Both the position numbers and the translations under genes were made by a program. Positions 1 through 64,000 of a stretch of DNA of 64,000 nucleotides are shown one piece after another. Below the pieces are notes generated by a model. The model was not told where the DNA came from, did not search any database, and saw nothing but the letters and a program-made list of their open reading frames with translations. Location: assembly GCF_000156355.1 (NCBI RefSeq), contig NZ_GG657898.1, forward strand, positions 1-64,000, in the 5' to 3' direction. Each line of letters starts with the position of its first letter. Position 1 is the first letter of the stretch. This stretch comes from Methylophaga thiooxydans DMS010 (GTDB taxonomy: Bacteria; Pseudomonadota; Gammaproteobacteria; Nitrosococcales; Methylophagaceae).

Positions 1-110
1 GACAGATGGATTAAGTAAGACGGGATATAACGGGATTTAATGGTTTTAAATGGGAAGAAGCTTTTAATAATGAGGGTTTGAGTAACATTTAAAGCTTATT
101 TAATAATTAA
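1..110. other. AT-rich left-end region with short repeats, no gene
   Basis: There is no credible ORF. The stretch carries loosely repeated units built on TTAA followed by a G run, for example around 19-54 (ACGGGATATAACGGG, then TTTAATGG and TTTAAATGGG). Similar units recur in the leader of the membrane cassette at about 19,142-19,195. They could be operator-like or host-factor sites. Nothing decisive can be said. Confidence 0.4.
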
Positions 111-166
111 TTATGGATCGCGATCATTTTAAATATAGTAAACATTTAGACACATGAATTGCGATC
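111..166 (+). repeat. Left-end transposase-binding-like sites
   Basis: Positions 151-166 (CACATGAATTGCGATC) match, in inverted orientation, the core of the two repeats at the right end of the prophage. A degenerate second copy (TTATGGATCGCGATC) lies at 111-125, with a 41-bp start-to-start distance, about four helical turns. Position and orientation fit internal left-end MuA-type sites (L2/L3-like). The terminal L1 site would lie upstream of the window. Both copies contain GATC, and the degenerate copy has two. Binding is inferred from symmetry with the right end. Confidence 0.7.
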
Positions 167-173
167 AAGCTCA

Positions 174-992
174 TTAGTGACGACGACCACTCCAAACAAC
201 TCGCCCAATAATCGAAAGCTCGTTCTGCAAATCAAAATCCAGTGATATCTCAAAAGGCTCATAAGCTGGATTATCACTGGTAACCTTTAACCGCTGACTT
301 GGTAGGCGCTGTAGCCGTTTAACTAGTAATGACTCACCCATTCTGATTACATAGATGCCGTCACGTTTAGCAACGTTGTCAGTGTGATCAACGAGTATAA
401 CGTCGCCTGGACGCAATGCAGGCTCCATGCTCTCACCTTCTACATAAATCAGATATAAATTAGCTGGGCTGCTGTGTAGCTCGTTATATATCCATTCTTT
501 TTTGAATATAAGTGCATCAGTTTCCTCTTCCTCGTGAATGACATAACCGTTGCCAGCTGATGCTTTTACATCAAACAGTGGGATGTGGGCGAATGTTTCC
601 ATAATGCTACCAGTTCCTGCTGAATAGTCTTTGATGCTCGATCCCACTTCTTCGTTGGAAGTGGGATCGACTTGCCCCACTTTAGATTTTCGATCCCGCT
701 TTTCATAAGTTTCTGATTCGTTTGAATTTCTATGTGTTGATGATGAATTATCATCAACATCTAAGTGGGATCGAGTTGGAAAGGTTTCGTTCCCCGTCAG
801 CACGTAATACGAATTAAACCCAAGCCCTAATATTTTTTCTAAATAAATAGCATCAGGGCTACGTTCACCTTTTTCATATTTGGCTTGTGACTGCCTTGTG
901 ATTCCAACAAAGTCAGCAACATCCTGCTGGGTTAAGCGTAGACGCTTACGCTCCTCTAGTATTCTGCCGCCAATGTAAACTAATGATTCCAT
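174..992 (-). CDS. LexA-like phage repressor (Mu c analogue, S24 peptidase)
   Basis: This is a 272-aa lysogeny repressor read away from the early genes. Residues ~8-65 form a Cro/CI-type helix-turn-helix (LTQQDVADFVGITRQSQAKY). Residues ~72-132 are a polar linker. Residues ~135-268 are a LexA/UmuD-type S24 domain with an Ala-Gly bond at 146-147, a catalytic Ser188 in GESMEP and Lys225 in LLVKRL. In this family RecA-stimulated self-cleavage at Ala-Gly lifts repression, so SOS induction is likely. Classical Mu c is not a LexA-type protease, but many Mu-like phages carry this form. The start is supported by the divergent early promoter region just beyond it. The linker DNA has unusual inverted repeats (separate entry). 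Confidence 0.9.
   Translation of the reverse strand: MESLVYIGGRILEERKRLRLTQQDVADFVGITRQSQAKYEKGERSPDAIYLEKILGLGFNSYYVLTGNETFPTRSHLDVDDNSSSTHRNSNESETYEKRDRKSKVGQVDPTSNEEVGSSIKDYSAGTGSIMETFAHIPLFDVKASAGNGYVIHEEEETDALIFKKEWIYNELHSSPANLYLIYVEGESMEPALRPGDVILVDHTDNVAKRDGIYVIRMGESLLVKRLQRLPSQRLKVTSDNPAYEPFEISLDFDLQNELSIIGRVVWSGRRH
638..774. repeat. Inverted and dispersed repeats inside the repressor linker
   Basis: Positions 638-650 (TCGATCCCACTTC) and 658-670 form a perfect 13-bp inverted repeat with a 7-nt loop. Further copies of the same motif lie at 690-701 (one mismatch) and 763-774 (AAGTGGGATCGA). A second perfect 10-bp inverted repeat lies at 735-744/750-759 (TGTTGATGAT and its complement). 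All of this falls in the non-conserved protein linker, so selection may act on DNA or RNA. Every copy of the first motif contains GATC. Confidence 0.8.
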
Positions 993-1001
993 TACAAGCC
1001 C

Positions 1002-1030
1002 TTGACAATGTTATTTTATGTGTACATAAT
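1002..1030 (+). promoter_or_regulatory. Probable early promoter
   Basis: A TTGACA box (1002-1007) is followed after exactly 17 nt by CATAAT (1025-1030), a near-consensus sigma-70 promoter directed at the Ner-like gene and the transposition operon. It lies in the repressor/ner divergent gap and overlaps the operator-like palindrome at 1016-1029, as expected for a repressor-controlled early promoter. Confidence 0.75.
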
Positions 1031-1064
1031 TTTTGCAGGTGTTATGTTTTGTTTGCATTTATGT
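1016..1064. promoter_or_regulatory. Operator-like repeats between repressor and early genes
   Basis: A dyad TTATGT-GT-ACATAA (1016-1029) overlaps the early -10 box. Two further TTATGT half-sites follow at 1042-1047 and 1059-1064. Repeated half-sites in the c/ner gap are where Mu-type repressors and Ner bind. Which protein uses these sites cannot be told from sequence. Confidence 0.55.
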
Positions 1065-1097
1065 AAACGCTTATATATTTAATTACGGATTGTAACA

Positions 1098-1382
1098 ATG
1101 AACTACAAGCAAATACATCAAGCATTGAAAGCCAAAGGTCTTTCTTGGTTAGTCGCTGGTGAAGTAATTGGTTGCACTCATCAGCATGTAATGAATGTTT
1201 GTGCAAGACGAGCGGAAAGTTTAAGAGTTGCACGATCAATATCCGTGCTAATCGAGAAAGATATTGCAGCAGTTTTTCCGGATATTCCCCGCTATCAGTC
1301 TGATGTAAAAACTGATCGCCAAGCCAAAATTGATCAAGCAAAAGCGCGTCTGGCAGAAGCCGGTCTTGCTGAGAGCGCCTAA
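1098..1382 (+). CDS. Ner-like / BcepMu gp16-type DNA-binding regulator
   Basis: This 94-aa protein is the first rightward early gene. It has a compact helix-turn-helix N-terminus (residues ~5-60, with WLVAGEVIGCTHQHVMNVCA) and a charged helical tail. It resembles phage-associated proteins of the BcepMu gp16/Ner group, which bind the early/repressor control region and damp both promoters. Its position, first behind the early promoter and divergent from the repressor, matches ner of Mu. It converges stop-to-stop with the leftward gene at 1383-1835. Confidence 0.75.
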   Translation: MNYKQIHQALKAKGLSWLVAGEVIGCTHQHVMNVCARRAESLRVARSISVLIEKDIAAVFPDIPRYQSDVKTDRQAKIDQAKARLAEAGLAESA

Positions 1383-1835
1383 TCATGGTTGATAACTATC
1401 CGCATCAAGAGCACTTACATCCGCAAAAAGCACGCGCCCACAAAGCAGTTCAAACCAACGGCGATTCCAGTTCGGCGGCACAAGGTAAGTATCGGCTGGA
1501 TGAGTGCGCTTCAACGTCGCAATCAAACTTTTTAGTTGATAAAGACGGAATGCCAGTTTCTCCTGGGTTTGGTGATCCAGATCGCCAATCTGCTTACAAA
1601 GCGTCGCGGATGAAGGCGGCAATACGTTTTCAACAACTTGCCAAGCAACAGTCTCAGCGAGTTGTGGAAGTTCCTCTGAATTGTCCGGTTCACGTATGTC
1701 CGATTTGTCAACTTTCAATGCTTTTAAAAAAGCTGATAGCTCGGATAAAAGCATGGTCGATGAAATGATGATGAATCCATCATTCTGCCCGTGTAAATAC
1801 GCGGCACTGACGGGTGCTGGTCTGGTTGTTTTCAC
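1383..1835 (-). CDS. Leftward early-region protein of unknown function
   Basis: This 150-aa reading frame starts at a GTG preceded by AGGAGATAACAAA, a good Shine-Dalgarno. Its stop abuts that of the Ner-like gene. The protein looks globular, with helical stretches (residues ~25-55 and ~85-110) and a conserved-looking VPPNWNRRWFELLCGRVLF segment. No family is recognised. The opposite-strand ORF over the same DNA is low in structure and lacks a ribosome site, so the leftward one is preferred. A gene opposed to the early operon in this spot is unusual for Mu-type phages. It may be expressed in the lysogen. Confidence 0.6.
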   Translation of the reverse strand: MKTTRPAPVSAAYLHGQNDGFIIISSTMLLSELSAFLKALKVDKSDIREPDNSEELPQLAETVAWQVVENVLPPSSATLCKQIGDLDHQTQEKLAFRLYQLKSLIATLKRTHPADTYLVPPNWNRRWFELLCGRVLFADVSALDADSYQP

Positions 1836-1925
1836 TTTGTTATCTCCTGTTTGGTTAAAACGCAGAACCAGCCTATCCCGTGCAGTACTGCCGCAACAAT
1901 CAATAAATTTGGAAGTGGTGTTGTG

Positions 1926-2420
1926 ATGAGAATTCCAAAAAGTAAGGTGGCTTGGAAACGCATCCAGCCGAACAATATAAAAGACGCGCTGCGGCTTAAT
2001 AAAGAGTACGCCAGACAGTTCAAAAGGCTAACTGTTCCAGCTATCGCTGAACTGATGGCTGTCAGTGAAGACCGCTTATACAAATGGCTCTCTACTGGTG
2101 ATATGCCAGTCAGTTTTATCCCGGCATATGAGCATATCTGTGAGATGGATTATGTCACCCAATATCTGGGTTACCGAAGTAACAAGCTGATGATTCAAAT
2201 CCCCACAGGGAAAAAAGTGGATGAACTAGGTTTAGCCGAACTACAGCAGCTTTCTGCAGATGCAATGAGTTTGCTAATCAAGTTTTATCGTGAGGGTGAG
2301 TCGGTAGATATCCTTACTTCAGCGCTCACTCGACTGTTAGCTGGCGTGGCATACCACAGAGAAAATGTTATCTCTCAGAGTCAGCCAGGTCTAGATTTTG
2401 AGGGCGGTGAAGATGACTGA
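1926..2420 (+). CDS. Early phage protein upstream of transposase, unknown function
   Basis: The 164-aa frame is read from ATG 1926, with GGAAG about 12 nt upstream. An earlier TTG at 1851 has no ribosome site. Residues ~30-55 (LTVPAIAELMAVSEDRLYKWL) look like a helix-turn-helix, suggesting DNA binding. The stop overlaps the transposase start (ATGACTGA), indicating translational coupling. Similar small HTH proteins precede the A gene in several Mu-like phages. The function is unknown. Confidence 0.7.
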   Translation: MRIPKSKVAWKRIQPNNIKDALRLNKEYARQFKRLTVPAIAELMAVSEDRLYKWLSTGDMPVSFIPAYEHICEMDYVTQYLGYRSNKLMIQIPTGKKVDELGLAELQQLSADAMSLLIKFYREGESVDILTSALTRLLAGVAYHRENVISQSQPGLDFEGGEDD

Positions 2421-4581
2421 ACAAAACAGGGAATGGTTCACAGCAACTGAATTAGCAAACAAACCAGGTCTTCCAAAGTACAAGCGTGGCGTTAATCAGC
2501 AGGCCTCAAAACAAGGCTGGAATACAAGGCAAGTAAAAGTAAGAGGTGGATCAGCAAATGAATACCACCTTTCCAGCCTGCCAGTAGAAACTCAGGCCGC
2601 GTTGATAAAACAACACCTGCCGACCCCAGTTAAGAGCAGCTCGGAAAGCACTGAATTTAGCTACGATCCTCAAGCATTATGGCAGCACTATGACAACAAG
2701 CCACAAAAACAAAAGGACGCAGCTCAGAACAAACTCAACCTGCTTTTGCAGGTCATGGCTCTGACAGAAAACGGTGGCGCCACACTTAAGAATGCCTTCT
2801 TACTGGTGGCTGATCAAAACGACATTAGTGAACGCACCATGCAAGGCTGGTATCACGGTACCAAGAGCAAGAAAGGGGTGAAATTCTATGCTCGTCAAGA
2901 CTGGTTAGCCGCGCTGGTACCCGGCTTTGTTGGCCGAACGGTCACAGCAGATATGGATACTGAGGCTTGGGAATTTTACAAAGCCGATTACCTTCGCCTG
3001 GAGCAGCCAGAGTTCGAAGCCTGTTACTACCGACTACAACGTACTGCAGCCGAACAAGGCTGGAAAATCCCCAGCAAAAAAACACTGGAACGTCGCATCA
3101 AAGCCATACCGCTGGCAACCCGCGTTTATCTACGTGAAGGTGAAGCCGGTTTGATCAAACTGTTTCCTGCCCAACAGCGAACAGTCCAAGAGCTACATGC
3201 GCTTGAGTGGATCAATGGTGATGGCTACCAACACAACGTGTTTGTTCTATTGCCAAATGGCGATGTAACGCGCATGAAAACGTGGTTCTGGCAGGACGTC
3301 TACAGCCGCAAAATACTGGCTTACCGCGTCGATGAATCAGAAAACACCGACTCAATCCGAGCCAGTTTTGGCGATGTTGTGGATCAGTTCGGCATACCCG
3401 AACACGTCACTATTGATAACACCCGCGCTGCAGCCAATAAATGGATGACCGGTGGCGTTAAAAACCGCTATCGCTTCACCGTAAAAGAAGATGATCCACT
3501 CGGCCTATTCCCTACGCTCGGTATCAAAGTGCACTGGACATCAGTGATTGGCGGCAAAGGACACGGTCAGGCTAAACCTGTCGAACGTGCCTTTGGTGTT
3601 GGTGGTCTTGGTGAATATCTGGACAAGCATCCTAAGTTTGAAGGTGCCTATACCGGCCCAAACCCAATGGCCAAGCCAGAAAACTACGCCAAAAAAGCGG
3701 TACCCATTGAAACGTTCCTAGCAGTACTGGAACAAGAAATCATTGCTTGGAATGCCAAACCGGCTCGACGCACTGAAATCTGCAACGGCACAAAAAGTTT
3801 TGATCAAGCTTTCACCGAAAGCTATCAAACCGCCGTTATCAAAACAGCTAACCAAGAACAACGTCGCATGTGGCTGCTGATGGCTGAAGCCATCAAAGTG
3901 CAGAAAGATGGATCATTTAATCTTGATGCCGGATCAGCCACAGGACAAGGCAAAAACCGCTACCACGCGCCAGCGTTGCTCGACTTTGCAGGCCAGAAGA
4001 TTACCGTTCGTTTTGACCCTCAAGCGCTGCATGAAATCGTCTATGCCTACACCTTAGATAATCGCTATATCGGTGAGGCGCAATGTATTGAAGCTACTGG
4101 GTTTGGTGATACTGAAGCGGCTCGAAGCTTCAACAAGCATCGCACTCGCTTTATCAAGGCCACCAAGCTGGCAGCGAAAGCCGAAGTCGCGATGGATGCA
4201 ATGGAAGTGGCAAGTCGCCTGCCTTTGCAGCCACAGCCTGAAGTCGCCAACCCGAAAGTGGTCAGACCACTTCGCCCAGCGCCAGAACTAGGCCGACACA
4301 TACCGCAGCCACAACTAACTGACGAACAAAAACAGGATCTGGCTACATTCCAAGCCGAGTTCCAACAGCCACAAGAGCCTGCAGCACAAATCATAAGAAA
4401 TGATGACCCCAGAGCGCGCTACAAGCGTTGGGTCAATTTAGACCGTCGGTTGCGAGAAGGGAGTCAACTCTCAGCAGCTGATCAGAAATTCTGGGCGATG
4501 TACCAGAAAGGCGATGAGTTCCGCTTTATGAGCGAGTTCAGCGCTGACTTTGAGAGCTTCGACGAAACTGTCGAGGCATAA
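2413..4581 (+). CDS. MuA-type DDE transposase
   Basis: This is a 722-aa phage transposase. It has an N-terminal winged-helix Mu-type DNA-binding region (residues ~3-60), site-binding domains (~70-250), a DDE/integrase-fold core, and a C-terminal MuB/ClpX-interacting type region. The catalytic triad reads D270 (NGDGYQHNVF), D335 (TIDNTR) and E391 (KPVERAFG), almost the same spacing as D269/D336/E392 of MuA. The core also carries the Mu-like AANKWMTGG and GHGQAKPVERAF motifs. ATG 2413 follows GAGGGCGGTGAAG and overlaps the preceding stop. It would bind the GATC-containing end repeats and perform strand transfer with MuB. It looks complete. Confidence 0.97.
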   Translation: MTEQNREWFTATELANKPGLPKYKRGVNQQASKQGWNTRQVKVRGGSANEYHLSSLPVETQAALIKQHLPTPVKSSSESTEFSYDPQALWQHYDNKPQKQKDAAQNKLNLLLQVMALTENGGATLKNAFLLVADQNDISERTMQGWYHGTKSKKGVKFYARQDWLAALVPGFVGRTVTADMDTEAWEFYKADYLRLEQPEFEACYYRLQRTAAEQGWKIPSKKTLERRIKAIPLATRVYLREGEAGLIKLFPAQQRTVQELHALEWINGDGYQHNVFVLLPNGDVTRMKTWFWQDVYSRKILAYRVDESENTDSIRASFGDVVDQFGIPEHVTIDNTRAAANKWMTGGVKNRYRFTVKEDDPLGLFPTLGIKVHWTSVIGGKGHGQAKPVERAFGVGGLGEYLDKHPKFEGAYTGPNPMAKPENYAKKAVPIETFLAVLEQEIIAWNAKPARRTEICNGTKSFDQAFTESYQTAVIKTANQEQRRMWLLMAEAIKVQKDGSFNLDAGSATGQGKNRYHAPALLDFAGQKITVRFDPQALHEIVYAYTLDNRYIGEAQCIEATGFGDTEAARSFNKHRTRFIKATKLAAKAEVAMDAMEVASRLPLQPQPEVANPKVVRPLRPAPELGRHIPQPQLTDEQKQDLATFQAEFQQPQEPAAQIIRNDDPRARYKRWVNLDRRLREGSQLSAADQKFWAMYQKGDEFRFMSEFSADFESFDETVEA

Positions 4582-4589
4582 AAAAACAA

Positions 4590-4607
4590 ACCCGCTGGCA
4601 GGCGGGT
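4590..4607 (+). other. Small hairpin between A and B genes
   Basis: ACCCGC (4590-4595) pairs with GCGGGT (4602-4607) across a 6-nt loop, immediately after the transposase stop. There is no U-run, so it is not a convincing terminator. It may tune A/B expression or mRNA stability. Confidence 0.45.
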
Positions 4608-4631
4608 AAGTAAAACGTGATGAGGTAAATA

Positions 4632-5396
4632 ATGACAACAAATCAAAACGTGGTCAACTTGGGAGACAGAGTCGAAGCCTCTGTCACCACGGCACCACTG
4701 AAAAACGTCATGCTCTGTACACGATTGCTGGAACAAGCGATGAATCGCCCAGCACATCTACCAGGTATGGTCACTTTCTTTGGCCCGAGTGGCTGGGGTA
4801 AATCGTTTGCTGCAGCTTATGCAGCGAATAAATACCGCGCTTACTACGTTGAATGCAAAAGCACCTGGACAAAAAAAGCGCTGCTCCTTTCCATTCTCAA
4901 AGAAATGGGCATCCAGCCAGATAAGACCAACTATGACATGGTCGAGCAAATCAGTCAGCAGCTGGCGCTGAGTGGTCTGCCGCTCATCATCGATGAGATG
5001 GATCACATCGTCGAAAAGAAAGCCGTCGAAGTAGTGCGTGACATTTATGAAGGATCAAACGCTGCCATCCTGCTGATCGGTGAAGAGAAGCTCCCGACCA
5101 AGCTGCTCAAGTGGGAACGGTTCCACAATCGAATGCTGGCTTGGCAAGGCGCTCAACCTGCCGATCTGGAAGACACACGACAACTGTCCCAACTTTACTG
5201 CCCGGACATCACCATTGCTGATGACCTGCTCGAACGCATCCAGCGTGAAAGCATGGGCGTCGCCCGTCGAATCTGCGTCAATCTCAACCAAGTTCAGCAA
5301 GCCGCCTACTCAGCTGGTACCGACCAAATCGACGTCAAACTCTGGGGTAACCGTCCCCTCTATACCGGCGACGCACCCAGGAGGAAGGTTAAATGA
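4632..5396 (+). CDS. MuB-type ATP-dependent target-capture protein
   Basis: This 254-aa AAA+ ATPase has Walker A GPSGWGKS (residues 51-58) and Walker B LPLIIDEMD (~120-128). It lies directly after the transposase. In Mu, B binds target DNA, stimulates A and provides target immunity. This protein is shorter than Mu B (312 aa) and starts almost at the ATPase domain, so the N-terminal HTH domain of Mu B is missing or reduced, as in the D3112/BcepMu type. Its stop overlaps the next start (ATGA). Confidence 0.93.
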   Translation: MTTNQNVVNLGDRVEASVTTAPLKNVMLCTRLLEQAMNRPAHLPGMVTFFGPSGWGKSFAAAYAANKYRAYYVECKSTWTKKALLLSILKEMGIQPDKTNYDMVEQISQQLALSGLPLIIDEMDHIVEKKAVEVVRDIYEGSNAAILLIGEEKLPTKLLKWERFHNRMLAWQGAQPADLEDTRQLSQLYCPDITIADDLLERIQRESMGVARRICVNLNQVQQAAYSAGTDQIDVKLWGNRPLYTGDAPRRKVK

Positions 5397-6004
5397 CACA
5401 GCCTGTTCATATCACAAGAGCAAACGGCAAGCTGTCAGGTAGAGATGCCTGCTGGCAAGCCATACGTGAATTGAAAGTGTTTTCTTTACTTGACCTGGAA
5501 GCACACACCAGTGATCACAAACAGCTGAATGAAGTGAATCGCCGAACAGCCAGAACCTACGTGATAGGGCTGGAAGGTGCTGGCTATCTGGAACGCACCA
5601 CCAAGCGCATGGGCGGTGCCATTGTCTGGAGGCTGACTCGTGATGTCGGTGTGAATGCACCTCGCGTCAACCGCAAAGGTGACCACGTCACTGGTGGCGA
5701 GAGCCGTGAACAGATGTGGCGAACCATGCGAATTCTGAGTGATTTCAGTTGGCGTGATTTGGTGGCATCAGCCTCTACGGAAGAAACACCTATCGAACCG
5801 AACACTGCCAAGGATTACATCACCTTTCTGGCTAAGGCGAATTATCTCAAAGAGATAATCCCAGCCAACCATGGTGGTGGTCTGGCGCGATACAAACTAT
5901 TACCCGCGATGAATACCGGTCCAAAGCCGCCGATGATTCAACGCATTAAACAAGTCTTTGATCCCAATTTAAACAAGGTCGTATGGCCAAAGGATGGTGA
6001 GTAA
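5393..6004 (+). CDS. Early phage protein with two winged-helix-like halves
   Basis: The 203-aa protein has two similar segments (~15-80 and ~105-170), each with a helical LDLEAHT/RDLVASAST-type core followed by a turn and a YL(E/K) strand, suggesting tandem winged helices. Such proteins are common after the B gene of Mu-like prophages but have no assigned role. The start overlaps the B stop (ATGA). DNA binding is inferred. Confidence 0.75.
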   Translation: MTQPVHITRANGKLSGRDACWQAIRELKVFSLLDLEAHTSDHKQLNEVNRRTARTYVIGLEGAGYLERTTKRMGGAIVWRLTRDVGVNAPRVNRKGDHVTGGESREQMWRTMRILSDFSWRDLVASASTEETPIEPNTAKDYITFLAKANYLKEIIPANHGGGLARYKLLPAMNTGPKPPMIQRIKQVFDPNLNKVVWPKDGE

Positions 6005-6225
6005 TGGATGAAGCGACAGTAGACGTAATTCAACAATTAATGGCATGGCACCAGAAACGAGTTGATGAATTGCAGCTGATAGTGGATCAAAAAGGTGCCT
6101 CTATCAAAATCGGTGAAGAGATTGAAATAACCGATCCGGAGGTGCTCAAAGGCGTTCATTTAGGCGTGAAGATTAGTTTGTCACTGCTTGGCAAGTTACC
6201 CATTTCATTAAAGGAAGGTGAGTAA
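6004..6225 (+). CDS. Small conserved early phage protein, unknown
   Basis: The 73-aa protein has an N-terminal amphipathic helix and an acidic middle. It starts at a TAATG overlap with the previous gene and its stop overlaps csrA by one base. No motif is recognised. Confidence 0.65.
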
Positions 6226-6404
6226 TGCTGATTTTAACAAGACGTGTGGGCGAAGCCCTGATTATCGGTGATGACGTTGTCGTGAATGTGCTTGGTACCA
6301 AAGGTAATCAAGTCCGGATCGGGGTTGAAGCCCCAAAAGATGTCTCTGTTCATCGTGAAGAAATTTATAACCGCATTCAGAAAGAAAAGGATGACAACAA
6401 ATGA
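6225..6404 (+). CDS. csrA: Phage-encoded CsrA/RsmA RNA-binding regulator
   Basis: The 59-aa product begins [20 protein letters not shown] and continues with [20 protein letters not shown]. Apart from a handful of substitutions it matches enterobacterial CsrA and keeps the RNA-contact residues L4, R6, R7 and R44. CsrA dimers bind GGA motifs in mRNA leaders and control translation or stability. Here it sits inside the early operon, coupled by TAATG to the gene before and by ATGA to the gene after, so it is a true phage gene. The leader AAGGAAGGTGAGTA contains a GGA and is a possible autoregulatory site. The role could be host metabolic takeover or timing of phage mRNA translation. Confidence 0.95.
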
Positions 6405-6733
6405 GCGACTGGAAACAAGTACTCAAAACCGAATGTGAGAAAACATCACAAGCCAAGGTGGCCGCTGTTCTCAGACAGAATGATGGCTTTCCTTCACCAA
6501 CCGTGATTAACCAGGTCATCAAGAGTAAATACCCCGGCAGAACTGACCGACTGCAAGCACTCATTGAAGGCAAGTTTATGTCCGGCAGTGTGCAATGCCC
6601 GGTGGTTGGTGCTATCCCCAGCGACCAATGCATTGAATACCAAAGCCGCCCGTATGCAGCAACAAACCCGACACGCATTCAACTTTATAGAGCCTGCCGT
6701 GGCGGCTGTGAACACAGCAAAATTGGAGCCTAA
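6401..6733 (+). CDS. Small HTH-type phage regulator with Cys-containing tail
   Basis: This 110-aa protein has an N-terminal segment (~5-60) with [20 protein letters not shown], resembling the helix-turn-helix of small Mu-like phage regulators. The C-terminal part holds four Cys ([17 protein letters not shown]) that could bind a metal. It is coupled to csrA by ATGA. The function is inferred only. Confidence 0.65.
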
Positions 6734-6735
6734 TC

Positions 6736-7005
6736 ATGAACAAGAATTTGGGTAACGACATCATCAGCAAAAAAGTAGAAGACGTTCGCCACTGCTTAGC
6801 AGAACTAGCACGACGTGGCCTCACCATTACCGATATCAACATCGGTGAAGCCAGAAAGCCGACCATCACCATCGTCGGCTACAACGACAGTCCAGGTGGA
6901 CTTAAGGGCGGCACAAAAACCCGCATTAAAACCGGCCTACGTCGTCTCGAAACCTACGCCACAGAAGTCAGCGGCTGCCAGGTGCAGTGGAAAGTTGTGG
7001 CTTAA
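6736..7005 (+). CDS. Hypothetical early phage protein
   Basis: The 89-aa basic protein follows the previous gene by 2 nt. The central strand-rich stretch (ITDINIGEARKPTITIVGYN) is typical of a small alpha/beta fold. No motif allows a function call. Confidence 0.65.
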   Translation: MNKNLGNDIISKKVEDVRHCLAELARRGLTITDINIGEARKPTITIVGYNDSPGGLKGGTKTRIKTGLRRLETYATEVSGCQVQWKVVA

Positions 7006-7018
7006 ACAGGAGTAACCC

Positions 7019-7636
7019 ATGAATACAGCTATCAATACAGAGCAACACAAGGTGAACGCACAAGGTCACCTTGTACCCATTAGCAAAATCAAACAAATCG
7101 ATCTGGATCGTGATGATCTTATCGAAGAACTGTTTGGTAAGGCCGAGTTGCTGCGAGAGCAGATGGTCGCCTTCAAAGCTCAGGCGATGAATGACGTTTA
7201 TGCCTTCGTCGAGCTTGTTGCAGAAAAATACGATGCCAAGCTCGGTGGCAAAAAAGGCAATATCAGCCTCACCAGCTATGACGGTAAACGCCAGATTCGC
7301 ATTCAAATGGCCGAGCTGTTGCACTTCGATGAGCGTGCTGAAGCAGCTAAATCCCTGATTGATGAATGCATTCAAGAATGGTCAGAAGGCAGCAACGACA
7401 ATATCAAAGCCCTGGTCGATCACGCCTTCAAAACCAACACTGAAGGCCAGCTTAGTGCTGCCCGAATCCTCGGACTGCTGCGGCTGGAGATTGACGATCA
7501 CAAATGGAAGCAAGCCATGGAGGCGCTGAAAGATTCGATGCAAATCACTGGCTCCAGCGCCTATGTGCGTTTCTATTACCGCCCGACCACCGAGAGCAAG
7601 TTTCAGAATCTGGCTCTCGATATGGCTGCTCTGTGA
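7019..7636 (+). CDS. DUF3164-family phage protein
   Basis: The 205-aa protein shows the DUF3164 pattern common in Mu-like and other transposable phages: an N-terminal VPISKIKQIDLDRDDLI, a central NISLTSYDGKRQIRI strand pair and a long helical C-terminus. It is preceded by AGGAGTAACCC. Members lie in early regions between B and gemA. The biochemical role is unknown. Confidence 0.85.
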   Translation: MNTAINTEQHKVNAQGHLVPISKIKQIDLDRDDLIEELFGKAELLREQMVAFKAQAMNDVYAFVELVAEKYDAKLGGKKGNISLTSYDGKRQIRIQMAELLHFDERAEAAKSLIDECIQEWSEGSNDNIKALVDHAFKTNTEGQLSAARILGLLRLEIDDHKWKQAMEALKDSMQITGSSAYVRFYYRPTTESKFQNLALDMAAL

Positions 7637-7644
7637 GGTCTTCT

Positions 7645-7869
7645 ATGGAAATGATTGTATTCGAAGACAGGGGCCAGGACTTTCTGGAGTGGGACATCGA
7701 TGAAGATGGCGTCGTTGTTGATTCAAGACCATTTCAGGCTGGTATCTGGAGTGGCACGTTTGTATCAGACATAAAAGTTGGTGAGCGACCAACCGTCACC
7801 AGTCCCCGTGATGGGGTTCAACGACAGTTGAAGTATCGCGTCATCGATATTCAGCCTAAATCCGCTTAA
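7645..7869 (+). CDS. Small acidic early phage protein, unknown
   Basis: The 74-aa product is read from ATG 7645 with GAGGTC 6-11 nt upstream. A longer in-frame start at 7504 would run through the DUF3164 gene and is rejected. The sequence is beta-rich with an acidic N-terminus (EDRGQDFLEWDIDEDG). No family is known. Confidence 0.65.
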   Translation: MEMIVFEDRGQDFLEWDIDEDGVVVDSRPFQAGIWSGTFVSDIKVGERPTVTSPRDGVQRQLKYRVIDIQPKSA

Positions 7870-8037
7870 CCAACGGCGCGTCAGCAGACAGGTGGTGCCA
7901 GCAAAAAACTAACAGACTGCAGCTGAGACGGTGGGTTTTATAACCTTTCTCCCCGCCGGGCAACGCCGACTGATCCACGAGACGGATTACTTAGCCCCTT
8001 CGTTGGGGTTAAGGCAGTGAAAAATCCGGGAGATGAT
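7870..8037 (+). other. Structured non-coding gap in early region
   Basis: This 168-bp break in an otherwise gapless operon has no ORF. Possible stems are CGGTGGG (7929-7935) with CCCGCCG (7952-7958), and a perfect-pairing TTAGCCCC (7991-7998) with GGGGTTAA (8005-8012) over a 6-nt loop (one G-U pair). It could be an untranslated leader, attenuator or small RNA. There is no U-run for a standard terminator. Confidence 0.45.
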
Positions 8038-8232
8038 ATGGATGAATTAAGGAACCCAATCTGTTTTGCACGTTGCATCTGGCGGTCGCTTAGTCGTGGT
8101 CGGTATATATCTGGTCACAAGTACAAAACAGCAAAAGAGGTTACACCGGAAAACATTCATATCCTCCGCTGTAAACATTGTGGCCATAACTCCATTGCAT
8201 GGAGCTGGGGATCGTTAGAGGAATCCAAATAA
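8038..8232 (+). CDS. Small Cys-containing phage protein
   Basis: The 64-aa product is read from ATG 8038 with GGGAG 5 nt upstream. A GTG at 8017 is possible. It has CFARC near the N-terminus and CKHCGH near residue 50, which together could coordinate zinc. The stop overlaps the HD-protein start (TAATG). Function unknown. Confidence 0.6.
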
Positions 8233-8783
8233 TGAACATGAAAGAAGCAAGCGAGATGCGACCAGACATACTCACTATCAGTGGTGAATACTTTAACTTT
8301 ATGTGTCCTGAAGAGTCTGAGTTCGACATTTACGTTGCCGCTCATGGCCTATCAAACATTTGCCGCTTCGCTGGCCACACTAATAAGTTCTACAGCGTAG
8401 CCCAACATTCGGTTTATGTGTCTGAAATTGTACCGCCTGAAATGGCTTTGCACGGACTGCTGCATGATGCCGCAGAGGCGTTTGTTGGTGATGTGGCCAG
8501 ACCACTGAAAAACCTCTTGCCCGATTATCGTGAAATAGAGAAGCGTGTTGAAAAAGCCGTGTTAGGCCGTTTTGGGTTAGACGCTGAGATGCCTGCAGAA
8601 GTGAAGCACGCAGACTTGGTCTTGTTAGCCACAGAGCAGCGTGACTTGATGGCACCACACGATGATGAATGGCCGTTAATTAAAGATATTGAGCCATTAA
8701 AAAAAGCCATTGAACCAGTGTCTCCCAGCACAGCGTTTTTAATGTTTGTTGGCCGTTATCTACAAATCGTGGGGCAGCTATGA
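8232..8783 (+). CDS. HD-domain phosphohydrolase (YfbR-like)
   Basis: This 183-aa metal-dependent phosphohydrolase shows the HD signature H59 (VAQHS), H78-D79 ([16 protein letters not shown]) and a later conserved Asp. The arrangement resembles YfbR-type 5'-deoxynucleotidases and phage HD hydrolases that act on (deoxy)nucleotides. It probably adjusts nucleotide pools during replication. ATG 8232 overlaps the previous stop, and the earlier in-frame start at 8199 lies inside that gene. The substrate cannot be read from sequence. Confidence 0.8.
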
Positions 8784-9388
8784 GTTCAAGACAAAAGCTA
8801 ATCCAGCTTGTTCATATCGGCGCTAGCCGCTTGTTTAAGGACGAAGAAGCTCGTCGCACATGGCAAGGAGACCATACCGGTGAACGTTCGTGCAGCAAGA
8901 TGACGGACAAAGAATTGAAACATTTAGTCAATTTGCTACGTGATGCCAAAGCGATTAAACCACCTAAACGCGCAGGCAGAAAGCCATTCAATCGCAGCCC
9001 GTATATGGCAAAAATTGAAGCCTTACTGACCGATATGCAACTCAGTTGGGAATACGCTGAAACCATAGCCTGGCACGTCACCGGTGGTAAAGGCCATGCA
9101 ACAACAGGCCGTCCTGGTATTGAACGTCTGGAGTGGGTGCACAAGCGTCAGCAGTTTGAAGCGATCATTGCCGCGTTATATCAGGAACAGAAAAAACGCA
9201 GCCTGCTGCAAACCGTTGAGTACCTACTGGATGCCATGAACCTGAGCGAAAGCTATGTCGAGAAGCTGGTAGCAGGCCGTGCGAATGCCAGCAAGTGGCG
9301 TCGTAATGTGCCGCTACTCAATGCCATCGTCGATCACCTTAATGACAAAGTCGCGTTTGAACGTGCCACTCAAGTAGCGCTGCCATAA
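8780..9388 (+). CDS. GemA-like protein (Mu gp16 / DUF1018 family)
   Basis: The 202-aa basic protein has the DUF1018/GemA pattern: an N-terminal [14 protein letters not shown] segment and a central [18 protein letters not shown] block. In Mu, GemA modulates host gene expression and DNA topology. The C-terminal ~50 residues form a second helical module. The start overlaps the HD gene stop (ATGA). The position just ahead of the Mor-type activator is as in Mu. Confidence 0.85.
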
Positions 9389-9404
9389 GCAAGGTACCGA
9401 GCCA

Positions 9405-9779
9405 GTGAATTTACCTGATTATTTACCACCTGTAGCCAGAGAGATAGCCGATGTGATCGGTCTTGATGGACTGTTGCGTCTGGTGAAACAGTTCGGTGGT
9501 GTCACTATTCGAGTGCCGGGGCAAGGTGACCTAAAGCAAGTGCTTAGTCCAGATCAATACAAACAGTTCGTGCATACCTTCCGTAATGAGAAAATCGCCA
9601 TCCCCAAGCTTCAAGCAAGGCTATACCAAGTGGATCTGGCAGAGACAAGCCGTCTGCTTGATCAAGGCTTTACCAAAGCAGAAGTCGCCCGGACACAAAA
9701 AATTACTGAACGCGCTGTCTACAAACGCCAGGCTAAACAGCGTCAACTTGAAAATGACAAACAACAGGATCTCTTTTAA
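9405..9779 (+). CDS. Mor-family transcription activator (middle/late switch)
   Basis: The 124-aa protein has the Mor/C pattern: an N-terminal LPPVAREIADVIGLDGLLRLVKQFGG dimerisation part (quoted here in two pieces as ADVIGLDGLL and RLVKQFGG) and a C-terminal helix-turn-helix (~85-112, KAEVARTQKITERAVYKRQ). Mor of Mu activates the middle promoter and C activates the late promoters. Only one such protein is seen here, so it may do both jobs. The start is a GTG with AAGG ~10 nt upstream. The stop overlaps the next gene (TAATG). Confidence 0.88.
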   Translation: MNLPDYLPPVAREIADVIGLDGLLRLVKQFGGVTIRVPGQGDLKQVLSPDQYKQFVHTFRNEKIAIPKLQARLYQVDLAETSRLLDQGFTKAEVARTQKITERAVYKRQAKQRQLENDKQQDLF

Positions 9780-10687
9780 TGTTCGATTTTATCAATCCAC
9801 TCACAACTGATGACTTCAACGATAGTGTTGAGTTTTTATACCCTAATTTTTTGCCTAAAAAACAAATCACTATGATCTATGCCGATGGCGGCATGGGTAA
9901 AAGCTGGTTGCTTTTCGGGCTGGCAAAATATGCCACTGAACACAACAGTGGTAGTGAGCAAGGCGCGATGAATGTGCTGTACATCGATGTCGATAACCCC
10001 ATCAGTGTGCTGAAAGAGCGTGGCATCGAACATAAACTGATCGAAGCCTGCCCGAATCTAACCTACTCGCACCGCAGTAAGTTCAATGGTGAGCCACTCG
10101 AACTGCTGGATGAGCTTGAAAACAGAGCCTATGGCAACGCGTTTAAAAACATGCTGCTGATGCTGGACAGTCTCAGAGACTTTGGTGATATCAATAATGA
10201 CCTGACAGCCATGCGGATCGGCAACAAGCTGAAAAAGATACGTGACGCCGGTGCCACCATTATTGTGTTGCATCACTCCACCAAGAACGGCAGCAACTAT
10301 CAAGGATCAAACAACCTACGTAACAGCGTCGATAATATGTACCGTCTTATCAAAGCGGACTCGCCCGAAGGTGAAATTCGCTGGCTGCTCGAAGTTAAAA
10401 AAGAACGTGCTGCCATTGCCAATATCGCACTAAGAATAGAAGTGGCAGATCTGTTTTTAACCGAACTGGATCTCGACGAAGTCACACTCAACGATGAAGA
10501 AAGAGCGTTTATCGACAAGGTAAAAACCGTGCTGAAGGAGCAAGGTAGTTTGAATAAAACCAAGCTACTGGACGCCTGCGGTCACAAAAAAGATGATAAA
10601 ACCGCCCGTGATAGACTAGATCGCTTTGACCGTATTCACTGGCAATCTGAGAAAATAAAAGGTGCTTACACCTATAGTTTGGTTTAA
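9779..10687 (+). CDS. RepA-like RecA-fold ATPase
   Basis: The 302-aa P-loop ATPase has Walker A ADGGMGKSW (~35-43), Walker B LLMLDSLRD (~125-132) and a sensor-like TIIVLHHSTKNG. This is the pattern of the AAA_25/RepA hexameric helicase-type group found in plasmids and phages. The C-terminal ~70 residues look like a winged helix (QGSLNKTKLLDACGHKKDD). Mu itself relies on MuB and host PriA/DnaB, so a RepA-like ATPase next to Mor is unusual. It could assist replication restart or helicase loading. It is coupled to mor by TAATG. Confidence 0.82.
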   Translation: MFDFINPLTTDDFNDSVEFLYPNFLPKKQITMIYADGGMGKSWLLFGLAKYATEHNSGSEQGAMNVLYIDVDNPISVLKERGIEHKLIEACPNLTYSHRSKFNGEPLELLDELENRAYGNAFKNMLLMLDSLRDFGDINNDLTAMRIGNKLKKIRDAGATIIVLHHSTKNGSNYQGSNNLRNSVDNMYRLIKADSPEGEIRWLLEVKKERAAIANIALRIEVADLFLTELDLDEVTLNDEERAFIDKVKTVLKEQGSLNKTKLLDACGHKKDDKTARDRLDRFDRIHWQSEKIKGAYTYSLV

Positions 10688-10745
10688 CAACCACTACAAC
10701 GCGAACAACCTATCTGCTAAGTTGTAGCGGTTGTATCGGTTGTTG
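10687..10745 (+). promoter_or_regulatory. Dyad repeats ahead of lysis/late block
   Basis: ACAACCACTACAAC (10687-10700) pairs, with one mismatch, with GTTGTAGCGGTTGT (10721-10734). Extra half-sites ACAACC and CGGTTGT lie in the loop and after the stem. It sits between the last early gene and the first gene of the lysis/late block, where Mor/C-type activators of Mu bind imperfect dyads. It could be a late promoter control site or an RNA hairpin. There is no U-run. Confidence 0.5.
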
Positions 10746-10762
10746 ATAAAAGGAACTTAAAA

Positions 10763-11083
10763 ATGAAAAAACTCGCTTTTTGTATCTATGCGCTACTACT
10801 TTCTTCATCAGTTTTTGCAGCCGATGACTCACTCTTCCAGCCATGGTGTGATGCTTTCACTGCTCAGGGTATGGTGAGTTTGGCAGCGAATCGCATTTAT
10901 GGCAGCCCCAGTACATTGAATGATGAGCAGTATGAGTCGCGTAGTAACTGGGTAAATAATAGCTACCGAATGGCAGCTGAGAGATTTGCAGCCCGTTCCG
11001 GGCAGAGTTTTGAAAAAGTAGATATGGATGCAATGTCAAACGGTTGGGTTCAACGGTGTCAGCTGAAAGACCAAGTCCAATGA
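10763..11083 (+). CDS. Small secreted protein, unknown
   Basis: The 106-aa protein has a clear Sec signal peptide (KK, then a hydrophobic run to FA|ADD at residue ~20). The mature part has two Cys (C30, C99 approx.) that could form a disulphide in the periplasm. AAAAGGAAC precedes the start. It lies ahead of the muramidase, so it may be a lysis helper or a lysogenic-conversion factor. No family is recognised. Confidence 0.7.
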   Translation: MKKLAFCIYALLLSSSVFAADDSLFQPWCDAFTAQGMVSLAANRIYGSPSTLNDEQYESRSNWVNNSYRMAAERFAARSGQSFEKVDMDAMSNGWVQRCQLKDQVQ

Positions 11084-11196
11084 ATCTTATAGGTAAATTT
11101 CCAGCTTGGTTATAACTTCCAGCCAGTCTGAAAAAAATAACTCAAGATTGCCCAGACTTCTAAAACCTGCTTAACTAAATTGTAGTAACACCCCAG

Positions 11197-11225
11197 CGCC
11201 CTGAACTCATTCAGGGCGTTTTTGT
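11197..11225 (+). terminator. Rho-independent terminator
   Basis: CGCCCTGAA (11197-11205) and TTCAGGGCG (11210-11218) form a perfect 9-bp stem with a CTCA loop, followed by TTTTTG. It ends the transcript of the secreted-protein gene just before the muramidase. The stem core is almost identical to the terminator at 20405. Confidence 0.9.
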
Positions 11226-11242
11226 TTGTGCCAGAAAGCATC

Positions 11243-11797
11243 ATGCAACCCATGGACACAAACAAAACCTACCCAGAACTTTTCCTCAAAGCAGTCAATC
11301 ATGTCTTGAAGATTGAAGGCGGCTATGTGGATGATCCAAACGATGCCGGTGGCGAAACCAACTACGGCATCAGCAAGCGTCAATACCCCCATCTTAATAT
11401 CAGACTGCTGACATTAGATGATGCCATTGCACTCTATTTCCGTGACTACTGGCAAGCCTATGGCTGTGGCGATTTGCCACCAGTCATTGGTTGTTTCTTG
11501 TTTGACTCGGTAGTAAACCACCGGCCCAAAACAGCAATCAAATTCCTTCAATGCGCTTATCGCGTGGAAGTAGATGGTGTGATCGGTGATGAAACGCTTG
11601 GCGCTATCAGACGTTTCGCTAATAACGAAGACTACCTTACTAACAAGCTCACTCTCAGCCTTGCCTATCGGGCTGACTTCTATCATGACCTCGCCGTTGA
11701 AAACCCATCACAAGAACGCTTCATTATGGGCTGGATGCGCCGTCTGTTTGTGTTGCAGCAATTTATCAATACAGAGGTGACTCATGGAGCCGATTAG
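11243..11797 (+). CDS. Phage endolysin, GH108 muramidase with peptidoglycan-binding domain
   Basis: The protein is 184 aa if ATG 11243 is used; ATG 11252 is equally possible and neither has a strong ribosome site. The N-terminal GH108 domain has catalytic Glu25 in KIEGGYVDDPNDAGGETNYG (20 residues). The C-terminal part (GVIGDETLGAIR) fits the matching PG-binding module. It cleaves the glycan strand at lysis. It has no signal peptide, so it depends on the holin encoded next, whose start it overlaps. Confidence 0.9.
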   Translation: MQPMDTNKTYPELFLKAVNHVLKIEGGYVDDPNDAGGETNYGISKRQYPHLNIRLLTLDDAIALYFRDYWQAYGCGDLPPVIGCFLFDSVVNHRPKTAIKFLQCAYRVEVDGVIGDETLGAIRRFANNEDYLTNKLTLSLAYRADFYHDLAVENPSQERFIMGWMRRLFVLQQFINTEVTHGAD

Positions 11798-12362
11798 CAT
11801 TGCTTTAGGATTAGCGCAATTCGTGCCGGGGCTAACCCGGCTTTTAATGGGGGATAGGGCTGGTAACGTCGCTGATAAGGTTGTTAAAGCAGCCAATGCA
11901 GTAACGGGCGCAGGTAACGCTGATGAAGCCTTAGCCAAAATAAAGCATGATCCAGAGCTTCAACTAAAACTGCAAAAAGAAATGAACGTTATCGTTCTCG
12001 CCGAACTAGAAGCCGAGAACAAGCAGTTGGCCACCATCAACGCCACCATGCGAACCGAGTACACCTCTGGCGATTCATTCGTCCGTCGCTGGAGACCTTT
12101 CTTCGGTTACACCATTGCCGTGACATGGTTTGTACAAATGTCTGCTTTGGGCATTGTGATCGTTATTTCACCGAATGACGCTCCTGCTGTTATCAATGCC
12201 ATGGTCAACCTATCTGGTATGTGGGCAATCGCGCTTGCTGTGCTGGGTGTCTCAGTGAAAAAGCGTTCTGATGATAAACAAGTGTCAGCCGGACAAACGC
12301 CACCTCCGGGCGTATTTCAGAATCTATCTACTCTTTTAAGCCGTAACAAGGAAAGTAAATAA
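11784..12362 (+). CDS. Holin, 3-TM family
   Basis: The 192-aa protein has an N-terminal hydrophobic stretch (ISIALGLAQFVPGLTRLL), a charged helix (~45-90), and two strong membrane spans at ~107-131 and ~138-158 (the second with MWAIALAVLGVSV). This is the holin 3TM pattern seen in Mu-like phages and gene transfer agents. It overlaps the endolysin by 14 nt, so the two form a lysis cassette. It would permeabilise the inner membrane on schedule. Confidence 0.85.
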   Translation: MEPISIALGLAQFVPGLTRLLMGDRAGNVADKVVKAANAVTGAGNADEALAKIKHDPELQLKLQKEMNVIVLAELEAENKQLATINATMRTEYTSGDSFVRRWRPFFGYTIAVTWFVQMSALGIVIVISPNDAPAVINAMVNLSGMWAIALAVLGVSVKKRSDDKQVSAGQTPPPGVFQNLSTLLSRNKESK

Positions 12363-12364
12363 GC

Positions 12365-12592
12365 ATGGTGGACGTGTTCGACCGCGCCCAGGAGCGCGAA
12401 CAAAAAGACAGGGATATCGCGATTCAGACGGTGCTTCGAAGTAGCAGAGAAACAGAACAACCTGATGAAGAAAACGGTATTCGCTATTGCTTGGATTGTG
12501 GTGAGCCGATTCCAAATAAAAGACTGGAAGCAAGACCAGACGCGGTGCGCTGTGTGGACTGTCAAAACATTAAGGCTAAGCGGGAGCGATAA
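12365..12592 (+). CDS. TraR/DksA-type zinc-finger protein
   Basis: The 75-aa protein has a four-Cys zinc finger CLDCGEPI...CVDCQ in the C-terminal half, the TraR/DksA signature. In Mu-like phages this ORF lies between lysis and terminase genes. TraR-like proteins bind the RNA polymerase secondary channel and mimic DksA/ppGpp, so an effect on host or late transcription is likely. It follows the holin gene by 2 nt. Confidence 0.9.
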   Translation: MVDVFDRAQEREQKDRDIAIQTVLRSSRETEQPDEENGIRYCLDCGEPIPNKRLEARPDAVRCVDCQNIKAKRER

Positions 12593-12928
12593 ATGGAATT
12601 AGATTACACCGCATACAGGTTTTGGTTTGATGTGTTTCTGGCTTTTTTGTTTGCAGGTAATTGGGTTTACACCTGGCTAATCAATCGCCATCGCGTGAAT
12701 AAAACAGAGATTAAAGAAGTGAGCCAGCAGATAGTTAAAGTAGTTAGCCGAATGGATATCGTTGAAGAGCGAATGAATGGTGCACCAACGCATACCGACC
12801 TTAGCAATATCTACAATCGCATGAATGGAATGAGTGAAAACATCAGCGAAATGACTGGCTCTTTGAAAGCCATGACAACCCAGCTAACGCTAATCAATGA
12901 CTATCTGTTACGAGGAGATAAGCGGTGA
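12593..12928 (+). CDS. DUF2730-family membrane/coiled-coil phage protein
   Basis: The 111-aa protein has one N-terminal membrane span (FWFDVFLAFLFAGNWVYTWL) followed by a coiled-coil-like helix (~35-105). This is the DUF2730 layout of Mu-like phages. It may act in lysis as a spanin-like component, but that is inference from position. It is coupled at both ends (directly adjoining, then GTG overlap). Confidence 0.8.
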   Translation: MELDYTAYRFWFDVFLAFLFAGNWVYTWLINRHRVNKTEIKEVSQQIVKVVSRMDIVEERMNGAPTHTDLSNIYNRMNGMSENISEMTGSLKAMTTQLTLINDYLLRGDKR

Positions 12929-13215
12929 GCTTTAATCAAATACTCACAGAATCTATTCGTCTTGCCTTATTGCAGGCATTGGAGCAAGACCCTGGCTACT
13001 CGCATAACGAAAACATCTTGCAAATGATTTTGGCCAGTGTTGGTCATGATGTGTCTGCTGATCGTGTTCGTACCGAATTGCGCTGGCTGGAAGAGCAAGG
13101 TCTGCTGGCGATTACAACGGTTGGTGAATTGTTGATTGCCAAGGTGACTCAGCGTGGCGTCGATGTTGCGCTGGGGCGGAGCCGAATTGATGGTATTGGG
13201 AGAGCGCGACCATGA
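12925..13215 (+). CDS. Phage protein with winged-helix fold (VpaChn25_0724-like)
   Basis: The 96-aa protein starts at GTG 12925, overlapping the previous stop. It shows the pattern of the small phage family ILQMILASVGHDVSADRVRT...LRWLEEQGLL, a winged-helix arrangement found just upstream of the Mu gp27 gene in many prophages. The role is unknown; DNA binding in late expression or packaging is possible. Confidence 0.8.
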   Translation: MSFNQILTESIRLALLQALEQDPGYSHNENILQMILASVGHDVSADRVRTELRWLEEQGLLAITTVGELLIAKVTQRGVDVALGRSRIDGIGRARP

Positions 13216-13385
13216 TTAGAAAATTAAAGAACTGGCTGTTACAGCAAGATATAAAGAGCTTCGGCAAAGAAGTGTTAAAGAGTGTGGTTATTTTTTGCTA
13301 CATCATTGCCGCTGGTTATTTCTTTGGTGTTGGGATGTCACATTCTTATTCACCCATCACCATCAGCGTAGAGACGACTGAATAA
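13212..13385 (+). CDS. Small single-span membrane protein
   Basis: The 57-aa product is read from ATG 13212 (overlapping the previous stop by 4 nt) and ends in TAATG with the terminase small subunit gene. It has one hydrophobic span (VVIFCYIIAAGYFFGVGM) after a basic N-terminus, hence N-in. Perfect coupling at both ends argues for a real gene. It may be a lysis accessory. Confidence 0.75.
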   Translation: MIRKLKNWLLQQDIKSFGKEVLKSVVIFCYIIAAGYFFGVGMSHSYSPITISVETTE

Positions 13386-13933
13386 TGGCTCGCGCCTCAT
13401 CCATTGAGCAATTGCCAGCCGATATTCTGGAGCAGCTGCAAACCCTGTTGCGAGATCCGCGAGTCTCACAACTGGATGCCACAGCACAAATCAATGCCAT
13501 CCTTGAACAGCTCGGCACTGATGATCGCGTCAGCAAGTCTGCGGTCAATCGATATGCCGTCAAGATGAAAGATGTCGGAGCCAAACTACAGCAATCACGC
13601 GAACTGGCCAGCATGTGGATCGGCAAGCTGGGCGCTGCACCGCAAGGCCAGGTTGGTAAGTTAGTCAATGAAATCATCCGCACGATGGCGTTTGATTCAG
13701 CAATGCATATGGCTGAAGGTGATACCCCTGTAGAGCCAAAAATGCTGGCTCAATTGGCACTCGCTGTTCAGCGACTGGAGTCAGCGGCCAATATGAATGA
13801 AGAGCGAGAGAAAGCCATCAGAGCCGAAGCCGCTAACGAAGCTGCAGCGACAGCTGAAAAGTCTATGGTCAGCCAAGGCATGAGCCAAAAAGCAATTGAT
13901 TCAATCAAGACAGAAATACTGGGGCTGGGTTAA
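13385..13933 (+). CDS. Terminase small subunit-like protein (Mu gp27, DUF3486)
   Basis: The 182-aa protein shows the DUF3486 pattern: an N-terminal MARASSIEQLPADI, then a helix-turn-helix-like region ~20-65 (SKSAVNRYAVKM). In Mu this gene lies directly before gp28 and is thought to be the small terminase subunit recognising the packaging site. It is mostly helical with an Ala/Glu-rich C-terminus. Confidence 0.88.
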   Translation: MARASSIEQLPADILEQLQTLLRDPRVSQLDATAQINAILEQLGTDDRVSKSAVNRYAVKMKDVGAKLQQSRELASMWIGKLGAAPQGQVGKLVNEIIRTMAFDSAMHMAEGDTPVEPKMLAQLALAVQRLESAANMNEEREKAIRAEAANEAAATAEKSMVSQGMSQKAIDSIKTEILGLG

Positions 13934-13936
13934 GCG

Positions 13937-15463
13937 ATGGGCGCTGCTTTAGCCATATACAAAGATTACGATCCGAATGATGTCCTGCTGCCATATCAAA
14001 AGAACTGGATGGCAGATGACAGTATTCTTAAGCTTGCTGAAAAGTCACGACGTACAGGTTTAACTTGGGCTGAAGCAGCCGATCAAGTATTAGCCGCCTC
14101 ATCGTCAAAGGCTGCGGGCGGTACCAACTGCTACTACGTTGGTTCTAATAAAGAGATGGCCGTAGAGTTTATTGATGCTTGTTCGATGTGGGCTAAGTCA
14201 TTCAATAAGGCTGCCTCAGCCATTGAAGAGGAAATCTTTGAAGATGAAGACAAAGATATTCTCACCTTCACTATTCGCTTTGCCAGCGGCTTTAAGATTC
14301 AGGCACTCAGCTCACGACCCAGCAATATGCGTGGTCGTCAGGGTAATGTCTGCATTGATGAGGCGGCATTCCATGATGCACTTGATGAGCTTTTAAAAGC
14401 TGCGTTAGCTCTGACGATGTGGGGCAGCAAAATTCGAATCATCTCTACGCATAATGGCGTAGAAAACCTGTTCAATGAACTCATCGAAGACAGTCGATCT
14501 GGAAAAAAAGATTACAGCGTTCATCGAATCACACTGGATGATGCGTGTGAAATGGGTCTCTATAAACGCATCTGCCAAATTCAGAAAATTCAATGGACAC
14601 AAGAAGGCGAAGACGAATGGAAAGCTGGGCTTCGTAAAAATACTGCCAGTACCGAAGATGCCGAAGAAGAATATGACTGCGTCCCCAAACAAGGCGGTGG
14701 CACCTATATCAGCCGCGCCCTACGTGAGTCCCGCATGCATGATGTGCCGGTGCTGCGCTATTCCGGTACCGCCGAGTTCAACCTGTGGCCAGAGCATCTT
14801 CGCCAGGCAGAAATGCTGGCCTGGTGTGAGGTTAATTTAAAGCCGCTTTTAGACCAGTTAAATCCCAATTTACGCCACGTTTTAGGCGAAGATTTTGGTC
14901 GCTCCGGTGACTTAACCGTGCTGACACCGATGACCATCAGTCAGCAGCTCAGGCGCGTAGTGCCATTTATGGTTGAACTGCACAACGTGCCGTTCAAGCA
15001 GCAAGAGCAGGTGCTGTTTTATATCTGTGATCGTTTGCCTCGATTCAGTGCGGCCAAGCTGGATGCCCGTGGTAATGGTCAGTATCTGGCAGAGCAAGCC
15101 AAGTACCGCTATGGCGTCAATGTGGTCGAAGAAGTGATGCTTAGCCAAAGCTGGTACCTGGATAATATGCCCAAGTTCAAAGCTGCGTTTGAGGACGACA
15201 CCATTCTTATCCCGCGTGATGCCGATGTCGCAGACGATATCGGTGCGCTGCAAGTGATTAAAGGTGTACCGAAATTGCCCGATGGTAAAACCGATGCTGC
15301 CAAAAGCCGACACGGTGACGCAGCGATTAGTTTGGTCATGGCGCATGCTGCCAGCTTTGATTTGGCTTCACCGATTGAGTGGACAGCAGCCCCCAGCAAA
15401 ACCGAACGCGACAACCCCGACAACGACTACAGCAGCCTGATGCAAAAAGGCGGTGGATGGTAA
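13937..15463 (+). CDS. Terminase large subunit (Mu gp28-like)
   Basis: This 508-aa packaging motor has a modified Walker A (AEKSRRTGLTWAEA, residues ~34-47), Walker B with NVCIDEAAF (~137-145), a coupling motif IISTHNG (~167-173), and a C-terminal RNase-H-type nuclease beginning at GEDFGRSGD. All are typical of gp28. It pumps DNA into the prohead and makes headful cuts, including flanking host DNA in Mu-type phages. It looks intact. Confidence 0.95.
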   Translation: MGAALAIYKDYDPNDVLLPYQKNWMADDSILKLAEKSRRTGLTWAEAADQVLAASSSKAAGGTNCYYVGSNKEMAVEFIDACSMWAKSFNKAASAIEEEIFEDEDKDILTFTIRFASGFKIQALSSRPSNMRGRQGNVCIDEAAFHDALDELLKAALALTMWGSKIRIISTHNGVENLFNELIEDSRSGKKDYSVHRITLDDACEMGLYKRICQIQKIQWTQEGEDEWKAGLRKNTASTEDAEEEYDCVPKQGGGTYISRALRESRMHDVPVLRYSGTAEFNLWPEHLRQAEMLAWCEVNLKPLLDQLNPNLRHVLGEDFGRSGDLTVLTPMTISQQLRRVVPFMVELHNVPFKQQEQVLFYICDRLPRFSAAKLDARGNGQYLAEQAKYRYGVNVVEEVMLSQSWYLDNMPKFKAAFEDDTILIPRDADVADDIGALQVIKGVPKLPDGKTDAAKSRHGDAAISLVMAHAASFDLASPIEWTAAPSKTERDNPDNDYSSLMQKGGGW

Positions 15464-15465
15464 CA

Positions 15466-17031
15466 ATGGAACAAGTAAGAACAAGTCAAATCGTAGATGC
15501 CGCTGGTAAGCCAGTACAGGTGCGAGAAGCACTGAGTGAAGAGCAAACATCCAAGCTCGGCTTTATCAGTAAAGAGTTTGAGAACCATCCTTCAGGTGGT
15601 TTAACACCACGCAAGTTAGCCAGCATTCTGCAAGCAGCTGAACAAGGCAATCTGGTCGAACAGGCCGACCTGTTTGAAGATATGGAAGAAAAAGATGCCC
15701 ATGTCTTTGCGGAAATGAGTAAGCGAAAACGGGCGTTGATGGGTGTCGATTGGGATGTGGTCGCACCGCGTAATGCCGATAAAAAAGAAGAAGCGCTTGC
15801 CGAAGAGGTCAAAGAGTGGCTGCTTGACATGGAAGACTTCGAAGATCACCTTTTCGATATCGGTGATGCGATTGGCAAAGGCTATTCGATGCTGGAACTC
15901 GGTTGGCATAAGCTGGGTAAAACGCTGTTACCAACGCTAGAGCATCAATCAGCACGCCTATTTACCATCGATGAAAATGATCGCAAAAAGATTCTGCTGC
16001 GTAACAGTGGTGGCAGAGGTGATGAATTGTGGCCGTTTGGCTGGGTAACGCATGTTCATAAAGCCAAGTCTGGCAGCATTGCCCGTGGCGGTTTGCATCG
16101 TATCCTCGCATGGCCATACCTGTTTAAAAACTACAGCATTCGGGATCTGGCCGAGTTTCTGGAAGTCTATGGCATACCAATGCGACTCGGCACTTACCCC
16201 AGCGGTGCCAGTGATGAAGAAAAAAATACCTTGCTTCGCGCCGTCATTGGTATCGGCCACAGTGCTGCAGGCATCATGCCCGATGGTATGGATGTCGATT
16301 TTAAAGAGGCCGCCAAGGGAGCCAGCGACCCATACCAGTTTATGATCAACTGGTGCGAGTCGGTTCAGTCTAAAGCGATTCTCGGTGGCACCTTAACCAG
16401 TACGGCACAAAATACCGGTCTGGGTTCTAACCTGGGTGATATCCATAATGAAGTGCGTCATGATCTGCTGGTCAGTGACGTGCGGCAAATTGCTGGCACC
16501 TTAAACCGTGACCTACTTTGGCCAATGGTTGCACTCAATATTCCCGGTGCCGATCCACGCCGTGGCCCACGTATCAAGTTCATCTCTGAGGAAGGTGAAG
16601 AACTTAACGAACGCGCCGAACGCGATAAGCTTTTGTTCGATATGGGCTACCGGCTTAACCAAGAAAAACTGACGGAGATCTATGGTGAAGGCTATGAACC
16701 GGTTCCAACTAACACCCCTGAACAAAATGATGCTGCACGCCCGAATGCCGCCGCTACCGCTGCAGCCAAAGCCGGTGATAATGAAACAGAGTTAGATGGT
16801 GTTGTGAATCAACTGGCAACACAAGCACAGTCACCGTTAGACGACCTTTATAACCGTATTAAATCCTTATTAGAGGAAGTGGATGATAACGGTGGCACGC
16901 TAGAAGACTTTCAGGATCGCCTGGTCGAAGCATTCGGTTTTCTTGACCCGGAAGAACTTGCTGACGTGATTCAAATGGCGCTGGCCACCGCTGAGCTGGC
17001 TGGGCGTTATGAGGTGTCTGAAAATGACTGA
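15466..17031 (+). CDS. Portal protein (Mu gp29, DUF935)
   Basis: The 521-aa protein is read from ATG 15466; ATG 15457 is an alternative, and the GGCGGTGG upstream could serve either. It has the DUF935 features: KRKRALMGVDWDV near residue 90, GKGYSMLELGW, and the WPYLFKNYSIRDLAEFLE block. It forms the dodecameric ring at the DNA-entry vertex. The acidic C-terminus overlaps the next ORF. Confidence 0.93.
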   Translation: MEQVRTSQIVDAAGKPVQVREALSEEQTSKLGFISKEFENHPSGGLTPRKLASILQAAEQGNLVEQADLFEDMEEKDAHVFAEMSKRKRALMGVDWDVVAPRNADKKEEALAEEVKEWLLDMEDFEDHLFDIGDAIGKGYSMLELGWHKLGKTLLPTLEHQSARLFTIDENDRKKILLRNSGGRGDELWPFGWVTHVHKAKSGSIARGGLHRILAWPYLFKNYSIRDLAEFLEVYGIPMRLGTYPSGASDEEKNTLLRAVIGIGHSAAGIMPDGMDVDFKEAAKGASDPYQFMINWCESVQSKAILGGTLTSTAQNTGLGSNLGDIHNEVRHDLLVSDVRQIAGTLNRDLLWPMVALNIPGADPRRGPRIKFISEEGEELNERAERDKLLFDMGYRLNQEKLTEIYGEGYEPVPTNTPEQNDAARPNAAATAAAKAGDNETELDGVVNQLATQAQSPLDDLYNRIKSLLEEVDDNGGTLEDFQDRLVEAFGFLDPEELADVIQMALATAELAGRYEVSEND

Positions 17032-17320
17032 AATAGAAAATGAAATTCAAAAGAAAGAACTTAACGCTCCAAGGTTAACTCCAGATATGCTTCAGGCTGT
17101 AATCAAGTCAGAGCAGTATCACGTATTTGAAGGAAGCCAATTAACTGTCTGCTGCTTAACTTTACAAAATGGCTTTACTGTAACAGGTGAATCAGCTTGC
17201 GCTAGTCCAGAAAACTTCGACGCTGAAATAGGTGAGAAGATAGCCTATGAGAATGCCAAAAATAAAATCTGGCAACTGGAAGGTTATCTGCTGAAGCAAA
17301 AATTGCATGAAGCTGGCTAA
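17024..17320 (+). CDS. Gp49/gp66-family phage protein
   Basis: The 98-aa protein starts at ATG 17024, overlapping the portal stop. It shows the small-family pattern with FTVTGESACASPENFD and GEKIAYENAKNKIWQLEGY. These proteins are widespread in tailed phages, usually near structural genes, with no known activity. Confidence 0.85.
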   Translation: MTEIENEIQKKELNAPRLTPDMLQAVIKSEQYHVFEGSQLTVCCLTLQNGFTVTGESACASPENFDAEIGEKIAYENAKNKIWQLEGYLLKQKLHEAG

Positions 17321-18538
17321 ATGAACATCAATTACGGCTCCATGCCTTTCAATAAAGCGGTTGATGCGTTTCGTGACAAGCTGAACCTGCCGACGGCATC
17401 CTGGACAGATATCTATGAGGGCCAGCATGCCCGTGCCTTTGTCATTGCCGGGGCGATGAAAGAAGACCTGCTTAACGATTTTCGTTCATCAATGGACAAA
17501 GTGATTACTGAAGGCATGAGCCTGAAGGACTTTCGCAAAGACTTTGATCAGATAGTCAGCAAGCACGGCTGGGGCTATAACGGTGGTCGCAACTGGCGCA
17601 GCCGGGTTATCTACGAGACCAATCTGTATCAAAGCCATAACGCTGGTCGATATGCCCAGATGCAGCAAGTCAAACACACTCGACCATTCTGGCAGTACAT
17701 ACACAATGATGCTGTCGAGCATCCACGGCCAGAGCATGTAGCCTGGGACGGATTAATCCTTGATGCCGACGACCCATTCTGGCAGACCCATTACCCCCAG
17801 AACGGCTGGGGTTGCAAGTGTCGGGTCAGAACACTCAGCAAACGCGATATGGATAAGCTCGGTAAAACTGGCCCGGATAACGCTCCTGCAGTAGAACTGG
17901 AAGATAAAGTGGTCGGTGTCCGAGGCCCGTCGCCTCGTACCGTAAGCGTACCCAAAGGTGTTGATCCGGGCTTCGCCTATAATCCAGGCAGAGCCGCTTT
18001 TGGTGAGCAGCTGGCTGATGATGTGATGGCGCAATACACAAAAACACGCACTCAGTGGACAACGCTCACACCACAAGGCTGGGCTGAAGCTGGCAGAGAA
18101 CAACAGATACCTTTCACCAAGTCGCCGGTGAAGTTGGGATCACGCTTAAATAAAAAAGCAGAAGTATATGAGCAGCTGCAAAAACAAGTGGGTGAAGAGA
18201 AACTCTACACCCCCGGAGGCTTACCGTTTCTGCTCAACAGCAAGGCATTATCAGAACATATTGATCCCGCCCGTGCTGAGTTCCTGCCGTTACTGGACGA
18301 CTTGCTGACCAATCCTTATGAAGTCTGGTTATCGTTCCAGCAACACAACGGCACTGGCAAAGTGGTGCTGCGCTCTCGCATTGTCAAAGCCTACGATATC
18401 GGTAAAGGCCGGTACCTGGTCGCGGTGGCCAATGTGAGAAAGGGGTTACTGGAAAGCTGGACGTTTATCCCGACATCACGCCGTAATTACCTGAACAGTC
18501 AGCGTAAGGGGTATCTGGTGTATGGGGATGAAGAATGA
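17321..18538 (+). CDS. MuF head-morphogenesis protein with C-terminal PBECR2-like nuclease domain
   Basis: This 405-aa protein has an N-terminal MuF domain (~1-185) with ETNLYQSHNAGRY and the signature HYPQNGWGCKCRVRTLSKRD. A variable middle leads to a C-terminal domain (~300-402) with PYEVWLSFQQHNGTGKVVLR and a terminal ARG-rich YLNSQRKGYLVY. That pattern fits the barnase/EndoU/colicin-like PBECR2 nuclease fold known as a MuF-fused toxin module. MuF proteins are packaged inside heads and can be ejected with DNA, so this could act as an injected effector. The toxin role is inference. A 35-codon ORF follows directly. Confidence 0.88.
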   Translation: MNINYGSMPFNKAVDAFRDKLNLPTASWTDIYEGQHARAFVIAGAMKEDLLNDFRSSMDKVITEGMSLKDFRKDFDQIVSKHGWGYNGGRNWRSRVIYETNLYQSHNAGRYAQMQQVKHTRPFWQYIHNDAVEHPRPEHVAWDGLILDADDPFWQTHYPQNGWGCKCRVRTLSKRDMDKLGKTGPDNAPAVELEDKVVGVRGPSPRTVSVPKGVDPGFAYNPGRAAFGEQLADDVMAQYTKTRTQWTTLTPQGWAEAGREQQIPFTKSPVKLGSRLNKKAEVYEQLQKQVGEEKLYTPGGLPFLLNSKALSEHIDPARAEFLPLLDDLLTNPYEVWLSFQQHNGTGKVVLRSRIVKAYDIGKGRYLVAVANVRKGLLESWTFIPTSRRNYLNSQRKGYLVYGDEE

Positions 18539-18635
18539 TGGGGCCACTTTTCCTGACGCACCAGGTTGGCGGGTTTTTGATGCTATGGGCGTACGCGCCA
18601 GCATCGCAACCGATAAACATAGTATAGGTGAATAA
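18528..18635 (+). CDS. Possible 35-aa protein between MuF and gpG
   Basis: The frame from ATG 18528 overlaps the end of the MuF gene and stops in TAATG with gpG at 18635, filling the gap exactly. The product (with DAPGWRVFDAMGVRASIATD) is soluble. Upstream GGGG is a weak ribosome site. The tight fit supports translation; it could be a relic linker, or a partner of the MuF toxin domain. Confidence 0.45.
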   Translation: MKNDGATFPDAPGWRVFDAMGVRASIATDKHSIGE

Positions 18636-19084
18636 TGGCAGGCGCATCAATCAGTATCGACTATAGCTTCCCGGATAAAGCCATCGCCGCCCGGCTACGC
18701 GCCCTGGTCGATGCCGGTGAAGACTTGGAACCCGCCTTTATCGATATCGGTGAAGGTTTACTTAACAGCACCCATGATCGATGGGATCAGCAAGTCGATC
18801 CTGAAAGTAACCCATGGGAGCCACTCGATCCGAAATATCAGGCACGTAAAAAGAAAAACGCCGACAAGGTGCTGGTGCTAGAAGGATTCATGCGTGACAC
18901 GCTAGCCTATAACACCAGCAGCCAGAGTATGGAAATGGGTACCAACCTTATCCAGGGCGCGACCCATCAGTTCGGTGATGAAGACCGAGGTATTCCCGCC
19001 AGGCCCTACTTGGGTGTGTCAGAAGACGATGAACAAATGATAATTGATACCCTTTACGAACACTTTCAAGATGCACTACGTTGA
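18635..19084 (+). CDS. Virion morphogenesis protein (Mu gpG-like)
   Basis: The 149-aa protein has the phage virion-morphogenesis (gpG/tail completion) pattern: a FIDIGEGLLNSTHDRW helix and WEPLDPKYQARKK, then IPARPYLGVSEDD near the C-terminus. In Mu, gpG acts late in head or head-tail assembly. It is the last gene before the membrane cassette. Confidence 0.88.
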   Translation: MAGASISIDYSFPDKAIAARLRALVDAGEDLEPAFIDIGEGLLNSTHDRWDQQVDPESNPWEPLDPKYQARKKKNADKVLVLEGFMRDTLAYNTSSQSMEMGTNLIQGATHQFGDEDRGIPARPYLGVSEDDEQMIIDTLYEHFQDALR

Positions 19085-19314
19085 ATCTCTGTGTGCCGTT
19101 CTAAGCTGTTTTAACTGTTGATGTGCGGTCAGTATTGGAATATAAAAGTATTAAACGATTGTGCGGGAATTTAAACGGGGTTAAGCGGTCTTTAATAGTG
19201 TTGCTATTGCTTGGATATGTAAAACTGTGACAATATGCCTTATTATGGATAACTACTAATAGGGAGTAACCCTGATGCTGATGGTTTGATTGGTGTCGGG
19301 TTTTTTTGTGCCTG
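19085..19314 (+). promoter_or_regulatory. Leader and promoter region of membrane cassette
   Basis: This 230-bp AT-rich gap contains repeated TTAA/CGG units at 19,142-19,195 (TTTAAACGGGG, TTAAGCGG, TTTAATAG) like those at the left end of the prophage. A plausible sigma-70 promoter, GTGACA (19227-19232) with a 17-nt spacer and TAACTA (19250-19255), lies downstream of these. AGGGAG at about 19,262-19,267 precedes a 4-codon frame, and a T7 run follows. A private promoter is the mark of a moron. Confidence 0.5.
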
Positions 19315-19767
19315 ATGGCAGACAAATATCAATCAAGAACAGACTTACTCGTTGAAAATGCATCGCTTCGGGGAAGTATCGCAACAATGCGAGCTGCTGA
19401 GTGGTCAAAAACTATAAGGTGGTTTATTGCTGGGTCAGCATTGGTTTTAGGGCTATATCTTTTATCGCCAGTTGCAATTTCATGGGCTGGTAAAACAACA
19501 AAAGCTGATATTGGCATTAACGCGAAAATCCACGCTGAAATTAACAAGGATGAAAAGTCAGCTGAAGAGAGTAGTTATCTAGTTGGCTTGCTCGGTGGTC
19601 TCTTTGGTGTGTTCGGGATTTTATATGGTAGAGGTCAGTCAAGACATAGAAAAAATGTGGTTGAACGCTATCAACCATATAAAGAGATGTATGAAAAAGA
19701 AGTGGACAGTAAGAGAACATCTAGTGACTTAACGCCAAGAGGCGAAACAAGACCGGAGGATGTGTGA
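19315..19767 (+). CDS. Membrane protein 1 of moron-like cassette, unknown
   Basis: The protein is 150 aa from ATG 19315 (GTG 19306 possible). It has two membrane spans, ~34-56 (FIAGSALVLGLYLLSPVAIS) and ~88-105 (YLVGLLGGLFGVFGILYG), with a ~30-residue charged loop between and a polar basic C-terminal tail. There is no family match. It is not part of any known Mu head module and interrupts it, so it probably acts in the lysogen, for example in superinfection exclusion or defence. That role is inferred from context only. Confidence 0.7.
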   Translation: MADKYQSRTDLLVENASLRGSIATMRAAEWSKTIRWFIAGSALVLGLYLLSPVAISWAGKTTKADIGINAKIHAEINKDEKSAEESSYLVGLLGGLFGVFGILYGRGQSRHRKNVVERYQPYKEMYEKEVDSKRTSSDLTPRGETRPEDV

Positions 19768-20345
19768 TGGATTCACAATTGAATGATTCAATATTACTGA
19801 TCGCGTTATTTATTGGGATTTGGTACGCCTGGTTTGTTGAGTATAGAAGCTATTTGAACGACTCTACTCGTCAGCGCCTTTTTGATATACGTGATCAATT
19901 ATTCAATGCCGCTGAAGCGGGAGAAATTGATTTTGATAATGAATTGTATTGCATTACACGCACGACTTTGAATGGGGTGATTAGATACACCCATCAGTTA
20001 AGTGCGATGCATTTTATCCTGACGTTATTTTTGGGCCGGAATGATATTAAAAATAGTCCTCAGTTAAAACGTTATCAAGAGCGTTGGGAGGATGCTTTCT
20101 TAAAAACAGAGTCAGAGCATCAAAAGAAACTGATATTAAAAGCCCAAAAAGAAATGCACCTTACTGTCTTTTATCACATTGTCAGAGGTTCACTCTTTTT
20201 AAGGGCGGTACTATATATGACGGCATTGCTCCTAATTCTAAAAAATCGCAAGATTGATAATGCTGTCACGTCAAAAAGTGTACGTAGTAAATGGACAATG
20301 CTGGATGCTGAAGCTAATTGCATAGGTCAAGCGGTTGCATCTTAA
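19767..20345 (+). CDS. Membrane protein 2 of moron-like cassette, unknown
   Basis: The 192-aa protein begins at ATG 19767, sharing one base with the previous stop (TGATG). It has an N-terminal span (SILLIALFIGIWYAWFV), a charged segment with QRLFDIRDQLFNAAEAGEID and LNGVIRYTHQLS, and a C-terminal span (~148-165). The central pattern recalls a scattered family of uncharacterised bacterial membrane proteins. It is cotranscribed with the preceding gene and ends before a strong terminator. Confidence 0.7.
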   Translation: MDSQLNDSILLIALFIGIWYAWFVEYRSYLNDSTRQRLFDIRDQLFNAAEAGEIDFDNELYCITRTTLNGVIRYTHQLSAMHFILTLFLGRNDIKNSPQLKRYQERWEDAFLKTESEHQKKLILKAQKEMHLTVFYHIVRGSLFLRAVLYMTALLLILKNRKIDNAVTSKSVRSKWTMLDAEANCIGQAVAS

Positions 20346-20404
20346 CTTCTGATTGTTGCCGTTTTTATGCGTAGACGGTATCTTCAATAACAACAAATAT
20401 TTAA

Positions 20405-20434
20405 TGCCCTGAACTGTTTCAGGGCATTTTTTTT
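20405..20434 (+). terminator. Rho-independent terminator of membrane cassette
   Basis: TGCCCTGAA (20405-20413) and TTCAGGGCA (20418-20426) form a perfect 9-bp stem with a CTGT loop followed by eight Ts. It closes the two-gene cassette and separates it from the protease gene. The stem core repeats that of the terminator at 11197. Confidence 0.93.
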
Positions 20435-20493
20435 GCCCCGCATTCGTAGAGTGGCACCTGTTCTTGAAATAAACGACGAACAGGAGACTCGCC

Positions 20494-20526
20494 ATGACAT
20501 CATTCCCTCAAGGTCGCTATGCATAA
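20494..20526 (+). CDS. 10-codon leader ORF ahead of protease (tentative)
   Basis: An ATG with a strong AGGAG 10 nt upstream opens MTSFPQGRYA and stops inside the protease start region, overlapping it by 8 nt. The protease ATG at 20519 also has AAGG 5-6 nt upstream. The short frame may serve translational coupling. An inverted repeat CCTGTTC/GAACAGG (~20458-20485) partly covers the leader ribosome site. Confidence 0.35.
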   Translation: MTSFPQGRYA

Positions 20527-21613
20527 CGTAGCGCTTGCAATCTGCTCACTACTGGTCGGCACTGATGGTGCCGTCCAGTTATTTCCTGCTGGCAAGTTCG
20601 ATGCCCCTCGCGGTGCGATGGCAGGGAGTGGCCCTTGGTATCTTGATGATGTTTCTGCAGCTGCACTTATTAATCGCGTTCAATCACGCAAGAACGACAT
20701 CGTTTTCGATTACGAACACCAAACTTTGTTGGCTGCTAAAAATGGTCAGCCTGCACCCGCTGCCGGTTGGGGTAAGCCTGCCGCGTTGAGTTGGGTGCCT
20801 GATAAAGGTCTCATGTTGTCTAGTCCTGAATGGACACCAAAAGCCAACGGCTTCATCACCAACAAAGAATATAAATATATTTCACCCGTTTTCACCTATG
20901 ACCCCAAAACAGGTCATGTCTTGGATTTACTTCATGTCGCGTTAACCAATAACCCAGCCATTGATGGAATGGATGATGTATTGGCAGCGGCTTCCCTTCT
21001 CCCGCAACCAAAACAAGAGGACGCTTCTATGAACGAGGAGACTTTAAAGCTGTTACGCCAATTATTTGGCCTTGCAGCTGATGCCGATGAATCAGCGGTG
21101 ACTGCAGCTCTGACTGCTATGAATAAGCAGGTTACCAACATGGCAACCACATTGGAGCTGAAAGACACTTCAGGGCTTGCTGCGCTGACAGCGGTTAGCA
21201 ATGCTCTCGGTGAGCTAAAGAAAAAAGCCGATAGCGCTGATGAAGCTGTTGCTGCTGCCACTGCGGCTACCCCCGACACCGCTATGGCTGTTATTAAAGA
21301 GCAAGGCGAAGAAATTGCTGCTCTGACAGCGCGCCTGGATGGCAATGACAAGGACGCCATGATTGCCGCAGCCAAAGCAGATGGCAAGCTCACTCCCGCC
21401 ATGGAGCTGTGGGCTAAAGACCAGCCGGTTGATGTGCTGAAGTCCTACCTTAAATCAGCCGCCCCCATTGCCGCCCTGACAGGTAAACAAACCACCACAC
21501 AGCAAGTCGATGACGACGGCAACCCCGTTCTGTCTGATGCGCAGTTGGCGGTTTGTACGCAATTGGGTGTCGAGCCAGCCGAATACGCCAAATCACTCAA
21601 AGGAGATAAGTAA
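20519..21613 (+). CDS. Prohead protease with scaffold domain (Mu gpI-like)
   Basis: The 364-aa protein has an N-terminal Mu I-type protease domain (~1-165) with the characteristic LFPAGKFDAPRGAM, VFDYEHQTLLAAKNGQPAPA and YISPVFTYDPKTGHV blocks. The C-terminal half (~171-364) is a helical, Ala/Lys/Glu-rich scaffold. In Mu, gpI and the scaffold gpZ share a C-terminus. The protease degrades scaffold and matures the prohead. It is followed by the decoration protein with a one-base overlap. Confidence 0.9.
   Translation: MHNVALAICSLLVGTDGAVQLFPAGKFDAPRGAMAGSGPWYLDDVSAAALINRVQSRKNDIVFDYEHQTLLAAKNGQPAPAAGWGKPAALSWVPDKGLMLSSPEWTPKANGFITNKEYKYISPVFTYDPKTGHVLDLLHVALTNNPAIDGMDDVLAAASLLPQPKQEDASMNEETLKLLRQLFGLAADADESAVTAALTAMNKQVTNMATTLELKDTSGLAALTAVSNALGELKKKADSADEAVAAATAATPDTAMAVIKEQGEEIAALTARLDGNDKDAMIAAAKADGKLTPAMELWAKDQPVDVLKSYLKSAAPIAALTGKQTTTQQVDDDGNPVLSDAQLAVCTQLGVEPAEYAKSLKGDK
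21029..21613 (+). CDS. Nested scaffold protein (Mu gpZ-like) from internal start
   Basis: An in-frame ATG at 21029 (codon 171 of the protease gene) has AGAGG at 21016-21020, 8 nt upstream. It would give a 194-aa scaffold (MNEETLKLLRQLFGLAADAD start) consisting only of the helical C-terminal part. This matches the I/Z nested arrangement of Mu. Confidence 0.7.
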   Translation: MNEETLKLLRQLFGLAADADESAVTAALTAMNKQVTNMATTLELKDTSGLAALTAVSNALGELKKKADSADEAVAAATAATPDTAMAVIKEQGEEIAALTARLDGNDKDAMIAAAKADGKLTPAMELWAKDQPVDVLKSYLKSAAPIAALTGKQTTTQQVDDDGNPVLSDAQLAVCTQLGVEPAEYAKSLKGDK

Positions 21614-22014
21614 TGGCCGCATTAACCAAAGACCGTAATACCCCGCAACGGTTAGGTGAAGTTCACAACCATCCAGTGGCGGCATCAAGTGTCATCTTTG
21701 CTGGCTCTATTGTTGTGCTTGATTCATCTGGCAATGCTGAGGCTGGTTCAACGGCAACCGGTTTGAAAGCCGTAGGCCGTGCAGACCAGCACGTTGATAA
21801 CGGTGCTGGCTCTGCCGGTGATAAAGCCATTGATGTACGCAAAGGCACGTTCTTGTTTGCAAACGATGGCTCGATTGACCGCACCGATATCGAAGCCACC
21901 GCTTACATCGTCGATGACCAGACAGTGGCTAACACTGACGACACCGGCTCCCGTAGTGCTGCAGGCAAGATTGTCGACGTTGATGTTGACGGCGTCTGGG
22001 TCAAATTCGACTAA
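21613..22014 (+). CDS. Capsid decoration/cement-like protein
   Basis: The 133-aa beta-rich, Gly/Ala/Asp-rich protein lies between scaffold and major capsid, the standard place for a head decoration protein in Mu-like phages. The blocks VVLDSSGNAEAGS and TAYIVDDQTVANTD are typical of these cement proteins. It would stabilise the expanded head. Confidence 0.75.
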   Translation: MAALTKDRNTPQRLGEVHNHPVAASSVIFAGSIVVLDSSGNAEAGSTATGLKAVGRADQHVDNGAGSAGDKAIDVRKGTFLFANDGSIDRTDIEATAYIVDDQTVANTDDTGSRSAAGKIVDVDVDGVWVKFD

Positions 22015-22051
22015 GACTTCACTGGTTTAGCTAATTAATAAGGATGACACC

Positions 22052-23122
22052 ATGAAAAAACTGATTCTCTTGCCGATGGCCATCGTCGGCGCTCTCGTAA
22101 TGATGACCTCCGCGATGGCGGCTGACTGGTCATTGCCAGCCAGCCTAATGACCGGCCCTGCCTCATTGAATACGGCCATGATGGGTGATGCAATGCCAAT
22201 GCTGGCGTTTGGCGGCATCATCATTAACAAACAGGCTATTCAAGATATTTTTATTGGCCTGAAAACCGTCTTCCATAACGCACTCAAAGCCCGAACCAGT
22301 AACTGGCAACTGACTGCGATGGAGGTCATGTCTAGCACCAAGACCGAAGACTACGCCTGGTTAGAACGTTTCCCGAAAATGCGTAAATGGGTGGGTGAAA
22401 AGCATGTCAAAGCCTTGAAAGCCGGTAAATACACTGCCACCAATGAAGATTGGGAAACGACCATCGCGGTTGATCGTAACGATATCGAAGATGACACCTT
22501 GGGTATCTACAACACCCAAGCCAATATGGCGGGTGACTCAGCGGGTGAACTGCACGACATCATCTTGGACGATCTGAAAAACAACGCCTTTATTAATGAA
22601 GGTCTTGATGGTCAGTACTTCTATGACACCGATCATGAAGTGAATGAAGATTCGGTATCGAACAAACTGACAGTGGCATTGAGCGCGGCAACATCAGCGG
22701 CTGCAGCGGCGTCTTACGGTGCGGCACGTACTGCAATGATGAAGTTCACCGATGACGAAGGCATGCCATTGCGTCTGGTACCCGACTTGCTCGAAGTGCC
22801 ACCGGCTTTGGAAGCTGTCGCACGTAAATTGGTCGAAGCCGACAAGCTCGACGATGACAGCCCGAACCCCTACAAAGGCACAGCCAAAATTGAAGTCAAT
22901 CCGGGGTTAACGTCTGATACTGTCTGGTTCCTCCACCACACCCGCAACGCTGTGAAGCCTTTCATTATCCAGATGCGTAAGAAGCCTGTCTTCGTCAGCC
23001 AGACGGATATGGAAAACGATGATGTATTCAATAAGCGTGAATACAAGTTTGGTGCCGAAGCGCGAGCGACTGGCGTGTATGGCTTCTGGCAACTGTCTGT
23101 CGGTTCCACCGGCGGCGCGTAG
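22052..23122 (+). CDS. Major capsid protein (Mu gpT-like) with signal-peptide-like N-terminus
   Basis: The 356-aa product carries the Mu gpT core from about residue 55 (IIINKQAIQDIFIG), with YAWLERFPKMRKWVG, VDRNDIEDDTLGIY, DGQYFYDTDHEV and a C-terminal GVYGFWQLSVGS. The start at 22052 has AAGGATGACACC ahead of it. Unexpectedly, residues 1-23 look exactly like a Sec signal peptide (KK, hydrophobic core, AMA|A), followed by ~30 extra residues before the gpT homology. The extension may be removed by the prohead protease, or may affect the host membrane. No internal Met near residue 48-50 has a ribosome site. Confidence 0.9.
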   Translation: MKKLILLPMAIVGALVMMTSAMAADWSLPASLMTGPASLNTAMMGDAMPMLAFGGIIINKQAIQDIFIGLKTVFHNALKARTSNWQLTAMEVMSSTKTEDYAWLERFPKMRKWVGEKHVKALKAGKYTATNEDWETTIAVDRNDIEDDTLGIYNTQANMAGDSAGELHDIILDDLKNNAFINEGLDGQYFYDTDHEVNEDSVSNKLTVALSAATSAAAAASYGAARTAMMKFTDDEGMPLRLVPDLLEVPPALEAVARKLVEADKLDDDSPNPYKGTAKIEVNPGLTSDTVWFLHHTRNAVKPFIIQMRKKPVFVSQTDMENDDVFNKREYKFGAEARATGVYGFWQLSVGSTGGA

Positions 23123-23144
23123 TTAATCAGCCTTTAAGACAACT

Positions 23145-23172
23145 TTATCAGGGCGGTTTTCCGCCCTGATAA
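23145..23172 (+). other. Strong hairpin after capsid gene
   Basis: TTATCAGGGCGG (23145-23156) pairs perfectly with CCGCCCTGATAA (23161-23172) across a TTTT loop. No U-run follows, so it may be a 3' stabiliser of the capsid mRNA or a leaky terminator rather than a strict stop. It shares the CAGGGC core with the two phage terminators. Confidence 0.75.
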
Positions 23173-23188
23173 CCAAGATAAGGAACGC

Positions 23189-23611
23189 ATGATGGAAAAC
23201 TTACTACAACTGCTACGTGAGAAGGCATTCGACAAAAAGCCTACCGTCGAAGAACTGAAAAAGTTTGATGGTCTGGACAGCATTACAGCCAAAGAGCGTG
23301 ATGAAGCCTGGAAAGTCATTCAGGACGAAAAGCAGGCTCAGTCTAAAACGAATTCAGAAGCTGATGATAATGGGGGTGGCGGTGACTCAGACAAAAACAG
23401 CACAACCACAACAACCACTACAACCGACAGTGACCCTGATTCTAAACCAAGCACCAAACAGAACGCTTTACCACACTACCGTGTGACCGTGATGCGGGAT
23501 GGGTTTCGTCGTTTAGGTCGTGCCTGGTCAGGCAGTGATGATGTCGAGCTGAGCGAAGAAGAGGTCGCCATCCTGGAAGCCGATCCGATGTTCAGCGTTG
23601 TCGAGCTATAA
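23189..23611 (+). CDS. Mu gp35/HI1506-like head-region protein
   Basis: The 140-aa protein (ATG 23189 or 23192, AAGGA upstream) has an acidic N-terminal helix part, a low-complexity linker with STTTTTTTTD, and a C-terminal ~45-residue domain (YRVTVMRDGFRRLGRAW...LSEEEVAILEADP) of the Mu-like prophage N-protein/HI1506 type. It lies between capsid and gp36 as in Mu. Role unknown, probably head-tail interface. Confidence 0.8.
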   Translation: MMENLLQLLREKAFDKKPTVEELKKFDGLDSITAKERDEAWKVIQDEKQAQSKTNSEADDNGGGGDSDKNSTTTTTTTTDSDPDSKPSTKQNALPHYRVTVMRDGFRRLGRAWSGSDDVELSEEEVAILEADPMFSVVEL

Positions 23612-23626
23612 GCGGATATCTCAACG

Positions 23627-24046
23627 ATGCCTTACTGCACACAACAAGACCTGGTCACCCGATATGGAGAGGATGAACTGATCCAGCTTACGGATAAGCA
23701 AAACACGGGTCAGCTGGACACGGACGTCATTAATTTAGCCATTGCCGACTCAGACAGCATGATTGATGGTTATCTGGGTGGCCGTTACAGCCTGCCGATT
23801 GACCCGCTGCCAAGGTCATTGGTGCGTATTGCTTGCGAAATTACACGCTATTACTTGTACGAAAATCTAGCGCCCGATGAAGTAAAAGACCGGTACAACG
23901 AAGCAGTCAAGTCACTCAAAAGCATCGCCCGTGGCGAATTGAGCATTGGTATCAGTACAGAAGGTGCCAAACCTCTCAGCCAAAACACAGTGAAAATCAA
24001 CACCGGTGGCAATGTCTTTAACCGTAAAGATAAGAGCTTTATATGA
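23627..24046 (+). CDS. Mu gp36-like protein (DUF1320)
   Basis: The 139-aa protein shows the DUF1320 pattern: YCTQQDLVTRYGEDELIQLTD at the start (first 20 as YCTQQDLVTRYGEDELIQLT), the DSMIDGYLGGRYSLPIDPLP block and CEITRYYLYEN. This family sits at the head-tail connector position. The stop overlaps the gp37 start (ATGA). Confidence 0.9.
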   Translation: MPYCTQQDLVTRYGEDELIQLTDKQNTGQLDTDVINLAIADSDSMIDGYLGGRYSLPIDPLPRSLVRIACEITRYYLYENLAPDEVKDRYNEAVKSLKSIARGELSIGISTEGAKPLSQNTVKINTGGNVFNRKDKSFI

Positions 24047-24606
24047 ACAGCATTAGCACCGTTGAAGATCACATCATTGAAAAAGCACAGGCGTTATTTG
24101 GCAATACATTAAGCGCTGCTGAAGTGTTACCCAGCGCGTTGAACTTGGCAGTACTGAAACAGTTGGTTGCCTCAAACAGAACGCCGGGCGTTTACACCAC
24201 GTTTCTCGGTGGTCAAGGCAACTCACGCGGTAGCCTCAATGGCCGTTTTGATGTGTATGTCATCACCCGTCACGTTGGTAACCACAGCGCCCGGCGTCGA
24301 GGTGACACAACCACCATTGGTGCTTATGACATTTTAGCGGCACTGATTCCTAAGCTGCATGAATCGACGATTGCAGGGGTCGGTTCACTGGCGCTGAAGA
24401 ATGTCAGGAATCTGTTTTCAATGCAGCTGGAGCAAAGCTTCAAAGCCACGATGTATGCCGTCACTTTTGAGTTGCCAAATATGCCATTTCCTAATGACTT
24501 TGACCCATCAACGTTGGCTGATTTTGTCACCTTTCATGCTGAACATTCATTGGTCGACGGCGACGACGAACCCGACGCTATTGACCACATAACATTGGAG
24601 CAATAA
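24043..24606 (+). CDS. Mu gp37-like protein (DUF1834)
   Basis: The 187-aa protein has the DUF1834 arrangement with RGSLNGRFDVYVITRH and GAYDILAALIPKLH. It is thought to act at the tail terminator or neck in Mu-type phages. The acidic tail (VDGDDEPDAID) precedes the gp38-like gene by 3 nt. Confidence 0.88.
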   Translation: MNSISTVEDHIIEKAQALFGNTLSAAEVLPSALNLAVLKQLVASNRTPGVYTTFLGGQGNSRGSLNGRFDVYVITRHVGNHSARRRGDTTTIGAYDILAALIPKLHESTIAGVGSLALKNVRNLFSMQLEQSFKATMYAVTFELPNMPFPNDFDPSTLADFVTFHAEHSLVDGDDEPDAIDHITLEQ

Positions 24607-24609
24607 ACC

Positions 24610-24858
24610 ATGCCAGACCGAATTTTTATCAAACCCGCCAAGCAGGCTGTCAATGTGCGAAAGCTACGCGGCGGTCTGTTAAATCAGCACGGTGAATACG
24701 TGCCACGTGAAGTGTATTACCTGAAGCGGATAAAAGACGGTGATGCGATTGAGCTAACCAGTGACGCCGACATTAAAAAAGCGTTGGCCAAGGCTAAAAC
24801 GGATGCCAAAAAAGCCGTTGCTGCCAAACCCACAGATTCAACTGATAAGGATGCATAA
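24610..24858 (+). CDS. Mu gp38-like protein (DUF2635)
   Basis: The 82-aa product has the DUF2635 start (IFIKPAKQAVNVRK) with the YVPREVYYLKRIKDGD strand pair, then a Lys/Ala-rich tail. It sits directly before the sheath gene as in Mu. Function unknown. Confidence 0.88.
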   Translation: MPDRIFIKPAKQAVNVRKLRGGLLNQHGEYVPREVYYLKRIKDGDAIELTSDADIKKALAKAKTDAKKAVAAKPTDSTDKDA

Positions 24859-24860
24859 GC

Positions 24861-26327
24861 ATGGCTATTTCTTTTGATACGATTCCTGAAAAATTACGTC
24901 TACCGTTTACAGCCATTGAGTTCAGTAATCGGTTGGCAGGTAATGCCAATATTGATTTTAAAATGCTGGTTATCGGTCAGCGACTGTCAACCGGCACGAT
25001 TCCAGCGGGGCAAGCAGTTCGTGCCAATAGCCCTGAAGAATTGGAAGCGTATTTTGGTCGAGGCTCTATGTTGGCTGAAATGGGCAAGGCACAAATCAAT
25101 GCCGATCAGTTTACTGAAAAGTGGTTCTTGGCTTTAGATGATGCATCAGGCGGTGAACAAGCAACCGGGTCAATCACCGTTACTGGCCCGGCCACGCGAG
25201 GAGGCACAGTCTTTCTTTACATCGCAGGCTATCGCTTACTCATTGGTGTTGACGCTGCTGACACGGATGAAGATATTGCCAGCGCTATCGTTGCAGCCAT
25301 TACGGCAGAGACGACCTTACCGGTAACAGCCGAAGTTAATGGTGCAGAGTCGACTGAGGTCGATATCACTTGTAAGTGGAAAGGTGAAACCGGCAACGAT
25401 ATTGATATGCGACTCAATTTCTACGATGAAGCCTTGCCTGATGGTGTCGGCCTCACCTTTGTGGCCATGTCTGGCGGTACCGGTAATCCTGATCTTACTG
25501 ATGTGTTCACTGCTATTGGTGATGAATGGTACAACTGGCTTGCAGTGCCTTATACCGATACAGCCAACTTAGTGGTGCTAGAAGCCGAAGCAGAAAGTCG
25601 CTGGGGGCCAATGCGTGCCATCGGCTTTCGGGCATTTACTGCGTTTAAAGGCACCCACTCAGAAACCGGGACTTTTGGCAGTGGACGAAATGGCCCACAC
25701 GTCACCTGCATGGGTACCAATGACTCACCGACTCCGCCTTATCTATGGGCTGGCGTCAATTGTGTTGTCGCTGCCGCTTCCTTGCAAATTGACCCGGCAC
25801 GTCAGCTAAGAACGCTGGCATTGCCTGGTATTAAGCCACCGAAAAAAGAACTGCGTTGGGATGGTACCGAGCGTAATCAGCTGCTGTTCGATGGTATTGC
25901 TACTTACAGTGTTGATCGTGGTGGATTGGTACGAATTGAACGTCAAATCAGTATGTATCAAACCAATGCGTCCGGCTTTGCTGATGACAGTTATCTCAAC
26001 ATCAACACGGCAGAAACATTAGAACGCATCCGCTTTGAGCAACGGGCAATGGTGTCTCAAAAATTCCCGCGTCACAAGCTGGCGGATGATGATTTTGATA
26101 TTCCAGCCGGTCAGGCGGTGGTGACGCCTAATGCCATGGAAGATGAGTTTTTAGCCTTGTATACCGTCTTTATGGATCGCGGCTGGTGCCAGGATTATGA
26201 AGGTTATAAAGCCACAATCATCGCTGAAATTCATGATGACGATCCAGACCGTCTGGATATGTATGACTCACCAAAACTCATCAATAACCTACGTGTCACG
26301 GCTGTGCACACTGAATATCGTCGTTAA
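24861..26327 (+). CDS. Contractile tail sheath protein (Mu gpL-like)
   Basis: This 488-aa protein has the tail-sheath pattern of the Mu gpL family, with the N-terminal FDTIPEKLRLPF segment and a C-terminal handshake/sheath domain (NNLRVTAVHTEYRR). It polymerises around the tube and contracts on infection, indicating a myovirus. SD not unusual. Confidence 0.94.
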   Translation: MAISFDTIPEKLRLPFTAIEFSNRLAGNANIDFKMLVIGQRLSTGTIPAGQAVRANSPEELEAYFGRGSMLAEMGKAQINADQFTEKWFLALDDASGGEQATGSITVTGPATRGGTVFLYIAGYRLLIGVDAADTDEDIASAIVAAITAETTLPVTAEVNGAESTEVDITCKWKGETGNDIDMRLNFYDEALPDGVGLTFVAMSGGTGNPDLTDVFTAIGDEWYNWLAVPYTDTANLVVLEAEAESRWGPMRAIGFRAFTAFKGTHSETGTFGSGRNGPHVTCMGTNDSPTPPYLWAGVNCVVAAASLQIDPARQLRTLALPGIKPPKKELRWDGTERNQLLFDGIATYSVDRGGLVRIERQISMYQTNASGFADDSYLNINTAETLERIRFEQRAMVSQKFPRHKLADDDFDIPAGQAVVTPNAMEDEFLALYTVFMDRGWCQDYEGYKATIIAEIHDDDPDRLDMYDSPKLINNLRVTAVHTEYRR

Positions 26328-26342
26328 ATTTAGGAGTAAGCA

Positions 26343-26693
26343 ATGAGCGAACAAGTCACAGGAAAAGTAAAAGTCAGAATTGACGGCGGTGTTATTGAGT
26401 CAGAAAACGAAGCCACGTTAGATCCGGGTGGTGTTTCAAGAGAACCGTCGAGCCATGGTGGCAAAACCTATTTCACCGAATCAGATTCACCACCGAACCT
26501 GAAGTTTAAAATCCTGCTCACGTCAACGGTTGACGTGACAGAGGTGAATAAGTGGAAAAACAAAACCGTCACGTTTATCACTGATACCGGCCAACGTTAT
26601 TTAATGCGTAACGCCTTCACTGTGAATGTGATTGAGCATGGCATGACCAGTGCGGATGTCGAGATGTCAGGCGATATGGCGGAGAAGGTATAA
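26343..26693 (+). CDS. Tail tube protein (Mu gpM-like)
   Basis: The 116-aa protein fits the Mu tail-tube family: VKVRIDGGVIESENEATLDP, the GKTYFTESDSPPNLKF loop and a C-terminal EHGMTSADVEMSG. It has TAGGAGTAAGCA upstream. It forms the inner conduit of the contractile tail. Confidence 0.92.
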   Translation: MSEQVTGKVKVRIDGGVIESENEATLDPGGVSREPSSHGGKTYFTESDSPPNLKFKILLTSTVDVTEVNKWKNKTVTFITDTGQRYLMRNAFTVNVIEHGMTSADVEMSGDMAEKV

Positions 26694-26697
26694 ACGC

Positions 26698-27078
26698 ATG
26701 GCCACGATAACAATTTCACTCGAACACGGCGTCAAAATGGGCGATAAAACCCACACTACAGTCTTGCTGCGAGAGTTAACCCCTGGAGACATCATTGATG
26801 CGGGGCTAGCGTCTGAACGTGTCACGGCATCAGATGATGGCTATGTGTTTGCTGTCAGTCCGACATTGATGGGGCTTCATACCTTGGCGAAGCAGATTGA
26901 ATCTATTGGTGATTATGACGGCATTGTTGATATTGATGACCTGCGTAAATTTCACCGTGAAGATTTTGAGCTGCTTCAGTTTCATGCAGAACGATTAGAC
27001 CAGGCAGTGCTGGAGTCTGTCATGCAGCGGGGGAAGCATGATGCGTCTGGCGGAGAACCTGAACTGGCAGACGATTAA
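26698..27078 (+). CDS. Tail assembly chaperone (Mu gp41-like)
   Basis: The 126-aa protein is read from ATG 26698; an in-frame extension upstream to 26650 lies inside the tube gene. It has ATITISLEHGVKMG, TVLLRELTPGDIIDA and DLRKFHREDFELLQ, the tail-assembly chaperone pattern. By analogy with the G/GT system it wraps the tape measure during tail assembly. A G5 run at 27029-27033 near its 3' end allows a frameshift product (next entry). Confidence 0.9.
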   Translation: MATITISLEHGVKMGDKTHTTVLLRELTPGDIIDAGLASERVTASDDGYVFAVSPTLMGLHTLAKQIESIGDYDGIVDIDDLRKFHREDFELLQFHAERLDQAVLESVMQRGKHDASGGEPELADD

Positions 27079-27163
27079 GTTCAGCCAGTACAGCCAGACG
27101 CCTCTTAACTACACATTAAATAGACCTTTAAGACTCTTTTATACGCAGCTAATGAAACGATGA
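26698..27163 (+). CDS. Frameshifted tail assembly chaperone (gp41-gp42 type, -2 frameshift)
   Basis: In the frame -2/+1 to gp41, an open frame runs through MRLAENLNWQTIKFSQYSQT and stops at 27161-27163, overlapping the tape-measure start as ATGA. At CGG GGG AAG (27028-27036) a tRNA on GGG 27031-27033 can re-pair with GGG at 27029-27031, a -2 slip. Mu is known to use a -2 slip at a G-rich site here, whereas most phages use -1. The fusion would be about 154 aa. The RLAENLNW motif is what these extensions usually carry. Confidence 0.8.
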
Positions 27164-28932
27164 GCCAAAACGACTTAACAACCAGCATCAACATCAACGC
27201 CGGAGGTAACTTCGGCCGCCAGATGCGTGTTAATGAAGACCGTTGGAAACGCTTTAGCAAAACAGGCCAACGTCAAATGGGCGTGTTGCGTAGAAGTGTC
27301 AGCAGCTTTGGTAACGGGCTTGATAAGTTAGGCAATCGTTACACCGCACTATTGACCGGTGCCGCTGGTGCCGGAACAGCCAAGTTTTTAGTCTCGCTTG
27401 AGCGTCGCTTCACTCGGCTAGGCATTCAAGCCAATATCGGTGCTGAAGCAATCGATGAACTGAAAAAGAAAATCTATGAAACGGCACAATCACCCGACAT
27501 CAGAGTTGACCCAAGTCAAATCACCAGCGCGATTGAATCTATTGTCGAGAAAACCGGTGACCTGGACTTTGCTGAAGCCAATATCCGCAACATTGGTTTA
27601 GCCATCCAGGCAACCGGTGCAGAAGGCACATCGATTGGTGAAGTGCTAGGTGAGTTCCAGAAAATGGGCATCGTCTTGGAAAAAGACGTGCTTACGGCAC
27701 TCGACACACTCAATGTGCAAGGTAAAGAAGGCGCGTTCACCTTGCAAAATATTGCGGCATTAGGCCCTCGTGTTGTCACCGCTTACACCTCGATGGGGCG
27801 GCAAGGTATTCCTGCTATTCGTGAGATGGGTGCGGCATTGCAGGTTATCCGTCAGGGTACCGGCTCATCAGAGATGGCAGCGACGGCTTTTGAAGCCTTA
27901 ATGCGGACACTGAGTGATGCTAAGAAAATAGACATGCTCAAAAGCGGCGGCATCAAAATATTTGATGCTGAAGCTTTAAGTCGTGGCGAAGAAGTGTTGC
28001 GACCAATCAATGAAATCATGGTCGACATTATCAAAAAAACACAAGGCAAAAAAACACTGTTAAGCACCGTGTTTGATGCAGAAGCCATGCGTGCATTCAA
28101 TTCTTCCACTGCCGAGTTCCAGCGCACTGGTGGGCTGGAAAGCTTAGATAAATTCATGAATGTCCACGCTGATGGCACCACCACATTAGAAGACTCGACC
28201 AGAGCAGCAAATGATGCCGCAGGCGCTATGCGAAACCTCTACACTGCCTGGCAACAATTTGCTGACTCAAACCTGACTACCTACATTCAATCATTGGCGG
28301 ACACGATCAATGACATTGATAAAGAAACACTGGATATGCTCATCAAAGGTGCAGCAGGTCTGGTTGCAGTCGGTGGCACAGCTATCCTAGCGAGGAAACT
28401 CTATAAAGGTGGCAAGGGTATCTCCGACTTTGTTAAAGGCAGCAAAGCTAAATCCGCCATGGGTGGTGCACTAGGCGGGATGGATGGGGTAACGCCTGTT
28501 TATGTTGTCAATATGCGCGGCGGCATGGATCCAACGGGTATGGATCCAAAAAAGAAACCAAAAGTAAAAAAACCTAATCGTAGGCAAATGCTTAGAGCAG
28601 CGCCAAATATGAAAACAATAGCAGCGATGGGTGCCGGAGCGATGGGTACTGCTGGTTTAGCAGTTGGCGCTGCTGGTTTGGCAGGTTACGGAGCCGGTAA
28701 GGTTATTTATGATAATGCATTAGAAGGCACTGAGTTTGCTGACGCATTAGGCCGTTCGATTGCTAAAGCCTTGGCTTTGTTTGGTAATGATAATGCTCAG
28801 GCCGCATTAAGTGCGGAAAAACGCAGCCAACTGCAAATTGAAGTCACCGATAAGCGTGTCCAGGTCAAAAATATCCAAAGCGATGACATGGATATTAATG
28901 TCGATACTGGCCCTACAGTGGGGAATCTGTAA
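27160..28932 (+). CDS. Tail tape measure protein
   Basis: This 590-aa protein is of the phage tail tape-measure type: an N-terminal ~70-residue helical part, a TMP repeat-like central core (~75-380) with QATGAEGTSIGEVLGEFQKM, a membrane-prone stretch (GAAGLVAVGGTAILARKL, ~370-388), and Gly/Ala-rich segments near 490-520. It sets tail length and helps DNA ejection. It is short for the type, so the tail is probably short. It follows the chaperone frame with ATGA coupling. Confidence 0.93.
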   Translation: MSQNDLTTSININAGGNFGRQMRVNEDRWKRFSKTGQRQMGVLRRSVSSFGNGLDKLGNRYTALLTGAAGAGTAKFLVSLERRFTRLGIQANIGAEAIDELKKKIYETAQSPDIRVDPSQITSAIESIVEKTGDLDFAEANIRNIGLAIQATGAEGTSIGEVLGEFQKMGIVLEKDVLTALDTLNVQGKEGAFTLQNIAALGPRVVTAYTSMGRQGIPAIREMGAALQVIRQGTGSSEMAATAFEALMRTLSDAKKIDMLKSGGIKIFDAEALSRGEEVLRPINEIMVDIIKKTQGKKTLLSTVFDAEAMRAFNSSTAEFQRTGGLESLDKFMNVHADGTTTLEDSTRAANDAAGAMRNLYTAWQQFADSNLTTYIQSLADTINDIDKETLDMLIKGAAGLVAVGGTAILARKLYKGGKGISDFVKGSKAKSAMGGALGGMDGVTPVYVVNMRGGMDPTGMDPKKKPKVKKPNRRQMLRAAPNMKTIAAMGAGAMGTAGLAVGAAGLAGYGAGKVIYDNALEGTEFADALGRSIAKALALFGNDNAQAALSAEKRSQLQIEVTDKRVQVKNIQSDDMDINVDTGPTVGNL

Positions 28933-30059
28933 TGGCCGAACAAGTATTGACATGGCGCGAGCAACTTCAACAATCCTCATTCCGTGGCGTTGAGTTTTAT
29001 GTTGATGACCATACGCTCGAATTTGGTCGCCGTGTCCAGTTGCATGATTATCCCTTTAAAGATGATGCCTATGCCGAAGACTTAGGCGGCAAAGATGCTG
29101 TGTACTCCTTTCCTGCTTTTGTAGTGGGTGAAGATTACAGGCAGCAGCGTGACAAACTGATTGAGGCTTTAAACAAAAAAGGCTCTGGCACCTTAGTTCA
29201 TCGTTACCTCGGACGTGTCCGTGTGCAGGCTGGCCCCAGCAGTTTGCGTGAAACCAATAAAGAAGGTGGTATTGCCCGATTTACTCTGACTTTTTACAAA
29301 GCTGAGTCACGCGCCAAGCCAACATCAAAAGTTGACACGCAACAACGCGTCAATGCAGCGGCCAAAAACGCACAAGCTGTAGTGAAGCAACAATTTACAT
29401 CGGCATACAGCGTTACCGGCTTTCCAGGTTGGGTGAAAGAACAGGCGAAAACCGTCTTATCCGATATCGAGTCACGCTTTTCCGGATTAGGTGTTATCGA
29501 TGCCACCATTGCCGATTTTGTTGGTTTGCCCGATGCCTTAGCGGGGCAGGTGATTGGCAGTGTCGGCAGTCTTTCTGCCATGACTCAGTTTCGTAAACTG
29601 TTCAGCTTTGGTAGCGAATCAGCCGCCGTGCCAACCACCACGCCAAGTCGTGTTCAGCAAGCCTCAAATCAGCAGGCAATCATTAACCTGGTACAACAAT
29701 CATCACAAATTGAAGCGGCCAGAGTGGCTAGTACCCGTGATTATGACTCGGCTCAAGATGCGATTGCCGCACGTGATGAACTGTCTGAGGTATTAGATGA
29801 GCAAATGCAAGCGGCAGACGATGAGACCTATATCGCACTGCAAGATTTACGGGCTTCCATGGTTCAAGACCTGACAGAACGTGCCGCCAACCTCAAGCAA
29901 GTTCGTCGCTATACACCACAAGCGACATTGCCCTCATTAGTGATTGCGCATCAGCTCTACCAAGACGCTGATCGTGCAACCGATATCGTCTCTCGCAATA
30001 ACATCGGTCACCCCGGATTTGTACCCGGTGGTCAGACTTTGGAGGTGTTGGATGCATGA
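28932..30059 (+). CDS. DNA circularisation/baseplate hub protein (Mu gpN-like)
   Basis: The 375-aa protein carries an N-terminal DNA-circularisation-family domain (WREQLQQSSFRGVEFYVDD, ~8-125, with HDYPFKDDAYAEDLG). In Mu gpN is a baseplate/tail component despite the family name. The C-terminal ~230 residues are helical and variable. Confidence 0.9.
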   Translation: MAEQVLTWREQLQQSSFRGVEFYVDDHTLEFGRRVQLHDYPFKDDAYAEDLGGKDAVYSFPAFVVGEDYRQQRDKLIEALNKKGSGTLVHRYLGRVRVQAGPSSLRETNKEGGIARFTLTFYKAESRAKPTSKVDTQQRVNAAAKNAQAVVKQQFTSAYSVTGFPGWVKEQAKTVLSDIESRFSGLGVIDATIADFVGLPDALAGQVIGSVGSLSAMTQFRKLFSFGSESAAVPTTTPSRVQQASNQQAIINLVQQSSQIEAARVASTRDYDSAQDAIAARDELSEVLDEQMQAADDETYIALQDLRASMVQDLTERAANLKQVRRYTPQATLPSLVIAHQLYQDADRATDIVSRNNIGHPGFVPGGQTLEVLDA

Positions 30060-31074
30060 TGTCGCCTTGAAAGTGAATGGTCTGGACTGGTATGGCTGGG
30101 AAGAGGTTCGGATCAATCGTTCAATTGTTCAAATTGCGAATGAGTTTAATCTCAAGCTGACTGATAAATGGTCTGAAAACAGCGCGCCACGCCCTATTAA
30201 CGATGGCGATTCCTGCAAGGTGACGATTGATGATCACACGGTCATCACTGGCTATATTGATGAAGTTGATCATAGCTATGATGACAGCACTAATGGCATT
30301 CAAGTAGCAGGGCGTGATGCAACCGGTGACCTGGTTGATTGTAGCGCGCCATCGTTTCAGTGGGCTGGTCGTAACCAATTAGAGGGTGCGTCAGTACTCT
30401 GTGAGCCATACGGTATTCCGGTGTCCTCAACGGTTGATACCAGCAAACCGTTTGCCACAATGAAATCAGATGAAGGTGAAAGCACCTTTGAAGTGCTCGA
30501 TACCGTCGCTAAAATCAGAGCAGTACTGCTAGTGTCTGATGGTTTGGGTGGCCTAAAAATCACACGTTCCGGAACCCGACGCCTGAAAGGCAGTTTAGAA
30601 ACCGGTGTCAACATTAAAGCCGGTAGTCGTAAACGCTCATCACGCGAACGCTTTAGTCACTACACGGTTAAAGGCCAAACCAGCAGTGCCTGGATAGATA
30701 CGGTATCGGTGTCAGCTACCGTGGCAGATAAAGCCGTTACTCGTCATCGACCTAAAATTATTCTAGCTGAAGATGCCTTAGATGCCGCTGGCTGCAAAGC
30801 CAGAGCCACATGGCATAGAAATATTTCTGCAGCGAAAGCTCAGACATTTAATTACACGATGCTGAGCTGGTATTTAGACGATGAATTGATCGAACCCAAT
30901 TGCCTTATCGCAGTGAAAGACCACTACCTGAATGTCAATCGTGACCTATTGATCGTAGGCATCACCTATATAGTTGATGATAAAGGGCTGCGCGCTGAGC
31001 TGATCCTTGGTTTGCCTGAAGCGTTTGAACTACAAGCCCTGCCAGAGCCAAACGATGAAGGCGGTGTCTGGTAA
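30052..31074 (+). CDS. Baseplate hub protein (Mu gpP / gp44-like)
   Basis: The protein is 340 aa from ATG 30052, with GGAGGTGTTG directly ahead. The ORF extends upstream into the gpN gene but has no matching ribosome site. It has the hub-like DALKVNG and GYIDEVDHSYDDSTNGIQVAGRD segments typical of the gp27/gpD hub fold. It attaches the spike to the tail tube. The final bases overlap the spike gene by one. Confidence 0.9.
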   Translation: MHDVALKVNGLDWYGWEEVRINRSIVQIANEFNLKLTDKWSENSAPRPINDGDSCKVTIDDHTVITGYIDEVDHSYDDSTNGIQVAGRDATGDLVDCSAPSFQWAGRNQLEGASVLCEPYGIPVSSTVDTSKPFATMKSDEGESTFEVLDTVAKIRAVLLVSDGLGGLKITRSGTRRLKGSLETGVNIKAGSRKRSSRERFSHYTVKGQTSSAWIDTVSVSATVADKAVTRHRPKIILAEDALDAAGCKARATWHRNISAAKAQTFNYTMLSWYLDDELIEPNCLIAVKDHYLNVNRDLLIVGITYIVDDKGLRAELILGLPEAFELQALPEPNDEGGVW

Positions 31075-31625
31075 TGCGTCGCTTACAGAAATTACTGTCA
31101 CCATTAAAACGTGGCCTGCAACAAATGCTACGTGTCGGTGCCTTGCTTAAAGTCAATGACGCACCACCGATTCAAATGGTGCAGATCGAAACCTTATCTG
31201 GTGAGGTGATTGAGGTGCCTCGCATTCAAGATTACGGCATAACATCCGTGCCACTACCCGGAGCAAAAGGTGTCGTCGCGGCTATTGGCGGTAAAACCAA
31301 TGGCTATGTTTGCATCAAGATGGATGATAAGCGCTATCGTCAAGTCAGTCTCAAGCCGGGCGAAGTTGCACTCTACGATAGTCAAGGACAACTCGTTCAC
31401 CTCAAGCAGGGTGGCCTGATGGAGTTGATTGCCAACACACAAATCACGGCCAAAGTGCCGGTTTTTCGTATCGAAGGCCAACTGAACGTCACCGGCGACA
31501 TTATCGATCACGTCGATAGCGATGGTCTGACCATGGCGAGCATGCGTTCTACTTATAACGGCCACAATCATAATGGCGATAGTGGCGGCACCACCAGTAA
31601 CCCTAATCAGAGTATGACACCATGA
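31074..31625 (+). CDS. Baseplate spike protein (Mu gp45-like)
   Basis: The 183-aa protein shows the gp45 OB-fold (~25-100) and a C-terminal beta-helix with GHNHNGDSGG, an H-x-H motif. In Mu gp45 the H-x-H binds an iron at the tip of the membrane-piercing needle. It forms the trimeric central spike. Confidence 0.93.
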   Translation: MRRLQKLLSPLKRGLQQMLRVGALLKVNDAPPIQMVQIETLSGEVIEVPRIQDYGITSVPLPGAKGVVAAIGGKTNGYVCIKMDDKRYRQVSLKPGEVALYDSQGQLVHLKQGGLMELIANTQITAKVPVFRIEGQLNVTGDIIDHVDSDGLTMASMRSTYNGHNHNGDSGGTTSNPNQSMTP

Positions 31626-32083
31626 TGGATTTTGTTATCAAAATGGTGAATAAAAATGGTCGTCCACGCTTTGTGCTGGAAACCGATCCATTAAAAATTA
31701 CCTACGTCGCGATACTGGAAACAGCCGTCATCGTGGCGCTTTTCACTGACAGACAAGCCGACTCAGATGACGTCATCCCCGATGGCACCAATGATAAACG
31801 TGGCTGGTGGGGCGATGCCTTGGCGTCTGTTTCTGGTGACTTGATCGGCTCACGGCTTTGGTTGTTACAACGTGAAAAGCAAACCGAGCCTGTGCGAAAA
31901 GCCGCTGAAGACTATGCCGATGAAGCCTTGCAGCATCTCATTGATGATGAAGTGGTTGATTCCGTGCAAGTCACAGCCAGTTACCCACGCGCTGAATGGT
32001 TAGCCTTAGATATCGACATCGAAACAGCAGACGGCCAGCTTTTAAATTTCAATTATGCCTGGGAGGCTTTCAATGGCGTTTAA
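31622..32083 (+). CDS. Baseplate wedge protein (Mu gp46-like, gp25/GPW type)
   Basis: The 153-aa product has the gp46 pattern with GWWGDALASVSGDLIGSRLW, the turn typical of baseplate wedge gp25-like proteins. ATG 31622 or 31625 is possible. It couples to gp45 by ATGA. Confidence 0.92.
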   Translation: MMDFVIKMVNKNGRPRFVLETDPLKITYVAILETAVIVALFTDRQADSDDVIPDGTNDKRGWWGDALASVSGDLIGSRLWLLQREKQTEPVRKAAEDYADEALQHLIDDEVVDSVQVTASYPRAEWLALDIDIETADGQLLNFNYAWEAFNGV

Positions 32084-33137
32084 ACGTCCTTCATTGGCAG
32101 AATTACATGCCCGTTTAACGGCGAATATTGATAGCAGAACCGATGGTCAGCCACGTCTGCGCCGTTCACCGTTTAATATCTTTGCCACGGTCATGGCGGG
32201 TGGCATGCATGAGATGTATGGCTATCAAGCCTATAAAGCGAAGCAGTTATTGCCTGATAGCGCCGATGAAGCGCACTTTGGTCGTCTCGCATCAATTGAA
32301 GGCACCGAGCGAAACCCATTCGAATACGCGATCGGCCAATGTGAAGTCACCGGCACCAATGGCGCTGTTATCGAAGCCGGTAAAACTCTAAAACGTGCTG
32401 ATGCGGTTGAATACACAGTCGATGATGAAGTCACTATTGTCGGTGGTGAAGCCGTTATTTCAGTCACAGCCGTTTTGCCAGGCGCTGAAGCCAATGCCAT
32501 CGCTGGCGTTGCCTTAACCTTTGTCGATACCCTTGCCGGTATTAATGGCCAAGCCATCGTTGACGCAGACGGTATTAACAATGGTACCGACATCGAGCAG
32601 CTTGAAAGTTGGCGTCAACGTCATATCGAAAACATCCAGCAACCGGCTCAAGGTGGCGCGGCACATGACTACATTAGATGGTCAAAACAAGTGCCAGGTG
32701 TTACCCGTGCATGGCAATATCCGGGTGAGATGGGTGAAGGCACTGTCACCGTTCGTTTCGTGAGAGATAACGATGACAGCATCATCCCTGATGCGACTGA
32801 AGTGGAAGCGGTGTATGACTATATTTTTGAACAGCACCCTGTTACAGCCGGGATCTATGTTGTTGCCCCCATCCCTGTCGCTTTAGATTTAACTATCGCG
32901 TTGACACCGAATACCACGGTTGTCAAAGCAGCCGTTGAATCCGAAATAGCCGACTTACTTTCGCGAGAAGCGATTCCAGAAGATGGTAATGGCAAAGGCA
33001 CTATCAAAGTCAGCCATATCCGAGAAGCGATTAGTATCGCTGCTGGTGAGACCGATCATGTTTTAGTTAGCCCGACAGAAGACGTCACGCTAACGCTAGG
33101 CCAAATTCTCGTGCCAGGTGATATCACATGGCAATAA
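32073..33137 (+). CDS. Baseplate wedge protein J-like (Mu gp47)
   Basis: The protein is 354 aa from ATG 32073, with GGGAGG ahead. It has the gp47/baseplate J pattern: KRPSLAELHARL, the HFGRLASIEGTER block and GEMGEGTVTVRFV. It links wedge and hub in the contractile baseplate. An earlier in-frame codon at 32055 lies in the gp46 gene and is rejected. Confidence 0.93.
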   Translation: MAFKRPSLAELHARLTANIDSRTDGQPRLRRSPFNIFATVMAGGMHEMYGYQAYKAKQLLPDSADEAHFGRLASIEGTERNPFEYAIGQCEVTGTNGAVIEAGKTLKRADAVEYTVDDEVTIVGGEAVISVTAVLPGAEANAIAGVALTFVDTLAGINGQAIVDADGINNGTDIEQLESWRQRHIENIQQPAQGGAAHDYIRWSKQVPGVTRAWQYPGEMGEGTVTVRFVRDNDDSIIPDATEVEAVYDYIFEQHPVTAGIYVVAPIPVALDLTIALTPNTTVVKAAVESEIADLLSREAIPEDGNGKGTIKVSHIREAISIAAGETDHVLVSPTEDVTLTLGQILVPGDITWQ

Positions 33138-33715
33138 AAACCCAGCAATACCTCACTATGCTGATGGCCTTAATGCCTCGCGGCCTGCTTTGGGACGATC
33201 TGCAACACGATCCTGACTTTATCGGCTTGTTCGAATCAACCGCTGAAGAGCTTGCCATCCTTCACGCCCGTGAAGATGACCTGTTAGACGAAGCAGACCC
33301 GCGTACCACCTATGAAATGCTTAATGAGTGGGAAGCCGCTTACGCGCTGCCCGATCCGTGCGTAGATGACGTGCAAACCCTTCAGCAGCGACTGGCTAGC
33401 CTATACGCCAAAGTGACCAATAAAGGGGGGCAAAGCATCCCGTATTTTATAGCCATTGCAGAATCGATTGGCTATCAAGTCACTATCACCGAGTTTTCGC
33501 GCTGGACAGTCGCAGACCGAGTCAATAAACCGCTTTATGGGCAGTCTTGGCAGTTTGCATGGCAGGTCAATGCGCCTGAAGAAACGATTAGCTATTGGAG
33601 AGTGAATGGCCGCGTCGATGAGCCATTAGCATCATGGGGCAATAAGCGCCTCGAATGCACACTCCATAGATTAAAACCCGATCACACCACACTCATTTTT
33701 TCCTACGGAGGATAA
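33128..33715 (+). CDS. Tail protein gp48-like (DUF2313/YmfQ)
   Basis: The 195-aa protein has the DUF2313 pattern: QYLTMLMALMPRGLLWDD and LNEWEAAYALPDPCV, with the DVQTLQQRLASLYAKVTNKG block. It belongs to the baseplate-tail-fibre connector. It overlaps gp47 by 10 nt. Confidence 0.92.
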   Translation: MAIKTQQYLTMLMALMPRGLLWDDLQHDPDFIGLFESTAEELAILHAREDDLLDEADPRTTYEMLNEWEAAYALPDPCVDDVQTLQQRLASLYAKVTNKGGQSIPYFIAIAESIGYQVTITEFSRWTVADRVNKPLYGQSWQFAWQVNAPEETISYWRVNGRVDEPLASWGNKRLECTLHRLKPDHTTLIFSYGG

Positions 33716-33717
33716 TA

Positions 33718-34665
33718 ATGGAACCACGTAATTATGAAGCGGATGCTTCAGCATCACCTCCTGATGCCCCAGCAGTACCGTCAGTTGGTTATCCAACAAA
33801 TGGTGATCCTACATCCGGTACACCAGCGACATGGCCCGGCGCGCATTGGTTCTACAAAATGGGCGAGTCACTACGCAACGTCATCACTAATGCAGGCCTC
33901 ACACCTGATGATGGTGATTTAAACCTGCTGCAGAAAGCCATCGTCAAGCTGGTCTCAGCCACCAACCACGTTGTACGGCTGGAAGATGTCACCTTTGGTC
34001 CATCAGTAGCCGATGGCGATGCCGTGTACTGGGACACTGCCAACAGCCGCTATGACCGTGCCATTGCCGACGGTACCGACAAACAGAAGATGGTCGGCTT
34101 TGCGGATGTCACCAACAGCCTGGTCGAAGCGTTTGGTCGTTCGGCGCTGTTCTCCGGCCTGACGGTGGGTGACAAGTATTATCTGTCTGGCAGTACGGAG
34201 GGGGAAATTACTGCAACTGCGCCATCCGAAAAGGTGGTCGTCGGTCTGGCTAAATCAGCCACCGTGATGTTTGTTGATATTGACCCGATTGCCGGTACGC
34301 CTATTCAGGATCAGACGACATGGAATACGGGAACCGATACGACTGAGAGTATTATCAGCCCCGACAAGCTTGATGCCAAAATCAAAACGATGGCTATTGG
34401 CGAGGGGCAGGTCTGGCAAGACGTTTTTGTCAGTCGTTCAGAGGGTGTTACTTATACAAACACTACTGGTAGATCTATTCAACTGGCGATAGTTCTAAGC
34501 GCTGGCAGTGGGCCTCGTAATTTCCTTGTTGACGGTGAAGTTATCTGCACTATCGCAGGTGATTCTGATGAACAATACGTTAATTTGATTATTCCGAACG
34601 GTAGCACATATCAAGCCGGAGCTGGAGTTCTTTCGGGATTTGATGTTTGGTGGGAGCTTAGATAA
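33718..34665 (+). CDS. Tail fibre protein
   Basis: The 315-aa protein has a Pro/Ala-rich N-terminus with AHWFYKMGESLRNVITNAGL, typical of the baseplate-proximal end of Mu-type fibres, then beta-rich repeats and a variable C-terminal tip (~240-315). It is much shorter than Mu gpS and likely binds the host receptor. No invertible segment is visible, so host-range switching by Gin is not expected. Confidence 0.8.
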   Translation: MEPRNYEADASASPPDAPAVPSVGYPTNGDPTSGTPATWPGAHWFYKMGESLRNVITNAGLTPDDGDLNLLQKAIVKLVSATNHVVRLEDVTFGPSVADGDAVYWDTANSRYDRAIADGTDKQKMVGFADVTNSLVEAFGRSALFSGLTVGDKYYLSGSTEGEITATAPSEKVVVGLAKSATVMFVDIDPIAGTPIQDQTTWNTGTDTTESIISPDKLDAKIKTMAIGEGQVWQDVFVSRSEGVTYTNTTGRSIQLAIVLSAGSGPRNFLVDGEVICTIAGDSDEQYVNLIIPNGSTYQAGAGVLSGFDVWWELR

Positions 34666-35186
34666 TGAAATATTTTAAAGACGAAAATAATAATGTCTTT
34701 GCATTTGAATCCGATGGCTCACAAGATCATTTAATTAAGTCTGGCATGACTGAAATTGATGAGTCAGAAATTCAATCTGTCATAGATTCAAAACTAATAA
34801 TCGATGATCGGCTTGCTAATAAGCATTCTGAGATTGTTCAGAAATTCAAACTAGCCATGGCTCCAGTCACGAGTCTTTATACGGCTGAAGAAATTGCTAG
34901 CTTCCCAACGCAAGAGCCAGAAGCAATAGCTTGGCAGTCGGACAATGCCGCGCCGACGCCACTGATTGACTTCATTGTTGCAGAGAGAGCCAGCGTTGAT
35001 AAAGCAACCCTAGTCGGACGAATCATTAGCAATGCGTCCAATTATAAAAGTGTGGCTGGCCCAGCTATTGGAAAAAAGCAGGACTATGAAGACTTGCTCT
35101 ATGCACTTCAAACACAGCACGAAGATGAGCAGCAGCCGGATGTGATTCAAGCTGATATTGACGCGATTGTTGTGGATTACAGCTAA
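34665..35186 (+). CDS. Tail fibre assembly-like protein (DUF4376 type)
   Basis: The 173-aa protein begins MKYFKDENNNVFAFESDGSQ and carries a helical C-terminal half (LIDFIVAERASVDKATLVGR), the layout of DUF4376/tail-fibre assembly proteins that follow fibre genes. It may chaperone the fibre tip or be the distal fibre part. One-base overlap with the fibre. Confidence 0.7.
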   Translation: MKYFKDENNNVFAFESDGSQDHLIKSGMTEIDESEIQSVIDSKLIIDDRLANKHSEIVQKFKLAMAPVTSLYTAEEIASFPTQEPEAIAWQSDNAAPTPLIDFIVAERASVDKATLVGRIISNASNYKSVAGPAIGKKQDYEDLLYALQTQHEDEQQPDVIQADIDAIVVDYS

Positions 35187-35548
35187 TGCCTAAGCAATCA
35201 AAAATATCCTGGTCAGACCTGACACCGGAACAAAAAATCAGTTTTGGAAATGGCTGTGGCCCTGACTGGCTACCCGAACCAGTTGCTAAGCTGTTATTTG
35301 GCTGGTTCTTCGAGGCGAGTTGCCGTCATCACGATTTTAACTACCAACGTGGTGGTGGTGATAAGGATCGTCTCTCAGCTGACCGAGGCTTTTTTAAAGC
35401 CATGCTGCGAGATGTCAAGCGGCTGCATTGGTCATTACAATTGCCAGCAGCTATAGAAGCTGTTGGGTTCTATGGTCTGGTTCGCTTCTTTGGCCGTTTT
35501 CATTTTGAAGATGGCCAATACAAATCGCTAGACCAAATACTGAAGTAA
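35186..35548 (+). CDS. Phospholipase A2-like protein
   Basis: The 120-aa soluble protein has a Ca-loop-like NGCGPDWL (residues 22-29) and a catalytic-site-like CRHHDFNYQRGG (46-57), the G-C-G-P ... H-D-x-x-Y pattern of small phospholipase A2 folds (His49-Asp50). It follows the fibre genes and is read with one base overlap. It may help membrane disruption at entry or exit. The fold is inferred from motifs alone. Confidence 0.6.
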   Translation: MPKQSKISWSDLTPEQKISFGNGCGPDWLPEPVAKLLFGWFFEASCRHHDFNYQRGGGDKDRLSADRGFFKAMLRDVKRLHWSLQLPAAIEAVGFYGLVRFFGRFHFEDGQYKSLDQILK

Positions 35549-35686
35549 AGGAAGAGACAGCGACTCGGCAGTGCGCCAACACTGCCGAGCCGTCAACCCA
35601 CAGGCACATACCCTGTGAGCCAACCAAGGCCATCCCGCCGCGTCGACGCAGCCGGGCCAGCCTAGCACAAACAGATAGAGGCTCAC
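35549..35686 (+). other. Structured non-coding region ahead of com
   Basis: This 138-bp gap holds a perfect 10-bp hairpin CTCGGCAGTG (35564-35573) / CACTGCCGAG (35580-35589), a smaller CACAGG (35599-35604)/CCTGTG stem, and a GC-rich CCCGCC...CCGGG element. There is no U-run after the first hairpin, so this is more likely an RNA leader for com-dam or a regulatory element than a simple terminator. It contains no GATC. Confidence 0.6.
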
Positions 35687-35881
35687 ATGAAAGAAGTTAG
35701 ATGTGGTGGCTGCAGCCGGTTACTGGCTAAAGCTGAATACGTACAAATCGAAATCAAGTGTCCGCGATGTAAGACACTCAACAACCTGAAGGCCATTGAG
35801 CCTCTTAATCCAGCACCAGCGAGTGCCAGACCAATAGAGGAAAAACATGGCCAAACCAATTATCCCGTGGATGGGCGGTAA
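35687..35881 (+). CDS. com: Com-like zinc-finger translational regulator
   Basis: The 64-aa protein has the Mu Com pattern: VRCGGCSRLLAKAEYVQIEI then CPRC at residues ~26-29, a four-Cys zinc finger. Com binds the mom mRNA in Mu and exposes its start site. Here it is directly followed by, and overlaps by 35 nt, a Dam-type methyltransferase rather than mom. The C-terminal ~25 residues are variable. Regulation of dam by Com is inferred. Confidence 0.88.
   Translation: MKEVRCGGCSRLLAKAEYVQIEIKCPRCKTLNNLKAIEPLNPAPASARPIEEKHGQTNYPVDGR
35801..35840 (+). promoter_or_regulatory. Possible hairpin hiding the methyltransferase ribosome site
   Basis: CCTCT (35801-35805) can pair with AGAGG (35836-35840), which is the Shine-Dalgarno of the methyltransferase (AGAGGAAAAACATG). 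An inner GCAC (35813-35816)/GTGC (35823-35826) hairpin lies between. This looks like the translation-inhibiting structure of Mu mom that Com opens. The base pairing is short, so it is a candidate only. Confidence 0.5.
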
Positions 35882-36608
35882 AACCCGACTCGCAAAAGAC
35901 ATCCTGCCCCTGTTTCCGGAACATCAATGCTACGTCGAAGTCTTTGCTGGTGGCGCAGCGCTCTTTTACAAAAAGGAACCATCCAAAGTCGAAGTGCTTA
36001 ATGACATCAATGGTGAGCTGACCAACCTTTACCGGGTTGTTCAGCACCACCTTGAAGAATTCGTCCGGCAGTTCAAGTGGGCCTTATCCAGCAGACAACT
36101 GTTTGAATGGGAAAAAGCCAAAACACCCGAAACGCTCACCGATATCCAGCGTGCAGCCAGGTTCTACTATCTGCAAAAGCTTGCCTTCGGTGGCAAGGTC
36201 GACGGCCAGAGCTATGGCACCGCCACTACCAGTCCGCCACGGCTCAATCTACTCCGCATCGAGGAGGATCTGAGCGCCGCTCACCTTCGCCTGGCCAGAA
36301 CCAACGTCGAGAACCTAGACTGGCAGCGCTGCATTCAGAAATATGATCGACCAGGCACACTGTTCTATCTGGATCCACCGTACTATGAAACCGCAGGTTA
36401 CGGTCAAGACTTTGGTTTAGAACAATACGAAACCATGGCAGAACTGGCCCAAACTATCCAAGGCAAAATGCTCATCAGCATCAACGACCACGACACTATT
36501 AAAAAGGTCTTTAAAGGCCTCTCAAATAAGCCTTTAAATATCAATTACACGGTAGGTGGAAATCACAATAAAAAAGCATCCCGTGAGCTGCTAATATGGA
36601 ATTGGTGA
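35847..36608 (+). CDS. dam: D12-class N6-adenine DNA methyltransferase (Dam-like)
   Basis: The 253-aa protein has motif X PWMGGKTRLA (7-16), motif I VFAGGAALF (~31-39), and the catalytic DPPY (176-179). It belongs to the D12/Dam class, which usually methylates adenine in GATC. In Mu the DNA-modification gene in this place is mom; here it is a methyltransferase. It could protect phage DNA from host restriction, and its likely target GATC occurs in the transposase end sites. Specificity is not proved. Confidence 0.9.
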   Translation: MAKPIIPWMGGKTRLAKDILPLFPEHQCYVEVFAGGAALFYKKEPSKVEVLNDINGELTNLYRVVQHHLEEFVRQFKWALSSRQLFEWEKAKTPETLTDIQRAARFYYLQKLAFGGKVDGQSYGTATTSPPRLNLLRIEEDLSAAHLRLARTNVENLDWQRCIQKYDRPGTLFYLDPPYYETAGYGQDFGLEQYETMAELAQTIQGKMLISINDHDTIKKVFKGLSNKPLNINYTVGGNHNKKASRELLIWNW

Positions 36609-36639
36609 TAATTAACAAATGGAGTCACATTCTTAAGCG

Positions 36640-37530
36640 ATGATTACACTAAATACCGAGAAAGGCTTAATCCGTGTTGATTCATGGGGAGATATTCAAG
36701 ACTTAGCTGGTTTTGAGGAAAACCTCGATCCATCAGACCATAAATTAAAGGAGATTCTAGGTAATTATACTTTTACTGAAAAAATTCGTTGTGGTTTATC
36801 AACTTGTCATTCGCCTCATAACAAAGGCTATATTGTCTCAACTGAAGATGGCTATACCACTAACATCGGCCAGTTATGTGGTGCCAGTTACTTCGGTGTT
36901 GAATTCAACACTCTATCGAAACGCTTCGACCGTTTTGTTACTGAATCTGAAAACCGTGCCACATTAAGAGAGTTTGATATTGATTCTGTTCAACAACAGG
37001 TTTCGGAACTAAAGGCTCAGGAAAAAGGTGCCAATTGGGCTAATTCTAAACTTAGCCCGTTTAAACAGAATAAATTTCCTACCATATCTAAAGCCTTGTC
37101 TAGCATGATCAAGACACGGAGTAATCAACTTATAATTACCGTGAAAGCTACTGTGCAAGAGGTTGAAGCTATTGAGGCTGCTCAAAATGTAACCCTTGAA
37201 AGGCCTCATTATGTTGAACGTCCTGTTGCTGAAATTGCTGGCTTAGAGGCTTTGTATGATGAGAACGACATCAGAGAGTTGGTGGTTATTCAGCTTGAAA
37301 GCAATCTCAATCAATTGAGAGATGCCGATATAAATCAGCTCAGTTATCAAGATTTAGAGAAATGGGCGAAGTGGGTTAGAGAGGTTGACTCTTTAGTCAG
37401 TAAAGCCACACAAATCATTCTCTTTGCCAGAGTGTTTCTCACTAGAGAGAACTTAAAACCACTTGATCGTTTAGGTGGCAGTTATGATGAATCTTCTGCA
37501 TTTACTTCTTATATAAAGCAGCTTAAATAG
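36640..37530 (+). CDS. Accessory protein with Cys/His cluster, unknown
   Basis: The 296-aa protein has a conserved-looking N-terminal module, C51-x4-C56-H57-x2-H60 and C80-G (CGLSTCHSPHNKGYIV, then TNIGQLCG), resembling a zinc-binding fold seen in scattered phage and bacterial hypothetical proteins. The rest is mainly helical (~130-290). It lies in the right-end cargo region of low GC and is not a Mu structural gene. A defence or anti-defence cargo role is a guess. Confidence 0.7.
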   Translation: MITLNTEKGLIRVDSWGDIQDLAGFEENLDPSDHKLKEILGNYTFTEKIRCGLSTCHSPHNKGYIVSTEDGYTTNIGQLCGASYFGVEFNTLSKRFDRFVTESENRATLREFDIDSVQQQVSELKAQEKGANWANSKLSPFKQNKFPTISKALSSMIKTRSNQLIITVKATVQEVEAIEAAQNVTLERPHYVERPVAEIAGLEALYDENDIRELVVIQLESNLNQLRDADINQLSYQDLEKWAKWVREVDSLVSKATQIILFARVFLTRENLKPLDRLGGSYDESSAFTSYIKQLK

Positions 37531-37565
37531 ATCATTAATTACCTATAGTTAGTTTGGAGTTTGTT

Positions 37566-37781
37566 ATGTCTGGTTTTGTTTCTGTTGAGGTCGAAGGGAA
37601 GCTCTATGAGTCTGAGTACCATGAAGTTGGTGGTGTGGTTCGGGTTTATGGTGATCTAGGTGACCCTCATAAGCCAGAGGTCGAGTTCACCACTCTTGGA
37701 GGTATGAAGCCAGACCAAGTCGCTAGGATTTTGCTGAGACGTTTGGTTAAGCGAGGAGTAGTTTCGCCAACTGACGATTAA
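37566..37781 (+). CDS. Small accessory protein, unknown
   Basis: The 71-aa product is read from ATG 37566 with GGAG at 37555-37558, 7 nt upstream. A further-upstream TTG at 37554 is rejected. It has a beta-rich N-terminus and a C-terminal helix (PDQVARILLRRLVKRG). No family recognised. It is the last gene of the prophage. Confidence 0.65.
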   Translation: MSGFVSVEVEGKLYESEYHEVGGVVRVYGDLGDPHKPEVEFTTLGGMKPDQVARILLRRLVKRGVVSPTDD

Positions 37782-37786
37782 ACTAC

Positions 37787-37835
37787 AGATCGCAATTCAT
37801 GTGGCGAGAGATCGCAATTCATGTGGCGGCCTACA
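37787..37835. repeat. Right-end transposase sites and prophage boundary
   Basis: Two identical 20-bp repeats (AGATCGCAATTCATGTGGCG) at 37787-37806 and 37809-37828 have a 22-bp period, about two helix turns. Read from the end inward, the sequence begins TGTAGGCCGCC. They match, inverted, the left sites at 111-166. The CA at 37834-37835 is the likely cleavage end, followed by the host radA frame. Each repeat holds one GATC. The exact boundary base and the 5-bp target duplication (perhaps GCGGA) cannot be confirmed without the left junction. Confidence 0.8.
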
Positions 37836-38108
37836 GCGGATCTAGCCGTTTTGGCGGCGATTATTTCGAGTTTGAGAAATAAAGCGTTACCGCGTGACTG
37901 GGTGTTATTTGGTGAGGTAGGGTTAACCGGTGAAATCAGACCTGTGCAGGCAGGCGAAGAACGTATTCGTGATGCCAGTAAACATGGCTTTAGTCACGCC
38001 ATTGTGCCGGCGGCTAATGCACCTAGAAAGCCATTGAAAGGCATGAAAGTGACCGCAGTGAAACATTTATCAGAGGTCATTTCAGCGTTGCGAGAAGCTG
38101 CGATTTAA
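37836..38108 (+). pseudogene. radA: radA 3' fragment interrupted by the prophage
   Basis: The frame reads ADLAVLAAIISSLRNKALPR then FGEVGLTGEIRPVQAGEERI and IVPAANAPRKPLKGMKV, the Lon-like C-terminal domain of DNA-repair protein RadA. Only ~91 of about 455 codons remain. An ATG supplied by the phage end (37821) lacks a ribosome site, so the product is unlikely to be made. RadA helps branch migration in recombinational repair, so the lysogen should lack it unless another copy exists. The 5' part should lie beyond the left end. Confidence 0.9.
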
Positions 38109-38476
38109 TGTGACTCTAATAAGGTCGCCAATTCGCGATGTAAAAGGCCGACATCACCTAAATTAAGCTCTACCAAGCGTTTTAAGTGGGTAATGCTATC
38201 CAGGTCGATATGTTCACATTCAAAACCAATCGTAGCGGCATCAATGTGGGCTACATGCGTGTTCATTTCGATGACTATTTCGCCCTGCTGTAATAATAAG
38301 TCGATGTGGCAGGGCTGATACATCTCTGCCTGCCACTGGCCTGGTTTTTCTATTAATAGTCCTTTCAAAGACACATCTAAAACCTGACAATTTACATATA
38401 AATCACCATCTTCTGTGTTGATATGTGCCATGGCATCAAACGGTATTCGGCTGAATCGACGTCTTTCTTCAGTCAT
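38105..38476 (-). CDS. PilZ-domain protein
   Basis: The 123-aa protein is read from an ATG with AAGGAGTGGTAG upstream; the longer frame start is rejected. It begins MTEERRRFSRIPFDAMAHIN, the PilZ RxxxR motif (R6-R10 region), and has VLDVSLKGLLIE (the D/NxSxxG motif). Such proteins bind cyclic di-GMP. The stop overlaps the radA stop, convergent. A GGDEF cyclase lies nearby at 43423. Confidence 0.9.
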   Translation of the reverse strand: MTEERRRFSRIPFDAMAHINTEDGDLYVNCQVLDVSLKGLLIEKPGQWQAEMYQPCHIDLLLQQGEIVIEMNTHVAHIDAATIGFECEHIDLDSITHLKRLVELNLGDVGLLHRELATLLESH

Positions 38477-38538
38477 TTCTACCACTCCTTTGTAGCATGC
38501 TTTGATACTATCACTGTTTTGATAGGCAGGAATAGACA

Positions 38539-38964
38539 ATGCTGTGGGTTAAAGCGTTCCATCTGATTTTTATTGTGACATGGTTTTCGGCGATGTTTTA
38601 CTTGCCGCGGCTGTTTGTGTACCACGCGATATGTGAGGACGAAGCAGGTAACGCTCGTTTTAAGGTGATGGAGCGGAAACTGTATCGTGGCATTATGACG
38701 CCCAGTGCTATTCTCACACTTATCTTTGGTGGCTGGTTATTGAGTTTTTATTCCTTAGATCAAATTGCCACGATGCATTGGTTGCACGCCAAATTAACGT
38801 TGGTAATACTGCTGTTTGCCTATCATGGTGTGTGTGGACGCATATTGAAACAGTTCGCGGCGGACAATAATCAGCGTAACCATACTTTTTATCGCTGGTT
38901 TAATGAGTTGCCGGTTTTAGTCTTGATTGCTGTGATTATTTTGGTCGTAGTGAAACCGTTTTAA
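38539..38964 (+). CDS. hemJ: HemJ protoporphyrinogen oxidase
   Basis: The 141-aa four-span membrane protein has the HemJ/UPF0093 features: KAFHLIFIVTWFSAMFYLPR with a conserved His near residue 8, and a second span region with HWLHAKLTLVILLFAYHG. HemJ oxidises protoporphyrinogen IX to protoporphyrin IX in the inner membrane, the penultimate heme step. Heme supply fits with the nearby aa3 oxidase operon. Confidence 0.93.
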   Translation: MLWVKAFHLIFIVTWFSAMFYLPRLFVYHAICEDEAGNARFKVMERKLYRGIMTPSAILTLIFGGWLLSFYSLDQIATMHWLHAKLTLVILLFAYHGVCGRILKQFAADNNQRNHTFYRWFNELPVLVLIAVIILVVVKPF

Positions 38965-38969
38965 CGAAA

Positions 38970-38996
38970 AAGGGCTCCGCATGGAGCCCTTTTTTT
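38970..38996. terminator. Bidirectional terminator between hemJ and dolP
   Basis: GGGCTCC (38972-38978) and GGAGCCC (38983-38989) pair across GCAT, with AAAAA on the left and TTTTTTT on the right. It can end both the rightward hemJ and the leftward dolP transcripts. Confidence 0.93.
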
Positions 38997-39013
38997 AGCT
39001 GTAATGAATTAAC

Positions 39014-39589
39014 TTAGTCGTTGTATTCAAAAATTTTCACTACGCGTTGAACACCCGCTGAGTTTTTCACAATACTTACCGCGTGATCAGCTTCAGCTCT
39101 GCTGAGAAGTCCCATCAAGTAAACCACGCCACGTTCGGTGACCACTTTGACGTGGAATGGATCTGCCTGTTCATCAGTCGTCAATTTAGCTTTGATTTTA
39201 GAGGTGATCCACGCATCACTGCTGCGTGATGGTAAAGCACTCGGAGCAGCAATGGCTAGCTCGTTATGAATACGACGAACTTTGGTAATTTTTTTGACTT
39301 CTGCCGTCACTTGTTGTTTTAGCGATTCACTTGGGGTTTCACCTGTCAGCAATACCACGCCGTTGTAACTGGTGACATTAATGTGGCTCTGATCATAAAT
39401 TTCTTTATTATTGTAGAGAGCGTAAGAGGCTTTAAACTCAATACCCTGATCGTCAATGACGGTGCCCGTCGTGCGGCGATCATAAGCAACAGATGCACCG
39501 GTAGCGGCACCTGTCACAACTGCTGTGGCGCAGCCCTGCAGCAGCAATACAGGTAATAATAAGCAGGCAATTTTGTTTATTTTAGACAT
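39014..39589 (-). CDS. dolP: BON-domain outer-membrane lipoprotein DolP
   Basis: The 191-aa product starts at ATG 39589 with AAGGATTCTACC ahead. A lipobox LLLQGC (Cys ~20) marks it as a lipoprotein. Two BON domains (~47-110 and ~125-190) follow, with VTSYNGVVLLTGETPS and VVTERGVVYLMGLLS. DolP (YraP) localises to the outer membrane and supports envelope integrity. Next to yraN and lpoA as in many gammaproteobacteria. Confidence 0.92.
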   Translation of the reverse strand: MSKINKIACLLLPVLLLQGCATAVVTGAATGASVAYDRRTTGTVIDDQGIEFKASYALYNNKEIYDQSHINVTSYNGVVLLTGETPSESLKQQVTAEVKKITKVRRIHNELAIAAPSALPSRSSDAWITSKIKAKLTTDEQADPFHVKVVTERGVVYLMGLLSRAEADHAVSIVKNSAGVQRVVKIFEYND

Positions 39590-39647
39590 GGTAGAATCCT
39601 TCAAATTCTAAAGCGTAATAGCATGTTGATACAGCGTTGTGAGTCGT

Positions 39648-40010
39648 TTAGTAAGCAGACTGGAAAGCATTTTTTACCCAGTCAAATTGATAGCCTGTTT
39701 TAGCTGGACTTACTGCGACGACATCAAACCGACAGGCTTGATAGCCATCACGACTTTGCTGTAAGTAATGTTCAGCGGTGTGAATAATACGTGACTGTTT
39801 GGTTTTATTCACGCTTTCTAAAGCTGAACCGAAACGAGCAGATTGTCGGTATCTCACTTCGATAAAAACGAGTGTTTCTCGATCCTGCATAATCAGGTCT
39901 ATTTCACCACCTCGGCACTGATAATTCCGTGTGATGAGACGCATTCCCTGTTTCTGCAGGTGTTTCGCCACCTGTTTTTCTATTTGTTGGCCTTTCTCCC
40001 TGGCAAACAT
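39648..40010 (-). CDS. yraN: YraN, UPF0102 endonuclease-like protein
   Basis: The 120-aa protein has the UPF0102 pattern: EKQVAKHLQKQGMRLITRNY, then GGEIDLIMQDRETLVFIEVR, a PD-(D/E)xK-like nuclease signature (E, D, ExK region as EVRYR). Its cellular role is unclear. It lies 3 nt from lpoA, probably in one transcript. Confidence 0.93.
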   Translation of the reverse strand: MFAREKGQQIEKQVAKHLQKQGMRLITRNYQCRGGEIDLIMQDRETLVFIEVRYRQSARFGSALESVNKTKQSRIIHTAEHYLQQSRDGYQACRFDVVAVSPAKTGYQFDWVKNAFQSAY

Positions 40011-40013
40011 CGA

Positions 40014-41903
40014 TTATTGAATGAGCTCTAGCTCTCCTTGTTTGAACTGGGCCCATGGCATGTCACGTTCAATCTGACCCTGTTCATTAATTGATAAAGA
40101 CCCGGTCGCTCCCTGATAAATGCTTTCAGGATCGCGACTCAGTCGGTTGAGTTCCGGTATCAGTCGGTAAGCGTCAGCGCCCATTGCATAGAGCCTGAGA
40201 AGGCCACCGAAGTTTCCATCAAATTGTGCTTGTATCGCCTGATAAGCAGGATCTTGCTCTGCGTGTTGGGTAAACATCCACGGAATATCAGGAATATATA
40301 AGTTATTCAGATCAATATCCTGCTGTGGGTCTGATTGACCTGTGTAGGTATGTGAAGTCGCGATTAAAGGTAACTGTCCTGAGCGATGAAATTTTAGTTG
40401 TGGCACCAGCTGACGTGCTTTTAATGGTTTGGCGACCATGAACACAAAGTCGATATCTTGACGGCGTCGAGGCTCAAAATCCAAGGAGCGCCCCAAGGTG
40501 CTCTTTAGCGACGCGTAGCGTTGTTCACTGGCATCAAGTCCCATTAGCGGGATTAAGGTATCTCTGAAATCGTTATCAGATTCGTTATATGAGGCACGGT
40601 ACAGTACGCTTCCGCCCACCTCGCGCCATGCATTCATAAAGGCCGTCGAGACACGATCACCCCAATCACCTTGCGGTGATAGAATCACGGCCCGTTGATA
40701 ACCCTGCTGGCGAGCAAAATGAGCGGACGCAACGGCATCATCTTCTGGTGCTAGACCAAACTGGAACAAGTTCGGACGACTGAGGCGAATATCAATTCTG
40801 TTTAATGCCAGTACGGGGATCGGTAAATCAGTCTGTGTACTCAAGGCATCCACCGATGCTTTTTGTAGCGGACCAATAACAATGCTGGCGCCACGTGAAA
40901 CCGCTTCGTTGTAACGATCGATGACATTGCTTTGACGACTGAATTCATCAGTGGTTATGTCTAAAAAATGTAGTCGTACATCAGAACCACTGGCGTAATG
41001 GGCTGAAATAATGCCTTCTTTGATAGCTTGTGCGACATCGGCGTAAGGACCGGACGCCGGCAGTAAAACTGCGATATCACCAATCTGTTCAGGTAAACGT
41101 GTGCCTGCGGTAACCACATTTTCATATAAGTCAGGATCAGCAGGGTGATTGGGGTAACTCCGACGCCAGTCTTCTAAAGCCACTTCCAGCGCTTCTGGAT
41201 TAGTTTTGTAGGCTTTAATAGCGTAAGCCAAGGCAAACCAGCCACTATCATCTGCCGGCGGGATTCCAGGATTGAATAAATCTAATGCTTGAGGTGTGAG
41301 TTTTAACAGTGTTTGCCATAATGCGGCACGATTTGTTTCCAGTGCAGTTTGCTCTGCCAGTAACGTATCTAGTTTGAGATGCGTATTGGCTTTTTCTAAC
41401 CAGTTTTCGGTCAGTGCATAGGCATCAATTTTGATCTGATAGAGTTGTTCGCTGTCACCCGCCGATAGCGTTTCTTCATCAATGTTAGCGACCGCTTTCA
41501 GCGCCGCTTCTCCCTGATTGTCATTGAGGGCTAATTCTGCACGTAAAATGGATGCATCGAATTGATGTTGAGGCGAAAGTAGCGCATCGTTGAGTTGTAC
41601 CAATGCTTGCTGACTGTTTTCGGTTTGCTCAACCTGCCAAAACAGACGGGCAGCTCGCAGTAATAACAGGGCCTGTTTTTCGCCTTCTGCTGTGTTGGCA
41701 AGCGCCAGATATTCTGTTGCCGCTCTAGCAAAGTCACCCTCCTGCTCCGCGGCTAAGGTGTCAATTTGAGCGGGTTGAGGACGGGTATGTGGTCCCTGTA
41801 CCGGCTGACAAGCCGTTATAAAAAAAAGAATAATGGCCGGTAACAGCAAGATCCGTTTGAAGCTCATATAGGGTGTCTGTGTATTAAACATAGGAAGCAT
41901 CAT
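40014..41903 (-). CDS. lpoA: LpoA penicillin-binding-protein activator lipoprotein
   Basis: The 629-aa lipoprotein has a signal ending FFITAC (Cys ~32 from the first Met). ATG 41867 (MSFKRILL) is an alternative start, though the first ATG follows AGGTAAG. An N-terminal TPR-like helical half and a C-terminal periplasmic-binding-protein fold (~270-620, IGDIAVLLPASGPYADV) follow. LpoA activates the transpeptidase of PBP1A from the outer membrane. Diverges from rsmI. Confidence 0.92.
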   Translation of the reverse strand: MMLPMFNTQTPYMSFKRILLLPAIILFFITACQPVQGPHTRPQPAQIDTLAAEQEGDFARAATEYLALANTAEGEKQALLLLRAARLFWQVEQTENSQQALVQLNDALLSPQHQFDASILRAELALNDNQGEAALKAVANIDEETLSAGDSEQLYQIKIDAYALTENWLEKANTHLKLDTLLAEQTALETNRAALWQTLLKLTPQALDLFNPGIPPADDSGWFALAYAIKAYKTNPEALEVALEDWRRSYPNHPADPDLYENVVTAGTRLPEQIGDIAVLLPASGPYADVAQAIKEGIISAHYASGSDVRLHFLDITTDEFSRQSNVIDRYNEAVSRGASIVIGPLQKASVDALSTQTDLPIPVLALNRIDIRLSRPNLFQFGLAPEDDAVASAHFARQQGYQRAVILSPQGDWGDRVSTAFMNAWREVGGSVLYRASYNESDNDFRDTLIPLMGLDASEQRYASLKSTLGRSLDFEPRRRQDIDFVFMVAKPLKARQLVPQLKFHRSGQLPLIATSHTYTGQSDPQQDIDLNNLYIPDIPWMFTQHAEQDPAYQAIQAQFDGNFGGLLRLYAMGADAYRLIPELNRLSRDPESIYQGATGSLSINEQGQIERDMPWAQFKQGELELIQ

Positions 41904-41956
41904 CTTACCTGTTCGCGTATATTACGACCACAATTGCAACAAAATATTAAGGAGAA

Positions 41957-42808
41957 ATGGTGACTGTTTCACAACCAGGACAATTGTTTATTGTGGCAAC
42001 ACCGATTGGCAATCTATCCGATTTATCTCCTCGTGCGGTAGAAACTCTGCAGCAAGTCGCTTTGATTGCTGCGGAAGATACCCGCCATAGTAAATACCTG
42101 CTTCAACATTACGCAATCAGTACCAAAACGATTTCGCTACATGAACACAATGAACAACAACGTAGTGAAATGTTATTGCAGCGTCTCCTTGATGGCGACT
42201 CCATCGCGCTTATCAGTGACGCCGGAACGCCGCTAATTAGTGATCCGGGCTATCGCTTGGTATCGCTGGTTAAACAACAGGGTATTCAAGTTGTACCAAT
42301 ACCCGGCAGTTGCGCCTTAATCGCCGCGATGTCGGCATCTGGCCTTGCCTCGGATCGCTTTGCCTTCGAAGGTTTCTTACCGGCTAAAGCATCGGCACGA
42401 CGTCAAATTCTAGAAACACTCAAAGACGATTCGCACACTTTGATTTTTTACGAAAGTCCTCGTCGTTTAGTTGATGCCCTAACAGATTGTGTTGCCGCTT
42501 TCGGTGAAGCTAGACAAGCGTGTTTGGCTCGCGAGCTTACAAAAATGCACGAAACCATCGAGACCCGTCCACTTGTCGAGTTATTGGATTGGGTGAAACA
42601 AGATGACAATCAGCAACGAGGTGAGTGCGTGTTGTTGATAGAAGGCGCAGCAGACTCAGCGTCCGTCGACGAACAGGAAATGTCACGGCTACTGGCGTTA
42701 CTGCTGCCTGAGCTTCCAGTGAAAAAAGCGGCGACTATTGCAGCAGCAATATCTGGCGGTAGTAAAAACCAAGCGTATCAATTGGCACTAAAACTTCAGC
42801 AGAAATAA
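41957..42808 (+). CDS. rsmI: 16S rRNA C1402 2'-O-methyltransferase RsmI
   Basis: The 283-aa SAM-dependent methylase has the SpoU-unrelated tetrapyrrole-methylase fold with VATPIGNLSDLSPRAVETL and DAGTPLISDPGYRLV, and VPIPGSCALIAAMSASGL. With RsmH, encoded at 54215, it modifies C1402 of 16S rRNA. ATG 41957 has AAGGAGAA upstream. The rsmI-rnpB neighbourhood is typical of gammaproteobacteria. Confidence 0.96.
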   Translation: MVTVSQPGQLFIVATPIGNLSDLSPRAVETLQQVALIAAEDTRHSKYLLQHYAISTKTISLHEHNEQQRSEMLLQRLLDGDSIALISDAGTPLISDPGYRLVSLVKQQGIQVVPIPGSCALIAAMSASGLASDRFAFEGFLPAKASARRQILETLKDDSHTLIFYESPRRLVDALTDCVAAFGEARQACLARELTKMHETIETRPLVELLDWVKQDDNQQRGECVLLIEGAADSASVDEQEMSRLLALLLPELPVKKAATIAAAISGGSKNQAYQLALKLQQK

Positions 42809-42831
42809 TCATGCTTAGGTAAAATAGCGCT

Positions 42832-43190
<359 letters not shown>

Positions 43191-43422
43191 ACTAATTTTC
43201 TGTTCATGTATCAATAGGGCTGCCTTCGCGATGTAGGCAGTTGCTTATGGTATGTGAGCTGGCACAAACACAGTATCTGGTCTGGCCAAAAGGAATGTAT
43301 TCAAACTCCAATTTGGTTGAAGAGCCGGAAGTGAATTGATATTACAAAAGCAATGTTTGAAAGAACATCTCAGCGCACATGACTCCGTAACTTTCTACTG
43401 TCGTCAGTGTGTTGACTGTTTT

Positions 43423-44907
43423 CTATCCATTGTAAAGTCGGACGTTATTTTTACCACTATCTTTTACTTGATACATCGCGATATCGGCATTTTTCAGTAA
43501 TGTCTGGGCAGTGTCTCCGTGTTGAGGGTAAATCGCAAGGCCGATACTGGCTGACATCTGAAGTTGGTGACTGTTTATACCAAACGGTTTACTCAGGGCG
43601 AGCAGGAGTTTTTCAGCTACTTTCATCGCATCGTCAACCGCATTGATTTTCGGCAGTAAAACGATGAACTCATCGCCGCCGATACGAGACAAAGTATCGG
43701 ATTGTCTCAGGATGGATGTGACTCTGTCGGCAACTGCTTTAAGAAGCTGATCACCTACACCGTGACCGTGCGAATCGTTAATAGATTTAAACCCATCCAA
43801 ATCAATGAACATGACTCCTAGTAATTCTTTATCCCTTTCAGCGTGCTTCAGAGCGAGTTTTAGACGGTCTTCGAATAAGTGACGGTTGGGGAGGTTCGTT
43901 AAGGAGTCATGATAAGCCAATAGCTTTATTTGTTCTTCCATCCTGATTCTATCGGTGATATCAAAGAACCAGGAGAGCACAGCAGGGCTGTCGAGATAGT
44001 TTACCCGGACAAACGAGCCGATACACCATAGGTTCTTTGCTGATTCTTGCGATTGGAATTTGAGAAGTTTGTCGCTGATACTGTGTTGCGTTTCTAAGTT
44101 CTGTCTGATGCCATCAAGTTCACTTTTGTCTACTAAAAAAATAGCATTATTATTTTCACTAAAAGGCGTCGCATCAGTACCAAAAAGCTCTAAGTGGCGT
44201 TTGTTGGTAAATAAAGTATCGAGTGTAGATAGGTTAGTAATACTGGCAGCTGAAGGGCTAAAATTCAGAATTTCTTTGAACTGAGCTTCATCACGTTTGG
44301 CTTGGATTCTGAGCTTGAGATTTTCATGCAGGCTTTTCCCTTGATCTTTTGCTGAATTGAGCATGAAAGCAGTAAAAATCAACAGCATGATAGCCATTGC
44401 AATGGGTATATCACCACTTGAAAGAAAGTAATGTAAGGCATTGGGTAGTATCGTGGCAAAAATAAAGGCCACAACAGCAAACTTGTCAACAGCCAAGGAG
44501 GAGGTTGCGCCTGTAGCCAACCCACCCAGCGTGAAAGTGATGAACAGCTGATAAACCAGTTCTACCTGTTGAGCAAAATAAAACCCAGCCCAGCCCCAGG
44601 CTAGTCCTGACATGACTGCACCAAATCGAAAGAATCGCAGGTGTATCACGATAACTTCGGGGTTGAAGCTAGGATGACGTTTAAACCAGTGATGAACAAT
44701 AAGTCGGATGACATTAACGGAGCAGAGAATGATAAGCCATAGCAACAGACTACGGGTATTTATCTGATCGTACAGAATGACTGTCATGATGACCGCTAGA
44801 CAGGTACTGATGAATAAGGATATCTGTACTGAACCGCTTAGCAGTTTGTAGTTTTCGTGTAAATTTACTGCGTTTTCGTCGCGATACGCTTGGTTTGTTT
44901 TCAACAT
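43423..44907 (-). CDS. Membrane-bound diguanylate cyclase with PAS region
   Basis: The 494-aa protein has about six N-terminal membrane spans (~25-195), a PAS-like region (~210-325) with FSPSAASITNLSTLDTLFTN, and a GGDEF domain (~335-494) with RIGGDEF (GGDEF at 410-414). The I-site RQSD (401-404) precedes it by five residues, so product inhibition is likely. It makes cyclic di-GMP; the PilZ protein at 38105 is a possible receptor. No EAL domain is present. Confidence 0.93.
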   Translation of the reverse strand: MLKTNQAYRDENAVNLHENYKLLSGSVQISLFISTCLAVIMTVILYDQINTRSLLLWLIILCSVNVIRLIVHHWFKRHPSFNPEVIVIHLRFFRFGAVMSGLAWGWAGFYFAQQVELVYQLFITFTLGGLATGATSSLAVDKFAVVAFIFATILPNALHYFLSSGDIPIAMAIMLLIFTAFMLNSAKDQGKSLHENLKLRIQAKRDEAQFKEILNFSPSAASITNLSTLDTLFTNKRHLELFGTDATPFSENNNAIFLVDKSELDGIRQNLETQHSISDKLLKFQSQESAKNLWCIGSFVRVNYLDSPAVLSWFFDITDRIRMEEQIKLLAYHDSLTNLPNRHLFEDRLKLALKHAERDKELLGVMFIDLDGFKSINDSHGHGVGDQLLKAVADRVTSILRQSDTLSRIGGDEFIVLLPKINAVDDAMKVAEKLLLALSKPFGINSHQLQMSASIGLAIYPQHGDTAQTLLKNADIAMYQVKDSGKNNVRLYNG

Positions 44908-45114
44908 AAAATAGCCAGTGACCGATAGCCTACTGTATTTCTCATACTGGCGGTCATACTAGCATAAGTTTTTTGCCTGCAAGCACGAAGAGAACGTCAG
45001 AACGTTACACACGCTTTGAGAGCTGCTTGCTTTAAACGACAGTTCCGGACGAATGATTGACCGCACCAGTCCTAGGCTTATCTGCCGTCTCTTTTTTTCA
45101 ACATTACTCAACTC

Positions 45115-45143
45115 TCCACTCGGGAATCCCTTCGCCGAGTGGA
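45115..45143. repeat. Inverted repeat downstream of the Yip1-family gene
   Basis: TCCACTCGG (45115-45123) and CCGAGTGGA (45135-45143) form a perfect 9-bp stem with an 11-nt loop in the 248-bp gap between the GGDEF and Yip1 genes. No U-run follows on the leftward transcript, so termination is possible but not typical. Confidence 0.5.
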
Positions 45144-45155
45144 TAATGGCATTAT

Positions 45156-45752
45156 CTAGGCGTAAACCACGCTCCAAATAATGACTGTGCCTACATTGAA
45201 CACCACCAATAAACACAATCCTGCAGAAATAATTGAGGTTGAGACAACGTAACCTTTTCCGTCAGGAATTTTCATATAGATTGGAATGCCGATATAGAGC
45301 AGGTACAGGCTGTACCCCACGGCGGCCATCAACACTAGCATCGCTAACCAAACAATCGGCACGAACCCCACTAGGCCAGCCATATACATCGGTGTTGCTG
45401 TGTAGCTGACAAATACTAAGCAGCGGCCGAAGCTTGTCTCAGTGCCAAATGCTCTTTCCATTGAAAAGGTGAAATAGGCCATCATTAAGGTAAAAACGGT
45501 GATGAGCACATAAAAAGCAAGTGCCATCGGCACAGCCTTGGCAACGGGTATTTGATGGAATTCACTACCGGATAAGCTCCAGCCAATCAGCGTGATGCCT
45601 ATGAGAAATGCAATGGCAGGTATTGCTGCGAGAACCGCCAGACGTGCTAGCCCAAATAGAACAAGATCTTCTTTTTCTTCGCTAATCGATTCCCACTCAG
45701 CATGAGGAACAGAGAATAGACCCCAGAAGTGATGATGGTGATGATGATACAT
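45156..45752 (-). CDS. Yip1-family membrane protein with native His6
   Basis: The 198-aa protein has five predicted spans and Yip1-type motifs (FGLARLAVLAAIPAIAFLIG, the YTATPMYMAGLVGFVP loop). Its N-terminus reads MYHHHHHHFWG, a natural run of six His that could bind metal. The role in bacteria is unclear. It is adjacent to, but separated by 126 bp from, the oxidase assembly genes. Confidence 0.8.
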   Translation of the reverse strand: MYHHHHHHFWGLFSVPHAEWESISEEKEDLVLFGLARLAVLAAIPAIAFLIGITLIGWSLSGSEFHQIPVAKAVPMALAFYVLITVFTLMMAYFTFSMERAFGTETSFGRCLVFVSYTATPMYMAGLVGFVPIVWLAMLVLMAAVGYSLYLLYIGIPIYMKIPDGKGYVVSTSIISAGLCLLVVFNVGTVIIWSVVYA

Positions 45753-45878
45753 GGCAGACTCCTGTCGTTGTTAATGGGTTGTTAACAAAAAGGATAAAAC
45801 CGCTTCAATTTCACTGTATGCCCTTTTTGGGTGATGTACAAGTGAGTTAAATCATTATTTTTCATGGCTTTTATGGAC

Positions 45879-46775
45879 TTAGCTAAACACGGCATGATCG
45901 ACTAAAATCAGCAAAAATAGCCAAAGTAGATACAAAATAGAAAATTTAAAGAGACGATACGGTGCCTGTGTATTTTTTTTATCAAATAATTGCCACAGCA
46001 AATAAAACTGACGGCTGTTGAGTATCAAAATGCCGGTAAGGTAGATCAAGCCACTCATTCCAGTAACAAAAGGCAATAAAGTACAACCAAGCAATAACAG
46101 GCTGTATAACGCTATTTGAATGCGAGTGAAAGCGTCACCATGGGTGACGGGTAGCATCGGTACGTCGGCTTTGGCGTACTCGTCTTTTTTATGTAGTGCC
46201 AGTGCCCAGAAGTGGGGTGGTGTCCAGGCAAAAATAATTAACACCAACAACAAGGCATTAGGGTCAACTTGGCCGGTGACGGCTGTCCATCCCAACAGCG
46301 GTGGCATCGCCCCTGCCAGTCCACCAATGGTAATGTTTTGTGGTGTGGCACGCTTCAAAAACAAGGTATAAATCACGGCATAACCAATCAATGCAAATAA
46401 GGTTAGCCATGCGGTTAACGGGTTAACCAAAAACCACAGCAACAGCATTCCTGAGACGGCTAATGCCAGCGCAAAAGCTAATGCCTGAACGGGTGATACG
46501 ATGCCGGAAGCGGTGGCACGATGACGCGTTCGCGCCATCTTGGCATCTAGTTGGTGATCAATCATATTGTTAATAGTGGCGCCACTTGCAGCGCAAGCGC
46601 CAATGCCTATAACAGCAATCAATAATTGACCTATATTTGGCCAGCCCGGTGTCGCTATAAAGGCGCCTACCAAGGCCGTGATTAACATTAAGAGCACGAC
46701 TTTGGGTTTACACAATGCCAGATAATCTTTCCAATTGGCTCTAAGCGTATTGATTGAGGTCAATGTTGTTTGCAT
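45879..46775 (-). CDS. cyoE: Heme O synthase (protoheme farnesyltransferase)
   Basis: The 298-aa product is read from ATG 46775, sharing a base with the ctaA stop (TGATG); the longer frame overlaps ctaA and is rejected. It has the UbiA-type motif NNMIDHQLDAKMARTRHR (Asp-rich, Mg site) and multiple membrane spans. It attaches a farnesyl chain to heme B, giving heme O, the precursor CtaA oxidises to heme A for the aa3 oxidase. Confidence 0.95.
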   Translation of the reverse strand: MQTTLTSINTLRANWKDYLALCKPKVVLLMLITALVGAFIATPGWPNIGQLLIAVIGIGACAASGATINNMIDHQLDAKMARTRHRATASGIVSPVQALAFALALAVSGMLLLWFLVNPLTAWLTLFALIGYAVIYTLFLKRATPQNITIGGLAGAMPPLLGWTAVTGQVDPNALLLVLIIFAWTPPHFWALALHKKDEYAKADVPMLPVTHGDAFTRIQIALYSLLLLGCTLLPFVTGMSGLIYLTGILILNSRQFYLLWQLFDKKNTQAPYRLFKFSILYLLWLFLLILVDHAVFS

Positions 46776-47773
46776 CAGATCACCCTGTCCATTTCCAGAT
46801 TGTGATGGGGCTGCTGCCACAGAGATTGTGGCTTTGGTTGCAGGCGGAAAATAAGATGAATCAGACTCAGCAATAAAAGGGCTGCGCCTGTGTTGTGCAG
46901 TAATGCCAGTGATAAAGGGAGTAATAACAGCACATTACTGATTCCCAGACTGACTTGTATCAAGGTTAAGCTCAGAATGACTAACAGCTGTTTCCGCAGT
47001 AGCGTGTAGCCCCATAAACGAACGGCTAACAGCATTATGCTGAACACCACTAATAAAGCGAATAGTCGATGCACAACATGAATAGTGACGCGTGCATCTG
47101 ATGATAAGATGCCGCCTTCGTAATTAGTTGTTTGTATATCTGAAAGGTTAAATGCTTGTTGTAAATCAAGCGCTGGTAGCCACTTTCCATGACAGGTGGG
47201 GAAGTCGGGACAGGCGAGTCCGGCATAGTGACTACTAGTCCATCCCCCCAACGTAATTTGCGTGATTAAAAAAAGTAAAACGATGATGGAAAACTTACGT
47301 CCTTGTGGTGCAACCGTAACCGGTGTGGTTTTGCTTAATTGAAGGAATAACAACAACAATAAGCTCAATAAGGCCATACCACCGAGTAAGTGTAAGGTGA
47401 CGATTTGCGGTAGTAACTGCATGGTCACTGTCCACATACCAAATAAGGCCTGAGCGATAACTAACATCAGTACGCCACGGCAGAGCCAGCGGGTGTGTGT
47501 TGCTACGCTATTGGATTTTTCTACGCAGAAGGTTAAGACAAGAATGAGCAAACCCAGTAACCCGGCAATGTAACGATGGGTCATTTCCATCCAGGCCTTG
47601 TGGCTATCAATTGCCGTAGTGGTCTCGGGATGAAGTTGTGGTGGAATCAGCTGCCCATAACATCCCGGCCAGTCCGGGCAGCCTAGCCCGGCATCTAGCA
47701 ACCGGGTTAAAGCGCCCAGCGTCACAACGACTAAGGCCATCATGAGTGCGATAAAGGTAAGCCGTCTTAACAT
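46775..47773 (-). CDS. ctaA: Heme A synthase (CtaA/COX15)
   Basis: The 332-aa protein has eight predicted spans with paired His residues (EMTHRYIAGLLGLLI, VTLHLLGGMALLSL, IHVVHRLFALLVV, ALLHNTGAALLLLS), two CxxxxxC-like segments (GLGCPDWPGCYG, GLACPDFPTCHG), the COX15 pattern. It converts heme O to heme A. It sits between the Sco-like gene and cyoE. Confidence 0.95.
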   Translation of the reverse strand: MLRRLTFIALMMALVVVTLGALTRLLDAGLGCPDWPGCYGQLIPPQLHPETTTAIDSHKAWMEMTHRYIAGLLGLLILVLTFCVEKSNSVATHTRWLCRGVLMLVIAQALFGMWTVTMQLLPQIVTLHLLGGMALLSLLLLLFLQLSKTTPVTVAPQGRKFSIIVLLFLITQITLGGWTSSHYAGLACPDFPTCHGKWLPALDLQQAFNLSDIQTTNYEGGILSSDARVTIHVVHRLFALLVVFSIMLLAVRLWGYTLLRKQLLVILSLTLIQVSLGISNVLLLLPLSLALLHNTGAALLLLSLIHLIFRLQPKPQSLWQQPHHNLEMDRVI

Positions 47774-47777
47774 GACA

Positions 47778-48311
47778 TCAGCCTATCCGAGATACTTTTA
47801 ATAACCAGTCGATATCTGCCCGCATGGCTTTACCTGAAAGTGCTGGCGGAAAGCGGATGACCAATCTGCCGTTTGGATCGATTAACCAGATGCTGTGATC
47901 CTGCCAGTCGAGTTGCTGTTCGTTGAACCAGTCAAGCAGTTGTGGATTGGCGATCGTGTTTATCTGATTAAAATCAATATCGGCATGTTCAACGGGAAGG
48001 TTTTTTGAGCTTAGCCAGAAAGCTTGTAGACGTTGATAGTCCTGACCTAGAGATGTATGCAACTGTTGCATTCTGTAGAGCTGTTGTTCACAGTTTTGAG
48101 GACATTGCTCACTCATGACAACCAGTCCCCATTTGCCATCAAGTTGATTCGCTAATGCTGCTGGTACAGCCAGAGTTTCGGATAATAATTCACCATTATT
48201 TTTCGTGTCCAGTTGCAATTGTTTGCCAAAAAACGCCATCGACCAGGCAATGATGACGGGTATCAAAGCAACCAGCCAGAGACTGGTGAAAACGGCCTGT
48301 TTTTTATTCAT
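47778..48311 (-). CDS. Sco-like copper/thioredoxin-fold assembly protein
   Basis: The 177-aa protein is read from ATG 48311 with AAGGACAACACC ahead. One N-terminal anchor (~8-28) precedes a periplasmic thioredoxin-like domain with CPQNC (C70, C74) and QDHSIWLIDPNGRL (His139). The CxxxC and later His match the copper ligands of Sco1/SenC, though the overall sequence is divergent. It probably helps load CuA of CoxB. It overlaps surf1 by 8 nt. Confidence 0.75.
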   Translation of the reverse strand: MNKKQAVFTSLWLVALIPVIIAWSMAFFGKQLQLDTKNNGELLSETLAVPAALANQLDGKWGLVVMSEQCPQNCEQQLYRMQQLHTSLGQDYQRLQAFWLSSKNLPVEHADIDFNQINTIANPQLLDWFNEQQLDWQDHSIWLIDPNGRLVIRFPPALSGKAMRADIDWLLKVSRIG

Positions 48312-49008
48312 AAGGTGTTGTCCTTCGGCTGAAGACAATAAATCCCACGATGCAAACGATGGCAATTAAGCACCATTGAATAGCGTAGCCAAGATGCATG
48401 GCGAACTTATTTTCAATCTGGACGGGAGCTGGCGTTAAGTTAGCAATCGCATCGTTTGCATAAACAACATAGGGAAACAACTGATACTGAAAATGTGCAT
48501 TCAATAAAGGCAGTTGTATCTGCTGCATGATGTAGGGCCATTCGGGGTCAGCTTCGGCCTTTGCCAACATGAAACCCGGCTCGGGTTTTTTCGTTAAACC
48601 GCTCACCGCAAGTACATCGGGTAACTCAACGAGGGTGATGGGCTTATCCTGTTTCGACTGCCAACCTAAATTTACCAACACAGGGTAGGTGTGCGTATTA
48701 ATCTGGGCAATAACCTGCCAACCCACGATGCCGTGATGGATTTGATTATCTAAAAAGAATAGCCGTTTTAGATCGCCACTTAAACGAACAGCTCGAAACT
48801 CCGTCAACTGTGGAGAAAGTTGTGTTGGTGGTAGTGAAGATTGCTTAAGGAAAAATGCATATCGCTGCTGTGCTGTCTGTGCACGCTGCCATTGCCAGTG
48901 TGCTAAAAAAAGACACACGATGACGGCACTACAAACAAAGATTAAATAGGCAGGGTGCACTGAAAAGTGCCAATTTAACGCTTTGCATTCAACCTGCTTT
49001 GTATTCAA
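48304..49008 (-). CDS. surf1: SURF1-family oxidase assembly protein
   Basis: The 234-aa protein has two membrane spans, near 20-38 (LIFVCSAVIVCLFLAHWQWQ) and 208-228, with a periplasmic domain carrying VRLSGDLKRLFFLDNQIHHG and VLVNLGWQ. SURF1 assists heme A insertion into subunit I. It lies between coxC and the Sco-like gene, 45 bp from coxC. Confidence 0.92.
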   Translation of the reverse strand: MNTKQVECKALNWHFSVHPAYLIFVCSAVIVCLFLAHWQWQRAQTAQQRYAFFLKQSSLPPTQLSPQLTEFRAVRLSGDLKRLFFLDNQIHHGIVGWQVIAQINTHTYPVLVNLGWQSKQDKPITLVELPDVLAVSGLTKKPEPGFMLAKAEADPEWPYIMQQIQLPLLNAHFQYQLFPYVVYANDAIANLTPAPVQIENKFAMHLGYAIQWCLIAIVCIVGFIVFSRRTTPYE

Positions 49009-49053
49009 CGAAAGCCTCCAATACGTGTGACGCGCTGACTTAATTCCTCTTCG

Positions 49054-49944
49054 TTAAAGTATATAAACCGTGGTAAAAAGCAGTATCCAGACCACATCGA
49101 CAAAGTGCCAATACCAAGCCCCTGCCTCAAAGGCGAAATGCTTTTCACCCGTGAAGTGACCCTGATACACACGCAGCAATAACACCATAAGAATAATGCT
49201 ACCGATAGTGACGTGAGCGCCATGAAATCCGGTTAGTAAAAAGAATGTTGCGCCGTAAATGCCTGACTCTAATGTTAGATTCAGCTCATTGTAGGCTTCA
49301 AAATACTCAAAAATTTGCAGTGTCAAAAAGCTCAAACCCAAGGCGATAGTGATACCCAGCCAGAGTTTAACTTTTGGGCGATTGCCTTTTTTCAGAAATT
49401 TATGAGCTGCCAGTAAAGTGAAGCTGGACGCTACCAATAAGATGGTATTCAGTAAAGGAATATGCCATGGGTCGATGATGGCTTTAATCGGGCGGAATTG
49501 GTCTGTATTCGGTGCTTCAAGCAATGGCCAGACAGCGGTGAAATCTGGCCAGAGCATATTGGCTAAGCCTTTATCACCTTCTCCCCCAAGCCAGGGCACG
49601 GCAAAAACACGGATATAAAAGAGTGCGCCGAAGAAAGCGAAAAAGAACATGACCTCGGAAAAAATAAACCATGACATGCTGTAGCGAAAGGACAGATCCA
49701 ATTGCGGTGAGTAGAGTCCCTTGCGACTTTCGGCTATCACCGCCGCAAACCAGCCAATCAGCATGCCGGCTAAAATTAAAATTCCTGAAAAGAGCATGAT
49801 CTGAGCCAGCAGACTGGCTTGCTCTTGCTGCAAGCTATAAAGCAATAGCGCTGTGCCGCCTAAGGTACCAAATAATCCGATAGCACCAATAATCGGCCAG
49901 TAGCTTTGTGCCGGAACGTAATAGGCTTGGGGTGACTGTACCAT
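49054..49944 (-). CDS. coxC: Cytochrome c oxidase subunit III
   Basis: The 296-aa protein has seven spans and the subunit III motifs YSMSWFIFSEVMFFFAFFGA and the C-terminal GFHGAHVTIGSIILMV, EAGAWYWHFVDVVWILLFT. It stabilises the catalytic core. An ORF read on the other frame near its end is a shadow. Confidence 0.95.
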   Translation of the reverse strand: MVQSPQAYYVPAQSYWPIIGAIGLFGTLGGTALLLYSLQQEQASLLAQIMLFSGILILAGMLIGWFAAVIAESRKGLYSPQLDLSFRYSMSWFIFSEVMFFFAFFGALFYIRVFAVPWLGGEGDKGLANMLWPDFTAVWPLLEAPNTDQFRPIKAIIDPWHIPLLNTILLVASSFTLLAAHKFLKKGNRPKVKLWLGITIALGLSFLTLQIFEYFEAYNELNLTLESGIYGATFFLLTGFHGAHVTIGSIILMVLLLRVYQGHFTGEKHFAFEAGAWYWHFVDVVWILLFTTVYIL

Positions 49945-49974
49945 GGCGTGCTCCCTCCCTAAATGGGCGAAATG

Positions 49975-50514
49975 CTATCTCGCGCTAGCAGTGGCTGTTT
50001 CGCTTATATCAAATAATGTGTACGACAGCGTCAGTTTTGTAATGTGTTCGGGCAAGGCTGGATCGAGGAAAAAGACCAGTGGAAATTGTTTAGATTCACT
50101 GGCTTCAAGTGGTTGCTTTTGAAAACAAAAACATTCCACTTTGTTTAAATAATCGGCCGCGACAGCCGGAGAAACACTCGGAATTGCCTGAGCAATGACC
50201 GCTCGGTCGTAGGTGTTTTTTATCTCAAAACTGGTTTGTTTTCTTTCACCTAATTTCAGCGCTATTTCTTCTTGTTGTGGTGAAAAGTCCCAAGGTAAAT
50301 TGGCATTACGGTTTGCCACAAACTGTATGGTTATCATGCGCTCACTGTTTGAAGAGATAACGTCGCCTTGATATTGCCCTTTGGTTTTTCCATTTAGGCC
50401 AGTTACCTCACAAAAGACGTCGTACAACGGCACCAGCATAAAACCGAATGCAAACATCACACACACCGCACAGATAAGACCGCTAGGTGTGGTGAGGTTA
50501 AACCAGCGTTTCAT
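49975..50514 (-). CDS. ctaG: Cox11/CtaG copper chaperone
   Basis: The 179-aa protein has an N-terminal anchor and the CtaG pattern with VPLYDVFCEVTGLNGKT and the copper-binding VECFCFQKQPL (Cys-x-Cys). It delivers copper to CuB of subunit I. It overlaps coxA by 4 nt (ATGA). Confidence 0.95.
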   Translation of the reverse strand: MKRWFNLTTPSGLICAVCVMFAFGFMLVPLYDVFCEVTGLNGKTKGQYQGDVISSNSERMITIQFVANRNANLPWDFSPQQEEIALKLGERKQTSFEIKNTYDRAVIAQAIPSVSPAVAADYLNKVECFCFQKQPLEASESKQFPLVFFLDPALPEHITKLTLSYTLFDISETATASAR

Positions 50515-52088
50515 TTTTCACCTACCACTGGTGGTGTGCTGAATGTGTGGTAAGGCGCCGGGGTGGGAACGCTCCACTCCAACCCTTTAGCGCCATCCCA
50601 AGGCAATTGCTCAGCCGCTTTACCGCTACGAACAGTTTTTATGATGATGTAGACAAACAGCAGTTGTGTGGTGCCGAACAAGAAAGCACCGAGACTGGTT
50701 ATCATATTAAAATCGGCAAATTGCAAAGCGTAATCGGGGATCCGTCTGGGCATTCCGGCGAGGCCAACAAAATGCATTGGAAAGAATGTCAGGTTGACAC
50801 CAATAAATGACAGCCAGAAATGTAGCTGCCCTAGCTTTTCGTTGTACATTTTGCCGCACCATTTCGGCAGCCAATAGTAGACACCAGCGATAATGCCAAA
50901 TACCGACCCGGGGACTAATACGTAATGGAAATGTGCCACCACAAAATAGGTATCGTGGTACTGAAAGTCAGCAGGCGCTATTGCCAGCATTAATCCTGAC
51001 AAACCGCCAATAGTAAATAACACGATAAAGGCGATAGCGAATAACATCGGCGTCTCAAAGGTCATTGAGCCTTTAAACATGGTACTGACCCAGTTAAATA
51101 CCTTCACCCCGGTCGGTACAGCGATCAACATTGTTGTATACATGAAAAACAGCTCACCGGTCAGTGGCATGCCAACCGTAAACATATGATGTGCCCAAAC
51201 AATGAATGACATCACCGCAATGGCAGCGGTGGCATAGACCATTGAGTGATAACCGAATAACGGTTTACGGGAAAAGGTCGGCACAATTTGAGACACCACC
51301 CCAAAGGCGGGTAGTACCATGATGTACACCTCGGGATGGGCAAAGAACCAGAACACATGCTGGAACAAAACTGGATCACCACCACCGGCGGCATTGAAGA
51401 AACTGGTGCCAAAATGCACGTCCATTAACATCATGGTGACAACGGCGGCCAATACCGGCATCACAGCGATTAACAAGAAGGCGGTAATGAGCCATGTCCA
51501 GACAAACAAGGGAAGATCCATCATCTTCATACCCGGCGCCCGCATATTGAATATGGTGACGATAATATTAATCGCCCCCATGATGGATGAAATTCCCATC
51601 ATATGAATGGCAAAAATAAAGAAGGTCACACTCGGCGGTGCATAGGTAGTTGAGAGCGGTGCATAAAATGTCCAGCCAAAGTCAGGGGCACCACCCGCCA
51701 TGAACAAGGTTGATAACAGCATGGCAAACGCAAACGGCAAGATCCAGAAGCTCCAGTTATTAAGCCGTGGCAACGCCATGTCCGGAGCACCTATCATCAA
51801 CGGAACTTGCCAGTTGGCAAGCCCGACAAAAGCTGGCATCACCGCCCCAAACACCATGATAAGACCGTGCATGGTCGTCATTTGGTTGAAAAACTCCGGC
51901 ACGACTAGTTGCAAGCCCGGCTGGAATAACTCAGCACGAATCACAAACGCCATACTGCCACCAACAAACAGCATGATCAGGCTAAAGACCAGATATAGTG
52001 TGCCAATGTCTTTGTGATTAGTGGTTAAAATCCAGCGCGTCCATCCTTTGGCTGGTCCGTGATGTGCAGTATCCATATGTTCGCTCAT
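50511..52088 (-). CDS. coxA: Cytochrome c oxidase subunit I
   Basis: The 525-aa protein has twelve spans and the heme-copper motifs: TTMHGLIMVFGAVMPAF (heme a ligand), WFFAHPEVYIMVLPAFG (CuB His plus cross-linked Tyr), HHMFTVGMP, and HFHYVLVPGS. GHPEVY here reads AHPEVY, a common aa3 form. It reduces O2 and pumps protons. coxB lies 7 nt upstream. Confidence 0.97.
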   Translation of the reverse strand: MSEHMDTAHHGPAKGWTRWILTTNHKDIGTLYLVFSLIMLFVGGSMAFVIRAELFQPGLQLVVPEFFNQMTTMHGLIMVFGAVMPAFVGLANWQVPLMIGAPDMALPRLNNWSFWILPFAFAMLLSTLFMAGGAPDFGWTFYAPLSTTYAPPSVTFFIFAIHMMGISSIMGAINIIVTIFNMRAPGMKMMDLPLFVWTWLITAFLLIAVMPVLAAVVTMMLMDVHFGTSFFNAAGGGDPVLFQHVFWFFAHPEVYIMVLPAFGVVSQIVPTFSRKPLFGYHSMVYATAAIAVMSFIVWAHHMFTVGMPLTGELFFMYTTMLIAVPTGVKVFNWVSTMFKGSMTFETPMLFAIAFIVLFTIGGLSGLMLAIAPADFQYHDTYFVVAHFHYVLVPGSVFGIIAGVYYWLPKWCGKMYNEKLGQLHFWLSFIGVNLTFFPMHFVGLAGMPRRIPDYALQFADFNMITSLGAFLFGTTQLLFVYIIIKTVRSGKAAEQLPWDGAKGLEWSVPTPAPYHTFSTPPVVGEK

Positions 52089-52095
52089 AAAGACC

Positions 52096-53208
52096 TCACT
52101 GCTTTTCCATGACTGCTTGCACTTCCGCAGGCGTCACCTTATCGCCAGTTTTGTTATCCCAGCTATTGCGTTCGTAGGTGATAACGGCGGCAATGTCCAC
52201 GGCGGATAATTGCTCGCCGAATGCGGGCATGCCTTTTTCTAGACGACCCTGAATAACAATGGCCATATGATCCGCTTTAGGCCCGAGCGCAATAGGGCTC
52301 CCATTCAATGCAGGGAATGCTTGTGGAATGCCTGAACCATCAGCCTGATGACAGACGGCACAATTTTTTTCGTAAATCTTGGCACCCGCTGTCATTAGCT
52401 GTTCTTGCGACCACTCCAACTCAGTCGAAGCCGCTTCAGCTTGTTTGAGGGCTTTTTGTTCATCCAGCCACAGCGCATAATCATCCTCACTGACGGCTTT
52501 GACCTCAATAGGCATAAAGGCATGGTGCATTCCACAGAGCTCAGCACATTGCCCGCGATAGGTGCCGGGTTTATCGATGCGAGTCCAGGATTCATTGATA
52601 AAGCCCGGAACAGCATCTTTCTTAATTGCCAGATCGGGTACCCACCATGCATGAATCACATCGTTGGAGGTGAATAAGAAGCGTATTTTCTTATTGATCG
52701 GTACGACCAGAGGATTATCTACTTCGAGTAAATAATTGGGATTTTTCTTTTTTCTATTCTCAATTTCTTCTTTTGATGTGGCTAAAATACTGAAAAATCC
52801 AAGATCTTCGCCGATGTATTTGTAATGCCACTTCCACTGATGCCCAGTGACTTGGATATCAATATCGGATTCGCTGGTGTCATACATGTCGACGAGAGTC
52901 TTTGTGGCTGGAACGGCCATCGCGACAAGAATCACAATCGGAATGATGGTCCAGATGATCTCTACCAAGACGCTGCCATGAAATTGTGAGGCTTTGGCAC
53001 CTTTGGATTTACGATGATGGAAAATGGACCAGAACATCACGCCAAATACCACGATGGCAATCACAAGACAGATATAAAAAATCGTCATGTGTAAGCCGTA
53101 TATGGACTGACTGGTTTGGGTGACGCCCGCAGGCATATTGAATTCCAAGGCAACGGAAGTGCCCGGGGATAGGACAAGAGCTGAACAGATGAGCTGTAGT
53201 AGTTGGCG
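52096..53208 (-). CDS. coxB: Cytochrome c oxidase subunit II with fused cytochrome c
   Basis: The protein is 370 aa from an ATG with AAGGAGTAG upstream; the longer frame start is rejected. It has a signal peptide (~1-21), two spans, a CuA domain with GQCAELCGMHHAFMP, and a C-terminal cytochrome c domain with CAVCH (283-287). A subunit II with its own heme c marks a caa3-type arrangement. The C-terminal Met for heme is probably in KGMPAFGEQLS. Confidence 0.95.
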   Translation of the reverse strand, partial: RQLLQLICSALVLSPGTSVALEFNMPAGVTQTSQSIYGLHMTIFYICLVIAIVVFGVMFWSIFHHRKSKGAKASQFHGSVLVEIIWTIIPIVILVAMAVPATKTLVDMYDTSESDIDIQVTGHQWKWHYKYIGEDLGFFSILATSKEEIENRKKKNPNYLLEVDNPLVVPINKKIRFLFTSNDVIHAWWVPDLAIKKDAVPGFINESWTRIDKPGTYRGQCAELCGMHHAFMPIEVKAVSEDDYALWLDEQKALKQAEAASTELEWSQEQLMTAGAKIYEKNCAVCHQADGSGIPQAFPALNGSPIALGPKADHMAIVIQGRLEKGMPAFGEQLSAVDIAAVITYERNSWDNKTGDKVTPAEVQAVMEKQ

Positions 53209-53285
53209 CATAAAACTACTCCTTGCATCACTAGTACGTCCATCATTGGCTGTACTTAGCAAAAATTATCTTGCTCGTTGCGTGC

Positions 53286-53315
53286 AGTATATGCCTATTT
53301 TTCCGAGGGTTGCAA
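53286..53315 (-). promoter_or_regulatory. Probable cox operon promoter
   Basis: Read leftward, TTGCAA (53310-53315) is followed after 18 nt by TATACT (53286-53291), a fair sigma-70 promoter about 80 bp before coxB. It would drive the whole leftward oxidase operon. Confidence 0.55.
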
Positions 53316-53667
53316 TTCAGGCAAAAACACTTGCGCCATAAGACCTTTATTGTGCTCAGTTTCGAGACAGTGATACGGCGCTATAGATATAATGTCTGAA
53401 CGTCAGTCAGTAAGTGTTATATCCGCCTATCGAACAACATCCAATCAATACGCACGGAAACCAGCAACGGACATTGGTGAACTTTTGAACAATGACACGA
53501 TGAGAAAATTTATCAGTGTCATCTGATCTAGAATTTACTTTAACTTCCGATGCCACTTTTTTGATAAAAAAGTAGTCCTTGTAAAAGCCCTCTAATACTT
53601 TTCTCCCACTTTCATGAAATGGCGCTAAGTCATTGTCATAAAAAGAGGAATTTGTTGATTTAGATGC
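53316..53667. other. Intergenic region between oxidase and dcw promoters
   Basis: About 350 bp with no credible gene. The far left is likely the cox operon upstream region and the far right leads into the mra promoter. A stretch with GATAAAAAAGTAG and poly-T/poly-A patches is AT-rich. No RNA gene is recognised. Confidence 0.5.
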
Positions 53668-53696
53668 TTGACTTCATGCATTTGCACTCCTATAGT
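53668..53696 (+). promoter_or_regulatory. mra (dcw cluster) promoter
   Basis: TTGACT (53668-53673), a 17-nt spacer and TATAGT (53691-53696) form a near-consensus sigma-70 promoter 55 bp before mraZ. It should start the long cell-wall/division operon. Confidence 0.8.
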
Positions 53697-53705
53697 GTCG
53701 ACAAG

Positions 53706-53730
53706 TGGGGAAAAGTGGATCTTTGTGGAT
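53706..53730 (+). promoter_or_regulatory. MraZ-binding boxes
   Basis: Three repeats, TGGGG (53706-53710), TGGAT (53716-53720) and TGGAT (53726-53730), are spaced by exactly 5 nt, giving a 10-bp period. MraZ of E. coli binds TGGGN repeats with 5-nt spacers and represses its own promoter. They lie just after the predicted transcription start. Confidence 0.85.
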
Positions 53731-53751
53731 CGTATTTTTTGAGGACGACAA

Positions 53752-54204
53752 GTGTTTCGAGGCGTAGCAACATTCAATCTGGATGCGAAAGGACGGATGG
53801 CTATCCCAGCCAAGTTCCGCAAGCATCTTGATGTCTGCTGTGAAGGCCGGTTGGTTATTACCATCGATCATTCTGATCATTGTCTGCAAATGTACCCTTT
53901 ACCCGAATGGGAGCTGGTTGAAGAAAAACTCGCCGCACTTCCCAGCCTGAATCCTCAAGTCCGTCGTCTGAAAAGAATGCTGCTCGGTTATGCCACAGAG
54001 TGTGAAATGGATGGTAACGGCCGAATTCTGTTGCCAGCCAAATTGCGTGAATTTGCCAAGCTCGACAAAAGCATGGTGATGATTGGTCAGGGTAACAAGT
54101 TTGAACTCTGGAATGAGCAAACTTGGAATGAACTCATGGATGACTGTCTGGAAGAAGATTTTGACGAGATTTTACCGGCTGAATTAGAAAGCCTGTCGAT
54201 ATAA
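53752..54204 (+). CDS. mraZ: Transcriptional repressor MraZ
   Basis: The 150-aa protein starts at GTG 53752 after GAGGACGACAA. It carries two SpoVT/AbrB-type repeats, each with a [13 protein letters not shown] / [13 protein letters not shown] motif. MraZ binds the boxes at its own promoter and represses the dcw operon. First gene of the cluster, 10 nt from rsmH. Confidence 0.96.
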
Positions 54205-54214
54205 AGGCGGAATT

Positions 54215-55153
54215 ATGACTGAGAGTCACTCGGAACATCTGCCAGTCTTGTTAAACGAGACCATTGCCGCCCTGTCTGTGAAAGCCGACGGTAAGTATCT
54301 AGATGCCACCTTTGGTCGTGGTGGTCACAGCCGCGCTATTCTTGCTTTGTTATCTGATGACGGTCGCCTGTTAGGTCTCGATCGCGATCCACAAGCTGTT
54401 GCCACCGGTAAACAGCTTGCTCAACAAGACAATCGCTTTGCTATCGAGTATTGCGCATTCTCGGAAATGGCAACGGCTGCGCATGCCAGACTCTGGCAAA
54501 ACAATATCGATGGTATTTTGATGGACATCGGCGTGTCATCTCCACAGTTAGATGATGCCGAGCGTGGTTTCAGCTTTTCGAAAGATGGGCCTTTGGATAT
54601 GCGCATGAATCCAAATGCCGGTATCAGCGCCGCCGAATGGTTGGCAACCGCAGAGATGGATGATATTGCCCATGTCATAAAGACACTGGGTGAAGAACGC
54701 TATGGCAAACGTATTGCTCGAGCCATTGTGGAAACCCGTGACGAAAACCCGATCACCACAACCAAACAATTGGCTGATTTGGTGGATAAGGCTAGTCCTT
54801 CGCGTGAAAAACATAAACACCCAGCCACGCGTACTTTTCAGGCCATTCGTATATTTATTAATAATGAGCTGGAAGAACTGACACTTGCATTAGAACAAGC
54901 CTTAGATGTGCTGGCGGTAGGTGGACGGCTGGTGGTGATTAGTTTTCATTCTCTGGAAGATCGTATTGTAAAGCGTTTCTTCCGTGATGAAGCGCGGGGC
55001 GATGATTTTCCAGCCCATTTCCCCGTCACTGTTGAACAACTCAATCCGCGCCTGAAAATTATTGGTAAGGCGATCAAAGCCTCTGAAACTGAGTTGGCTG
55101 ATAATCCCAGAGCACGAAGCGCTGTGCTGCGTGTGGCGGAGAAGCTGGCATGA
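54215..55153 (+). CDS. rsmH: 16S rRNA C1402 N4-methyltransferase RsmH
   Basis: The 312-aa SAM-dependent methylase has [13 protein letters not shown] at the start, [14 protein letters not shown], and the [20 protein letters not shown] block with [16 protein letters not shown] near the end. It makes m4C1402 and partners RsmI. It overlaps ftsL by 4 nt. Confidence 0.97.
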
Positions 55154-55443
55154 ATCTGAAAATGTTATTTGAACATATCAGAGTCGATACGCCGCTAATT
55201 GCCATGATCATGGTCGTGATTATCTCAGCGGTGGGTGTGATCTACAGCAAACATCTGAGTCGAAATGAGTTTATTCAGTTGCAACAACTGGAAAAGCAGC
55301 GTGATTTGCTTAATGAAGAATGGGGACGTTTGTTACTCGAACAGAGTACCTGGGGTAGCCCAAGCCGAGTTGAACAGCAAGCCAGCCGTCGTTTGCAAAT
55401 GATTGTGCCGAAGGCGGATATGACGGTGGTGATTAAACCATGA
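55150..55443 (+). CDS. ftsL: Cell division protein FtsL
   Basis: The 97-aa bitopic protein has one span (~14-33, [19 protein letters not shown]) and a periplasmic coiled-coil ([20 protein letters not shown]). It forms the FtsQLB complex that activates FtsWI. Overlaps ftsI by 4 nt. Confidence 0.93.
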
Positions 55444-57146
55444 GTCGTAGAGGCGATATGACTCAGCAAGTCGGGCTTTGGCGTCTGAATCTGGTTCGGT
55501 TGATGTTTATTTTGATCGTACTTGGTCTCGGCTGGCGTTTGGCCGATTTGCAGATCTTTAACCCGGATTTTTTACGTTATCAGGGTGATGCTCGTCATTT
55601 GCGTCAAGTACCGGTGGTGGCTCATCGAGGCATGATTTTGGATAGCCAAGGGGAACCTTTGGCTATCAGTACACCAGTGCATTCAGTCTGGTTAAACCCA
55701 CAAGATGTTGCGTTGGATGAGCCGAAGCTGCCGAGTCTGGCCGTCATGTTGGGTCAAAACATTCGTGAAATTCAAGAAAGAATAGCCACTAACCAATCGC
55801 GTGAATTTGTTTATCTTAAACGACGTGTAACGCCAGAACTGGCAGACCAAGTTAAACAACTCAACATTCGTGGTGTTGCGTTACAACGTGAGTACAAGCG
55901 CTATTATCCGGCCGGTGAAGTGGCATCTCATATCGTTGGGTTTACTAACATAGATGATATCGGACAAGAAGGCCTTGAGCTTACCTACGATGCCGTGCTC
56001 ACAGGCCGTTCAGGTCTTAAGCGTATGGTACGAGACAGCCGAGGCAATTACGTCGAAGGTGGCGAGTTGATTCGTCCTGCAAAAGCCGGCGAGAACATTC
56101 AGTTAAGCATGGATTTGCGTTTGCAATACCTGACTTATCAGGCACTGAAAAATGCAGTTACTGAACACAACGCCAAAGCTGGTACCGCTGTTGTGATTGA
56201 TATTCATAGTGGTGAAGTGCTGGCGATGGCAAATCAACCCTCGTTTAACCCTAATAACCGCCATGGTTTACGTGCCAGCGACTTTAGAAATCGCGCCGTG
56301 ACAGATTTATTTGAACCAGGCTCAACGGTGAAGCCTTTTACGGTTACCAGCGGCATCAAGTCTGGCAAATATGACTTGAATACCATTATCAATACGCATC
56401 CGGGTGTGTTCCGAGTCAGTGGTCATTCGATCCGTGATTATCGTGATTATGGTGAAATTGACTTAGCCACGCTGATTCAAAAATCGAGCAACATCGCGGC
56501 AAGCAAAATTGCCTTGGACTTAGACCCTGATGAACTATGGCATGACTTTGCCCGTTTTGGGCTTGGCGATGCCACCGGTGCTTATTTCCCTGGTGAGGCG
56601 ATGGGGACAATGCCTGATTTATCTTCCTGGCGGAAACTGGACATTGCCACCATGGGATATGGATACGGTCTTTCTACTTCAGCCCTGCAACTTGCCAGGG
56701 CTTATAGCGTTTTAGGCAGTGGCGGCATATTAAAGCCTGTCACGTTTGTCAAAACTGATGAGACGCCAAAAGGGCGTCGTGTGTTTTCTGCTGACATCAT
56801 GAGTCAAGTGATCACGATGATGGAAAAAGTGGTTGAGCCTGGCGGTACGGGAACACGTGCTTCAGTCGCAAATTATCGTGTTGCAGGGAAAAGTGGTACC
56901 GCAAAAAAAGCAATTAGTGGTGGTTATGCCGACGATCGCTATCAATCCGTATTTGCAGGTCTTATCCCGGCTAGCTCGCCCCGATTGGCGATGGTGGTCA
57001 TGGTAGATGAACCCCGTGGTGAGGAGTACTACGGCGGGGCAGTCGCCGCACCGGTATTTGCAGAAGTGATGACTGGCGCGATGCGTTTGCTCAATATTGC
57101 ACCGGATGCTTTACCGTCGACGCAGATGCAGGTGGCTCACAAATGA
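55440..57146 (+). CDS. ftsI: Peptidoglycan transpeptidase FtsI (PBP3)
   Basis: The 568-aa class B penicillin-binding protein has one N-terminal span (~20-40), a dimerisation domain (~60-220), and a transpeptidase with S295-TVK (EPGSTVKPF), S349-S350-N (KSSNI) and K484-S-G-T. It crosslinks septal peptidoglycan with FtsW. A second ATG at 55458 is possible. Overlaps murE by 4 nt. Confidence 0.97.
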   Translation: MSRRGDMTQQVGLWRLNLVRLMFILIVLGLGWRLADLQIFNPDFLRYQGDARHLRQVPVVAHRGMILDSQGEPLAISTPVHSVWLNPQDVALDEPKLPSLAVMLGQNIREIQERIATNQSREFVYLKRRVTPELADQVKQLNIRGVALQREYKRYYPAGEVASHIVGFTNIDDIGQEGLELTYDAVLTGRSGLKRMVRDSRGNYVEGGELIRPAKAGENIQLSMDLRLQYLTYQALKNAVTEHNAKAGTAVVIDIHSGEVLAMANQPSFNPNNRHGLRASDFRNRAVTDLFEPGSTVKPFTVTSGIKSGKYDLNTIINTHPGVFRVSGHSIRDYRDYGEIDLATLIQKSSNIAASKIALDLDPDELWHDFARFGLGDATGAYFPGEAMGTMPDLSSWRKLDIATMGYGYGLSTSALQLARAYSVLGSGGILKPVTFVKTDETPKGRRVFSADIMSQVITMMEKVVEPGGTGTRASVANYRVAGKSGTAKKAISGGYADDRYQSVFAGLIPASSPRLAMVVMVDEPRGEEYYGGAVAAPVFAEVMTGAMRLLNIAPDALPSTQMQVAHK

Positions 57147-58684
57147 TGACATCTATCGTAAAAATGCAATCGTTGACTTTGCTACTCCAAGATGTGGTGG
57201 CAGAGGGTGTTGAACTACAGGAATACATGCTGACTGATATTAGCATGGACAGCCGCCGGGTAACGGCTGGTGGCTTATTCCTAGCACTCGCGAAAGACGA
57301 AGCTGAGCGACAGAAGCATTTACATCAGGCCTTGGATAAAGGCGCATTTGCGGTATTGATCGACGCCGATAAACCGTTGACGCAAACGGAAACGGCCATG
57401 CTCAATGAAGCCGTCGTGTCAGCTTATCCAGTGAAAAACCTGTCTCAACAAGCAGGGTCGATTGCTGCACGGTTTTATCAGCAACCCTCACAGCATATGA
57501 CGGTGATTGCCGTTACTGGTACCAATGGTAAGACATCAGTCAGTCAGTTCATTGCCCAAGTATTGGAAGCTGACGGTAAACCCTGTGGTGTTATCGGCAC
57601 GATGGGGGCAGGTCGTTTGAGTGATTTGGAAATGACAGGTATGACCACACCAGACCCTGTTTCAATGCAACGGCTGTTAGCAGGCTTTGAGCTGGAAGGG
57701 TGCGAATATGTGGTGCTGGAGGCCTCATCTCATGCGCTGGAGCAAGGCCGCTTAAATAGTGTTGATATTAATGTGGCTGTGTTAACCAACTTGAGCCGTG
57801 ATCACCTCGATTATCACCACACCATGGCGGATTACGCGAAAGCGAAACAGCGTTTGTTTGAAATGGGATCAGTCAGTCGTGCCGTGATTAATGCCTGTGA
57901 CTCATTTGGGCGGACCTTGATGAATGCGCTACGAAGTGACATTCAGTTACTCACATATAGTTCGTCAGATCAGGCTGATGTGAGCGCATCAGCTATTCAA
58001 TGCCATCGTGATGGTATGCAGTTTGATCTGGCGATACATGGGCAGCAGCAGAAGACCACTCTACCCGTATTAGGTCGATTTAATGTTGATAACGCCCTGG
58101 CTACCTTAGGGGTGCTGCTAAGCATCGGTTATCAGCCGAGCCAAGCAAGACAAGCGCTAAGTCAGTGTCGTGCTGTTGCTGGCCGTATGGAAGCCTACGG
58201 CGTCGATGGTCAGCCAATGCTTGTGATTGATTATGCGCATACACCCGACGCGCTCGAGCAAGCATTAAGAACGCTGCGTGGCCATCTTAATCAGCAAGGT
58301 AAATTATGGTGCGTATTTGGCTGTGGTGGCGATCGTGATAAAGGCAAACGGCCATTGATGGGCAAAATTGCCGAAATCGAAGCGGACGAAATCATTATTA
58401 CTGATGATAATCCGCGTACAGAAGATCATCAGGCGATTGCTGAAGACATTTTGGCTGGTTGCCAACAGCCACACGCTATTCGGGTCGAACTCGACCGTAA
58501 AGTGGCGATTAGCTACGCCATATCACATGCGGCGCCAAACGATATCGTGTTGGTCGCAGGTAAGGGGCATGAAGCTTACCAGGAAATTGACCATATCAAA
58601 TTCCCATTCAGCGACACCGTGATTATCAAAGAAATGCTGGGTGACTTGCAAAACAGCGTTCATAACGTTGCGGGAGGTCATTGA
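57143..58684 (+). CDS. murE: UDP-MurNAc-tripeptide synthetase MurE
   Basis: The 513-aa Mur ligase has VIAVTGTNGKTSVSQFI (P-loop), YVVLEASSHALEQGRLNSV and the DNPRTEDHQAI motif that selects meso-diaminopimelate. It adds the third residue of the stem peptide. ATG 57143 overlaps ftsI; ATG 57146 is an alternative. Shares one base with murF. Confidence 0.97.
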   Translation: MMTSIVKMQSLTLLLQDVVAEGVELQEYMLTDISMDSRRVTAGGLFLALAKDEAERQKHLHQALDKGAFAVLIDADKPLTQTETAMLNEAVVSAYPVKNLSQQAGSIAARFYQQPSQHMTVIAVTGTNGKTSVSQFIAQVLEADGKPCGVIGTMGAGRLSDLEMTGMTTPDPVSMQRLLAGFELEGCEYVVLEASSHALEQGRLNSVDINVAVLTNLSRDHLDYHHTMADYAKAKQRLFEMGSVSRAVINACDSFGRTLMNALRSDIQLLTYSSSDQADVSASAIQCHRDGMQFDLAIHGQQQKTTLPVLGRFNVDNALATLGVLLSIGYQPSQARQALSQCRAVAGRMEAYGVDGQPMLVIDYAHTPDALEQALRTLRGHLNQQGKLWCVFGCGGDRDKGKRPLMGKIAEIEADEIIITDDNPRTEDHQAIAEDILAGCQQPHAIRVELDRKVAISYAISHAAPNDIVLVAGKGHEAYQEIDHIKFPFSDTVIIKEMLGDLQNSVHNVAGGH

Positions 58685-60039
58685 TGGGCTTGAATTTAAC
58701 ACTGAATCAAGTGGCTGAGATCGTAGCTTGTGATGCTATTTATGCAGACATCAAAGTAAGCGGAGCGGTTGTTGATACCCGTAAAATTCAGGCTGGGGAT
58801 CTCTTTATTGCCTTGAAAGGTGAGCATGTTGATGGTCATGACTATCTTGCTCAGGCACGTGAAGCTGGTGCCGCAGCAGCATTAGTCTCAGAAATTCAAG
58901 ATGATGCATTGCCGCAACTAGTCGTGGCAGATGTAAGAAAAGCCTTTGCTCACATTGCTAGGGCTTGGCAACAGCAGTGCAAAGCGCGTGTTGTCGCGAT
59001 TACGGGAAGTAACGGTAAAACCAGTGTGAAAGAGATGGTGACAACGATGCTTAAACAGGTCGGTTCGGTCACTGCCACCCAAGGTAACCTGAATAATGAA
59101 TTAGGTGTGCCGCTGACCTTGTCATGTCTTAATCAAGATGATGATTTTGCTGTCATAGAAATGGGCACGAATCATCACGGTGAAATCGCAGAGTTAGTCA
59201 ATATTGTCGTACCTGATATTGCAGTTATTAATAATATCGCTGCGGCACATTTGGCAGGTTTTGGTTCTTTAGAGGGTGTCGCTAAGGAAAAAGGTGCAAT
59301 TTACGATGGCTTGGCAGCTAATGGAATCGCGGTAGTCAACGCGGATATGCCCTATCAAAGACTATGGCAACCATTGATTGGTGACAGAAAAACAATCAGT
59401 TTTTCGCTGGAATCCGAAGCTGATATCAAAGCCGATTACATTCAACTGGATCCGGCATCAAGTCATTTCTTAGTCAATATTGATGATGTCAGTCATCACT
59501 TTAATTTGCCATTGCCGGGTATGCATAACGTCAATAATGCACTGGCAGCGATTGCCGTAGCTGTGGCATTAGATATTCCGGTCGATGCGATGGTGAAAGG
59601 CCTGAGCCTGATGCGTTCTGTGCCTCACCGTTTACAGGTCAGACAGGGGGTCAATGACTCTCGCCTTATTGATGATACCTATAACGCTAACCCGGGCTCC
59701 TATTTACAGGCCTTGAATACATTGACGGCGTTTCAAGGTGAGCACTGGTTGGTACTGGGTGATTTTGGTGAGTTAGGTATCGATAACGACAACATTCATC
59801 AACAAATGGGACAGCAAGCACGCGAAGCCGGTGTCAGTCGTTTAATGACTGTTGGGAATAGCAGCAAGATTGCTGCACATAGCTTTGGTGATGATGCTGT
59901 TCATTACGAAGATCTCGGTGTTTTGCAGCATACATTACAACAAGAGTTGAGCAAGGACGTGACATGTTTAATCAAGGGATCACGTTTTATGCAACTAGAT
60001 AAGCTGGCCGATCAGCTGGCACATGAAGGGGAAAGCTGA
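58684..60039 (+). CDS. murF: UDP-MurNAc-pentapeptide synthetase MurF
   Basis: The 451-aa product is read from ATG 58684 (TGATG with murE). It has [17 protein letters not shown] (P-loop), [18 protein letters not shown] and [15 protein letters not shown]. It adds D-Ala-D-Ala. Directly abuts mraY. Confidence 0.97.
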
Positions 60040-61121
60040 TGCTGCTTTTGTTAAGTGACTATTTAAGCCAATTTCACAGTGGATTCAATGTATTCCAGTA
60101 CCTTACATTACGCGCCATTTTAGGTGTTATTACGGCATTAGGTATTGCCTTGATCATCGGTCCCACCATGATTCGTCACTTGAGTTTCAAGCAGATTGGT
60201 CAAGTAGTGAGACAAGATGGACCTGAGTCACATTTTAGTAAAAGCGGCACACCCACAATGGGTGGTTCACTGATATTAGTTGCCATCGCAGTCAGTACAT
60301 TGTTGTGGGCAGATTTGAGTAATCGTTATGTCTGGGTAGTGTTAATTGTGACCCTGGCATTTGGGGTGATTGGCTTTGTTGATGACTACATTAAGTTAGT
60401 TCGTCAGGATCCACGTGGTTTATTGAGTCGTTACAAATATTTCTGGCAATCATTGTTCGGTGCCGGCGCTGCTGTGTTCTTATATTTCACTGCTTCAGTG
60501 CCTGCTGAAACCCAGCTTATTGTGCCGTTTTTCAAAGAGATCGTTATCTCATTGGGTGCTTGGTATATGTTGCTGACCTATTTGGTTGTGGTCGGTAGTA
60601 GTAACGCTGTCAATCTAACGGATGGTCTTGATGGTTTGGCGATTATGCCAACGGTGATGGTAGCAGCTGCATTGGGCTTATTCAGTTATGTCGGTGGGCA
60701 TTTTGAGTTTGCTAACTACTTGCAGATTCCGTTTATTCCTAATGCTGGCGAGTTAACCGTTTTCTGTGCAGCGATTGTCGGTGCCGGGCTGGGCTTTCTC
60801 TGGTTCAATACGTATCCAGCACAAGTCTTTATGGGCGATGTCGGTGCCTTAGCGTTGGGCGCTGCATTAGGTATTGTCGCCGTTTTGGTTAGGCAGGAAT
60901 TGGTTTTATTAATCATGGGCGGTGTGTTCGTTATTGAAACACTGTCGGTGATGATTCAGGTCGGCTCATACAAGTTACGTGGTAAGCGCGTTTTTCTGAT
61001 GGCACCGATTCACCATCATTATGAACTCAAAGGTTGGCCTGAACCCCGAATTATCGTGCGCTTTTGGATTATCACGGTATTTCTGGTTTTGGTTGGGTTG
61101 GCAACGTTGAAAATACGATGA
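60039..61121 (+). CDS. mraY: Phospho-MurNAc-pentapeptide translocase MraY
   Basis: The 360-aa ten-span protein has the motifs [41 protein letters not shown] and the [11 protein letters not shown] loop with [11 protein letters not shown]. It makes lipid I from UDP-MurNAc-pentapeptide and undecaprenyl phosphate. Overlaps murD by 4 nt. Confidence 0.97.
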
Positions 61122-62473
61122 CACGAATCATGAATAGTCTCTCACATAAACATTGTCTGATCGTCGGCCTTGGTCAGACAGGAATATCGTGTGCACGATT
61201 CCTGTCTGAGCGTGCGTTGAGCGTAGCGATCATGGATACACGTGAGCAGCCACCAGCGTTATCAACGTTACAACAAGAATATCCCCAGGTCTTAGTGAAA
61301 ACTGGCGGTTTGGAGCTCGACTGGCTTTTGCAAGCCGATATGGTGGTGCTTAGCCCGGGAGTCGACCCACGGCTACCGGAAATCAAAGCTGCCAAAGATG
61401 CAGGGATTGAGATAGTCGGGGATATTGAATTATTTTCCCGTTACGCTGAGGCTCCGATAGTTGCGATTACCGGCTCTAACGGCAAAAGTACGGTGACAAC
61501 CTTGCTTGCGTTAATGGCACAGTTATCGGGTAAAACGGTTAAAGCTGGCGGTAACTTGGGCACCCCCGCATTAGATTTGTTGGAGGGAGAAACGCCTGAT
61601 TTTTACATACTTGAACTGTCCAGTTTCCAATTAGAAACCGTCCGCTCTCTGAATGCCTTCGCTGCCGTAGTACTTAACGTCAGTCCCGATCACATGGATC
61701 GTTACGATTCAGTGAGTGACTACCAGCAAGCTAAACAGAAAATTTTCAATGGCGACGGCGTTATGGTTCTCAATACTGAGGATCCTTTTGTGCAGGAAAT
61801 GCGCATTGAAGGCCGTAACCACATCGGTTTCGGTTTACATAAATCCGAAGGCGTTGACTTTGGTTTACTGCAATATGACGGGGCTGTCTGGCTGGCAGAG
61901 GGGGAATCCCCGTTATTAGCTATTGATGCGATGAAAATCGTCGGAAAACACAATCTTGCTAATGCTTTAGCTGCCTTGGCATTAGGATCGGCGATGGCAT
62001 TACCGATGCCAGCTATGTTGTCTGCCTTACAAGCCTTTAACGGGCTGCCACACCGTTGCCGTTTAGTCAGAGTGTTGAATGAGGTGCGTTGGTTTAATGA
62101 TTCGAAAGCAACCAATGTGGGCGCGTGTATCGCGGCAATAAATGGTCTTGCTGACGATGGTGCGATCGTTTTAATTGCCGGTGGAGTGGGTAAAGGCCAG
62201 GATTTCTCTGAGCTAACTGAAAGCTTGGAAAAAGCGGTGCGTGCTGTGGTGTTGTTAGGAGAAGATGCCGATAAAATCGCCACTGCTATTCCGCCCCAGG
62301 TCGAACAAATTCATGCGACTGATATGCAAGATGCGGTACTCAAAGCGCAGTCGCTGGCGCAGCCCGGTGATAATGTTTTGTTATCACCAGCGTGTGCCAG
62401 TTTCGATATGTTCACTGGCTATGCAGAACGTGGTGATAAGTTCGAACAACTTGTCAGGGGGTTGGCTGCATGA
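61118..62473 (+). CDS. murD: UDP-MurNAc-L-Ala:D-Glu ligase MurD
   Basis: The 451-aa protein is read from ATG 61118, overlapping the mraY stop; the longer frame lies in mraY. It has an N-terminal Rossmann part ([17 protein letters not shown]), P-loop [29 protein letters not shown] and a C-terminal [12 protein letters not shown]. It adds D-Glu to the stem peptide. Overlaps ftsW by 4 nt. Confidence 0.97.
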
Positions 62474-63609
62474 GCGAATCCAACCTGCAATTTGATCGCA
62501 GCCTTCTGTTTGCAGCAGGCGCCTTACTATTCATCGGCTTGATTATGGTCTGTTCAGCGTCCATCACCATTGCTGACAGTAAGACTGGCCAGCCGTTGTT
62601 TTATTTTGCACGGCAATTGGTGTTTGCAATAGTCGGCTTGTGCTTCGCTTGGGCTGTCATGTCAGTCAGGTTAGCGGTTTGGCAGCGTATTGCGCCACAA
62701 CTATTGATGGCCGGTGTGGTGTTATTGGTCTTGGTACTGGTCCCGGGCATTGGTCGCGAAGTGAACGGTAGTAAACGCTGGTTGCCGTTAGGCCCGGTGA
62801 ATTTACAAGTAGCTGAAGTGATTAAACTGTTTGCCATTCTTTATATTGCTGATTACTTACAGCGACATCATGGTCAGTTACATCGCTCATTTATGAAAGT
62901 GCTCGCGCCTTTGATGTTGCTAGGTGTTGCTGCTTTATTGCTGCTGTTACAACCGGACATGGGCTCAATCGTCGTCATTATGTCAACGGTGTTGGCAATG
63001 CTGTTTTTAGGCGGAGCACGTTTAGATGTATTTGCTGCATTGATTGCAGTAATGGGCGGTTTATTTACCTTGCTGGTGTGGGTTGCACCGTATCGGTTAG
63101 AGCGCTTACAGAGCTTTATGGATCCGTGGGCTGATCCTTTCGGCAGTGGTTTTCAGTTAACACAGGCATTAATTGCCTTTGGTCGTGGTGATTGGTTGGG
63201 CGTTGGTTTAGGCAGCAGTATGCAGAAGTTGTTTTATTTACCAGAAGCCCACACCGACTTTCTGTATTCCATTTTGGCTGAAGAATTAGGATTAATCGGC
63301 GCTGTGGCGGTAATTGCCTTGTTCTTCGTTTTCATCTGGCGAGCGTTAGCCATTGGCCGTGCTGCAGAAATGTCAGGCCAAGTATTTGGTGCACAAATCG
63401 CCTACGGTATTGGTATTTGGTTGGGACTACAGGCTTGCGTGAATATTGGTGTCAATATGGGCGCGCTACCGACTAAAGGACTGACCTTGCCATTAATGAG
63501 CTATGGCGGCAGTAGTTTAGTGATTGTTTGCGTAGCAATTGCCTTGTTATTTCGGGTGGATATGGAAACCCGTATGCCAGAAAAAGCATCAGCGAGGATA
63601 AGACGATGA
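62470..63609 (+). CDS. ftsW: Septal peptidoglycan polymerase FtsW
   Basis: The 379-aa ten-span SEDS protein has REVNGSKRWLPLG, QPDMGSIVVIMST, EAHTDFLYSILAEELGLIG and MSYGGSSLVIVCVAIAL. The Asp in QPDMG corresponds to the catalytic acidic region of SEDS glycosyltransferases. It works with FtsI, encoded upstream. Overlaps murG by 4 nt. Confidence 0.96.
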   Translation: MSESNLQFDRSLLFAAGALLFIGLIMVCSASITIADSKTGQPLFYFARQLVFAIVGLCFAWAVMSVRLAVWQRIAPQLLMAGVVLLVLVLVPGIGREVNGSKRWLPLGPVNLQVAEVIKLFAILYIADYLQRHHGQLHRSFMKVLAPLMLLGVAALLLLLQPDMGSIVVIMSTVLAMLFLGGARLDVFAALIAVMGGLFTLLVWVAPYRLERLQSFMDPWADPFGSGFQLTQALIAFGRGDWLGVGLGSSMQKLFYLPEAHTDFLYSILAEELGLIGAVAVIALFFVFIWRALAIGRAAEMSGQVFGAQIAYGIGIWLGLQACVNIGVNMGALPTKGLTLPLMSYGGSSLVIVCVAIALLFRVDMETRMPEKASARIRR

Positions 63610-64000
63610 CTCGTGTGATGATTATGGCAGGGGGAACTGGTGGACACGTGTTCCCGGCATTAGCGGTTGCAGATGAATTGAAGCAACGTGATGTCGCTAT
63701 TTCTTGGATGGGCACAGCCAAAGGTATTGAAGCGCGACTGGTGCCTGAAGCGGGTTATGTGCTCTCTGAAATCAAGGTACAAGGGCTACGTGGTAACGGC
63801 ACTTTAGGTTGGTTGCTGGCACCGTTCAAGGTTTTAGCTGCAGTTTGGCAAGCCATAACCGTGTTGCGTCAGACCAAACCCGATGTGGTGATGGGCTTGG
63901 GCGGTTTTGCCTCAGGACCTGGTGGCGTGGCGGCATGGTTGCTACGTAAACCTTTAGTGATTCATGAACAAAATGCGATTCCTGGCTTAACCAACACGCT
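63606..64000 (+). CDS. murG: UDP-GlcNAc transferase MurG (partial, cut by window end)
   Basis: The first ~131 codons are present from ATG 63606: MAGGTGGHVFPALAVADEL (UDP-sugar-binding loop), then GYVLSEIKVQGLRGNGTLG, and VVMGLGGFASGPGGVAAWLL and HEQNAIPGL. This is the N-terminal acceptor domain of MurG, which turns lipid I into lipid II. The frame is open to the window edge. Confidence 0.96.
   Translation, partial: MTRVMIMAGGTGGHVFPALAVADELKQRDVAISWMGTAKGIEARLVPEAGYVLSEIKVQGLRGNGTLGWLLAPFKVLAAVWQAITVLRQTKPDVVMGLGGFASGPGGVAAWLLRKPLVIHEQNAIPGLTNT

Follow-up and report, generated by a model that had tools for sequence, protein, structure and literature searches.

A phage-encoded csrA gene in the putative early operon of a Mu-like prophage of Methylophaga thiooxydans

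Results and Discussion

The Prophage and Its Copies

The window (the whole stretch of DNA analysed, 64,000 nucleotides from Methylophaga thiooxydans DMS010) is occupied over more than half of its length by a Mu-like prophage, in which a gene for a small CsrA protein lies downstream of the transposition genes. The features to which the text refers are the following, in window coordinates.

1–37835, plus strand: Mu-like prophage of 37.84 kb, delimited by the points of flank divergence and by 5-bp duplications
174–992, minus strand: CI-like repressor, divergent from the early operon (phrog_4, E 4.3e-48)
1002–1030, plus strand: candidate early promoter TTGACA-17-CATAAT (11 of 12 consensus matches), adjoining the repressor
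2398–4581, plus strand: MuA-type transposase (phrog_310, E 9.7e-178; DDE_2, E 1.5e-101)
4632–5396, plus strand: MuB-type transposition ATPase (phrog_296, E 3.8e-66; AAA_22)
5393–6004, plus strand: phage transcriptional regulator family (phrog_2030, E 8.8e-61), the upstream gene in all sister phages
6004–6225, plus strand: small ORF of 73 aa, coupled 5′ of csrA (phrog_12368, E 2.6e-23)
6225–6404, plus strand: csrA, phage CsrA of 59 aa (Pfam, PHROG and Foldseek of the predicted monomer)
6401–6733, plus strand: gene coupled 3′ of csrA, 110 aa (phrog_23446 and phrog_2119, families without assigned function)
7019–7636, plus strand: DUF3164 gene, the downstream border of the csrA slot (PF11363, E 2.4e-77)

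Comparison of the contigs of one genome placed the right end of the prophage at 37835 and its left end just outside the window, eight bases preceding window base 1; the phage termini read TGAATGAGGACAG...CTACA. Homologues of MuA and MuB and a divergent repressor are present, as in Mu-like transposable phages, and the ends are of the TG...CA form with a 5-bp target duplication at varied sites. The left 300 bases of the prophage gave 11 matches in the assembly, seven of them with flanking DNA, and the right 300 bases gave seven full matches and seven cut at contig ends. Among the seven left and seven right junctions, five 5-bp flanks were common to both sides (GGGAG, ACCAA, GCGGA, ATGGC and ATGGA); those left without a partner were CTGGG and a second ATGGA on the left and GCGTG and TCCAG on the right, and recombination between prophage copies would be our guess as to their origin. 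Seven prophage insertions thus follow from the junctions, and the assembly's 12 csrA matches are contig-end duplicates of these.

Over 37,769 bases the copy on contig C1 did not differ from that in the window; the copy on C24 was 99.99% identical over 35.4 kb, and the first difference of the C5 and C20 copies from the window copy was a one-base length change. Besides the window, a nearly identical prophage was seen on contigs C1, C2, C4, C5, C8, C10, C12, C13, C15, C16, C20, C22 and C24 of G000. Seven insertions would amount, if all are fixed, to about 265 kb of a genome of about 3 Mb, as judged from one assembly. Direct repeats GATCGCAATTCATGTGGCG are found near the right end (37780–37835), with ATGAATTGCGATC as their inverted counterpart close to the left end (about 155–168); these terminal repeats are possible transposase binding sites.

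The Genes around csrA

The minus-strand repressor gene is followed on the plus strand by genes for a CII-like protein, MuA, MuB and a regulator, and then by csrA, an order that bears out the early-operon setting assigned to csrA in the first-pass annotation of this DNA. The translational coupling of csrA to both neighbours, also claimed there, is visible in the stop/start overlaps: the ATG of csrA takes the last A of the TAA of ORF 6004–6225 (TAATG), and its TGA overlaps the ATG of ORF 6401–6733 (ATGA). ORF 6004 showed, in addition to its own family, weak similarity to a Mu Gam-like family (phrog_6755, E 6e-6). Up to position 7100 the only plus-strand promoter-like sites were that at 1002–1030 and a weaker one at 1052. 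Six promoter-like sites were observed in the region 850–7100 against 6.1 in shuffled sequences, and therefore the site at 1002–1030 proves nothing by itself and is a candidate only. The gene arrangement is that expected of an early lytic operon, and csrA would then be transcribed from the early promoter.

The Phage CsrA and the Host CsrA

The csrA ORF (59 codons, no internal stop) encodes a product that matched PF02599, the Pfam family of CsrA, with E 6.3e-26 and 90.5 bits (cut-off 27) over 53 of 53 profile positions, and phrog_9500, "CsrA-like regulator", with E 6e-33. Translation and the full-length Pfam match thus confirmed a 59-aa CsrA with L4, R6, R7 and R44. The positions that we take to be the RNA contacts of CsrA, namely L4, R6, R7, V42, H43, R44, E45 and I47, are all retained in the phage protein. 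Structure prediction was done for monomers only; the low-confidence model (pLDDT 70.8) had solved CsrA structures as its best Foldseek match (E 2.9e-6). By its profile match the phage protein is a genuine member of the CsrA/RsmA family, and its model has the CsrA fold. A putative early-acting, RNA-binding dimer is the natural reading for a protein of this family whose RNA-binding residues are unchanged and whose gene is placed early. The remark that the gene is short enough to be missed by gene calling did not hold, homologues being annotated in many phage records.

In the host chromosome csrA follows an aspartokinase gene, on contig C25. Phage and host CsrA have 50 of 59 residues in common, and their genes are 73.9% identical over 55 codons (dS not computable), so the phage copy is divergent, a point that the first-pass annotation had raised. 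Confusion of a host gene with a phage gene was considered and rejected: the window csrA lies within the prophage ends, and the chromosomal gene is a separate one. The closest relatives of the phage CsrA are Methylophaga chromosomal and phage CsrAs; the tree of 126 CsrA proteins (94 different), built after removal of repeat loci from the same phage or genome, has 56 columns, 61 of its 91 inner branches are open, and it is compatible with one origin of the seven copies of the lineage as well as with several. Relatives of MuA in named genomes include two Methylophaga metagenome-assembled genomes, with 90% and 85% identity. No match to CsrB, RsmZ, RsmY or FliW was obtained in the host genome; the absences of RsmZ and RsmY say little, because in the control genomes these two reached no family cut-off either, and a divergent antagonist sRNA in the host is possible.

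csrA in Sister Phages

Two scans with MuA gave 10 loci, one of which (L117) is the window's own phage, and the other nine represent six distinct phages. Five of these six carry csrA (L114; L115; L118, the same as L035; L119/L122/L123; and L120). It is absent from the more distant relative (seen in two collections, as L116, Oceanospirillum, and as L121), whose MuA is 54% identical to that of the window, as compared with 67–90% in the csrA-bearing sisters. A sixth csrA-bearing sister, L049 (MuA 70%), was found by the csrA scan and is therefore not independent evidence for the presence of the gene. In all six distinct csrA-bearing sisters the gene is intact and follows the regulator (5393 in the window); the same gene was thus recovered at the same position in related Mu-like phages, and its decay to a pseudogene in sister phages, which the first-pass annotation had named as evidence against a function, was seen in none.

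The immediate surroundings are less constant. No counterpart of ORF 6004 was found in the sister phages: between regulator and csrA another ORF is present in L114, and L035 and L115 have csrA directly after the regulator, with the same Shine-Dalgarno sequence. An extra stretch is inserted between csrA and the 6401 gene in L120. The CsrA of L120 (L120:3926–4228) was observed to be 100 aa long; its tail contains several cysteines and histidines, and H43 is replaced by D43.

The dN/dS ratios to the three nearest sisters L035, L114 and L115 were 0.034, 0.088 and 0.070 for csrA, 0.074, 0.052 and 0.065 for MuA, and 0.085, 0.065 and 0.085 for MuB, ratios with a non-computable dS being left out. For csrA these correspond to dS of 0.76–1.13 and dN of 0.04–0.08. 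Because it is intact in the sisters and its dN/dS is low, csrA is a selected core gene of the phage lineage, under purifying selection with ratios like those of MuA and MuB. Beyond these three sisters the signal of selection is not as clear: the ratio was 0.053 for L049, 0.067 for L119 and 0.247 for L120, in which H43 is replaced. That csrA has been kept in one place while synonymous sites came near saturation indicates a gene worth keeping, and the fixed slot points to early lytic development as the relevant stage.

The protein of L114 is host-like, and recent replacement of this copy by a host gene was considered. It is not favoured, since the L114 csrA DNA is nearer to that of three sister phages (83.6–86.1%) than to three chromosomal genes (75.8–78.2%).

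csrA in Other Phages and in Known Systems

Among the 24 genomes of the genus searched, 23 had a csrA match and 12 had more than one; 20 stretches around the further copies were taken and selected neighbours were scanned. L160 (G002) represents a second type of transposable phage, with csrA five bases downstream of MuB; in L156 (G023) and L159 (G015) it lies near portal genes of a family that we read as P2-type, and in L157 (G015) near a phage-type DNA methyltransferase. The CsrA proteins of these four loci are 82–91% identical to that of the window. Other copies among these stretches are less similar, their neighbours being integrases, a Tn/Mu-type transposase (L161) or unassigned genes.

A phage collection of 50,697 records gave 86 csrA matches, which is an upper count because, of the three top records, two or more are stretches of chromosome that had been entered as phages. 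Around csrA, the records L009 and L011 (CAKLQH020000034.1 and AGRM01000002.1), both filed as phage, have the gene content of a chromosome. MuA relatives were present in 166 records of the collection. In Vibrio, 30 csrA records and 12 MuA records had zero overlap; in Pseudomonas, with 45 csrA and 117 MuA records, overlap is possible, both having been compared among the matches listed. IMG/VR contained 242 csrA-encoding stretches, of which the best 80 were kept and some contigs may be chromosomal.

A csrA gene in a phage is not new, and its novelty had been overstated in the first-pass annotation (PMC7366521, PMC8450108, PMC11879866). Excerpts of Sobrero and Valverde 2020 (PMC7366521) give csrA in 30 of 2,517 phages, and those of Campa et al. 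2021 (PMC8450108) propose that phage RsmA manipulates the host and CRISPR-Cas. The proteins described in these excerpts share with the present one a small size and host-like sequence, a tailed phage as carrier, conserved RNA-binding residues and phrog_9500; that of the window differs in belonging to a Mu-like transposable lineage and in its constant location, bordered by the MuB region and the DUF3164 gene. No transposable phage is named as csrA-bearing in the excerpts of either paper, and searches of open-licence PMC papers brought up no title that places csrA in a transposable phage. Mu-type prophages have been reported in Methylophaga, csrA being unmentioned in the excerpts of that report (PMC5918138). 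Coliphage PTXU04 also has a phage csrA, gp28, whose knockdown by CRISPRi-ART led to smaller plaques according to excerpts of PMC11879866; gp28 is, however, a divergent protein from a different phage type and was not among the matches listed at E 1e-3. RsmQ of plasmid pQBR103 binds RNAs of its host, whose proteome it alters (excerpts of PMC9928087), and so works like the model proposed below for the window CsrA, but it is plasmid-borne and without a tie to a lytic programme, whereas the latter is phage-borne. In bacteriophage Mu, as here, the genes for the repressor, transposase A and ATPase B form one block with the early genes, and the MuA of Mu is 48% identical to that of the window over 86%; Mu had no csrA at the sensitivity used, the sole Escherichia csrA record matched being HelliStehle_Bas95. 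What is newer in the present case is the transposable lineage with a fixed csrA slot, the occurrence of host-like csrA in several unrelated Methylophaga prophages, and the seven insertions of one prophage in one assembly.

Possible Role of the Phage CsrA

We consider it probable, if only just, that the prophage encodes a functional CsrA of early lytic growth that acts on host mRNAs and favours growth of the phage. An ancestor of the Mu-like lineage would have taken csrA from a Methylophaga-like host and then kept it. The early promoter beside the repressor would transcribe it together with the transposition genes, and the gene would therefore be off in quiet lysogens and on in infection and induction. 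The protein would dimerise, bind GGA-containing leaders of host mRNAs and add to or override the host CsrA pool, so that host metabolism and behaviour would be pushed toward a state favouring phage growth. The timing of expression, dimerisation, RNA binding, host mRNA targets and phage benefit are what we infer, as is any re-routing of host metabolism or motility, which the first-pass annotation had suggested. Its interpretation stood as regards the phage CsrA itself, early placement, divergence, conservation and selection; novelty was overstated, and the timing of phage mRNAs through GGA motifs found no support in the motif counts.

On the last point, the phage contains 10 sites of the 12-base CsrA consensus, against 13.8 ± 4.1 in shuffles, and 0.98 A(N)GGA motifs per leader in 53 phage leaders, against 1.00 ± 0.16; both counts are crude and ignore RNA structure. 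Self-targeting was not supported by these counts, as neither exceeded the shuffles, and host mRNAs are accordingly the likelier and best candidate targets. It is thus rather unlikely that the phage CsrA mainly regulates the mRNAs of its own phage, for example by damping translation of the early operon to time development. Autoregulation may nevertheless occur, because at least three A(N)GGA positions were found in five of the 53 leaders, that of ORF 6004 among them. The latter carries AAGGATG where the Shine-Dalgarno site lies and ATGGATG where translation starts, and the Shine-Dalgarno sequence of ORF 6401, inside csrA, is AAAAGGATG in the window, L035, L115 and L049. However, ORF 6004 is absent from the sisters, and a Shine-Dalgarno site would be expected to contain GGA in any case.

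Another possibility is that the phage CsrA represses host defence, especially CRISPR-Cas. In Serratia, CRISPR-Cas is repressed by RsmA, and an anti-defence function has been proposed for the RsmA of phages (excerpts of PMC8450108). Some hosts do offer a CRISPR target, since Cas1 is present in 6 of the 24 genomes of the genus, but no Cas1 match was found in the present host genome (94.7% complete) or in G017 and G019, both of them carriers of sister phages. Judged by Cas1, this host thus appears to lack the CRISPR-Cas system on which a CRISPR-repressing RsmA would act, and in the three genomes such repression has no evident local target; we hold a role against host defence to be improbable. Still more improbable is a role of csrA as a moron, by which low expression from the prophage would raise the CsrA dose of the lysogen and benefit the host. 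Seven insertions would multiply such a dose, but they are a feature of one assembly, and csrA sits deep within the repressed early operon, with no strong promoter-like site on the plus strand nearby. That csrA is a recently captured passenger without function, as its 84–91% identity to chromosomal CsrA proteins of the genus might suggest, is largely refuted by the dS of 0.76–1.13 with dN of 0.04–0.08 to the three nearest sisters and by the intact gene in all six, and can hardly be correct.

A wider proposal, which is tentative and to our mind rather doubtful, is that CsrA is a recurrent takeover factor of methylotroph phages. Unrelated Methylophaga phages (two transposable types, the P2-type and the methyltransferase-bearing one) would each have captured a host-like csrA, which in the Mu-like lineage may have become a core early-lytic gene redirecting one-carbon metabolism via the host Csr regulon. 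The genus offers several unrelated csrA-bearing prophages for comparison, and the role of phage CsrA proteins is almost unexplored, one knockdown result being available in the excerpts of PMC11879866.

The Gene Downstream of csrA

The product of ORF 6401 has a predicted helical N-terminus, and its model gave no match in the PDB at E up to 0.001. The second-ranked PDB match was the MuB N-terminal domain, a weak one at E 1.1, and the MuB of the window prophage was seen to be only 254 aa long. Because of this weak resemblance and the short MuB, a split MuB, made up of MuB and the ORF 6401 product, is conceivable on the basis of the model. ORF 6401 is 95–97% identical at the amino acid level to its counterparts in the three nearest sisters; with 97% in L035 and L115, it surpasses in conservation the other early genes compared there.

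What the first reader, a model, noticed from the sequence alone, without database searches (positions are those of the whole stretch)
27022..27163. Probable -2 programmed ribosomal frameshift in the tail-assembly chaperone
A second frame opens at the end of the gp41-like gene, carries a RLAENLNW-type segment and stops in an ATGA overlap with the tape measure, so it is clearly coding. The only way to join it to gp41 is a -2 (or +1) shift at the G5 run 27029-27033, where a GGG codon can re-pair two bases back. This matches the unusual -2 slip known in Mu.
Basis: partly seen in the sequence, partly recalled or inferred. Interest (0 to 1): 0.7.

Follow-up and report, generated by a model that had tools for sequence, protein, structure and literature searches.

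The report
Two-base backward ribosome slip signal
A Mu-like prophage makes a longer version of its tail-building helper protein by letting some ribosomes slip two bases back on a run of five Gs; this is the trick known from phage Mu, but here, as in most of Mu's relatives, the slip site is framed by a conserved upstream ribosome-binding-like sequence and a downstream RNA stem-loop that I could not detect in Mu itself.

Summary
A gp41-type tail assembly chaperone (26698-27078) is followed by an overlapping frame (27032-27163) whose TGA overlaps the ATG of the tape measure. The frames can be joined at the G5 run 27029-27033 (CGG GGG). The -2 programmed frameshift reading is well supported. Mu's annotated "verified -2" site is CGG GGG CGA at the same aligned codons. 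Ninety of 103 distinct relatives keep the G run there, and 83 read NGG GGG CGA. The extension is homologous in close relatives and evolves as protein. Conservation of the two upstream Gs, which only a -2 slip needs, argues against +1. New here: in 44 dereplicated loci the site sits between a Shine-Dalgarno-like element 12-16 nt upstream (33/44) and a stem-loop whose 5' arm most often starts 6 nt after the A-site codon; mean folding z there is -2.5, against about -0.3 upstream in gp41. The window has both, with a stem z of -4.4 to -5.8. Mu shows neither clearly. The window is odd in having AAG instead of the near-invariant CGA. Function is inferred; no protein data exist. Verdict: a Mu-type -2 frameshift with a dnaX-like tripartite signal, a new variant of a known kind.

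The parts
26698..27078 (+). gp41-like tail assembly chaperone, 0-frame product (126 aa)
   Evidence: PF23746 Gp41_Mu E=3.4e-39, PF10109 Phage_TAC_7 E=3.5e-7; phrog_508 tail assembly chaperone E=7e-33; lies between tail tube (26343-26693) and tape measure
27012..27015 (+). Shine-Dalgarno-like GGAG, starting 16 nt upstream of the CGG codon (candidate 5' stimulator)
   Evidence: Anti-SD duplex about -5.9 kcal/mol in the window; such motifs lie at -17..-12 in 33 of 44 dereplicated relatives against 0-8 in other equal windows
27029..27033 (+). G5 slippery run; P-site codon GGG 27031-27033 re-pairs with GGG 27029-27031
   Evidence: Sequence; same aligned codons as Mu CGG GGG CGA; 88 of 103 distinct loci have Arg codon NGG followed by GGG, plus TGG GGG in L028 and GGG GGG in L119
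27034..27036 (+). 0-frame A-site codon AAG; nearly all relatives have CGA here
   Evidence: 83 of 88 G5 sites are NGGGGGCGA, 4 are CGGGGGGAG, the window alone is CGGGGGAAG
27043..27101 (+). Downstream branched stem-loop; 9-bp outer stem 27043-27051 with 27093-27101, inner hairpin about 27063-27089; starts 6 nt after the A-site codon (candidate 3' stimulator)
   Evidence: MFE -30.6 kcal/mol, z -4.4, -4.8, -5.8; shared with L019 with two compensatory double changes, 27050-27094 G-C to A-U and 27065-27087 U-A to C-G
27032..27163 (+). -2-frame C-terminal extension (43 aa, GSMMRLAENLNWQTIKFSQYSQTPLNYTLNRPLRLFYTQLMKR) and stop
   Evidence: Homologous extension in close relatives; 53% identical to L019; no Pfam or PHROG match on its own
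27160..28932 (+). tape measure protein, ATG overlapping the extension's TGA
   Evidence: Position and length; the gene at this place is annotated tape measure in Mu and other relatives

Best explanation
This is the tail-assembly-chaperone recoding signal of a Mu-like transposable prophage. Most ribosomes read gp41 to its stop at 27078. A minority pause with peptidyl-tRNA-Gly on GGG 27031-27033, held between an internal Shine-Dalgarno-like sequence (27012-27015) and a stem-loop starting 6 nt past the A-site codon. They slip two bases back onto GGG 27029-27031, take GGA as the next codon and make a gp41-extension fusion of about 155 residues. By analogy with lambda gpG/gpGT, the abundant gp41 would coat the tape measure and the rare fusion would recruit the tail tube protein. 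Shown: the sequence parts, their conservation, coding of the extension, excess RNA structure and SD-like motifs at fixed positions. Inferred: that the slip occurs in this phage, its size, its efficiency, the stimulatory role of the two flanking elements, and the role of the fusion.
For: Same aligned codons as Mu's annotated verified -2 site. NGG GGG in 88 of 103 distinct loci; GGG is 19% of Gly codons and CGG+AGG 22% of Arg codons in the same genes. The first base varies (CGG, AGG, and TGG in L028), so the Gs and not the Arg codon are kept. Extension homologous, third-position bias 276/150/91. Folding z peaks at -2.52 in the 75 nt directly after the A-site codon (26 of 44 below -2), while windows further upstream in gp41 lie between 0 and -0.7. 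18 of 19 testable loci fold more stably than synonymous recodings, z -2 to -6. Exact complementary 7-mers start at +9 in 12 of 44 loci, against 0-2 at most other positions outside the stem region. SD-like motif at -17..-12 in 33 of 44 against 0-8 elsewhere; Glu codons there are 34 GAG to 2 GAA, elsewhere 224 to 247. 5' Shine-Dalgarno plus 3' stem-loop stimulators are known for dnaX and IS elements (PMC5009743).
Against: No protein or ribosome data for this phage. The window lacks the otherwise near-invariant CGA codon. In the window the P-site tRNA could also re-pair at +1 (GGA), and only GCC and UCC tRNA-Gly were found in the host. Internal ATGs at 27038 and 27041 lie 4 and 7 nt after a G-rich run and could be started from. 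Formal covariation counts are modest (2-3 pairs with double changes per group), and the loci share ancestry.
Confidence: 0.82

Rival explanations
1. +1 frameshift at GGG_A: tRNA-Gly(UCC) moves forward from GGG 27031-33 to GGA 27032-34, giving the same extension with one glycine less.
For: In the window +1 gives a perfect re-pairing (GGA), unlike in nearly all relatives. The 30 best of 39 host tRNA hits include tRNA-Gly GCC and UCC but no CCC; most of the rest are 80+ nt long, as Leu/Ser/Tyr tRNAs are.
Against: In 83 of 88 relatives the next base is C, so +1 would put the tRNA on GGC with a wobble mismatch. A +1 slip does not need the two Gs of the preceding codon, yet they are kept in 88 of 103 distinct loci against 22% expected for Arg codons. 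An SD element this far upstream and a close 3' stem are the known layout for backward slips such as dnaX (PMC5009743; spacing from general knowledge). Mu is annotated as -2.
Confidence: 0.09
2. The second frame is a separate small protein started internally at ATG 27038 or 27041, with the G run acting as a Shine-Dalgarno sequence.
For: ATGs lie 4 and 7 nt after GGGGG in the window; 16 of 44 relatives have some start codon at extension codons 3-5. D108 is annotated with a separate gene 41.5 here.
Against: 28 of 44 relatives have no ATG/GTG/TTG there, Mu among them, while the G5 run and its codon phase are kept. In Marinomonas L050 one G is missing and gp41 reads straight into the extension. The stem-loop would bury the start region.
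Confidence: 0.05
3. Transcriptional slippage: RNA polymerase drops one G in the G5 run, so that a share of mRNAs encode the fusion in frame.
For: G4 versions exist in nature with the extension in frame (L050, and L143 with a later frame break).
Against: Five Gs is short; bacterial cases in the review are on runs of 9 A or T (PMC5009743). It does not explain the SD-like element, the stem at fixed distance from the A-site codon, or the conserved CGA.
Confidence: 0.03

Closest known systems
Phage Mu gp41/gp41' -2 programmed frameshift (Xu, Hendrix and Duda 2004, PMID 15469818)
   Same: Homologous protein, same gene position, same NGG GGG slip codons in the same phase, extension in the same frame
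   Different: Mu has CGA in the A site and shows neither the upstream SD-like motif nor a significant stem directly after the site (z -0.3); the window has AAG, the SD-like motif and a strong stem
Lambda gpG/gpGT and P2-type -1 frameshifts in tail assembly chaperones
   Same: Same place in the tail cassette and presumably same function, a minor C-terminally extended chaperone (PMC5009743)
   Different: Those slip one base back; here -1 leads to a stop after 2 codons
E. coli dnaX and IS-element -1 frameshift cassettes
   Same: 5' internal Shine-Dalgarno, slippery run, 3' stem-loop; IS911 uses a three-way junction (PMC5009743), and the window's predicted stem is also branched
   Different: Unrelated genes; step of one base, not two; different slippery runs

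Membership tests
Gp41_Mu tail assembly chaperone (PF23746) | Profile match above the curated cut-off (27 bits) | tested here: met
   133.7 bits over positions 1-107 of 107
Gp41_Mu tail assembly chaperone (PF23746) | Gene order sheath, tube, gp41, tape measure | tested here: met
   Pfam sheath and tube matches; same order in Mu and other relatives
Mu-type -2 programmed frameshift | Run of Gs allowing GGG to re-pair with GGG two bases back, near the end of gp41 | tested here: met
   27028-27033 CGG GGG; conserved in relatives
Mu-type -2 programmed frameshift | Conserved coding extension in the -2 frame reaching the tape measure start | tested here: met
Mu-type -2 programmed frameshift | CGA as 0-frame A-site codon (trait of nearly all relatives, not shown to be required) | tested here: not met
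   Window has AAG; 4 other loci have GAG. A recurrent trait, not a defining one
Mu-type -2 programmed frameshift | Fusion protein made, junction shows a -2 step | not testable with these tools
   Needs mass spectrometry or a reporter
dnaX-like tripartite frameshift signal (works like, not a member) | SD-like element roughly 10 nt 5' of the slip and stem-loop about 5-6 nt 3' of it | tested here: met
   Position-specific enrichment of both in 44 loci; spacing compared from general knowledge of dnaX
dnaX-like tripartite frameshift signal (works like, not a member) | Elements stimulate slipping | not testable with these tools
   Needs mutants in a reporter

The most novel reading that the evidence does not exclude
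The two-base backward slip of Mu's relatives is driven by a complete, conserved three-part signal (internal Shine-Dalgarno, G5 with a slow CGA codon, stem-loop 6 nt after the A site), the layout known for one-base slips. Mu, the studied case, has a reduced signal. The family also contains members that switched to -1 (L131, and distant relatives L077-L083) or fused the frames (L050), so it is a natural series for asking what sets the size of a ribosomal slip.
Probability: 0.6. Interest if true: 0.6.

Novelty: new variant of a known kind. Interest (0 to 1): 0.5.

Why it matters
Few -2 programmed frameshifts are known; a 2016 review names Mu as the phage case (PMC5009743), a 2014 paper calls it exceptional (PMC4378225), and a 2024 prediction tool leaves -2 out (PMC10885494). 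If the conserved flanking elements found here are real stimulators, the -2 slip is widespread in Mu-like phages, can be predicted from sequence, and offers a bacterial system for testing why some ribosomes slip two bases and not one. In most of the relatives looked at, the records annotate gp41 without the extension.

Tried and rejected
Profile scans of the extension alone gave no Pfam or PHROG match for the window. A 9-sequence alignment was too divergent for pattern searches and was replaced by closer groups. I first read L020 (CGG GGA GAG) as a GAG-to-GAG slip; GGA re-pairing on GGG two bases back is simpler and gives the same frame. Mu itself does not show the downstream stem (z 0.0, -0.3). 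RNAalifold on the Vibrio/Shewanella group gave only a weak consensus because inner stems differ; the outer stem is kept with few double changes. Rfam found nothing above its gathering score. Xu et al. 2004 is not in the library, so whether it mentions stimulators is unknown. The window's GGGGGAA resembles a -1 motif in other phages (PMC10885494), but its codon phase differs and the -1 frame stops after 2 codons.

Full report
What was checked. gp41-like ORF 26698-27078 matches PF23746 Gp41_Mu (E=3.4e-39) and lies after a tail sheath (24861-26327) and tail tube (26343-26693, both Pfam matches) and before the tape measure (27160-28932). The second frame, +1/-2 relative to gp41, is open from 27032 to a TGA at 27161-27163 that overlaps the tape-measure ATG. 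A 43-codon open frame is not by itself improbable, so the weight rests on comparison.

Comparison with Mu. Mu's sequence at the end of gp41 is CAA GAA CGG GGG CGA. In a protein alignment of nine gp41s the Arg-Gly pair coded by CGG GGG is invariant, and the window's CGG GGG is that pair. The -2 extensions of Mu and of the window both end at or just before the tape measure and share a proline-leucine/aromatic motif near the C-terminus.

Relatives. Searches of phage records, viral contigs and genomes gave 103 distinct loci. In 88 the site is an Arg codon NGG followed by GGG: 83 NGGGGGCGA (75 CGG, 8 AGG), 4 CGGGGGGAG and the window's CGGGGGAAG. Two more keep the run without the Arg codon: L028 TGG GGG CGA and L119 GGG GGG CGA. 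L125 and L135 have one G fewer (AAG/GAG GGG CGA). L020, from the same host genus as the window, has CGG GGA GAG, where a GGA-reading tRNA could re-pair on GGG. L050 (Marinomonas) has four Gs, and gp41 runs straight into an intact extension; this is either a natural fusion or a draft-sequence error. L131 (CGG GGA AAG) has its extension in the -1 frame, with the canonical G_GGA_AAG, and the distant relatives L077-L083 also have -1-frame extensions. The family thus contains -2, -1 and fused solutions.

Why -2 rather than +1. A +1 slip from GGG needs only the base after it; a -2 slip needs the two bases before it to be G. In the 88 loci that share the Arg-Gly pair with G5 the Arg codon is CGG or AGG, although CGG+AGG make up 22% of Arg codons, and GGG 19% of Gly codons, in the same genes (44 dereplicated loci). 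The loci without G5 are listed above, so this is not an artefact of selecting for the run: close relatives that lack it number only a handful. The first base of that codon is free (C, A, T). In 83 of 88 sites the next base is C, which would make +1 re-pairing poor. In the window the next base is A, so +1 is locally possible, and the 30 best of 39 host tRNA hits include tRNA-Gly GCC and UCC but no CCC. I therefore keep +1 as a rival for this phage.

The extension is coding. Across 27 pairs of relatives, substitutions beyond the gp41 stop fall on codon positions 1/2/3 of the -2 frame 150/91/276 times. Start codons at the place of the window's ATGs are missing in 28 of 44 loci, so internal initiation is not the common mechanism.

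New: a downstream stem-loop. The 87 nt after the window's slip site fold at -30.6 kcal/mol, z -4.4, none of 200 shuffles as stable. The nearest relative L019 forms the same branched fold, with double changes at 27050-27094 (G-C to A-U) and 27065-27087 (U-A to C-G). Over 44 loci the mean z of 75-nt windows is -2.52 for the window that begins directly after the A-site codon, with 26 of 44 below -2. Windows upstream in gp41 lie between 0 and -0.7 up to 30 nt before the site. Overlapping windows near the site are intermediate, and windows beyond it rise to zero or above. Where the gp41 stop is close enough to test, 18 of 19 loci fold more stably than synonymous recodings of the extension; the exception, L060, has a damaged extension. 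Exact Watson-Crick complementary 7-mers start at position +9 from the A-site codon in 12 of 44 loci, against 0-2 at most other positions sampled outside the stem region, and the 7-mers differ between groups. In predicted folds the first pair is most often 5 or 6 nt after the A-site codon (21 of 44). Formal covariation counts within two groups are positive but small: 2 and 3 pairs with double changes, above the shuffle means and clearly above slid controls in percent paired.

New: an upstream Shine-Dalgarno-like element. AGGA/GGAG/GAGG starts at -17 to -12 from the NGG codon in 33 of 44 loci, against 0-8 in other 6-nt windows of gp41. Mean anti-SD pairing is -6.15 kcal/mol at -16 against a background of -0.55 (sd 0.71). 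Glu codons at this place are 34 GAG and 2 GAA, elsewhere 224 and 247, so the nucleotides and not only the residues are selected. The window's GGAG is at 27012-27015. 27 of 44 loci have both the SD-like element and a predicted stem of at least 6 bp starting near the site. Mu has neither by these measures.

Interpretation. SD-like element, slippery run and 3' stem-loop form the layout known from dnaX and many IS elements for -1 slips (PMC5009743). I infer that here the same layout drives a two-base backward slip of peptidyl-tRNA-Gly. The near-invariant CGA could add a slow A-site codon, since CGA is read by inosine wobble (general knowledge). The window's AAG departs from this, and its strong stem may compensate; that is speculation. 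The function of the fusion is taken from lambda gpG/gpGT (PMC5009743).

Literature. The review PMC5009743 lists Mu as a case of -2 frameshifting; PMC4378225 calls it exceptional; PMC2628397 found no slip site in KS10; PMC10885494 left -2 out of its predictor. I found no description of stimulators for the Mu-type site in the held library, but the original paper could not be read, so priority is unproven.

Limits. The loci share ancestry and were found by homology, so counts are not independent events. Folding z-scores depend on the shuffle model, which is why a synonymous null was added. The 44 dereplicated loci were drawn from those that have the G5 run. No experiment on this phage was available.

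Noticed in passing
window 1-about 37770 (contig G000:C10) and contigs C1, C4, C5, C8, C12, C13 (two), C15, C16, C20, C24: The host genome assembly holds 12 copies of gp41 identical in protein, 11 left ends and 14 right-end matches of the Mu-like prophage (about 37.8 kb). Several contigs begin exactly at a phage end, so either the strain carries a dozen near-identical copies or the assembly copied the repeat to contig ends.
   Followed up: partly
L131 and L077-L083, L029: Relatives of gp41 whose extension lies in the -1 frame; in L131 behind a canonical G_GGA_AAG. The direction of the frameshift has changed within one protein family.
   Followed up: partly
L050 near the CGGGGCGA site (Marinomonas rhodophyticola); L143: Four Gs instead of five put the extension in frame with gp41; L050 is intact, L143 breaks later. 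Natural fusion or sequencing error.
   Followed up: no
Mu relatives such as L015, L134, L144, about 30-115 nt after the slip site: A strong structure further downstream than in the other groups (z -5 to -6 in the window starting 30 nt later; in Mu -2.7), cause unknown.
   Followed up: no
GQ357916.1 24019-24165 (D108 gene 41.5): Annotated as a separate gene in the extension frame, starting inside gp41; probably a piece of the -2 fusion.
   Followed up: no
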